From Melioribacteraceae bacterium (GTDB lineage Bacteria; Bacteroidota; Ignavibacteria; Ignavibacteriales; Melioribacteraceae): DNA of 33,372 bases. Location of the stretch: the NCBI GenBank assembly GCA_016342755.1, contig JAEINS010000037.1:1-33372 (forward strand), in the 5' to 3' direction. The position numbers and the translations under genes are program-made. This document shows, piece by piece, positions 1-33,372 of the stretch (position 1 is the first letter of the stretch; every line of letters starts with the position of its first letter). The notes under the pieces were generated by a model that did not search any database, was not told where the DNA came from, and saw only the letters and a list, made by a program, of their open reading frames with translations.

Positions 1-6
1 TTTCAT
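1..6 (-). CDS. start of an unidentified gene running off the left edge
   Basis: Only the first two codons (Met-Lys) are inside the window. The support is a good ribosome binding site on the minus strand, AGGAGC followed by six bases and then ATG, one of the clearer Shine-Dalgarno sites in the window. It lies 49 bases downstream of the stop of the 44-codon ORF on the same strand, so the two could be co-transcribed. The product cannot be identified. Confidence 0.35.
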
Positions 7-55
7 CTTTTTGCTCCTATATTTTTTTCTCTAATATAGTTGCTTTTATTCGTGT

Positions 56-190
56 CTACAAATTGTGGGGAAGTTTAAATGTTAGAAAATCTCTGTCAGC
101 ACCATATAAAGGTCCAAAAGGTCTAATTAACCCTTCGGCAGCTTTTACCATCTTCAATGGTTTATTTGCATAATATTCTTCTTTAGTCAT
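56..190 (-). CDS. hypothetical 44-residue protein
   Basis: This is an ATG-to-stop ORF of 44 codons beginning MTKEEYYANK and ending FKLPHNL. Its composition is protein-like (mixed charged and aromatic residues, a Phe-Gly-Pro-Leu-Tyr-Gly stretch) rather than the low-complexity Lys/Asn/Ile typical of chance ORFs in this AT-rich DNA. There is no clear Shine-Dalgarno site. It is transcribed away from the truncated recombinase at 311 and lies beyond the nested inverted repeat at 229-291, where the first cassette gene of an integron would sit. I do not recognise the family. It could be a genuine small gene or a remnant of a longer one. Confidence 0.4.
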   Translation of the reverse strand: MTKEEYYANKPLKMVKAAEGLIRPFGPLYGADRDFLTFKLPHNL

Positions 191-228
191 ATCTTTTTAT
201 TTAGTTTGTTTCTTTTTACAATGAACGC

Positions 229-291
229 TAACATCTCAATACACGCATTGCGTGTATCAGGACTATATGTTATATTATTGTTCCTATAACA
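229..291. repeat. nested inverted repeats, attachment-site or operator-like
   Basis: A perfect 9-bp inverted repeat (ATACACGCA / TGCGTGTAT, one central base) spans 239-257. It is enclosed by a second pair, TAACAT at 229-234 and ATGTTA at 267-272, with unequal spacers of 4 and 9 bases. The right arm overlaps TGTTATA (268-274), which also pairs with TATAACA at 285-291. The block sits between the truncated recombinase start (311) and divergent ORFs. Paired AAC/GTT boundaries around an imperfect palindrome are a general feature of integron attC sites, but the consensus RYYYAAC/GTTRRRY is not matched exactly. An operator or terminator hairpin is an alternative. Confidence 0.45.
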
Positions 292-310
292 CGAATATAA
301 AAAAGCATAT

Positions 311-487
311 ATGAAGAAACAAGATATAATAGAGAGTTTTAACAAAAAACTAGTTATAGAAAATTACTCTGATCAAACTATAAAAAATTATCTTTCTGCA
401 TTAAAACTTTTTCTCGAATGGAAGTTGCTATCAATTTTATTTAATATTAAAAACTATATATCCGACTGCCGAACCTTTTTATTATGA
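311..487 (+). pseudogene. truncated tyrosine recombinase, N-terminal core-binding domain only
   Basis: The ATG at 311 opens a 58-codon frame. Its first 37 residues look like the SAM-like core-binding domain of XerC/D and IntI-type recombinases: a helix of mixed charge, then NYSDQTIKNYLSALKLFLEW, the usual signature in which a Tyr/Ser-x-x-Thr turn leads into the Leu/Phe-rich second helix. After Trp37 the similarity stops and the frame ends within 21 codons. The catalytic domain (Arg, His-x-x-Arg, Tyr) is absent, so the protein cannot be active. The breakpoint is near 422-450, where a different reading frame picks up an unrelated coding remnant. The family call rests on motif recognition only. 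Confidence 0.55.
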
Positions 488-674
488 CAAACATATAATA
501 ACAAAAATAGATGATAACTTTTATGACATAACAGGGAACGTGAGCGGACAAAATTATAAAAAGTATGAAGGCGAATTTAATTTACATAACACAAAATATA
601 TCTTGTGGGATGCTGCGATAGAATGTCCTTATTGCGATGAAATATTTTGCTATGCAGAATTGAAGTCATCCTAA
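441..674 (+). pseudogene. 3' fragment of an unidentified gene (CPYCDEIFC motif)
   Basis: A plus-strand frame without a start codon runs into a TAA at 672-674. From about Pro at 462 it reads as plausible protein (PTAEPFYYDKHIITKIDD, and later a Cys-Pro-Tyr-Cys-Asp-Glu-Ile-Phe-Cys cluster near the C-terminus). The Cys-x-x-Cys-x4-Cys cluster could bind metal, but no partner site is visible. There is no in-frame ATG, so the 5' part appears lost. The fragment abuts the truncated recombinase in another frame, which suggests a deletion junction around 422-450. It could instead be a short gene using a non-ATG start. The family is not recognised. Confidence 0.35.
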
Positions 675-1068
675 AGGATCAAGCGGAAACTGCCAATAGT
701 CCGGTTTGATTTCTCAATACTGAATGGCTTAACTTATCCGTACAGATATTTTTTTTCACTCAGTCGATGATCACAAAAATTGATAAAGAAGAAACTCAAT
801 TTTTCTGCCATCGACTTCGTTTCTTTCTTCCCCTTTTCCAGTTCCAGAATAATTTCATGTGATCTTTTAAAAATTTTTTAATTCAAAATCATGTGAACTT
901 TCATGTGATCTTTAATTTTTTAAGTTTTTCTAAATTAAAAAAACATTTCTAAAACACATAAACCATTGTATTAAAAGACTTTATGTTGACATTAAATTTA
1001 ACAGTTTCTGAAGACTGTAAATGTGCCAAATGTACTGCATAGTTAATTTTTAGATAAAAATTTTTACT
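675..1068. other. gene-poor, AT-rich stretch with no supported gene
   Basis: No ORF here has convincing coding character. On the minus strand a frame covering about 744-866 reads like degraded protein (Leu-Glu-Leu-Glu-Lys-Gly, later Leu-Ser-Glu-Lys-Lys-Tyr-Leu-Tyr-Gly, then a stop) and may be a remnant. On the plus strand a 19-codon ORF at 983-1042 ends in Cys-Lys-Cys-Ala-Lys-Cys-Thr-Ala just before a terminator. Three copies of a short repeat lie at 855-913. The stretch is most simply decayed accessory DNA continuing from the recombinase remnant. Confidence 0.5.
855..913. repeat. three copies of a 13-bp direct repeat
   Basis: TCATGTGATCTTT occurs at 855-867 and 901-913, with a one-mismatch copy (TCATGTGAACTTT) at 889-901. 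The last two are adjacent and share one base, and the first is 34 bases from the second. The copies lie in otherwise non-coding DNA. They could be protein-binding iterons or simply slippage products; no function can be assigned. Confidence 0.45.
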
Positions 1069-1107
1069 AACCTCTGATTTTTTAATATTTCAGAGGTTTT
1101 TTTTATT
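1069..1107 (+). terminator. rho-independent terminator upstream of the SDR gene
   Basis: A 9-bp perfect stem (AACCTCTGA at 1069-1077, TCAGAGGTT at 1090-1098) closes a 12-base AT-rich loop and is followed by a run of T on the plus strand. It terminates transcription entering from the left before the SDR start at 1143. The only upstream plus-strand candidates are the decayed fragments and a 19-codon ORF ending at 1042. Confidence 0.6.
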
Positions 1108-1142
1108 TTGCCCACTCACAAAAAATTATTGGTATAAAAAAC

Positions 1143-1811
1143 ATGAAAACAATTGTAATTACCGGTGTAACTAAAGGAATAGGAAATGCTTTAACAAAAA
1201 GATTCATTAAACTTGGTTATACTGTAATTGGCTGCGGAAGATCTGAAGAGAATATAAACGGACTTAACTCAGACTTCCCTTCTCCTCATTCTTTTACAAC
1301 TCTTAATATAACCTGCGCAGAAGAGGTAAAAACCTGGGCAGAGTTAATCCTTTCTAAATATGGGACTCCGGATTTACTGATAAACAACGCCACAATAATT
1401 AACAGAAAGGCTCCTCTTTGGGAAATATCGGATAAAGAATTTTCTGATATTGTGGATATAAATATTAAAGGTACAGCCAATACAATAAGATATTTTGTCC
1501 CTGAAATGGTTAAAAAGAATAAAGGTATAATAGTTAATTTAAGCTCAGGATGGGGACGTTCTACTTCACCCGGAGTTTCACCCTATTGTGCTACAAAATA
1601 TGCTGTAGAAGGTCTTACAAAAGCATTAGCACAGGAATTACCAAATAATATGGCAGCAATTCCATTTAGCCCGGGAATGGTAAATACAGATATGCTGCAA
1701 AGCTGGTGGGGAAAAAGCGCGGATAATCAAATTGATCCGGATTTATGGGCAATAGAAGCTTGTGATAAAATTTTGGGATTTTCCAGATCGGATAATGGTA
1801 TGTCACTTTAA
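1143..1811 (+). CDS. short-chain dehydrogenase/reductase (SDR)
   Basis: This is a cytosolic NAD(P)-dependent oxidoreductase of the classical SDR family, 222 residues, slightly short for the usual ~240-250. Visible motifs are the cofactor glycine motif TGVTKGIG (residues 7-14), the NNA strand motif (81-83), the catalytic Ser region LSSG (133-136), the active-site Tyr148-x-x-x-Lys152, and the SPGMVNTD turn after the active site (176-183). The basic residue in CGRS (31-34) after beta-2 suggests NADP preference, which is inference. The substrate cannot be deduced. No Shine-Dalgarno site is evident before the ATG, and the gene stands alone behind a terminator at 1069-1107. The C-terminus ends at NGMSL, a little earlier than related proteins that continue a few residues, so it is probably complete. 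Confidence 0.85.
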   Translation: MKTIVITGVTKGIGNALTKRFIKLGYTVIGCGRSEENINGLNSDFPSPHSFTTLNITCAEEVKTWAELILSKYGTPDLLINNATIINRKAPLWEISDKEFSDIVDINIKGTANTIRYFVPEMVKKNKGIIVNLSSGWGRSTSPGVSPYCATKYAVEGLTKALAQELPNNMAAIPFSPGMVNTDMLQSWWGKSADNQIDPDLWAIEACDKILGFSRSDNGMSL

Positions 1812-1821
1812 TTTTTAAAGA

Positions 1822-1880
1822 AAAAAAGGCCCGACTAGAAAAAAGTGGAGGGTGGTCACTTAAATTCAATTGCCGGGCAC
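1822..1880 (-). terminator. compound hairpin terminator of the small membrane protein gene
   Basis: Read on the minus strand, GCCCG (1878-1874) pairs with CGGGC (1833-1829) and is followed by seven T (1827-1821). Inside it AAGTG (1861-1857) pairs with CACTT (1847-1843), itself followed by a short T run. This nested structure lies 28 bases beyond the stop of the 60-residue ORF at 1908-2090 and supports transcription of that ORF on the minus strand. It may also limit antisense read-through into the SDR gene. The stems are only 5 bp each, so strength is uncertain. Confidence 0.45.
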
Positions 1881-1907
1881 CAGCCTAGAAAAAGGGGTCT
1901 AATCTAT

Positions 1908-2090
1908 TTAGTTATGTATATGCAAATCTTTGTTAAGTTTGTTATTAACGAAATCTTCATTAGCTAAAATTTCAGCCATTTTTTCGTCACCAGTTTTTGA
2001 TGCAACTAAGAATGAAAATATGAATAATGTGAATAATGCCGATCCGAAAACTAATGCTAAAAGCAGCGGGAATGATAATGTGACTTCCAT
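1908..2090 (-). CDS. 60-residue single-TM membrane protein under a sigma-54-like promoter
   Basis: Residues 4-30 form one strongly hydrophobic helix (LSFPLLLALVFGSALFTLFI, then FSFLVA). A hydrophilic tail of about 30 residues follows, starting KTGDEKMAEILANEDF and ending His-Ile-His-Asn. The ATG is well placed 5 bases after AGGTG. A -24/-12 promoter signature lies 33 bases upstream of the start codon (2123-2142) and a terminator-like structure follows the stop, so this looks like a monocistronic gene. An antisense ORF of similar size exists but has none of these signals. The neighbouring kinase and NtrC-type regulator on the same strand are its likely regulators. I do not recognise the family; a small regulatory or stress membrane protein is a guess. 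Confidence 0.6.
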   Translation of the reverse strand: MEVTLSFPLLLALVFGSALFTLFIFSFLVASKTGDEKMAEILANEDFVNNKLNKDLHIHN

Positions 2091-2122
2091 GTTTACACCT
2101 TTAATTATTTAACTGCCCATTA

Positions 2123-2142
2123 GGTACAATTGAGGTGCCAAA
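2123..2142 (-). promoter_or_regulatory. sigma-54 (-24/-12) promoter candidate
   Basis: On the minus strand the sequence is TTTGGCACCTCAATTGTACC. It matches the sigma-54 consensus TTGGCAC-N5-TTGC(A/T) except that the -12 C is T. The two invariant blocks are correctly spaced: GG at 2139-2138 (-25/-24) and G at 2127 (-13). The predicted start site is near 2114, giving a leader of about 24 bases with AGGTG before the ATG at 2090. The nearby response regulator carries the GAFTGA loop required to activate sigma-54 polymerase. Confidence 0.55.
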
Positions 2143-2206
2143 CAACATAATCCCTTAACTCTTTGTTTTATTAGAACTTACAAAACCCTTTGGAATTTGA
2201 ACCCTT

Positions 2207-2237
2207 GTTAAATAATTTAACGTAAATTTATATTTAC
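2207..2237. promoter_or_regulatory. two adjacent AT-rich dyads, possible activator sites
   Basis: GTTAAATAATTTAAC (2207-2221) is a 15-bp odd-centred palindrome, and GTAAATTTATATTTAC (2222-2237) follows directly with 6-bp arms around a 4-base spacer. They lie about 70-100 bp upstream of the -24 element, the usual distance for enhancer sites of NtrC-type activators. The regulator gene at 2317-3744 ends just upstream. AT-rich dyads arise by chance in this DNA, so the assignment is tentative. Confidence 0.35.
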
Positions 2238-2315
2238 AAAAAAAAGCCCCTCTTTTATTAAAAACGGACTTTTAAATACTGTAATTTATTAACAGTGTAA
2301 AATTTTTAACAGGGG
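2238..2315 (-). terminator. possible terminator after the response regulator gene
   Basis: Directly after the regulator stop, the minus strand has ACCCCT (2316-2311), whose CCCCT pairs with AGGGG (2251-2247), and then a run of eight T (2245-2238). The 59-base interior holds a smaller ACTGT/ACAGT hairpin (2296-2278). A local AAAAG/CTTTT hairpin with an AGGGG loop (2256-2242) abuts the T run and could act alone. The structure would separate the two-component operon from the small gene's own promoter. Confidence 0.4.
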
Positions 2316-2316
2316 T

Positions 2317-3744
2317 TTATTCTTGTTCTTCTTCACTTTGTTTTAAGTATTTCATTAAAGTCTGGCGGGTTATACCTAAAATCTGCCCGGAAATTGATTG
2401 ATTATTATTGGTTCTGCTCATCGCTTCTTTAATTAATAATAAAGTGATCTGTTTTATTGTAGGAAGATTCTCCCATCCGGAAACTGAAATAGATTCTTTT
2501 TTGCTCTGCGGAATTATAACCGGTTCTGAACCGCTTCCGTTTTCTTTAAGATACTCACGGAAAATTCTCATATTAAGCATTTTTGATTTATGATTTGCAA
2601 CTGCGTCAAACACAACAGCTTTAAGCTCGCGCAAATTGCCCGGAAACTGATATGTTGAAAGAAGCATAGTTAATTCTTCCGGCGGAGTCGGTTTTTTCTT
2701 ATTCATATCATCCGCGGCAAGCTGTAGAAAATGATCGAGCAAAAGTGGAAGATCATCAAATCTGTCCCTTAACGGCGGAATTTTTATCTGGTGTGAACTT
2801 AGTCTAAAATAAAGATCACTCCTAAACTCATCCGATTTACTTAATTCCTTCAAATTTTTATTTGTAGCAACAACAACTCGTGTATCAGTATGTTTTGGTA
2901 TATCGGCACCAAGCGGAAAATATTCTCTAGCCTCAATTAAACGAAGCAGTTTAACCTGGAATTCCGGTTTTAAATCTCCAATCTCATCTAAGAAAATTGT
3001 ACCTCCGGCGGCTTTTTCAATCAATCCTTCCCTGTCACCTTCGGCACCCGTAAACGCGCCTTTTTTATGTCCAAACAAAGTATCGGAAAACATGTTTTCA
3101 TCCAGACCCGCAATATTAAGAGCAACAAATTTTCCTTTGCGCCCGCTGCTTTTATGAATTGCTTCAGCAAAAAGTTCTTTTCCCACGCCCGTTTCACCAG
3201 TTATCAATAAAGCCTGGGATGATTTTGAAACTGCTTCAATATACTGAAATATTGATAACATCTTTTTATTCTGGGTTACTATTTTTTTAAAATCTTCCGG
3301 TTTATCTAAAGAATCACCAAACAAATGTTCTTTTAATGAATTGACTTCACTTTTAAGATCTCTAAAATCGATTGCCCTTAAAACAGTAGTTATAAGTCTA
3401 TGATCATCAACAGGCTTAACAATATAATCGTAAGCTGTTGATTTTATACATCTCACGGTAGTTTCAACTTCATTAACTCCGGTTACCATTATTACAGGTA
3501 CTTCGGGATATTTATCTACAATTGATTCCAGAATTTCTTCTCCGGAAACATGTGGCATATTTATATCTGTAAGAACTATTCCAATTTGCTGCGTTGCCAG
3601 ATATTCCATTACATCGCGACTATCATTGCACAAAATTATATTTGTTATACCTTCGGCATTTAAAACCATTTCAAGACTGTCTAATGCAATCTGTTCATCA
3701 TCAACAATTAAAATTGGTAATCTCGGATATAATGCTTCAGTCAT
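2317..3744 (-). CDS. NtrC-family sigma-54 response regulator (REC-AAA+-Fis HTH)
   Basis: This is a 475-residue transcriptional activator with the full NtrC architecture. The receiver domain (about 9-128) has the acidic pair Asp15-Asp16, phospho-acceptor Asp60 (TDINMP), Thr88 and Lys110. The AAA+ domain (about 155-390) has Walker A GETGVGKE (183-190), the sigma-54 contact loop GAFTGA (229-234), Walker B TIFLDEIG (249-256), the arginine-finger region FRSDLYFRL (307-315) and sensor II FPGNLREL (367-374). The C-terminus (about 430-470) is a Fis-type helix-turn-helix. Phosphorylation by the kinase encoded 7 bases upstream should drive ATP-dependent open-complex formation at -24/-12 promoters. The nearest such candidate is at 2123-2142. 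Its ATG lacks a strong ribosome site and probably relies on coupling with the kinase gene. Confidence 0.95.
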   Translation of the reverse strand: MTEALYPRLPILIVDDEQIALDSLEMVLNAEGITNIILCNDSRDVMEYLATQQIGIVLTDINMPHVSGEEILESIVDKYPEVPVIMVTGVNEVETTVRCIKSTAYDYIVKPVDDHRLITTVLRAIDFRDLKSEVNSLKEHLFGDSLDKPEDFKKIVTQNKKMLSIFQYIEAVSKSSQALLITGETGVGKELFAEAIHKSSGRKGKFVALNIAGLDENMFSDTLFGHKKGAFTGAEGDREGLIEKAAGGTIFLDEIGDLKPEFQVKLLRLIEAREYFPLGADIPKHTDTRVVVATNKNLKELSKSDEFRSDLYFRLSSHQIKIPPLRDRFDDLPLLLDHFLQLAADDMNKKKPTPPEELTMLLSTYQFPGNLRELKAVVFDAVANHKSKMLNMRIFREYLKENGSGSEPVIIPQSKKESISVSGWENLPTIKQITLLLIKEAMSRTNNNQSISGQILGITRQTLMKYLKQSEEEQE

Positions 3745-3751
3745 AAATAAC

Positions 3752-5305
3752 TCACTTCATTTGTTTTATTGGTAAAATAATTTCGGCAGTTGTTCCTTCA
3801 TTTTCAATTGAAGAAAAGTTTAGTTTTCCGCCAAGGTCTTCTATAATTTTACTTGATACTGATAATCCTAATCCGGTTCCGCCAATTCCCCTTTTTGTTG
3901 TAAAAAACGGATCGGTTATATGAGGCAGATCATCTTTCTTAATTCCAACACCTTCGTCCCTGACTGTTATTTTTATAATTTTATCTGTATCATTATAATC
4001 GGTTGAGATGAAAATCCCTTTTTCATTGTTTGGCAGAGCCTGGCAGGCATTTGTTATAAAGTTAATAACTATCTGTTCTAAATATTGATAATTACCTATT
4101 GTTGTTGGAATATTTTCGTAGAGGTTTAATTCAAAATTCTTAGTACTCTTTCTAATAAGATTATTGATTAAGTTAACTGATGAATTTACAACGCTGTTAA
4201 CGTTAACCGGTTCAAAAATTTGATCAACATTTTTACGCGAAAATCTTTTTAGATCGTCAACAATTCTGTTAATTCGTCTCGATCCTTCCAAAATATTTTC
4301 AACCATCATAGGAAATTTTTCCTGGAACTTAGGATAATTCATTCCAATAACTTTAAATCCTTCATCACCTTCTAAAGCTTCGTCTAATATTGGCTTAATT
4401 CCACGCCATGCCTTATGGAGCATTGGAGCATTAAGCATAATAAAGTTATTCGGATTATTTATTTCGTGCGCAACACCCGAAACTAAAGTTCCAAGTGCAA
4501 CCATTTTATCGGCCTGAATTAACTGTTCCTGCTGAAGCATAGCCTGTTCTTCAGCTTTTTTACGCGAAGTAATATCCTGCTTTACACAAATTAAAAAACT
4601 TACATCTTTGCTTTTATAGTAAACCGGAGTAATTGTCTGTTCTTCAAAATAGGTAGTTCCGTCTTTTTTCTTATTGATCATTTCACCCTGCCAGACATTA
4701 CCTCTAAGAACAGTTCGCTGCATTTCGTCAAAAAAATCTTCATCGTGAAAACCGGAGTTCAGAAGATCGATGTTCTTATATATCATTTCTTCATGACTGT
4801 AACCGGTTAGCTTTGTAAAAGCCGGATTAACCCAGATTACATCGCCATTTGTATTTGTTATAACAATTGCGTTAGCTGTTGCCTGCAAAGCTTCTTTTTG
4901 CAGAAGTACAATTTCCTCAGAAACCCAGCGGTCTGTAATATCTTTATCATAAGCAATTATAGCAATTAGAGAGCCGTCCTTAAATATCGGAATTTCTTTT
5001 CGTCTTAATTCTACAACTTCATTATCACCGTTAAAAATCTGAATCTCGCTTGTAACAACTTCATTTTTCTTTAGTTTTATTATTGTTTTCCCAATATCAT
5101 ATCCAAAACTTGAATAAACAAAATCCGGTATTTTTTTCCCTGTTATTTCATCTTCTTCAAGTTTATACAACTCTTTACAGGCAAAATTTACATTTACAAT
5201 AACTCCGTCTTCATTTAAAACTGATATACTTTCATTTGAGTTTTCAAATAAAATCCAGAATTCCTGACTAAAGATTTCGCTAATTTTATCAATTTTTTTA
5301 TTCAA
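3752..5305 (-). CDS. cytoplasmic PAS-PAS sensor histidine kinase
   Basis: The 517-residue protein has no membrane segment or signal peptide, so it senses a cytoplasmic cue. PAS domains occupy about 15-125 and 135-248. The second contains the typical DVIWVNPAFTKLTGYS strand-helix and ends in a PAC-like ITSRKKAEE linker. A HisKA-type dimerisation region has His280 in VAHEINNPNN, followed by a ~50-residue insert before the second helix. The HATPase domain (about 400-515) has the N box around NFITNA (415-420), G1 DEGVGI (450-455), FFTTK (467-471) and G2 GGTGLGLS (475-482). The HEINNPNN H-box is typical of kinases paired with NtrC-like regulators. The start is TTG with GGAG 11 bases upstream; no in-frame ATG exists before residue 174. 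The 7-base gap to the regulator gene marks an operon. Confidence 0.93.
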   Translation of the reverse strand: MNKKIDKISEIFSQEFWILFENSNESISVLNEDGVIVNVNFACKELYKLEEDEITGKKIPDFVYSSFGYDIGKTIIKLKKNEVVTSEIQIFNGDNEVVELRRKEIPIFKDGSLIAIIAYDKDITDRWVSEEIVLLQKEALQATANAIVITNTNGDVIWVNPAFTKLTGYSHEEMIYKNIDLLNSGFHDEDFFDEMQRTVLRGNVWQGEMINKKKDGTTYFEEQTITPVYYKSKDVSFLICVKQDITSRKKAEEQAMLQQEQLIQADKMVALGTLVSGVAHEINNPNNFIMLNAPMLHKAWRGIKPILDEALEGDEGFKVIGMNYPKFQEKFPMMVENILEGSRRINRIVDDLKRFSRKNVDQIFEPVNVNSVVNSSVNLINNLIRKSTKNFELNLYENIPTTIGNYQYLEQIVINFITNACQALPNNEKGIFISTDYNDTDKIIKITVRDEGVGIKKDDLPHITDPFFTTKRGIGGTGLGLSVSSKIIEDLGGKLNFSSIENEGTTAEIILPIKQMK

Positions 5306-5375
5306 TTGACAATATTCTCCAGAGTGTTTTCAATTTTATAGTTAATAATATTGCTTCTCAATAATATGGATGGTC

Positions 5376-5391
5376 AAATAAACGTTTATTT
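5376..5391. promoter_or_regulatory. 16-bp perfect palindrome in a divergent intergenic region
   Basis: AAATAAACGTTTATTT is a perfect 16-bp palindrome in the 265-bp gap between the histidine kinase start (5305) and recD2 start (5571). It lies 71 bp from the kinase and 180 bp from recD2. The position suits an operator acting on the kinase promoter. There is no other recognisable signal in this gap apart from a weak GCTCA/TGAGC pair in the recD2 leader (5516-5542). Confidence 0.35.
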
Positions 5392-5570
5392 AATTCTAAA
5401 TGCATTATCGGAAAAAAAATAAAAAGATTAAGCTTTATATTCATTTCATTAAGATTTAATTTTAGCATTGTTATATTAGTCATTTGTTAACTTAATTAGT
5501 TACACATCAAAATCCGCTCAGCCTTACAGTTAAAAATTGAGCTGAAAGTAAAGCGGGATCAAGGAAAAAT

Positions 5571-7664
5571 TTGGAAACTATTCAGAGTATAATTGATATA
5601 TATTTATTTCATAACGATGAAAACGGCTACAGTGTCTTAAAATTAGAAGATGGTACAATTGCGGTAGGCGCGCTTCCCTTTCTTAACGAAGGTGAAGCAA
5701 TTGAACTTACGGGCGAATGGGGTACACATCCCAAATATGGCGAACAGTTTAAGTTTAATGCATTTAAAATTTTACAGCCAACAACATCAAAAGGTATAAT
5801 CAGTTATTTAAGTTCCGGCTTAATTAAAGGTATAGGACCAACTTACGCTGCTAAAATTGTTAGGAAGTTTGGAAACAGGACTTTTGATATTTTTGATACT
5901 GAGATTGACCGTCTCTTAGAAATTGAGGGAATTGGCAATAAAAAACTTGAACTGATAAAAGAAAGCTGGAAATCGCAAAAAGGTGTTAAAGATGTAATGG
6001 TATTTCTTCAGGAACACGGAATTACAACTGCTTTGGCAATTAAGATTTACAAAACATACGGGAACAAAACAATAGATATTATTAATGAAAACCCGTACAG
6101 GTTAACTTTCGATATTTGGGGAGTTGGATTTAAATCAGCAGACAAAATTGGCAAAAGTTTTGGAATTACTGATCATGACCCGATTAGAATTAAAGCCGGA
6201 ATAATTTACATCTTAAATGAAGCAACCAGCAACGGGCACACATATCTGCCAAGTTCAGATCTAATTCAAAAATGTTTAGATATACTAGATTTCGATCTGG
6301 CACACAATGATCCGATTCTTGAAGAACTAGAAAGTGAAAACCAGATTATTGTTGATAAAGATAATCTTTATATCCCAAATTTATATTTTGCGGAAAGATA
6401 CATCGAAAAAAAATTAAACAGTCTGTTAGAATCACCGCAAAATTTCACTAAAGAAAAATTATCGAAAATTAGAATCGAGCAGACAAAATTTTCGGAAGAA
6501 CAGGTAAACGCTATAAAAAATAGTGTTGAAGAAAAACTTCTTGTTTTAACCGGCGGACCCGGAACCGGTAAAACTACAACTCTTAAAGGCATCATCGATA
6601 TTTACACAAGTCTTGGCAAAAAAATAATGCTGGCTGCTCCAACAGGCAGAGCGGCAAAACGTATGAGCGAATTATGCGGTTTGGAATCAAAAACAATTCA
6701 CAGACTGCTCGAATATAATCCAATGACTCAGGAATTTAATCATGGTGAAGATGATCCGCTTGAAACTGATCTTTTAATAATAGACGAAACTTCGATGATT
6801 GATACAGTTTTAATGTATTATTTATTAAAGGCTGTATGTTTAAAAACAACTCTGGTTTTAGTTGGCGATTCTGATCAGCTACCATCGGTTGGAGCCGGGA
6901 ATGTATTAATCGATATTTTACAATCCGGCAAAATTCCGGTTGTTAAACTGACTAAAATATTTCGCCAGGCCGAAGAAAGTCAGATAATAGTTGCCGCGCA
7001 CGAAATTAACAAAGGAAAAATTCCTACGATTATAAATAGTAAATCTTCCGATTTGTTTTTTATTGAAGAAGAGAATCATTTGAATATTCCGCAAAAAATT
7101 TACGATCTCTGTTCAGAACGTCTTCCAAAAGCCTATGATATTGATCCATTTACCGACTTACAAATTCTTGCTCCTATGTATAAAGGAGAATGCGGTGTTG
7201 ATAATCTAAATTCATTATTCCAAAATAACCTTAACAATAATCCGGTTTTACTTTCCAGAGGAAACCGTACATTTAAGTTTAACGATAAGGTAATGCAGCT
7301 TACTAATAATTACGATAAGGAAGTATTTAATGGTGATCAGGGCTTTGTAAGATCAGTTAATAATGAAGCGCAGACGATGATAATTGAGTTTAACGAAAGA
7401 CCGGTAAAATATGATTTCTCCGATCTGGATGAAATTACTCTGGCTTATGCTATTACTGTTCACAAAAGTCAGGGAAGCGAATATCCGTTTGTTATAATGC
7501 CAATTACAACCGCTCATTTTATTATGCTGCAGCGTAATCTGCTTTACACCGGAATTACAAGAGCTTCTGAAATGTTAATTTTAATTGGATCCAGAAGAGC
7601 TTTAGCCTTAGCGGTTCAAAACGACAGAGTTAAAATGAGATATACATCTTTATTCAAAGGTTAA
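5571..7664 (+). CDS. recD2: RecD2-type 5'-3' DNA helicase
   Basis: This is a 697-residue SF1B helicase of the RecD2 (RecD-like, RecBC-independent) family, which unwinds DNA with 5'-3' polarity in repair and replication-fork maintenance. The N-terminal region has an OB-like segment (about 1-70) and helix-hairpin-helix repeats (GLIKGIGPTYA at 83-93, IEGIGNKK at 118-125, and near 184). The motor has Walker A GGPGTGKTT (328-336), Ia APTGRAAKRM (356-365), Walker B LLIIDETSM (401-409), VGDSDQLPSVGAGN (431-444), IFRQ (463-466), and near the C-terminus VHKSQGSEYP and YTGITRA. The start is TTG, set by a good AAGGA five bases upstream, with no competing ATG. The next gene begins within a few bases of its stop, so the two are probably co-transcribed. 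recB and recC are absent here. Confidence 0.95.
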   Translation: METIQSIIDIYLFHNDENGYSVLKLEDGTIAVGALPFLNEGEAIELTGEWGTHPKYGEQFKFNAFKILQPTTSKGIISYLSSGLIKGIGPTYAAKIVRKFGNRTFDIFDTEIDRLLEIEGIGNKKLELIKESWKSQKGVKDVMVFLQEHGITTALAIKIYKTYGNKTIDIINENPYRLTFDIWGVGFKSADKIGKSFGITDHDPIRIKAGIIYILNEATSNGHTYLPSSDLIQKCLDILDFDLAHNDPILEELESENQIIVDKDNLYIPNLYFAERYIEKKLNSLLESPQNFTKEKLSKIRIEQTKFSEEQVNAIKNSVEEKLLVLTGGPGTGKTTTLKGIIDIYTSLGKKIMLAAPTGRAAKRMSELCGLESKTIHRLLEYNPMTQEFNHGEDDPLETDLLIIDETSMIDTVLMYYLLKAVCLKTTLVLVGDSDQLPSVGAGNVLIDILQSGKIPVVKLTKIFRQAEESQIIVAAHEINKGKIPTIINSKSSDLFFIEEENHLNIPQKIYDLCSERLPKAYDIDPFTDLQILAPMYKGECGVDNLNSLFQNNLNNNPVLLSRGNRTFKFNDKVMQLTNNYDKEVFNGDQGFVRSVNNEAQTMIIEFNERPVKYDFSDLDEITLAYAITVHKSQGSEYPFVIMPITTAHFIMLQRNLLYTGITRASEMLILIGSRRALALAVQNDRVKMRYTSLFKG

Positions 7665-7669
7665 AATTG

Positions 7670-8566
7670 ATGAATGAAAAAATTAAAATTGTTGTAACTG
7701 ATTCGGGTTTAGGAGGAATTTCCGTTCTGGCTGAACTAGAAAACAAACTCCGGTCTAATATGATCTCTCAAAACGTAGAACTGATCTATGTAAACGCGTA
7801 TCCGGGTGAAGGATACGGTTACAACAATATGGAATCTGAAGACAGAAAAATAGAAGTATTTAATGATTTTCTTGAAAGTGTTCAAAAAAAATTCAATCCC
7901 AATCTTATATTAATTGCCTGTAATACTTTATCCGTTATCTATAATAAAACAGAATTCTCTAAAACATCATTAATTACAGTAATTGGAATAATAGAAATTG
8001 GTGTTTCACTTGTACAAAATAAAATTTCTAGTGATGAAGATATTATCCTATTGCTTGGAACAGAAACAACTATATCTTCAAATGCTCATAAAAATGCTCT
8101 TATTTCAAAGGGGATTTCTGAAACACAAATTATTATGCAGGCTTGTAAAAATTTAGAAACATTAATACAAAAAAATGCTGAAGGGAATGAAACTGAGAGT
8201 CTTATAAAAAAGTATTTAAGTATTGCTTTAAGCAAACTGGAATTGAATGATTCAAAAATTATCTGCGGATTATTTTGCACTCATTATGGATATTCAAAAT
8301 CACTATTTGAAAAAAACTTACTTTCCTACTCTTCAAATATTAAGATTGTAAATCCAAATGATGAAATGGCAAACCGGGTTTTCAAAATTTTTAATACAGC
8401 CGGCATAAAAAAACAAAATGTAACTGTAACTGTATATTCCAGATGTAAAATTGAGAATGAAGATATTAAATCAATCGGGAGCCTGATAAAAACTAAATCA
8501 GACGCGGTTTTTTCTTCCTTAAATAATTATCAAATTAAAAAAGATTTGTTTACAATATTTAACTAA
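7670..8566 (+). CDS. divergent glutamate racemase-like protein (Asp/Glu racemase superfamily)
   Basis: The ~298-residue protein keeps the framework of MurI. Numbering from the TTG at 7667, it has an N-terminal TDSGLGG (11-17, compare DSGVGG), first catalytic Cys85 in ACNT (84-87), and second catalytic Cys204 in CTHYGYS (204-210, compare GCTHYPL). Near the C-terminus is VNPNDEMANRV (228-238), where MurI has its Asp-Pro-x-x-x-x-Ala element. In the usual PYG region it has AYPGEGYG instead, and the Pro-Gly-x motif after the first Cys is replaced by EIGV. Both thiols are present, so racemase or related activity is possible, but substrate specificity may differ from L/D-glutamate. I prefer the ATG at 7670 (AAAGG nine bases upstream); TTG at 7667 is possible. 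It follows recD2 by 5 bases, an unusual partner. Confidence 0.7.
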   Translation: MNEKIKIVVTDSGLGGISVLAELENKLRSNMISQNVELIYVNAYPGEGYGYNNMESEDRKIEVFNDFLESVQKKFNPNLILIACNTLSVIYNKTEFSKTSLITVIGIIEIGVSLVQNKISSDEDIILLLGTETTISSNAHKNALISKGISETQIIMQACKNLETLIQKNAEGNETESLIKKYLSIALSKLELNDSKIICGLFCTHYGYSKSLFEKNLLSYSSNIKIVNPNDEMANRVFKIFNTAGIKKQNVTVTVYSRCKIENEDIKSIGSLIKTKSDAVFSSLNNYQIKKDLFTIFN

Positions 8567-8648
8567 TAGAAGCAGCAGATTCTAGAAATTTAACAATCAG
8601 CTTTAATATTATAAATAATTTCCGATAATTGAAGATAAAAAATAAAAA

Positions 8649-11600
8649 ATGATTATGAATAGTTTTGAAAATAAATATAAAACCCTGTTTCAAAAATCAG
8701 CCGATGCAATATTAATTATTGAAGGCAATCTGTTTGTTGAAGTAAATAACGCGACACTAAAGATGTTCGCGGTTGAATCCGAGGCAGAATTCCTTAATAC
8801 ACATCCTTCTTATTTTTCGCCGGAGTTTCAGCCGGATGGGGAAAAATCGTTTGAAAAAACCGAAGCAATGATTGGGATGGCAATTGAAAATGGTTCTCAC
8901 TTGTTCGAGTGGATTTATAAAAAAAGAAATGGAGAAACTTTTCTAGCTGAAGTTTCTCTCACCCTAATATCTAAAGATGAAGAAACTCCAATAGTTCATT
9001 CAATTGTTAGAGATTTATCTGAAAGGCTGAAAACTGCCGAGAACCTGGAAAAAACTCAGGAGAAATATAAACTGATCCTTGATCTGGCTCCAAATGGATT
9101 TTTTCATGGTGATACAAACGGAAATTTTATTACTGTAAACGATAAAGCTATTGAACTAACACAATATTCGCGAAATGAACTTTTAAATATGAATATGAGA
9201 GAACTTTTCTCTAACGATGTACTAAATGAAAAACCGCTTAGATATGATTTATTGAAAGAAGGCAAAACAGTTACTACTGAAAGAAGTATTAAAAGGAAAG
9301 ACGGTAAGAATGTTTTAATTGAAATGAATTCTAAAATGAATCCCGATGGAACGATGCAGGCTTTTTTCATAGATATTACTAAAAGAAAAGAAAATGAAAA
9401 GGCTCTTAAAGAAAGTGAAGAATTATTCAGAAATCTTTCAAACTATACTTCATCTGCAATATTTATTTACCAAGATGATCTTTTTGTATTTGTTAATAAA
9501 AGTGCCGAGAAATTAACAGGATATTCCAGAGAAGAATTAATTGGAATGAACTTTTGGAATGTGGTTCACCCGGATTTTTTAACTGAAGCAAAACAAAGAG
9601 GAAAATCCAGACAAAAAGGTGAAAAAGTTACAAACCGGTATGAGTTCAAAATTATAAAAAAAGATGGCAGTATTATTTGGATAGATTATACAGCAGGAAC
9701 TATTTTATGGAACGGTAAAAATGCGGCATTAGGTACTGCAATTGATATTACTAAAACTAAAGAATCTGCTGAATTATTAAAAGAAAATGAAGAAAAATAC
9801 CGGCTTATTGCATCGCTGACTTCAGATTATATTTTTTCAGTTAATATTAATAAGGATGGGAAAAAAGAGCTAAGCTGGGTTGCCGGCTCTCTTGAAGAAA
9901 TAACCGGATACGATTTAGAAAGTTATAAAAAAGCAGGCGGATGGCAAGGACTATTACATCCGGAAGACATTGAAAAGGATAACAGTTCTTTTAATAGATT
10001 ATTGCAGAATGAACGTGTTGTTGACGAAGTTAGAACTTACAAAAAGGATGGAAGTTTATGCTGGGTCAGATCTATGGGATATCCTATTTGGAATGAAAAA
10101 GAAAACCGTGTTACCGGAATTGTTGGTGCTGTTACTGATATTACAAAAGAAAAAAGAGATCGTAATCTTCAGCAAATTCAATACAATATTGCCAGATCCG
10201 TTGTATCTTCAAAATCGCTGACAGAATTATTTATTATAGTAAAACAAGAGCTAAATAATATTTTCAACACAAAGAATTTCTATATTGCTCTATACAATGA
10301 AGAAACCGATAGTTTTTATTCGGATGTTATTAAAGATGAAAAAGATGATTTTGACACATGGAAAGCAAAAGGATCACTTTCCGGGTATCTGTTAGACTCT
10401 AAAAAAACTTTACGATTATTAAAAAAGGAGATTTTAGAACTTGCCCAAGAAAAAAAAATAGAAATAATTGGAACAATGCCCGAAATCTGGATTGGTGTTC
10501 CTCTGGTATCGCCTCATAATAAATATGGTGTAATGGTTGTACAAGATTATGAAAACTGCTGTTCTCTTGATCAAAGCACTTCTGAAATTTTAGAAGTAAT
10601 TGGTCATCAATTAAGTTTATACCTCGATCGTAAGAAAACCGAGGAAACTGCAAACAAACTTTCAAAGGCAATTGTGCAGAGTCCAATTGGTGTTACTATT
10701 ACTGATCCAAATGGCAAAATTCAATTTGTTAATCCTAATTATTGTAAAATGTCCGGGTATTCTGAAAAAGAACTGATTGGTAAAAATACTAGAATATTAA
10801 AATCTGGCAAACAGAGTTCAGAATTTTATAAAACATTATGGCAAACTCTCCTTTCGGGAAAAGACTGGTATGGAGAATTTCAGAATAAATCGAAAAGCGG
10901 AGAAATATATTGGGAATCTGCTGTAATTTCACCAATTCTTGATGAAGAAAATAACATCACAAACTTTCTTTCAATTAAAGAAGATATTACGGAAAAGAAA
11001 CAAATGCTGGAAGAATTAATTCTTTCAAAAGAAAAAGCTGAATCATCTGAAAAAATTAAAACTGAGTTTCTTGCGCAAATGTCTCATGAAATAAGAAGTC
11101 CGCTTAATGTTATATTAAACTTTATGTCGCTGATTAAAGAAGACATTAGTGAAACTATTTCAGAAGATATTAAATTTGGCTTTGCAAGTATCGATTCGGC
11201 CAGTAAAAGAATAATAAGAACTATAGATCAAATTCTTAATATGTCTGATCTGCAACTGGGAACTTACGATTTAATAACTAAGCCAATTGATTTGATGAAA
11301 GATATTTTTGACAGTCTTTTAAAAGAATACAAATATTTACTTGATGAAAAAGGTTTAAAATGTTCAATCTATCTAAAATGTGATTCTGGAATTGTTATAG
11401 CTGATGAGTATAGTATAAACCAGGTATTTGCTAATTTAATTGATAACGCCATTAAATATACAAATGAAGGAAGTATCTCCATATTATTATATAGAAATGA
11501 AAAAGATAATCTTGTGGTGAAAATAACAGATACCGGTATTGGAATTGCGGAAGACTATCTCCCAAATATTTTTGAAGCGTTTCTTCAGGAAGAGCAGGGA

Positions 11601-11735
11601 TATTCCAGACAATATGAAGGAAACGGTTTAGGACTTTCTTTAGTTAAAAATTATTGTGAATTAAATAATTCGGAAATAGACGTAGAAAGTAAAAAAGGTG
11701 TTGGAACAACATTTACAGTTACATTCAGCAATTAA
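8649..11735 (+). CDS. soluble multi-PAS/GAF sensor histidine kinase
   Basis: The 1028 residues contain no transmembrane helix. Domains in order: PAS about 5-130, PAS 138-248, PAS 256-370, PAS 380-500 (with the LSWVAGSLEEITGYD core), GAF about 510-660, PAS 668-785, HisKA with His813 in MSHEIRSPLN, and HATPase 910-1027 with N-box around NLIDNAIKYT (929-938), G1 DTGIGI (961-966) and G2 GNGLGLS (991-997). Four PAS modules end in PAC-like motifs of the DITK or DITEKK type. The F-box region FLQEEQGYSRQYE resembles hybrid-kinase relatives. There is no receiver domain and no adjacent regulator, so it is an orphan kinase whose partner is elsewhere. It is 82 bp after the racemase-like gene and convergent with the next gene (2-bp gap). 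The ATG has only a weak upstream purine run. Confidence 0.92.
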   Translation: MIMNSFENKYKTLFQKSADAILIIEGNLFVEVNNATLKMFAVESEAEFLNTHPSYFSPEFQPDGEKSFEKTEAMIGMAIENGSHLFEWIYKKRNGETFLAEVSLTLISKDEETPIVHSIVRDLSERLKTAENLEKTQEKYKLILDLAPNGFFHGDTNGNFITVNDKAIELTQYSRNELLNMNMRELFSNDVLNEKPLRYDLLKEGKTVTTERSIKRKDGKNVLIEMNSKMNPDGTMQAFFIDITKRKENEKALKESEELFRNLSNYTSSAIFIYQDDLFVFVNKSAEKLTGYSREELIGMNFWNVVHPDFLTEAKQRGKSRQKGEKVTNRYEFKIIKKDGSIIWIDYTAGTILWNGKNAALGTAIDITKTKESAELLKENEEKYRLIASLTSDYIFSVNINKDGKKELSWVAGSLEEITGYDLESYKKAGGWQGLLHPEDIEKDNSSFNRLLQNERVVDEVRTYKKDGSLCWVRSMGYPIWNEKENRVTGIVGAVTDITKEKRDRNLQQIQYNIARSVVSSKSLTELFIIVKQELNNIFNTKNFYIALYNEETDSFYSDVIKDEKDDFDTWKAKGSLSGYLLDSKKTLRLLKKEILELAQEKKIEIIGTMPEIWIGVPLVSPHNKYGVMVVQDYENCCSLDQSTSEILEVIGHQLSLYLDRKKTEETANKLSKAIVQSPIGVTITDPNGKIQFVNPNYCKMSGYSEKELIGKNTRILKSGKQSSEFYKTLWQTLLSGKDWYGEFQNKSKSGEIYWESAVISPILDEENNITNFLSIKEDITEKKQMLEELILSKEKAESSEKIKTEFLAQMSHEIRSPLNVILNFMSLIKEDISETISEDIKFGFASIDSASKRIIRTIDQILNMSDLQLGTYDLITKPIDLMKDIFDSLLKEYKYLLDEKGLKCSIYLKCDSGIVIADEYSINQVFANLIDNAIKYTNEGSISILLYRNEKDNLVVKITDTGIGIAEDYLPNIFEAFLQEEQGYSRQYEGNGLGLSLVKNYCELNNSEIDVESKKGVGTTFTVTFSN

Positions 11736-11750
11736 TTTTATTTGCTGTTT
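11726..11750 (+). terminator. weak hairpin at a convergent gene junction
   Basis: CAGCAA (11726-11731) pairs with TTGCTG (11742-11747) across a 10-base loop and is followed by TTT. It spans the stop codons of the histidine kinase and the convergent transpeptidase-like gene, which are only 2 bp apart. The stem is short and the T run minimal, so function is uncertain. Confidence 0.28.
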
Positions 11751-12991
11751 AACAATTGCCGGATTTCTTTAATTGTTACCGGAAGTTTTTTATCATCAAT
11801 ATTAACAACAACTAAAAAACCCTTTAGCTGCTTTGTTGAATAAAAAGCATTCAGCAATTTTGCCTGATCACTTTCAATACAATAGCCAGTTTCTAAATCC
11901 CAAATTTCTTTAGCAGAAATACATCCCATTGTTGGTGTTAACGGATAATAAGGTTTATTCTTATAAAATTCTAAGTTGTCGGTTGAACCATGCATTACAA
12001 TTAGCCTTCTTCCATTTTTACCAGCGTAAAAAGATTCATAAACCGGCAGATAATCTTTCCAGGTTTCTGGCAACAAATTCTTGTAATCCTCAATATTCCA
12101 ATTCTGATATTTGTTTTTTCCATGAAAGAATATCTTCGGACTTTTGCCAAACGGAATTCTTATTAATACATTGTCAGTCGGGCCAATTGATTTAGTCGGG
12201 CTAATATAAGATCCAACAATACTAAAAATCCCCTGTGGTGTATTCCCTTTCGAAAGATAACCGGGAAGCCGGGAAGTTGAAGTTCCTAATTGTTTAATAA
12301 AAAACAGACTGTCGTTTTCATCTTTCACAAACTCGCCGTTTGGTTTCTTTATAATTGTAATACCGGTAAATGATCTGTCTTTTCTAAAGATTGTATAAAT
12401 GATTGTCTTCCCTTTTTGAAACGAATGATCTAACAAGGCTTTAATACCGGGCTCTGTTTTATCCGGCTTCAGATCGTTTAAGAAAAATTCAATAATATCA
12501 TCTTTTCTGCCGCCAAATCCAGATTCAATTTTTGAATTGATATAATCTATCGAAATATCTTTATAGTTATTTTGCAGCAAATGTTTTGCAGCCATTACAA
12601 AAATTTGTGAATCATTAGTTTCTTCAAATATTTTACTTGTTTCTTCTGTAAATTTATTTGGATATAAAGAAAATACAGTAGTTAATATAACCCTTTGGAA
12701 ATCATTACTAAATCTGCTGTAGTCAGTTATAACACGTGTTAATGCATTATATACAGCTTCATTTGTATAAAAAGCTAGATCAAGATCCAGAAATAATGAT
12801 CTCCATTCTTTTTCATTTATAACAGTTTTTGCAAAGACGGTATTAATTCTATTGTTTAATTCATTAATGTATTTTTCCTGTCCGGATTTTGTCGCAAAAT
12901 CGGATTGCAAATTTTTTATGTTAATCACTCTTTGCGCTGAAAGATTGCAAAACACGAATACAAAAAATAATATCAAATATTTATACTGCAC
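11738..12991 (-). CDS. secreted L,D-transpeptidase-like (YkuD-like) protein
   Basis: The 417-residue protein has a signal peptide (hydrophobic 5-17, cleavage after Ala-Gln near 20). Residues about 25-185 are an unrecognised, largely helical region. The C-terminal part (about 195-400) resembles the YkuD catalytic fold: LPGYLSKGNTPQGIFSI (242-258) parallels the Thr-Pro-x-Gly strand, HGS at 334-336 gives the conserved His, and MGCISA (355-360) gives catalytic Cys357, with a Ser after it in place of the usual Arg. Such enzymes form 3-3 peptidoglycan cross-links or attach proteins to the wall. The Cys-Ile-Ser variant and long linker make the exact reaction uncertain. The start is GTG with AAAGG upstream; there is no suitable ATG. 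It is divergent from the MORN/TonB-C gene, so both may share a promoter region and an envelope role. Confidence 0.65.
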   Translation of the reverse strand: MQYKYLILFFVFVFCNLSAQRVINIKNLQSDFATKSGQEKYINELNNRINTVFAKTVINEKEWRSLFLDLDLAFYTNEAVYNALTRVITDYSRFSNDFQRVILTTVFSLYPNKFTEETSKIFEETNDSQIFVMAAKHLLQNNYKDISIDYINSKIESGFGGRKDDIIEFFLNDLKPDKTEPGIKALLDHSFQKGKTIIYTIFRKDRSFTGITIIKKPNGEFVKDENDSLFFIKQLGTSTSRLPGYLSKGNTPQGIFSIVGSYISPTKSIGPTDNVLIRIPFGKSPKIFFHGKNKYQNWNIEDYKNLLPETWKDYLPVYESFYAGKNGRRLIVMHGSTDNLEFYKNKPYYPLTPTMGCISAKEIWDLETGYCIESDQAKLLNAFYSTKQLKGFLVVVNIDDKKLPVTIKEIRQLLNSK

Positions 12992-13142
12992 TTATAAACC
13001 TTTTTCTTGGAAAGCTAAATATACAACTTTAGAAAATATTTAAACAACCTTTATAAAATAGAAATATCATTGAATAATAAATTCGTAATTTTTGATTGTA
13101 ATTTATTTATTTTTAGATCTTAAAAAAACGGCTTATAATATT

Positions 13143-14288
13143 ATGAAATATCTATACATACTTTTTTTTCTCACATATATAGGTGCATTTGCACAGACAG
13201 GCATTGTTAAAGTTAAAAATCTTGACGGCAGTATCAGTTCTGAAGAAAGTTTTATAGACGGAGTTTATGACGGAACAAGTTACTGGTTTTATAAAAACGG
13301 CAACATTAAAACTGAAAAAACTTTTGACCGCGGTAAATTAAACGGCTGGATAAGAGATTTTTACGATACCGGCATTTTAAAGTCTGAGTTTTATATACTT
13401 AATGGAATTAAAAACGGTATCCAAAAAGAATATCATGACAACGGCGCTCTAAGTTCTATAACAGAATATGATAATGGTATTCGTATAAAATTCAATCCGT
13501 TTGAATATGACTCACTTTACATAACGCCAATTGAAGCTTACAGAGCCGGCAGCCGGCAAGAATTGCTTCGGAAAAGAAAGAAGCAGGAAATAATTTGCAG
13601 TGTAGAAATATGTCCGGAACCAATTGGAGGAATGAAATCGATTAATGATAATCTTGTTTATCCCGAAGAAGCTAAATTATACGGAATGGAAGGCATTGTA
13701 AATGTTATTGCAAGAATTGATACCGATGGAAACGTACTTGAAACTTATGTGTTCTCGGGAATTGGCTTGGGCTGCGATGAAGCGGCAATAGAGGCGGTGA
13801 AAAAAACAAGATTTTTACCTGGACAGGAAAACGGTGAATCTGTAATTGCTGACGCGACCTTGAAAATAATTTTTGCACTAGATGACAGAACTAAGTTTTT
13901 ATTATCGCGGAAAGAAATTATACCTCAAAAAATACCGACTAAAACCGAAGGATTACAGATTGGTGAAAAGACAGATATAAAGCCAATAAAAACATTTGTA
14001 TGCGATTTTGATCAATGTCCTGAGCCGAAAAAAGGGTTGCAGAATTTACTAGACAAAATTGAAATTCCACCTACCGCTAAAAGATTAAATATAGAAGGAA
14101 AAATTGTTATACTGGCAACAATTGATGAATATGGTTTTGCCCGTGATACAAAAATTATAGAAGGACTTGGTTACGGAATTGACGAAGCAGTTGAAACAGC
14201 AATATTTAACACTGAATTTGAAGCTGCCAAACATAATGGCAAATGGATAAAGGCCAATGTAACCATCACACTTATGATAAAAAAATAA
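13143..14288 (+). CDS. secreted MORN-repeat protein with two TonB-C-like domains
   Basis: Translation most likely starts at the ATG at 13143, which begins a clear signal peptide (KYLYILFFLTYIGAFA, cleavage near residue 18); a longer frame from TTG at 13092 would bury it. Residues about 20-120 hold MORN-variant/YwqK-like repeats (Tyr/Phe-x-x-Gly-x-x patterns such as WFYKNGNIKTEKTF and FYDTGILKSEF). Two TonB C-terminal-like domains follow, about 155-247 and 288-381. Each is introduced by a Cys-Pro-Glu-Pro motif (157-160, 292-295) and each has the Gly-Ile-Gly/Gly-Tyr-Gly-x-Asp-Glu-Ala helix start. There is no Pro-rich linker, so it is not a conventional inner-membrane TonB. It may bind TonB-dependent receptors or other outer-membrane partners in the periplasm; the function is inferred only. 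It is convergent with the synthetase fusion across a shared hairpin. Confidence 0.75.
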   Translation: MKYLYILFFLTYIGAFAQTGIVKVKNLDGSISSEESFIDGVYDGTSYWFYKNGNIKTEKTFDRGKLNGWIRDFYDTGILKSEFYILNGIKNGIQKEYHDNGALSSITEYDNGIRIKFNPFEYDSLYITPIEAYRAGSRQELLRKRKKQEIICSVEICPEPIGGMKSINDNLVYPEEAKLYGMEGIVNVIARIDTDGNVLETYVFSGIGLGCDEAAIEAVKKTRFLPGQENGESVIADATLKIIFALDDRTKFLLSRKEIIPQKIPTKTEGLQIGEKTDIKPIKTFVCDFDQCPEPKKGLQNLLDKIEIPPTAKRLNIEGKIVILATIDEYGFARDTKIIEGLGYGIDEAVETAIFNTEFEAAKHNGKWIKANVTITLMIKK

Positions 14289-14290
14289 TT

Positions 14291-14318
14291 ATTCCTCAAT
14301 GAAAATTCATTGAGGAAT
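14291..14318. terminator. bidirectional hairpin terminator between convergent genes
   Basis: ATTCCTCAATGAA (14291-14303) is exactly complementary to TTCATTGAGGAAT (14306-14318), a 12-13 bp stem with a minimal loop. An A-rich tract on its left (T-rich on the minus strand) and ATATTT on its right allow termination in both directions. It sits in the 34-bp gap between the MORN/TonB-C gene and the synthetase-GNAT gene. Confidence 0.75.
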
Positions 14319-14322
14319 ATAT

Positions 14323-17300
14323 TTATAACTTCTTAACTAAGCCGCTATATTTTCTTTCAACTTTAAACCCGAAATGATAAAAATATTCAGGTCTAAAAAA
14401 TCCGGTTGTTACATACCTGTAGTTCAGATCTTTAGCTCTATTAAAAAACTCGTTCATAAGTTTTTCACTAATTCCCTTTTTACGATACTGATTAGCAACA
14501 ACAACTTTTTCCATGTGAAGAGTTTTTTTATCCGTTTTTCTAAAAAAGAGTCCGCCAATAATAAACCTTCTTTCAGATATAGCAATTAAGAAATTATGCT
14601 CCGATGTAAAATTCACTATAAGATTTTCTTCCATAAACAGTGTATGTAATCTCGAAATTTCTTTTGGTGAAATTGGATTTCTGATATAGAATGTTGATCC
14701 GTTGTAATCTTCGGTATGTACAACAAGATTTGGTTCTTCTATTCCTTCCGACTTCACAAAATCTACCGAATCCTCCGGCTTAAGATGCGGATAACCAAGA
14801 CGTGCTAAAAAGAATTTTTCTTTCTTAGTTAAATCATACTCTAATTCCAGTTCCGCAATCTTCGCAAGTCTATTTTCCTCAGTTATATTCTTATCATGCT
14901 GTTTATTAATTATTTCTATTAAAACAGCTTTTACATCCGAATTAGAATTCCAGAAAATTGTTTCTAAAAAGAATCTGGTTCTGGTTTCGCTATAAAGTTC
15001 TTCCAGCTCGGTTAAGTGATATGTATTGTATAGATCGAGCAGCATCTGCGCCTGCGCTTCTAAAGACGCATCACTATTGAGATCCAGCCATCTGAAAAAT
15101 CTCATAATCGCAAAGTAAAGCGGTTTTGGCATAAATCCTACAGCTTCAACTCTATCTAAAAAGGCATTCAGTAATTCAAGAATTTTCCCTTTATCTTCTA
15201 TATCCGAATAGTTCTCAAGTTCATATTTGAACTGTCTTAAAATCTGTAAACCTTTTTTCTCCCCTTCAGCATTTATTAAACCCGAGAAAATAAATCTCCA
15301 TGTTTTAATCGATTTTAGGAAAGGATATTTCTCACATGTTTTTTGAATAAAAGTCTGATAAAATGAATTAAATAATTTTGGAAGTGTTTCAAATTCTTTC
15401 CTCTCTGAAAAAGAAATTATTTTTGTCCCAACTTGATAATCATGTGTTGCAATAATAAAATTCTTAATTGAAGGATTTGTTAATTCCAGTTTATATCCTG
15501 TTAATCTCCAGAAATTGAAATAAGCAGCAGATGCATTCCAGATAAAGAATTCCCACATATGGGCAAATTTAATTTTATCCTTATCCAGAACTTTTGAACA
15601 TTCGCGTCTAAGATAACTGGCTACAGATAAGCCTGGAACAAACTTGCCGCTCCAAATATCATATTCTTCCCAGTATCCGCCAAAGTCCTCAACTAACTCC
15701 TGAACAAAATGTCTTGACCCGGCTTGTATTAACCAATTGACTTCGGAAAGGACATCACTTTTATTAAGCTTTTTATTTATGTTTAAAACAATTTCGTACG
15801 AACCATAATTTCTTGTCTGAACTGATAAACGATAAACATCTTTATCATTATAAGTGCGAAGTAAACTAATCCAAATACCACCTGGAAGTAAATCATTTAA
15901 TCTTATTAATATATTGCCGGTAAATAAAAATATAGCTTCTCTTAAAATCTGTGTTTGCGTAATAGCACCAATAATCCTTTGTTTAGTATCTTCGTCAATG
16001 TTTTCTTCAAGTATAATTACATCTTCCCAGGTATACTCTTCACCGGTCTCTATATCTATCGCAATAGTCTGATTATCGCCTAACCAGTTTCTAAATCCAA
16101 ATCTTAACCTGGTTCTATATTTTTGCGCCAGTTCTGATAATGCATTCCATCCGCGATCAATCTGATACTTAACAAATACTTGTCTTAATTTTTCATATGC
16201 TACAGGATGTTTTAATCCATATTCACAAAGCAAATTGAGAAACGAATCAATCAAAACACTATTATAACTTGCGTTATCAATTTCTCGTTCAACTAGTTTT
16301 TCAAGATAAGCCGCAGACTGAACAATAAACTCTTTATTAAATTTCTGTTGTACAATTTGCGCAGTTAATGAATCGTTTAGCAATAACTCTGAATCTGATA
16401 AGTAAGCTTTAAATATTTCTGAGACCTCATACCCAGTAGGATTAAATAATATAATTTTTAATAATTCCCTTTTAGTATTTATGTTATTGGTTATTCTGGG
16501 ATTACGCAATAACTCAGAAACAACTTTATAAACTGATGAACTTTTATCACTCATTACAGATCGTATGTATTCAAGACTAGTCTCATTTGCCTCCGATTGT
16601 AACATCAGTAAAGCAAGATGAAGTCCGTTAAATGATTTTTCTTTTGCTTTAATAATCCTCTTTAAACTTTCAACTTGTTTTTCCTCAACTTCTGAAGATG
16701 TTAGAATAGAATATAACTCAAGATATTTTTTGCTTCGTGAATGTCTTTGCCACTGAATTATTGAATTACCGGTAAACTCAACTAACTCTTTATTACCAAC
16801 CCAGTACTTTGGGTTTGTAATTAGTGTTTGGAAATCGATAGTATTATCTGACTTATAAAGACTGCTTCCTATTCTAATCAAATTGTAATCTTGTTTACAA
16901 ATCACTAATTCTTCTTTCAAATTGTTAAGCAGGATGTTATTTGAATTAGAAATTACATCACTGCTTATAGAACCTTTCTCCCGTAAGAACCAGTTAGGAA
17001 TTTGAATTTTGAGCTCATTAAGTTCAAGTTCCAAATAATTTTTCCTATACATCGATTCGATTGCCTCAGAGAAGTTTGCCTCAATTATACTGCGCTTAAA
17101 AGTGCCTTTGGCAGTAAGTTCCCCTTTATCAGCACTAAATTCTCTGTCTATAATTCTAAAATCCATTATTCTTTCGAATGGAGCTAAAAATTTGTTTATG
17201 GTAGCAATAACAGATGAAAAATATTCCTCTCTGTGTTTCGGTAAAAAAGATTCAAAAGTTGTATCCGCGCTGTCAAACTCCGGATAAATTAGAACTGTAT

Positions 17301-19068
17301 TAAAAGCTCTATGATCACCGGCTAAAAACACTTGTTTTATAAAACCAAAATCATAAAAATATTTTTCTATTTTTTGCGGAGCTACTGTTTCTCCTTTTAT
17401 ATTTTTATAGATCTCTTTTTTTCTATCAATTATTTCAATGAAATTATCTTCATCCTGCTTCATTATATCACCGGTTGCAAACCATCCTTCCTCATCAAAA
17501 ACTTCCTGTTTAATCTGATCATAATACCCCATCATAACATAATGCCCCCGGATAAGCAGCTCACCGTCTTCAGCAACTTTCATTTCAATCCCGGGAAGAG
17601 CCGTTCCAAGAGAATTAGGTCTATATTTCTTAATCGGCGTCATTGAAATTCCGCCGGTAGCTTCAGTCATTCCGAAGCCGCTCATCAGTTCAATACCATA
17701 CTGCTGAAAAAACTGGAATATATCAGGCGATAAATAACCAGCCGCTGATAACCCCCATTTTAACTTACCTCCGGTAATATCTTTCAGTTCAGAAATTATA
17801 ACATCTACATCGTCTAATTCAATATTTACCTTAGCGCAGACTTTTTCGTATAGCTGCATCCACTTTTTAGGAATACTAATAAATATTGTAGGATTAACCG
17901 CTTTCATGTTTGCAATCATTGTTTCGAGCGATGGATTCTCCATGAAAACATATTCAGCACCCCAGAAAATTGCACCGGTCATTTCAAAGTATCTTCCAAA
18001 CGTATGAAATAAAGGCAGATAAGCAAGGAACCTATCGTTGTCACCTATATCAGGCAAAGCCATAGCTCTGCAAAATCGTTTATAAACAATATTAATATGA
18101 CTAAACATTATTCCTTTGGGTTCGCCGGTAGTTCCAGAGGTATACATAATTGTAGCCAGGGAATTTATATCTAGACCAGCTCTATAACTATCAAGCTCTA
18201 AATTCACTTTCCCATATTGCTCTAAAAACTCTTCGAGTGAAATAACCCACTCTTCAGCACTATTTCCTTCTAACAGAATAACTTTTTCTAAATATTTAAG
18301 ACTCGATTTTATACTTTTAACTTTTGATAATTGTTTTTCGTCAGTTGTAATCAATATGGAAGCTTTTGTCTGATCTAAAATAAACGCGGCATGTTTGCCA
18401 ACACTATTCCCCGGAATCATCACATTTACAATACCCGATGTTAAACATGCAAGATCAAATAACGCCATATCCGGAGAGTTGGTAGTTAAAAACGCGACCT
18501 TATTTTCAGCTCCGTCAAATTGTTTTAGAATATTAAAAAGCGCATTCGAATATTCATTAACTTTTTTATACGTTTGTTCCCATGTAAAAGATTTAACCTT
18601 AGTTCCTTTAATCAGTTTAAACAAATCTTTATTCTTATAATAAAAACTCCTGCGTTCAAACAGCTTCGAGAAACTATAATCACTCTTTATTATTAGATCA
18701 GCAATTATGCTGTCCCATTCTCTATCGTTATAAATTTTGTTTAGAAAAGTTACAGACTTAAAAACATCAAGATAATCCCAAATCAGTAATTTTTCTTTTT
18801 CTAATAGTTTTGATTCTAAAAGTTCACTGCCAAAATCCTTATATACTTTAGGTTCCAAGTACAGAACAATCTTATCGTAAATCCTGCATATTTTAATTTC
18901 TTCAAATAATAATATCAGGTCATTTTTCTGAACCGAATTTAATTCCAGTTGTTTATTCAGTTTTAGGAGAAGATCATTAAACTTAATTGAAATTCTTTTT
19001 ATCGAATATTCTGAGTACGGACTTTTTTTATTCGATTCTGTTTTTATGATTTCAAGGAGATTTTTCAT
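14323..19068 (-). CDS. giant fusion: acyl-CoA synthetase (AMP-forming), unknown middle, GNAT acetyltransferase
   Basis: The single 1581-codon frame has three parts. Residues about 130-680 are an AMP-forming ligase of the long-chain acyl-CoA synthetase type: A3 YTSGTTGEPKG (309-319), A5 GFGMTEA (464-470), A7 TGD (532-534), A8 DRKKEIYK (548-555), and A10 LTAKGTFKR with catalytic Lys658. It should adenylate a carboxylic acid and load it on CoA. Residues about 1-125 and 700-990 are helical without a recognised family. About 1060-1225 looks like a degenerate protein-kinase fold (hinge-like YDIWSGKFVPGLSVASYL, then NFIIATHDYQVGTKIISF), lacking a clear catalytic His-Arg-Asp. Residues about 1455-1581 are a GNAT domain (acetyl-CoA loop YRKKGISEKL at 1528-1537, terminal FYHFGFKV). 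The whole resembles a self-regulated synthetase, with GNAT modification of Lys658 an attractive inference. It stands alone between terminators. Confidence 0.85.
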   Translation of the reverse strand: MKNLLEIIKTESNKKSPYSEYSIKRISIKFNDLLLKLNKQLELNSVQKNDLILLFEEIKICRIYDKIVLYLEPKVYKDFGSELLESKLLEKEKLLIWDYLDVFKSVTFLNKIYNDREWDSIIADLIIKSDYSFSKLFERRSFYYKNKDLFKLIKGTKVKSFTWEQTYKKVNEYSNALFNILKQFDGAENKVAFLTTNSPDMALFDLACLTSGIVNVMIPGNSVGKHAAFILDQTKASILITTDEKQLSKVKSIKSSLKYLEKVILLEGNSAEEWVISLEEFLEQYGKVNLELDSYRAGLDINSLATIMYTSGTTGEPKGIMFSHINIVYKRFCRAMALPDIGDNDRFLAYLPLFHTFGRYFEMTGAIFWGAEYVFMENPSLETMIANMKAVNPTIFISIPKKWMQLYEKVCAKVNIELDDVDVIISELKDITGGKLKWGLSAAGYLSPDIFQFFQQYGIELMSGFGMTEATGGISMTPIKKYRPNSLGTALPGIEMKVAEDGELLIRGHYVMMGYYDQIKQEVFDEEGWFATGDIMKQDEDNFIEIIDRKKEIYKNIKGETVAPQKIEKYFYDFGFIKQVFLAGDHRAFNTVLIYPEFDSADTTFESFLPKHREEYFSSVIATINKFLAPFERIMDFRIIDREFSADKGELTAKGTFKRSIIEANFSEAIESMYRKNYLELELNELKIQIPNWFLREKGSISSDVISNSNNILLNNLKEELVICKQDYNLIRIGSSLYKSDNTIDFQTLITNPKYWVGNKELVEFTGNSIIQWQRHSRSKKYLELYSILTSSEVEEKQVESLKRIIKAKEKSFNGLHLALLMLQSEANETSLEYIRSVMSDKSSSVYKVVSELLRNPRITNNINTKRELLKIILFNPTGYEVSEIFKAYLSDSELLLNDSLTAQIVQQKFNKEFIVQSAAYLEKLVEREIDNASYNSVLIDSFLNLLCEYGLKHPVAYEKLRQVFVKYQIDRGWNALSELAQKYRTRLRFGFRNWLGDNQTIAIDIETGEEYTWEDVIILEENIDEDTKQRIIGAITQTQILREAIFLFTGNILIRLNDLLPGGIWISLLRTYNDKDVYRLSVQTRNYGSYEIVLNINKKLNKSDVLSEVNWLIQAGSRHFVQELVEDFGGYWEEYDIWSGKFVPGLSVASYLRRECSKVLDKDKIKFAHMWEFFIWNASAAYFNFWRLTGYKLELTNPSIKNFIIATHDYQVGTKIISFSERKEFETLPKLFNSFYQTFIQKTCEKYPFLKSIKTWRFIFSGLINAEGEKKGLQILRQFKYELENYSDIEDKGKILELLNAFLDRVEAVGFMPKPLYFAIMRFFRWLDLNSDASLEAQAQMLLDLYNTYHLTELEELYSETRTRFFLETIFWNSNSDVKAVLIEIINKQHDKNITEENRLAKIAELELEYDLTKKEKFFLARLGYPHLKPEDSVDFVKSEGIEEPNLVVHTEDYNGSTFYIRNPISPKEISRLHTLFMEENLIVNFTSEHNFLIAISERRFIIGGLFFRKTDKKTLHMEKVVVANQYRKKGISEKLMNEFFNRAKDLNYRYVTTGFFRPEYFYHFGFKVERKYSGLVKKL

Positions 19069-19097
19069 AGCAGTCTTTTTTTTGGGTTAGTATAATC

Positions 19098-19122
19098 AAA
19101 AACGGGATGCAAATGCATCCCG
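19098..19122 (-). terminator. rho-independent terminator of the citrate synthase gene
   Basis: On the minus strand CGGGATGCA-TT-TGCATCCCG, a 9-bp GC-rich perfect stem (19122-19103), is followed by TTTTT (19102-19098). It lies 31 bases after the citrate synthase stop and 30 bases before the synthetase-GNAT start, so the two genes are separate transcription units. Confidence 0.88.
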
Positions 19123-19153
19123 ATTAAATCTTGTTATAATATATTAATAACAA

Positions 19154-20458
19154 TTATTTTATTCCAACAATTTTTTCAAGCATGTCTGTTGTTAATGATT
19201 TTGGTCTTTCAATTGGATAACCAAGCGCACGTGCCCAAATTATATTAGCACAAACACCTAACGCACGGCCAACTGAGAATAACACAGTATAGAAATCATA
19301 TTCTTTAACTCCATAATGCCACTGAATAACACCCGATTGCGCATCCACGTTTGGCCATGGGTTTTTAGCTTTACCCTGTTCTTCCAAAATTGGAGGAACA
19401 ACTTTATAAAGAACATCAACATACTTAAATATTGGATCATCCTTTAAATGAGCTAAACTAAATTCTCTCTGTGCCATATACCTTGGATCAGTCTGGCGTA
19501 AAACCGCATGACCAAATCCGGGAACTACCTGACCAGAATTTAAAGTATCCCAGACAAATTTTTTCATTTCCTCTTCAGTTGGTATCTTATGATCCATCTG
19601 ATCCATAACACCCTGAATCCACATAAGAACTTCCTGATTTGCCAATCCGTGTAACGGTCCGGCTAACCCGTTTATCATTCCGCCAATTGAGTAATAGATA
19701 TCTGATAACGCGCTAGATATTAAATGTCCGGCATGGGCACTTACATTGCCGCTTTCATGATCACTATGTAATAAGAAGTATAATCTCGAAACATCATCGT
19801 AAGGTTTATCAACACCCATCATGTGTGCAAAGTTTCCACCCATATCAAGATTAGGATCCGGAGCAATAATTGTGTCACCACGATATTTCATTCTATAAAT
19901 ATACGCAGCAATACTTGGCAGTTTGGCTAAAAGATTTAAAGCATCTTCATATGTAGGTTTCCAGTAATCATGTTTACTTATGTTATGATATTCTTTTACA
20001 AACTCAGATTCCCTTTGCATTGCAACTACCGCTGTAGATAACATCGTCATAGGATGTGTATCTCTTGGTAAAGCTCTTAAAAGATCAATTACATAGTTTG
20101 GAACTTGTTTACGCTTGTTAAATTCTTTTGCAACTACTTCAACTTCACTTTCGGTAGGAATATCGCCAGTAAGCAGAAGATAGAAAAAGCCCTCTACATA
20201 AGGCATATTACTGCCAGGCACTTTAGGAAGTTTTTCTAATGTTTCAGGAATTGTGTAACCACGAAATCTAATTCCTTCAACCGGATCTAAATACGAAATA
20301 TCTGTTACTAAACCTTTAACACCACGCATTCCGCCAATAGCCTGAGCAATCGTAACTTCACCAATTTTCACATCGCCATAATCTTTTAATAATTTAGTCG
20401 TTCTAGGACGCCAATCATTAATCTTCTGTTCCAATTTCTCTTTAAGTAGTTCTGCCAT
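19154..20458 (-). CDS. gltA: citrate synthase, mitochondrial (eukaryote-like) type
   Basis: The 434-residue enzyme condenses acetyl-CoA and oxaloacetate to citrate, the entry step of the TCA cycle. The sequence follows the mitochondrial citrate synthase subtype rather than the usual bacterial hexameric or archaeal-like forms. HSDHESGNVSAH (231-242) and GPLHGLANQEVL (267-278) carry His270. GFGHAVLRQTDPRY (314-327) carries His317, and NVDAQSGV (370-377) carries Asp372. These match the pig-heart catalytic triad His274/His320/Asp375. There is no N-terminal targeting peptide. A strong GGAGGA precedes the ATG, the best ribosome site in the window, and a strong terminator follows, so the gene is a well-expressed single unit. 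The symbol denotes function only; the lineage differs from E. coli gltA. Confidence 0.95.
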   Translation of the reverse strand: MAELLKEKLEQKINDWRPRTTKLLKDYGDVKIGEVTIAQAIGGMRGVKGLVTDISYLDPVEGIRFRGYTIPETLEKLPKVPGSNMPYVEGFFYLLLTGDIPTESEVEVVAKEFNKRKQVPNYVIDLLRALPRDTHPMTMLSTAVVAMQRESEFVKEYHNISKHDYWKPTYEDALNLLAKLPSIAAYIYRMKYRGDTIIAPDPNLDMGGNFAHMMGVDKPYDDVSRLYFLLHSDHESGNVSAHAGHLISSALSDIYYSIGGMINGLAGPLHGLANQEVLMWIQGVMDQMDHKIPTEEEMKKFVWDTLNSGQVVPGFGHAVLRQTDPRYMAQREFSLAHLKDDPIFKYVDVLYKVVPPILEEQGKAKNPWPNVDAQSGVIQWHYGVKEYDFYTVLFSVGRALGVCANIIWARALGYPIERPKSLTTDMLEKIVGIK

Positions 20459-20558
20459 TGTTCCTCCATAATTACTGTTGAGTTAATTATTTTAGATTAA
20501 ATATAAATAATTTATGATTATTCACAAGATATAATAATTTATTTTCATCAAACATCGG

Positions 20559-21836
20559 TTATTCTTTCATAATTAAGTTAGCCGAAGTAATTCCGCTCTT
20601 TACAGCACCTTCAATTGTTGATGGCAAATTTGTTCTACTGAAATCTCCAGAGTATATTAAGTTAGTATACTTACTTTCAAATCCAGCTCTAACTTTCTCA
20701 ATTTCCACACCCGGAATAAATGTAGCTCTTTTTTCTCTAATTAACTTTGAATTAACAATTTTATCAGAAATTTTAAAAGGGAAATATTCTTCTATCTCAT
20801 TAATAAAATAGGTTATTATCTGATCATGGGATAAATTAAGCAACGCATCAGAATTACTGGTTACAGTAGAAATATAATTCCCTTTATTAAAAATCCATTG
20901 AACAGGAGAATCAATTAATCCATAAAAATTTTCAGTGAATGGATTTTCATTTAACCATAAATGCAGACTGGTTATTGATGAATATTCAACCTTGTTCAAA
21001 TCAGAATTCTGTTCACTAAATAATTTTAAAAGCATATGCGGAGGAATTGCTAAAACAGCGTAATCAAAGTCTGCGTACTCATTTTTATCAGTTATAATTT
21101 TTATTACTTTTTCACCCTCAGTTTTAACCTGAATAACTCTTTCAGAAAGATGAACTTTACCACCGTTATTTGTAATAAATTCACTTGAAGCATCAACATA
21201 TAAATGGCTTAAACTAACTTTTGGAACTATAATATTGGATGCCCTGCCGCCATTAAAAAACATCTGTTTTAATATTATGGCTAAAGTTTTTGCGGAAGCA
21301 TCTTTAATTGAAGTATTTAGCGTGCCTTCAATAATAATCTGCCAGAAACATTTAATAATATTTTGGGACTGATTATTTTTTCTCAGCCATTCTTCAACAC
21401 TAATGTTTTTCAATTTTTCAGCATCCAAAAAATATAATGAGAAGAAAAATTTAAGCAGCCTAATTCTTTCATTAAAAGATAGAGCTTTGTAATTGAATAA
21501 CCCGATTAACAAATTTATTGGATAAGGGAAATGAGGATCCGATTTTAATTCATATTTTTTTTTACTACGATCAATAAATTTAATTGATAATGAACCTTGA
21601 AAATCTAATTTATCCAGGGTTCCAATCTTATCTAAAAAACTTAATGTATTATTATAGCAGCCCATCAGTATGTGCTGACCATTATCAACAAAATTACCGT
21701 TATACTCTAAGGAATAAGCTCTACCGCCCAATTTCGGCGAAGCTTCTAACAATAAGACATCGGCTCCTTTTTCCGATAAGTATACACCTGTTGCCAGACC
21801 GGAGATTCCCCCACCAATAATAATACATTTTTTCAT
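20559..21836 (-). CDS. hpnE: hydroxysqualene dehydroxylase HpnE
   Basis: This 425-residue FAD-dependent amine-oxidase-superfamily enzyme reduces hydroxysqualene to squalene, the last step of the bacterial HpnCDE route from farnesyl diphosphate. The N-terminus has the dinucleotide-binding GGGISG (8-13), the Glu31 that contacts ribose (LLEASPKLGGRA), and NGQH (52-55), characteristic of HpnE and related phytoene-desaturase-like proteins. The C-terminal FAD segment reads LIYSGDF and later STIEGAVKSG. Its ATG overlaps the stop of hpnD by one base (TAATG), indicating translational coupling. It is the last gene of the lpxH-to-hpnE run; no squalene-hopene cyclase is present here. A carotenoid desaturase is the main alternative, but the hpnC/hpnD context argues for HpnE. 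Confidence 0.9.
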   Translation of the reverse strand: MKKCIIIGGGISGLATGVYLSEKGADVLLLEASPKLGGRAYSLEYNGNFVDNGQHILMGCYNNTLSFLDKIGTLDKLDFQGSLSIKFIDRSKKKYELKSDPHFPYPINLLIGLFNYKALSFNERIRLLKFFFSLYFLDAEKLKNISVEEWLRKNNQSQNIIKCFWQIIIEGTLNTSIKDASAKTLAIILKQMFFNGGRASNIIVPKVSLSHLYVDASSEFITNNGGKVHLSERVIQVKTEGEKVIKIITDKNEYADFDYAVLAIPPHMLLKLFSEQNSDLNKVEYSSITSLHLWLNENPFTENFYGLIDSPVQWIFNKGNYISTVTSNSDALLNLSHDQIITYFINEIEEYFPFKISDKIVNSKLIREKRATFIPGVEIEKVRAGFESKYTNLIYSGDFSRTNLPSTIEGAVKSGITSANLIMKE

Positions 21837-22678
21837 TAATAAACCAGTCTATACTTTGCCCAGGTGCCTAAAGAGATTAGAACCTTTTCTAATTTGTTAA
21901 CATTAATTCTTTTTTGAAAAACATTGAAGTTTTCGGCTTCAAGTTTGCAAAGCAGCTTATAATAAATATGCTGCATAGCTCTAGCCGGAAACATACCTTT
22001 TTTATCTTCGAAGTGAAGAGAGTTATTTGCCTTCATAAAATAATCTTTTGCTCTTTTTGCTTCATATTTCATAAGAGAAAGGAAATTACTATTATAAATA
22101 CCGTCTAATAATTCTTGTTCCGAATAATTAAATTTTTCGAGATCTTCTTTAGGCAGATATATTCGACCATTATCAGCATCAGTCTTAACATCTCTAAGTA
22201 TATTGGTAATTTGCATTGCCAGCCCTAAGTTAACCGCAAACTCTTTTGCCGATTTATTTTTGTAGCCAAAAATTTCGATGCACATTAAACCTACTGTAGA
22301 AGCAACTCTGTAACAATAGAGTTTTAATTCTTTAAAAGAATGATATCTATTCTTAGTTAAATCCATTTCCATTCCTTTAATTAATTCAAGAAATGGATGA
22401 ACAGGAATGTTAAATTTATTAATAATTTTTGCCAGATTATTTAACAGGGAAAATTCTGAAACCCCGCTCAACGATTTTTCAAACTCAGTAAGCCACTTAG
22501 TAAGATTACGATTTTTTACTTCATTAGAATCATCACCTTCATCAACAATATCATCAGTCTGGCGGCAAAAGGCATAAACAGTATTCATTGCGTCTCTCTG
22601 ACCTTCGGGTAAAAGTGAAAAGGCATAATAAAAACTGCTCTTACTTCCTTTTGCTATTTTTTTTGCTAGATCATTCAT
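21836..22678 (-). CDS. hpnD: presqualene diphosphate synthase HpnD
   Basis: The 280-residue enzyme of the squalene/phytoene synthase family condenses two farnesyl diphosphates to presqualene diphosphate. The N-terminal SFYYAFSLLPEGQRDAMNTV matches the HpnD signature. The two Asp-rich Mg-binding motifs are TDDIVDE (41-47) and RDVKTDADNGR (162-172), and the RIYLP element after the second is intact. It lies 9 bases downstream of hpnC and overlaps hpnE by one base, so the three enzymes are made together. The family also contains phytoene synthase; the adjacency of a second family member of the HpnC type and of HpnE resolves the assignment. Confidence 0.93.
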   Translation of the reverse strand: MNDLAKKIAKGSKSSFYYAFSLLPEGQRDAMNTVYAFCRQTDDIVDEGDDSNEVKNRNLTKWLTEFEKSLSGVSEFSLLNNLAKIINKFNIPVHPFLELIKGMEMDLTKNRYHSFKELKLYCYRVASTVGLMCIEIFGYKNKSAKEFAVNLGLAMQITNILRDVKTDADNGRIYLPKEDLEKFNYSEQELLDGIYNSNFLSLMKYEAKRAKDYFMKANNSLHFEDKKGMFPARAMQHIYYKLLCKLEAENFNVFQKRINVNKLEKVLISLGTWAKYRLVY

Positions 22679-22687
22679 ATTATTCTT

Positions 22688-23533
22688 TCAATTTAATAAG
22701 GCTTTTATCAACGCAATAAAATAATCAGTCTTACTTAGTTTTGGTCTTCGATTTAAAACGTCGAAATTCATTTTTTCAATTTTGCTTAAAATTGCTTCTC
22801 CGCCATTGATTGTCCAGCTTATCTGAATTCTCAATTTGTAAGGAAGCATCTCCAATAAATTTCTTCCTTCATTAAACATCTCTCTTGTTCTCTTAATCTG
22901 ATATTTAATGAGATTTGTAAAGTTAGAACTATTTTCCTTAATTCCAAACTGATTTTCATTCACTTGATATTCATCACACTCATCTAAAGGTATATATATC
23001 CTTCCCTTATTGAAATCGATGCTTACATCCTGATAAAAATTAGCGAGCTGAAGTGCCGAACAAATTTTATCCGAATAGTAAAACGCTTTCTCGTTTCTAA
23101 TACCATTTAACTCAAGTATAATTCTGCCAACCGGGTTAGCAGAATTTGAACAGTAATCCAAAAGCTCATTAAAATCGTTATATCTATGTTTATTTACATC
23201 TTGTTTAAAAGCTTTTAACAAATTGTAAAAATTATTTTCAGATAAATTTAATTCTTTTATTGTATTAGCAAGTGCAAACCAAAAATCGGTTTTGTAGCTT
23301 TTAGAAAGGCAGTCTTTTAGATTTTGATTATATTCATCAAGTTCTTTTAATCGTTCAGCCGGGTCTTTATCTCCTTCATCAGCAATATCATCAGCGTCTC
23401 TGGCAAATTTATAAATTACAGCAACGTGTTTTCTAAGTTTTTTTGAAACGAAAAATGATAATACCGGAAAATTTTCATAGTGATCTTTCGCCAGTTTTTC
23501 AGAATTAATATATGCGGAATCTATTGAGTTCAT
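22688..23533 (-). CDS. hpnC: hydroxysqualene synthase HpnC
   Basis: This 281-residue squalene/phytoene synthase family member converts presqualene diphosphate to hydroxysqualene. HpnC hallmarks are HYENFPVLSFFVSKKLR (18-34, compare the HpnC HYENFPVAS opening) and the first metal site RDADDIADEGD (45-55). The second site is QDVSIDFNKGRIYIP (168-182), with Asp169 and Asp173. It starts at an ATG 12 bases after the PBP1A stop, and its order before hpnD and hpnE is the common operon order. Products are probably destined for hopanoids or other C30 lipids of the envelope, whose cyclase must be encoded elsewhere. Confidence 0.93.
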   Translation of the reverse strand: MNSIDSAYINSEKLAKDHYENFPVLSFFVSKKLRKHVAVIYKFARDADDIADEGDKDPAERLKELDEYNQNLKDCLSKSYKTDFWFALANTIKELNLSENNFYNLLKAFKQDVNKHRYNDFNELLDYCSNSANPVGRIILELNGIRNEKAFYYSDKICSALQLANFYQDVSIDFNKGRIYIPLDECDEYQVNENQFGIKENSSNFTNLIKYQIKRTREMFNEGRNLLEMLPYKLRIQISWTINGGEAILSKIEKMNFDVLNRRPKLSKTDYFIALIKALLN

Positions 23534-23545
23534 TTATTTAATTTC

Positions 23546-25897
23546 TTAATTATCATCGTAATAAAGCGAATCACCAGGCATCAACTCAATTGCCTCTTGT
23601 GAAAGTGTATCTGTCCACATATATCTATCAAAAATCTTGATTGTTGTATCTCTTTCAGAATTAAAAAACGGAATGTTACTCTTTGTAATATTTATATAAT
23701 CAGAAATTCTACCACTGTTGCAGTCGACTGAAAAAAGTCTAGGATCACCCATTTCGTAAATAGATTCTTCACAAAAATCGACTAACGCAATTTCACCGCT
23801 GGCTGGCAATTCAAATTCAGCATTTTCAAATTCCAATGAATCATAAACCTCTTTCATAAAAGCAGCCCAGATTGGCAAAGCAGCTCTTGAAGCCTGCCCG
23901 GCAATATCTCCCATCGCCTGGAAGTTAATATCTTCTCTATCAAAACCCACCCAGGCAGCAGCGGCTAAATCAGGTGTGAATCCGATAAACCATGCATCTC
24001 TTCCCTCTTGGGTAGTTCCGGTCTTACCGGCAGCAGAAATATTATATGGTAAATATCTTCTAACTCTTAAGCCGGTTCCTTCATTAACAACTGTTTCCAT
24101 CATGTTAGTAATTAACCAGGCAGATTCTTCAGATATAGCTTCTCTTGTACCGGATGTAAATGCTTCTATTATAATTCCATTGCCGTCATCAATACGCGAT
24201 AGTGCCAAAGGTTCGTTATAAATTCCCTTATTGGCAATAGTGGCGTAAGCTGAAGTGATTTCTAAAGGATTAACCGGCGATGTACCAAGTGCAATTGAAT
24301 TAAAAAGTCTTGGTTTAGATTTAATGCCAAGTGCTTTTGTAATTCTGCCAATTTCATAAAGCTGTACATGTCCTTCTATTACTAATCTTCCGGCAATAAT
24401 ATTTTTAGAATCTTTCAATCCTTCTCTTAAAGTCATAAAGCCGGAATATGTATTACTGAAATTATCCGGGGACCATCCGTCAACATCAAACTTCTGATTT
24501 AATAATGGATAGGCTGGATAAAGTCCGTTTTCTAACGCGCATAAATAAACAAATGGTTTATAACTAGAACCAGGATGACGTGAAATATTTGTAACATGAT
24601 TTAGACCACGGCCATTTTTATAATTTCGTCCGCCAACCATAGCTTTTATCTCACCAGTTCTAACATCCATTACAACAAAACCAACTTCAATCTGCTGATT
24701 AATTTTTTGAACTGAATCTACAAATGCTTTGTTGCTTTTAAATCTCCTGGCATATTCCGCCATTGCCTCAGGCGACTGATCACGCCAGTAACCTTTACGG
24801 GCTTTTATAGCTCTCATTAAAACTTTATCCAAAACTTCCGGATTCTTTCTCCAGCTCCAGTGTTTATCAAACTGTTTTTGAAAATCAGTTAAATGCTCAT
24901 CAACAACTTTGTTTGCAATTTTCTGCATTCTATTATCCAGAGTAGTATAAATAGAAAGCCCGTCTTCGTGGATATCAAAATTTCTTTCCTTTCCTAACAG
25001 TTCAAGATCCTGCCTTACATACTCTACAAAATGGGGAGCAATTGATTTTTCAAATGAATCTGAAATTCTTTCATCCGGTAAATTGATTGGTTCTTGTTTT
25101 AGCTGATTATAAACAGCCTCATCAAGATAACCATTTAACACCATGTTATACATAACTGTATTACGTCTTCCTAAAGCTCTGTTATAATTTTTATAAGGAT
25201 TGTAGTAATAATTTGATTTACAGAGTGCTACCAATAACGCACTTTCCGGGATTGTAAGATCTTTAGCCGATTTATCGAAATAAGCTTTGGCAGCCATGTT
25301 AATGCCGTAAGCACGTTCACCAAAGTAGGTTGTATTAAAATACATTTCTAAAATTTCATTTTTAGTATAATTTTTTTCTATTTCAACAGCAGTAAACCAT
25401 TCTCTAAGTTTCCTAATTATAGTTTCATAGAATTGTTCATGACCTATTTTTAAGCCATACAGATTTTTGGAAAGCTGCATAGTAATTGTACTGCCGCCCT
25501 GCTTTTTACCAAATATAAATGTATTAATTAATGCCTTACCAAATCTTTCTAAATTTACACCCCAGTGTTCATAATACTTTGTATCCTCTGTTGCAATTAA
25601 TGCATCAACCAAATGTCCCGGAATACTATCAATACTCGACTCTATTCTGTTCTCTCTGTAAAACTGCGCTAATAGTTCACCATCAGCAGTATAAACATTA
25701 CTAGCTAATGAAGATTCCGGATTTTCAAGCTGTTCAAGAGAAGGTAATCCCGATATTACATAATCAAAAAAGAAATAGCCGCCAACACTTCCGGCAATTA
25801 CAAATACAACTAAAGTTGATAAAAATATTTTTATAAAATTCTTTTTTCTTTTACGTTTTTGTCTTGCTGAACTTGCTTTATTTAAAGATTTCGCCAT
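23546..25897 (-). CDS. bifunctional penicillin-binding protein 1A (transglycosylase/transpeptidase)
   Basis: The 783-residue class A PBP polymerises and cross-links peptidoglycan. A basic cytoplasmic tail (1-20) and one TM helix (about 22-46) anchor it. The GT51 domain has ATEDTKYYEHWGV (102-114, catalytic Glu104), GGSTITMQLSKNLY (134-147) and EIEKNYTKNEILEMYFN (172-188). The transpeptidase has Ser444-Ser-Tyr-Lys447 (catalytic SxxK), Ser497-Lys-Asn499 (SxN) and Lys625-Thr-Gly627. A ~90-residue segment (about 325-400) precedes the transpeptidase. Its start overlaps lpxH by 20 bases, with GGAAAGAG before the ATG, and hpnC begins 12 bases after the stop. The overlap suggests coordinated synthesis of outer- and inner-envelope components. 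Confidence 0.95.
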   Translation of the reverse strand: MAKSLNKASSARQKRKRKKNFIKIFLSTLVVFVIAGSVGGYFFFDYVISGLPSLEQLENPESSLASNVYTADGELLAQFYRENRIESSIDSIPGHLVDALIATEDTKYYEHWGVNLERFGKALINTFIFGKKQGGSTITMQLSKNLYGLKIGHEQFYETIIRKLREWFTAVEIEKNYTKNEILEMYFNTTYFGERAYGINMAAKAYFDKSAKDLTIPESALLVALCKSNYYYNPYKNYNRALGRRNTVMYNMVLNGYLDEAVYNQLKQEPINLPDERISDSFEKSIAPHFVEYVRQDLELLGKERNFDIHEDGLSIYTTLDNRMQKIANKVVDEHLTDFQKQFDKHWSWRKNPEVLDKVLMRAIKARKGYWRDQSPEAMAEYARRFKSNKAFVDSVQKINQQIEVGFVVMDVRTGEIKAMVGGRNYKNGRGLNHVTNISRHPGSSYKPFVYLCALENGLYPAYPLLNQKFDVDGWSPDNFSNTYSGFMTLREGLKDSKNIIAGRLVIEGHVQLYEIGRITKALGIKSKPRLFNSIALGTSPVNPLEITSAYATIANKGIYNEPLALSRIDDGNGIIIEAFTSGTREAISEESAWLITNMMETVVNEGTGLRVRRYLPYNISAAGKTGTTQEGRDAWFIGFTPDLAAAAWVGFDREDINFQAMGDIAGQASRAALPIWAAFMKEVYDSLEFENAEFELPASGEIALVDFCEESIYEMGDPRLFSVDCNSGRISDYINITKSNIPFFNSERDTTIKIFDRYMWTDTLSQEAIELMPGDSLYYDDN

Positions 25898-26624
25898 TCT
25901 CTTTCCAATTTAAAATTTCGAACTTACCGTCTTTATATAATCCGTAACAAGGTTTTACAATCCAGGTTCCCAAATTTATATATTCGCCATTATCTATTTT
26001 TTTATGAATACGATTATGCGTATGTCCCATAATAACATAATCAAAACCGCTTTTTATTTTATTTGTCGCGGATTCTATTAAACCGTCTTCTTCACCATAA
26101 TTTTTTTCCGAAGTATAATCTCTGCTTCCCTTACTCATTGAACTTGCAATCCAAATCCCAAAATCGGGATGAACAAGGGAATAAAACCATTGCAAAAATT
26201 TATTTCTTAAAATTACCTTTAAAATTTTATACCCGGTATCATTTTTTACAAGTCCGTCTCCATGGGCAAGAAAGAATTTTTTACCTTCAATAATCATTTC
26301 AACCGGATCTTTATACAATTTAACGCCAAGTTCTTTTTCAAAAAAATCGCGGTGCATAAAATCATGATTGCCAATTAAATAATGAACTTCGACTCCGGCA
26401 TCTGTTAAATCCTGAAGAGCAGTAAACAGACGGAAAAATCCCCGCTGAGTTACTTTTCTGTATTCAAACCAGTAATCAAAAAGATCACCAAGAATAAATA
26501 ACTTAGTAACTTCCGGCTTTATCTTTATCAATAGCTCTTCAACTAATCTTTCTTTTTTTCTTTCGTCTTCAAACGATTGAAGCCCAAGATGTAAATCAGA
26601 AATAAAAATACAGGTTTCTTTCAC
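25878..26624 (-). CDS. lpxH: UDP-2,3-diacylglucosamine diphosphatase LpxH
   Basis: The 248-residue calcineurin-like metallophosphoesterase hydrolyses UDP-2,3-diacylglucosamine to lipid X in lipid A synthesis, at the cytoplasmic face of the inner membrane. Metal-binding motifs are all present: Asp10-x-His12 (SDLHLG), GDLFDYW (46-52), GNHD (85-88), HGD (121-123) and GHTH (200-203). Length and spacing suit LpxH, though the related LpxI-independent LpxG/LpxH-like hydrolases cannot be fully excluded by eye. The start is GTG, with no in-frame ATG upstream before the next stop and no clear ribosome site. It overlaps the PBP1A gene by 20 bases and lies 59 bp downstream of the M1 peptidase gene. It implies an outer membrane with lipid A-type glycolipid. 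Confidence 0.88.
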   Translation of the reverse strand: MKETCIFISDLHLGLQSFEDERKKERLVEELLIKIKPEVTKLFILGDLFDYWFEYRKVTQRGFFRLFTALQDLTDAGVEVHYLIGNHDFMHRDFFEKELGVKLYKDPVEMIIEGKKFFLAHGDGLVKNDTGYKILKVILRNKFLQWFYSLVHPDFGIWIASSMSKGSRDYTSEKNYGEEDGLIESATNKIKSGFDYVIMGHTHNRIHKKIDNGEYINLGTWIVKPCYGLYKDGKFEILNWKENGEIFK

Positions 26625-26683
26625 TATAAATCGCTTTATTTTTAATTCGTAAATTTAAGGAATATTCTTTAATAATGTAGCTT

Positions 26684-28384
26684 TCAATTACCGTTTTCAT
26701 TCATATCAATTTCAGCAAACAGCCAGCTGTCTTTATCAAGTTTAACTTCAGCAGGTTTAAAGTCTAAAATAAAATCAATTTTACTCTCTTTTTTATCAAT
26801 TTTTAAAGTTTTTGAAATTGATTCGGTTTCGCTGCTAAAATTAATATCCAGTGAAAATTCGTAAGGTTCGTAATCATTTTGGGTTTGCTTAATTTCCAAT
26901 TCTACTTTAAACTTACCATCTTTAATCTGATTAAATTTCCAGCTGTATTCAATCTGTAAAACTTCGCTCCCTATTGTAACCCATTGCTCAAAGAACTGTT
27001 TTAAGTTTTTATCAGAAATATTCTCGCAGACTTTTATAAAATCATTTGTCGACGCGTTTTTATACTTATAAGTTTCGAAGTAGTTCCGCAGAATTTTAAA
27101 GAAATTTTCATCCCCAACTTCCCGTCTCAGCATGTGCAAAACCCATGCACCCTTGTTATAAATAGTTCCGCTGAACAAACTTCCCTCAGTATCGTACAAT
27201 CTTTTATCATAATATTTACTGAACTTAGAATTCATTGTAGATATTAATGAATTTCTTCCGGATTCATGTTCGTAATATAAAGCCTCGGAATAAGTCGCGA
27301 AACCTTCATTTAGCCAGACATCTTTCCACGACATAGGACCAACAGCGTTTCCCCACCAGTGATGAGCTAATTCATGAATTAATATATCGTTGAACATTTT
27401 TCTTCCGGTTATAAAATTTGTGCCAATCCCGGTAATTGTCTGATGTTCCATTGCGCCCGACTGCCACAAAAATTCAGCAATCCCGTATTTCTCTTTTATA
27501 AATGGATATTCTCCAAACTTTGATTCAAAAAATGCCAATATATCTTTCTGATTAGCAAAATCCAGTTTAGCATCTTCCAGATCATCTTCAAAAACATAAT
27601 ACTGCAGATTCATAGAATCGCCGGATTCTGAAACAAATGTATCCGTAAATAACTCATAATCAGCCGAGTAGATAGCAATTAAATATGTAGAGATACGATA
27701 AATAGTTTTCCAATGCGCTGTTTTAAGATCATCAGCAAATTTTTCTTCAACAAGAATTCCATTTGAAACTGAAGTTTTAGAAGAATCGTTAGTTATGTAA
27801 ATATCAGCAAAAGCTTTATCGGACGGAATATCGTTGCATGGAAACCAGGTTGACGCGTAAGTTGGTTCATTTAGAGTATAAACAACCGATTCACCCTTAT
27901 ATTTATCAAAACTAAATGAATCAAATCCCAGCCTTTTGGGAGTTCCTTCATACTTTACGTTAATTACAACTGTATCGGTTTGTACTTCATTTTTATTAAT
28001 TATTAAATGATAATCATCCCGTGTAAACTCTGTTTCAGAACCGTTTAAGAGTAATTCACTAACTTCCATATTTTCATAAAAATTTAGTACAACAGGTAAA
28101 TTATTAGTAATCGGATTAAGTAACGTTATTGTAACATCACCCTTAATTTTTTCTTTTTTAGTTAATAACGCAATTTTTAAATCATAATGAAGAACATCAA
28201 TCCGGGATTGTTCCGCAGTAACATATTCCGTATCAGAAAACAGATCATTTACAAAAGTTCTTACGCCGGCAAATAAAACTTTTGGCTGAATATTTTTATA
28301 ATCCAGAACCTTCATTACTCCACAGAAAGAAGTAAGAAGTGTTAAACTGAAAATTGCTATTATTACCAGAGATTTTTTATTCAT
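26684..28384 (-). CDS. M1-family zinc metallopeptidase (aminopeptidase N-like)
   Basis: The 566-residue exported aminopeptidase has a hydrophobic N-terminus (about 4-22) that may be a signal peptide or anchor; a Cys at 21 is not in a good lipobox. After a beta-rich N-terminal domain (about 60-240), the thermolysin-like domain carries His337-Glu-Leu-Ala-His341 with Glu360 in NEGFATYSEA, the gluzincin zinc site. The substrate motif is GAMEH (310-314) where classical aminopeptidase N has GAMEN, a variant found in other bacterial M1 proteins. The chain ends soon after a beta domain (about 470-566) and lacks the long C-terminal helical domain, so it is a short M1 form. Substrates are periplasmic or extracellular peptides. 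It is divergent from glgC, with a 93-bp gap, and may lead the downstream envelope operon. Confidence 0.92.
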   Translation of the reverse strand: MNKKSLVIIAIFSLTLLTSFCGVMKVLDYKNIQPKVLFAGVRTFVNDLFSDTEYVTAEQSRIDVLHYDLKIALLTKKEKIKGDVTITLLNPITNNLPVVLNFYENMEVSELLLNGSETEFTRDDYHLIINKNEVQTDTVVINVKYEGTPKRLGFDSFSFDKYKGESVVYTLNEPTYASTWFPCNDIPSDKAFADIYITNDSSKTSVSNGILVEEKFADDLKTAHWKTIYRISTYLIAIYSADYELFTDTFVSESGDSMNLQYYVFEDDLEDAKLDFANQKDILAFFESKFGEYPFIKEKYGIAEFLWQSGAMEHQTITGIGTNFITGRKMFNDILIHELAHHWWGNAVGPMSWKDVWLNEGFATYSEALYYEHESGRNSLISTMNSKFSKYYDKRLYDTEGSLFSGTIYNKGAWVLHMLRREVGDENFFKILRNYFETYKYKNASTNDFIKVCENISDKNLKQFFEQWVTIGSEVLQIEYSWKFNQIKDGKFKVELEIKQTQNDYEPYEFSLDINFSSETESISKTLKIDKKESKIDFILDFKPAEVKLDKDSWLFAEIDMNENGN

Positions 28385-28477
28385 AAATATTATAAATTTT
28401 TACTATTTAATTATAAGATAAATTGCCTCTGTAAATTTAAATAAATATATTAAAGGAAAACAATTCTAGAGAAAATA

Positions 28478-29716
28478 ATGGGATTTATTGGCTCTTCACT
28501 TTTGCGCGACACTATTACAATGATTCTGGCCGGCGGTCAGGGTGAAAGATTATCGCCGCTTACATCTGTAAGAACAAAGCCATCCGTTCCTTTTGGCGGC
28601 AAGTACAGGATCATCGATTTTACATTATCAAATTGTTTAAACTCCGGTTTGCGCAAAATATACGTTTTAACTCAATATAAATCAGATTCATTAAACCGGC
28701 ATCTTTATCAGGCCTGGAACATTTTTAATCCCGACTTAGGAGAATATATTTATTCAATTCCTCCGCAATTTAAAACTAGTAATAACTGGTATACCGGCAC
28801 TGCTAATGCAATTGAACAAAATATGAATCTGCTTATGGTAAATAAACACGACAATGTTTTGATGCTTTCAGGAGATCATATTTACAAAATGGATTATCTT
28901 AAAATGCTTCAGTATCATACAGAAAAAAATGCTGACCTTTCAATATCCAGTATCTACTTTCCAAATCATCAGTCGCATAGATTTGGTTTTTTAGGAATTG
29001 ATGAAAACTATAAAGTTCATTCTTTTGTGGAAAAGCCAAAGAATCCGCCAGAAGCTCCCGATAAACCCGGACAATCATTAGTGAATATGGGAATTTATGT
29101 TTTCAAAACAAAAAAATTAATTCAGGTCTTAAAACAAATTACTGCTGAAAAAATAGAAAATCTTGATTTTGGAAAACATGTTATTCCATATATGATTAAA
29201 GAAGGTTTCGAAGTCTACTCCTACCCTTTTGAAGATGAAAATAAACAGGGTACTCCGTATTGGCGCGATATTGGAACTATCAACAGTTATTTTACGGCAA
29301 GTATGGATTTAATAAGTGCCAGTCCGGAATTTAATTTGTACGATGAAGAATGGCCTTTAAGAACTAAACAATTCCAGTTTCCTCCGGCTAAAACTTTATC
29401 GCATGAAGGAGAAAGAGTCGGCAGAGTTTCAAATTCAATAATTACAGACGGTTCAATTGTATCGGGCGGCTTGGTTGAGCGTTCTATACTTGGTCCAAAC
29501 ATTAAAGTTAATAGTTACAGTTATATTGCCGATTCCATTTTATTCAACAACTGCGATATAGGAAGGCACGCAAAAATACGCCGGACTATAATTGATAAAA
29601 ATGTAAGAGTGCCGGAAGGCACTGAAATTGGATTTGATGTTGAGACAGATAAAAGAAGATTTAAAGTTACAGAATCCGGGATAGTTGTAATTCCGAAGGA
29701 TTATGTGTTTCATTAA
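28478..29716 (+). CDS. glgC: glucose-1-phosphate adenylyltransferase (ADP-glucose pyrophosphorylase)
   Basis: The 412-residue enzyme makes ADP-glucose from glucose-1-phosphate and ATP, the committed step of bacterial glycogen synthesis. The nucleotidyltransferase core has MILAGGQGERLSPLTSVRTK (15-34), KPSVPFGGKYRIIDFTLSN (34-52), YTGTANAI (105-112) and SGDHIYKMDY (131-140), with later FVEKP. The C-terminal quarter forms left-handed beta-helix hexapeptide-like repeats (RSILGPNI, DSILFNNCDIG, RTIIDKNV). The short leader MGFIGSSLLRDT is typical of regulated GlgC enzymes. The ATG has only a weak upstream purine run. No other glycogen genes are nearby; the gene is convergent with a histidine kinase, with 4 bp between stops. 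Confidence 0.95.
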   Translation: MGFIGSSLLRDTITMILAGGQGERLSPLTSVRTKPSVPFGGKYRIIDFTLSNCLNSGLRKIYVLTQYKSDSLNRHLYQAWNIFNPDLGEYIYSIPPQFKTSNNWYTGTANAIEQNMNLLMVNKHDNVLMLSGDHIYKMDYLKMLQYHTEKNADLSISSIYFPNHQSHRFGFLGIDENYKVHSFVEKPKNPPEAPDKPGQSLVNMGIYVFKTKKLIQVLKQITAEKIENLDFGKHVIPYMIKEGFEVYSYPFEDENKQGTPYWRDIGTINSYFTASMDLISASPEFNLYDEEWPLRTKQFQFPPAKTLSHEGERVGRVSNSIITDGSIVSGGLVERSILGPNIKVNSYSYIADSILFNNCDIGRHAKIRRTIIDKNVRVPEGTEIGFDVETDKRRFKVTESGIVVIPKDYVFH

Positions 29717-29720
29717 CAAT

Positions 29721-31334
29721 TTATTTGGGAAGTAAAATATGAAAATTACTTCCCTTTCCTAATTCACTTTCCGCCCAAATTTTTCCGCCATGTTTTTCGA
29801 TGAACTCTTTGCAGAGAATTAAACCAAGTCCGGTTCCTCTTTCACCTTCAGTATCAAGTTCCCGTATACTCGATTCGATTTTAAAAAGACTATCCAAAGT
29901 TTTTTCAGACATTCCGTTACCAGTATCCTCAACAGAGATCATCAAATTCTGTCCTTTTAAAATACAGACAACTTTAATAGCACCATTTTTACTTGTAAAT
30001 TTAATAGCATTCGAAATCAGATTTCTAAACACAGCACTAATCATATTTCTATCGGCTGTAATTGTTATCTTTTCATCAACTAAATTCTGTATATCTATAT
30101 TTTTATTTACGGCACTAGATCTATATAAATTAATGGCTTCGTTTATTGTTGATTTCAAATTAAACTTAACCGGGAAATGCTCAATTCTGTTGGTTTGGAT
30201 TCTAGACCATTCTAAAAGGTTTTCAAGCAAATTATATACATCATTAGCCGATTTATAAATACGTGAAGAGAAGTCCGCAATTTCCTCTTTAGTTAATTCA
30301 TCCAGCTGATTCGCCATCATATCAGAAAAACTTAATAACGCATTAAAAGGATTTTTTAAATCGTGAGCTATAATTGAAAAAAACTTATCTTTATTAACAT
30401 TCAGTTCTCTCATCTTTTCTTCGGACTCTGCCAGCTTAGTACTCATTAAAGTAAGATTCTCAGCATCCGCTTCCATCTGATGAATATTTTTTTTGATCTC
30501 CATATCGGCTAAATATCTGGAGGTCATATCACGTATCATAATTATGAACTCATCATTTGCGGTCGGTATAATACGGGCTTCTTCGTAATATACTTTTCTT
30601 TTATCCTTAGCTTCATAAATAAAACTTTGAACTTCACCAGTTTGTAAAGCTCTTTCCATAAAAAACAATGTCCGTAACGAAAACTCCTTCGGAAAGCATT
30701 CGGTAATATTCTTTTTCACCAAATCGCCTTTTGGCAAAGGGAATTTCTCGTTTTTTCTTTCATGATAAGAAATTATATATCCGTTAACGTAACATTTCAA
30801 AACAAGATCGGGTATATTTTTAAGAAGTGCTTCTTCTCTTGCTTCAACATTTGCCAGATGTTTTTCTACTTCTTTACGCTTGGTTACATCTTCTAAAACA
30901 GTAATAAAATAAGGGGTTTCACTATTATCGTCATCAACTTTTAGTGTAGTCTGCGAAACAGTAAAAAGAGTTCCCTCTTTACTTTTACAAATTACTTCGT
31001 CTTCAAAAATATTACTCTTGCTAATTTGCCCGTCTATTTTTTCTAATAAACTTTTCCCGTTTTTTAATGGATAAATTAGTTGAATATTTTTCCCTTTTAA
31101 CTCATCAATTGAATAACCAAACAGATCTATCGCTTTTTTATTAATCCAGACAATTTCATTTTCTTTAGAAATAATAATTCCATTCTCAATTTCCTCAAGA
31201 GCAATACTCTTTAATTTTAATTCAAATAAATCACTATTCCCTTGCGGCAAAAAAGAATCAAGTCCTTTATTTTTAATATTAAGATTCGAAATCTCCTTTT
31301 TTATCCCGTCAAATGGATTAATATTGTCTGGCAT
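29721..31334 (-). CDS. cytoplasmic PAS-PAS sensor histidine kinase
   Basis: The 537-residue orphan kinase has no membrane helix. A PAS domain spans about 40-155 (EIVWINKKAIDLFGYS core, PAC-like end VLEDVTKRKEVEK). A second, more divergent PAS-like domain covers 165-275 (IPDLVLKCYVNGYIISY). A coiled-coil linker (about 276-315) leads to HisKA with His324 in IIAHDLKNPFNALL. The HATPase has the N box around NLISNAIKFT, G1 DTGNGM and G2 GTGLGL. HDLKNPF-type kinases commonly act as single soluble sensors in the FCB group. AGGAAA sits three bases before the ATG. It is divergent from uvrC and convergent with glgC; no response regulator is adjacent, so its partner is unknown. Confidence 0.92.
   Translation of the reverse strand: MPDNINPFDGIKKEISNLNIKNKGLDSFLPQGNSDLFELKLKSIALEEIENGIIISKENEIVWINKKAIDLFGYSIDELKGKNIQLIYPLKNGKSLLEKIDGQISKSNIFEDEVICKSKEGTLFTVSQTTLKVDDDNSETPYFITVLEDVTKRKEVEKHLANVEAREEALLKNIPDLVLKCYVNGYIISYHERKNEKFPLPKGDLVKKNITECFPKEFSLRTLFFMERALQTGEVQSFIYEAKDKRKVYYEEARIIPTANDEFIIMIRDMTSRYLADMEIKKNIHQMEADAENLTLMSTKLAESEEKMRELNVNKDKFFSIIAHDLKNPFNALLSFSDMMANQLDELTKEEIADFSSRIYKSANDVYNLLENLLEWSRIQTNRIEHFPVKFNLKSTINEAINLYRSSAVNKNIDIQNLVDEKITITADRNMISAVFRNLISNAIKFTSKNGAIKVVCILKGQNLMISVEDTGNGMSEKTLDSLFKIESSIRELDTEGERGTGLGLILCKEFIEKHGGKIWAESELGKGSNFHILLPK
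29727..29754 (+). terminator. hairpin downstream of glgC, inside the convergent kinase gene
   Basis: GGGAAGTAA (29727-29735) pairs exactly with TTACTTCCC (29746-29754) around a 10-base loop, followed by TTT. It is 11 bases past the glgC stop and would terminate glgC transcription. The same bases encode the last residues of the convergent histidine kinase, so terminator and coding sequence overlap. The T tract is short, so efficiency is uncertain. Confidence 0.5.
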
Positions 31335-31427
31335 TAATTTCCTGTATTAGTATTAACTTAATTCTGAAATAATCTTTTAACTAATTATTATATTAGAATT
31401 ATAGAATATTATAAAAAATAAAATTTA

Positions 31428-33254
31428 ATGAAAGCAGAATTAGAGACAAAATTAAAAAATCTTCCTAAGAATCCCGGTGTTTATCAATATAAAGATAAAA
31501 ACGGAAGGATTATATACGTTGGAAAAGCTAAAAACCTTCGCAACCGTGTCAGATCATATTTTCAGAAAAATCTGGATTCAGCCAAAACACAGATTTTAGT
31601 TTCTAAAATTAGAGACTTAGAATTGATTATTACTGATAGTGAAGTTGAGGCACTGGTTCTTGAAAACAATTTAATAAAGGACTTAAAACCGCGTTACAAT
31701 ATAAATTTAAAAGACGATAAAACTTTTCCGTACATAAGAGTTACAAACGAACCTTTTCCGCAAATTTTTGCTACAAGAGATATTGTCCGGGACGGCTCAA
31801 AATATTTTGGACCTTTTACAGATGTACGTAATATGAAAAATTCTCTTAGAATACTTAATAAAACTTTTAAAATAAGAAGCTGTAAACATCTTATAAATCA
31901 GACATCCATTGAAAAAGGGAAAATTAAAATCTGCCTCGATTATCATATTAAAAAATGTGACGGTCCCTGTGAAGGATTAATTTCGGAAGAGGATTATAAA
32001 CAGATGGTTGAGCATGTTATTAAGTTATTAAAGGGTAAAACCGAGGATCTTTTAGAAGAGCTTAATATAAATATGGAAAAAGCTTCTGCCAGTCTTGAAT
32101 TTGAAAAAGCGGCTGAGATTAGAGATCAGATAGATCAGCTTAATGTGTATTCTAAAAAACAAAAGGTTGTTACAAACGATAAGGTTGACCGTGATATAAT
32201 AAGCATTGCAACGGAAGCCAAGGATACAGTTGTCGCAATCTTGAATATCCGCTACGGAAAACTTATCGGGAAAAAAACTCTGAAACTTTCAACTGAATTC
32301 CCGGATGATGTTGATAAAATTTATGAATCGGCAATAAGATTTTATTACAATGAATATGTTGAAATACCAAAAGAAATTGTTGTTGAGAAAACACCTTTTG
32401 AAAGTGATTCATTAATAGAATGGCTCGAAACAAAGTCCGAAAGAAAAGTAACCTTTGTGGTTCCGCAAAGGCAAAGCGAAACTATGAGTCTTAGCAAGAT
32501 GTGTAAACAAAACGCGATTCTGCAATTGAAAGAAATCCAGCTTCAGAAAATGAAGCGTGAAGGGAATGTACCCTATACTTTATCGGCTCTGCAGCGTGAT
32601 TTCCGGCTAAAGAAGATTCCAAAAAAAATTGAGTGTTTTGATATTTCTAATATTCAGGGTTCTGATACTGTTGCCAGTCTTGTTGTTTTTGTTAACGGCA
32701 AACCGAAGAAAAGTTTATACAGAAAATTTATTATCAATAGTGTTGACGGACCGGATGACTTTGCAAGTATGCGCGAAGTGATTGAAAGACGCTACACACG
32801 ACTTAAAGAGGAAAGCTCTCCTCTACCCGATCTTATTATGGTTGATGGCGGTAAAGGCCAGCTTTCAAGCGCGGTTGAAATTCTTAACAATCTGGGTTTT
32901 GTGAATTACGAAATAATAGGACTTGCAAAACGTTTAGAAGAAGTGTTTTTCCCGGGTGATTCTGAACCGCAAACAATCCCTAAAACTTCATCGAGTATAA
33001 AACTGCTTCAGCATGTTAGAGACGAAGCTCACAGATTTGCAATTACTTTCCACCGTCACAGGCGGGACAAAAGAACACTTACCAGTGAATTGTTAGAAAT
33101 AAAAGGAATTGGACAAAAGATTGCGGAAAAACTTCTTACAGAAATTGGAAGTCTAAAAAAAATTAAAGAAGCTGAGTTAGATGAAATTGAAAAAGTAATT
33201 GGCGAGGCAAAAGCCAAACTGGTTTTTGAGTTTTTTAAAGAAGCTAAAAATTAA
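31428..33254 (+). CDS. uvrC: excinuclease ABC subunit UvrC
   Basis: The 608-residue nuclease makes both incisions in nucleotide excision repair with UvrA and UvrB. The N-terminal GIY-YIG domain has GVYQYKDKNGRIIYVGKAKN (17-36), Arg38 and metal-ligand Glu79. Four cysteines (152, 169, 177, 181) with the C-x7-C-x3-C spacing fit the UvrC iron-sulphur-type cluster site. A UVR/UvrB-binding motif lies at about 213-240 (MEKASASLEFEKAAEIRDQI). The C-terminal RNase H-like nuclease has DISNIQGSDTVASLV and PDLIMVDGGKGQL, and tandem helix-hairpin-helix ends the protein (LLEIKGIGQKIAEKLL). No ribosome site is visible before the ATG. A weak CTCTTT/AAAGAG hairpin follows the stop; the remaining 118 bases to the window edge hold no gene. 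Confidence 0.97.
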   Translation: MKAELETKLKNLPKNPGVYQYKDKNGRIIYVGKAKNLRNRVRSYFQKNLDSAKTQILVSKIRDLELIITDSEVEALVLENNLIKDLKPRYNINLKDDKTFPYIRVTNEPFPQIFATRDIVRDGSKYFGPFTDVRNMKNSLRILNKTFKIRSCKHLINQTSIEKGKIKICLDYHIKKCDGPCEGLISEEDYKQMVEHVIKLLKGKTEDLLEELNINMEKASASLEFEKAAEIRDQIDQLNVYSKKQKVVTNDKVDRDIISIATEAKDTVVAILNIRYGKLIGKKTLKLSTEFPDDVDKIYESAIRFYYNEYVEIPKEIVVEKTPFESDSLIEWLETKSERKVTFVVPQRQSETMSLSKMCKQNAILQLKEIQLQKMKREGNVPYTLSALQRDFRLKKIPKKIECFDISNIQGSDTVASLVVFVNGKPKKSLYRKFIINSVDGPDDFASMREVIERRYTRLKEESSPLPDLIMVDGGKGQLSSAVEILNNLGFVNYEIIGLAKRLEEVFFPGDSEPQTIPKTSSSIKLLQHVRDEAHRFAITFHRHRRDKRTLTSELLEIKGIGQKIAEKLLTEIGSLKKIKEAELDEIEKVIGEAKAKLVFEFFKEAKN

Positions 33255-33372
33255 GCCTATCTCTTTAGGTCATATATATTAATCTATAACGCCAAAGAGA
33301 CTGTAAATTATTTTGTGTAAACGTTATTTTGTAATTTTATAAGAACGGCATCAGCCGATCTTCAAATCTAAT

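Follow-up and report, generated by a model that had tools for sequence, protein, structure and literature searches.

What kind of enzyme carries an acyl-CoA synthetase and a GNAT acyltransferase in one chain, with several hundred residues of no evident family between them? The question is raised by a gene in the window, which is the whole stretch of 33,372 nucleotides that was analysed and is also the entire contig (C2) of a Melioribacteraceae source genome. The original prediction described a single frame of 1581 codons at 14323-19068 and gave no strand. This frame is confirmed as one reading from ATG to stop on the minus strand, encoding 1581 amino acids, and it has homologues of similar length.

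Gene plan and distribution

The fusion protein has three modules: an AMP-forming acyl-CoA-synthetase, a kinase-like domain and a C-terminal GNAT. The synthetase (ANL) module, of long-chain type, spans residues 157-676 (17041..18600, minus strand), where Pfam places PF00501 (AMP-binding) at residues 157-516 (E = 9e-60) and PF23562 (AMP-binding_C_3) at residues 557-676 (E = 3e-11). The GNAT acyltransferase domain occupies residues 1448-1581 (14326..14727, minus strand). PF00583 matches residues 1488-1555 here (E = 8e-6) and passes its family cut-off, and the GNAT Pfam models taken together fall between residues 1466 and 1569. The predicted union of ligase and GNAT in one chain is therefore supported both by these Pfam modules and by the homologues of similar length.

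Pfam has zero matches at E 1 in residues 677-1465, and the rest of the chain is divided by alignment and structural models. The N-terminal segment (residues 1-150; 18619..19068, minus strand) belongs to no family. A small mixed beta/alpha segment at residues 681-780 (16729..17028, minus strand) has P691, W693, G734, W756, G758 and N759 invariant in 37 aligned rows, and it is followed by a mostly helical segment (residues 781-1024; 15997..16728, minus strand) with weak conservation up to residue ~950. The predicted kinase-like (PKL) domain comes next, at residues ~1025-1295 (15184..15996, minus strand). An all-helical segment at residues 1296-1440 (14749..15183, minus strand) then leads to the GNAT, with W1327, N1331, Y1350, R1363 and T1370 invariant in the same 37 rows.

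When residues 657-1581 are used as the query, 25 of 38 genomes have a match, the source genome among them, and the best match in each of these 25 spans no fewer than 721 of the query's 925 residues. Nineteen of 296 genomes sampled from the window's phylum have a match, and 16 of them are true members (source genome counted); G232, G268 and G306 have short weak matches only and were left out of the member count. The phylum of G316, a contig of which (L039) is titled Calditrichota, has matches in 22 of 40 genomes, several of them partial at contig ends. A close-relative pattern scan of genome_contigs finds 16 loci whose titles carry Bacteroidetes, Ignavibacteria-type or Melioribacter names, Calditrichota/Calditrichaceae names or, twice, plain 'bacterium'. 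These data, which cover the window's phylum, the phylum of G316 and the genome_contigs scan, indicate at the level of sequence that the fusion plan is conserved in two bacterial groups, Ignavibacteria and Calditrichota.

Full-length homologues form two clades, with ~43-53% and ~28-31% identity to the window protein. The search for such relatives that the original prediction proposed finds frames of 1515 to 1649 aa in the window's phylum and in Calditrichota. Three of them sit in one-contig genomes (G023, G034 and G036). A sequencing error joining separate genes, which had been named as the outcome that would overturn the prediction, is excluded because the same architecture and length recur in other assemblies, including these three. 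A profile of residues 965-1445 matches 20 of 395 genomes of the window's phylum (source genome counted). Every match lies within an open frame of 1515-1638 codons, so the middle region is not seen standing alone in this 395-genome sample.

A phage origin was considered and rejected, the four PHROGs matches all lying in the GNAT part. The scan of viral_contigs for the fusion protein returned 24 pattern matches and zero relatives, and tblastn found no plasmid-borne copy in the plasmid collection. Membership in a defence system was also rejected, with zero PADLOC matches at E 0.01. One copy in the phylum of G316 (L093, genome G336) has a stop codon inside an otherwise full frame, as assembled.

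The synthetase and GNAT modules

The best NCBIfam match of the ligase module is FadD11, at 202.6 bits against a cut-off of 950. This score is so far under the cut-off that no named equivalog applies among the best 25 of the 103 NCBIfam families matched by the fusion protein, these 25 being ligase or adenylation models. Residues 157-676 are of the same type as FadD/ACSL-type long-chain ligases, with a PF23562 C-terminal domain, and the nearest other match in the source genome is a long-chain synthetase paralogue (L002; 38% over residues 423-676). Conservation across 37 rows extends to motifs A3, A4, A7 and A8, and A5 (GFGMTEATGG) is conserved as well. The module is thus an ANL member by its PF00501 domain and these five motifs, which are the part of the predicted intact A3-A10 series that stands; the canonical A10 lysine position, by contrast, is occupied by Thr656.

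The A10 loop of the window protein, T-A-K-G-T-F-K-R at residues 652-659 (17092..17115, minus strand), makes this change clear when it is aligned with the paralogue. The L002 loop reads GELTPTLKVKR, and its A10 lysine aligns with Thr656; across the fusion family the loop is of equal length and mostly reads GELTPKGTYKR. In a tally of 52 rows the canonical position holds T in 47 cases and S in the other 5, and Lys654, which lies two residues before it, and Arg659 are invariant (52/52). The fusion protein therefore differs from FadD/ACSL-type ligases in an A10 lysine shifted by two residues, and also in the two further modules attached. From sequence, the change could reflect either a catalytic lysine that has moved or the loss of adenylation in a module that now serves as a sensor.

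The original prediction pointed towards silencing in cis, with an active acyl-CoA synthetase turned off when its own GNAT acetylates the active-site lysine, but this is unlikely. Pairs that act in trans are known, since AcuA acetylates K549 of AcsA (PMC11255334), and the invariant Lys654 could take the place of the canonical lysine in a genome that has a sirtuin. The canonical target lysine is nevertheless Thr or Ser in 52 of 52 rows, and the kinase-like domain would be left unexplained.

The C-terminal module is a GNAT by PF00583 and by its modelled fold, which is closest to E. coli YhbS (Z 14.1), followed by human NatD (13.3), S. lividans Pat (13.3) and GCN5 (13.2). E. coli PatZ (9it0_A) matches over 134 residues at 3.2 A with Z 12.2. 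Because YhbS and NatD match as well as or better than Pat, the acceptor is not readable from the GNAT fold. GNATs often carry a general base at the place corresponding to position 1520, which is E in 39 and D in 12 of 51 usable rows. The acetyl-CoA loop had been predicted to be intact. Its published consensus is R/Q-x-x-G-x-G/A (PMC8556138), and the window protein has R-K-K-G-I-S, with Ser where the consensus has Gly or Ala. The arginine (49/51) and the first glycine (51/51) follow the consensus, and the last position is Ser in 44 of 51 rows and Gly in 7.

Of the 37 rows, 31 carry the GNAT stretch [TSA]TG[FY]FRP, and the 14 rows of alignment A1 have its continuation EYFY.F.F. Such a stretch is what a fixed small acceptor would require, and this bears on the main rival to a sensing function, a biosynthetic cascade in which the ligase would make acyl-AMP or acyl-CoA, the GNAT would acylate a small amine to give an N-acyl lipid or amide, and the kinase-like domain would hold or phosphorylate the acceptor. 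This N-acyl synthase is possible but rather doubtful. In its favour, the ligase is of long-chain type with the ATP motifs kept; against it, the canonical A10 lysine position is Thr or Ser, and the six distant-clade rows differ in this very GNAT stretch.

A kinase-like domain in the middle region

The original prediction left about 750 residues unassigned. This remains true for sequence families (Pfam at E 1), but about 270 of these residues have a predicted kinase-like fold. The structure prediction that had been proposed for this region was made with AlphaFold2, both for residues 680-1581 (14 sequences; mean pLDDT 82.7, pTM 0.66) and for residues 965-1445 alone (pLDDT 85.5, pTM 0.81). The two models point to a kinase-like fold at residues ~1025-1295, while residues 681-1024, which a fold search with the 902-residue model barely probes, have no fold assignment.

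In Foldseek the first model has its lowest E-values with Vps34 and JAK3 (~2e-4 to 4e-4). After re-alignment its rows are mostly GNATs and the non-GNAT rows are Bud32 and PRPK, with Bud32 (4ww7_A) matching over 221 residues at 4.3 A (Z 12.5). The same Bud32 structure is the best match of the domain model (Z 11.6, 217 residues, 4.2 A). The 50 matches listed after re-alignment of the domain model, which include choline kinase, PsiK and two chains z of pre-40S particles (presumably RIO kinase), are all kinase-fold proteins judging by their titles, and so are the 50 listed by Foldseek. Most matches in a viral structure library are viral Ser/Thr kinases (best E 3e-4). Foldseek TM-scores of the domain model are 0.22-0.29 by query length, low values that suggest a divergent kinase-like domain to which the helical tail at residues 1296-1440 is an extra. 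By these models, residues ~1025-1295 have a kinase-like fold whose nearest relatives are Bud32 and PRPK.

Sequence searches give little at this distance. Residues 677-1461 have no relative of solved structure at E 5, and no Pfam kinase family is found at E 1 in any of 31 members. The best of the scattered Pfam names for the middle region of these members, Yos9_DD (E = 5e-4, two members), was judged to be chance. Searches of the source genome with PF01636 and PF00069 hit other genes but not the fusion gene. One locus of the source genome (L124, contig 6, 87460-88155) has an APH-type kinase domain within a 1017-codon open frame. In another genome (G025, contig 13), six clustered Ser/Thr kinase domain matches at 50520-62983 lie ~10 kb from the fusion gene copy at 72758.

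Profile alignment by hhalign, which uses no structure, gives the kinase-like region a probability of 6.7% (E 0.005) against 12 APH sequences and 4.3% (E 0.009) against a Pkinase set of 21 sequences from 22 loci, both sets being taken from relatives. Five unrelated control sets give 0.1-0.4%. The neighbouring segment 684-780 comes to 3.0% (E 0.015) against this Pkinase set, its value against citrate synthase being 1.0%, and the other two segments of the fusion protein give 0.1-0.5%. Since a segment outside the domain comes this close, the test is not significant and was used for register only. Both the APH and the Pkinase alignments pair N1203 with the catalytic-loop Asn and N1198 with the HRD Asp, and the Pkinase alignment also places residues 1140-1156 at the hinge and helix D. 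This register is the same as the one drawn from the motif and is allowed by the predicted strands.

The putative catalytic and Mg loops occupy residues 1198-1212 (N-PSIK-N...HDYQ; 15433..15477, minus strand). Among 51 usable rows the catalytic-loop Asn at 1203 is kept in 47 and the DFG-type Asp at 1210, matched to DFG by position, in all 51. The HRD Asp position 1198 is variable (D 21, N 18, others 12), and beta3 has no conserved Lys, position 1099 being K in 22 rows and R in 9. Other conserved positions are Arg1080 in beta2 (R 50, K 1) and Glu1109 in the helix after beta3 (E in 41). The domain thus lacks the classical active protein kinase set of beta3 Lys, HRD Asp, Asn and DFG Asp, and with N1203 and D1210 kept it is likely to be a pseudokinase or an atypical kinase. 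Nucleotide or metal binding is plausible from these residues and classical phosphotransfer is doubtful. Exceptions to the classical set do exist, as WNK uses a beta2 lysine and PRPK is active without a typical beta3 lysine (PMC4718504).

The modelled fold of residues 1025-1295 is shared with Bud32/PRPK (4ww7_A), but identity is only ~10%, the fusion domain has no conserved HRD Asp or beta3 Lys, and the stretch between its catalytic-loop Asn and the DFG-like HDYQ is short. The Bud32 entries 4ww7, 4ww9 and 4ww5 have AMP, ADP and AMPP bound, according to their titles. A kinase-like domain is also joined to an acyl-CoA enzyme in ACAD10 and ACAD11, which are not known to have a GNAT. In those proteins a catalytically active kinase phosphorylates 4-hydroxyacyl-CoA before the fused enzyme acts, and this enzyme is a dehydrogenase instead of a ligase (PMC12440821, PMC11342911). 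It is quite improbable that the domain studied here is likewise an active small-molecule or acyl-CoA kinase. Fusion to an acyl-CoA enzyme has this precedent, N1203 and D1210 are kept and choline kinase and PsiK are fold matches, but the HRD Asp position varies and there is no conserved beta3 Lys.

All three modules are under purifying selection. Synonymous sites are unsaturated throughout in three of five pairs tested, two of which share L035, and because dS is mostly above 1 the resulting dN/dS values are approximate. They are 0.02-0.04 in the GNAT, 0.03-0.05 in the kinase-like domain and 0.06-0.08 in the ligase, and rise to 0.18-0.23 in residues 1-150, the least constrained part of the protein. 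The GNAT is the most constrained module, with the lowest pN and dN among the modules in 5 of 5 pairs. Relative to the ligase, the kinase-like domain shows similar constraint in some pairs and weaker constraint in others. Its lower dN/dS in the three pairs was not taken as evidence of stronger constraint than in the ligase because of the shared L035, higher dS, a pN that is no lower in L080/L081 and an opposite result in the saturated pair L031/L037 (pN 0.204 for the kinase-like domain and 0.125 for the ligase). Column conservation over 37 rows is also lower in the kinase-like domain than in the ligase core.

Neighbouring genes and candidate functions

A citrate synthase gene lies 85 bp upstream of the fusion gene on the same strand (19154..20458, minus strand). 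In a survey of 37 loci with mechanically chosen frames, 19 have it as the immediately upstream gene on the fusion gene's strand and 24 have it within four frames; L076 lacks upstream sequence. All six distant-clade loci are without it. An amine-oxidase-type gene and two squalene/phytoene-synthase-type genes lie further upstream (20559..23533, minus strand), which we take to be HpnE, HpnD and HpnC, the second synthase being named by its clustering with the first, and genes of these types often precede the fusion gene. At 12 loci a gene that we assume to encode CTP synthase comes after it, together with purine genes. Overall, these neighbours resemble a stable housekeeping block more than a pathway cassette, and adjacency to citrate synthase was set aside as functional evidence because it is probably block synteny. 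The squalene-synthase-type genes found upstream in many loci would suit the N-acyl synthase, but zero lipid-amide genes were found among ten neighbour proteins scanned.

Three further observations concern nearby genes. A 417-aa protein (11738-12991, minus strand) with an apparent signal peptide has zero Pfam matches, and its H-G-S and M-G-C-I stretch is reminiscent of L,D-transpeptidases. A gene convergent with the fusion gene (13092-14288, plus strand) encodes a protein with MORN_2 and TonB_C domains. A trio of an esterase-type, a PAP2-type and a small gene, with Pfam assignments made on the L044 copies, occurs near the fusion gene in 5 of 37 loci (L032, L033, L035, L044 and L072).

The reading that we favour, although tentatively and by analogy, is that the protein would be a PatZ-like, metabolite- and nucleotide-sensing GNAT acyltransferase built on an AMP-forming synthetase scaffold. 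The acyl-CoA-synthetase module would sense acyl-CoA and control the fused GNAT, as the degenerate domain does in PatZ, and the pseudokinase-type domain probably binds nucleotide and would add adenine-nucleotide sensing. The lysines that the GNAT would then acylate could belong to metabolic enzymes or to the fusion protein itself, with Lys654 a candidate self-target and the neighbouring citrate synthase a weak candidate target. This reading draws on the PatZ plan, on the nucleotide sensor AcuB and on acetylation of a synthetase lysine by AcuA.

PatZ and S. enterica Pat (type I) are likewise large chains in which an acyl-CoA-synthetase-type domain stands at the N-terminus and a GNAT at the C-terminus. 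In PatZ-type proteins the synthetase domain is NDP-forming, is inactive because it lacks a catalytic His, binds acetyl-CoA and controls the fused GNAT (PMC8556138). A missing catalytic residue there is thus paralleled by the changed A10 position here. The synthetase of the fusion protein is AMP-forming, however, and a kinase-like domain and helical segments lie in between. Of the 7 Pfam families that it matches at E 1, none is of the NDP-forming kind, so it is not a type I Pat by sequence. The Bacillus AcuA/AcsA/AcuB proteins similarly bring an AMP-forming synthetase, a GNAT and an adenine-nucleotide sensor into one control system, in which AcuB, a Bateman-domain protein, senses adenine nucleotides and inhibits the deacetylase AcuC (PMC13121692). 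These are separate proteins, whereas the fusion protein is one chain with a kinase-like domain.

Several results argue for the sensing acyltransferase. The canonical A10 lysine is T or S in 52 of 52 rows, parallel to the inactive synthetase domain of PatZ-type proteins. The metal-ligand positions N1203 and D1210 are kept while the HRD Asp is not, and Bud32, the nearest fold, has entries with AMP, ADP and AMPP. The GNAT resembles S. lividans Pat and E. coli PatZ, dN/dS is well below 1 in all modules and lowest in the GNAT, and the kinase-like region lies within the long frames in all 20 genomes with a match. The source genome also has one sirtuin, but sirtuins are common, being present in 10 of 14 control genomes. 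Against the sensing acyltransferase, the invariance of Lys654 and the kept ligase motifs equally suit an active ligase with a shifted lysine, YhbS and NatD are GNAT matches as good or better, the neighbours look like a housekeeping block and profile alignment gives no significant link to kinases.

A further idea, also improbable, is that three activating modules cooperate: the ligase would make acyl-AMP or acyl-CoA, an atypical kinase-like domain would carry out a non-classical reaction (such as nucleotidyl transfer) or activate the acceptor, and the GNAT would complete the transfer. On this view, Ignavibacteria and Calditrichota would have a metabolic regulator or natural-product synthase of a new class.

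In line with the original prediction of an undescribed enzyme, searches of open-access full text found no description of the architecture, going by titles and abstract starts. A review divides bacterial protein acetyltransferases by domain plan into five types, and none of these, in its account, combines an AMP-forming synthetase, a kinase-like domain and a GNAT (PMC8556138). The fusion protein may represent an enzyme of a new kind, for metabolic control or for assembly. Its gene, conserved in two groups, offers a direct way to learn whether evolution has more than once turned synthetase scaffolds and pseudokinases into metabolite sensors or, alternatively, whether a ligase and a GNAT work in series as a synthase.
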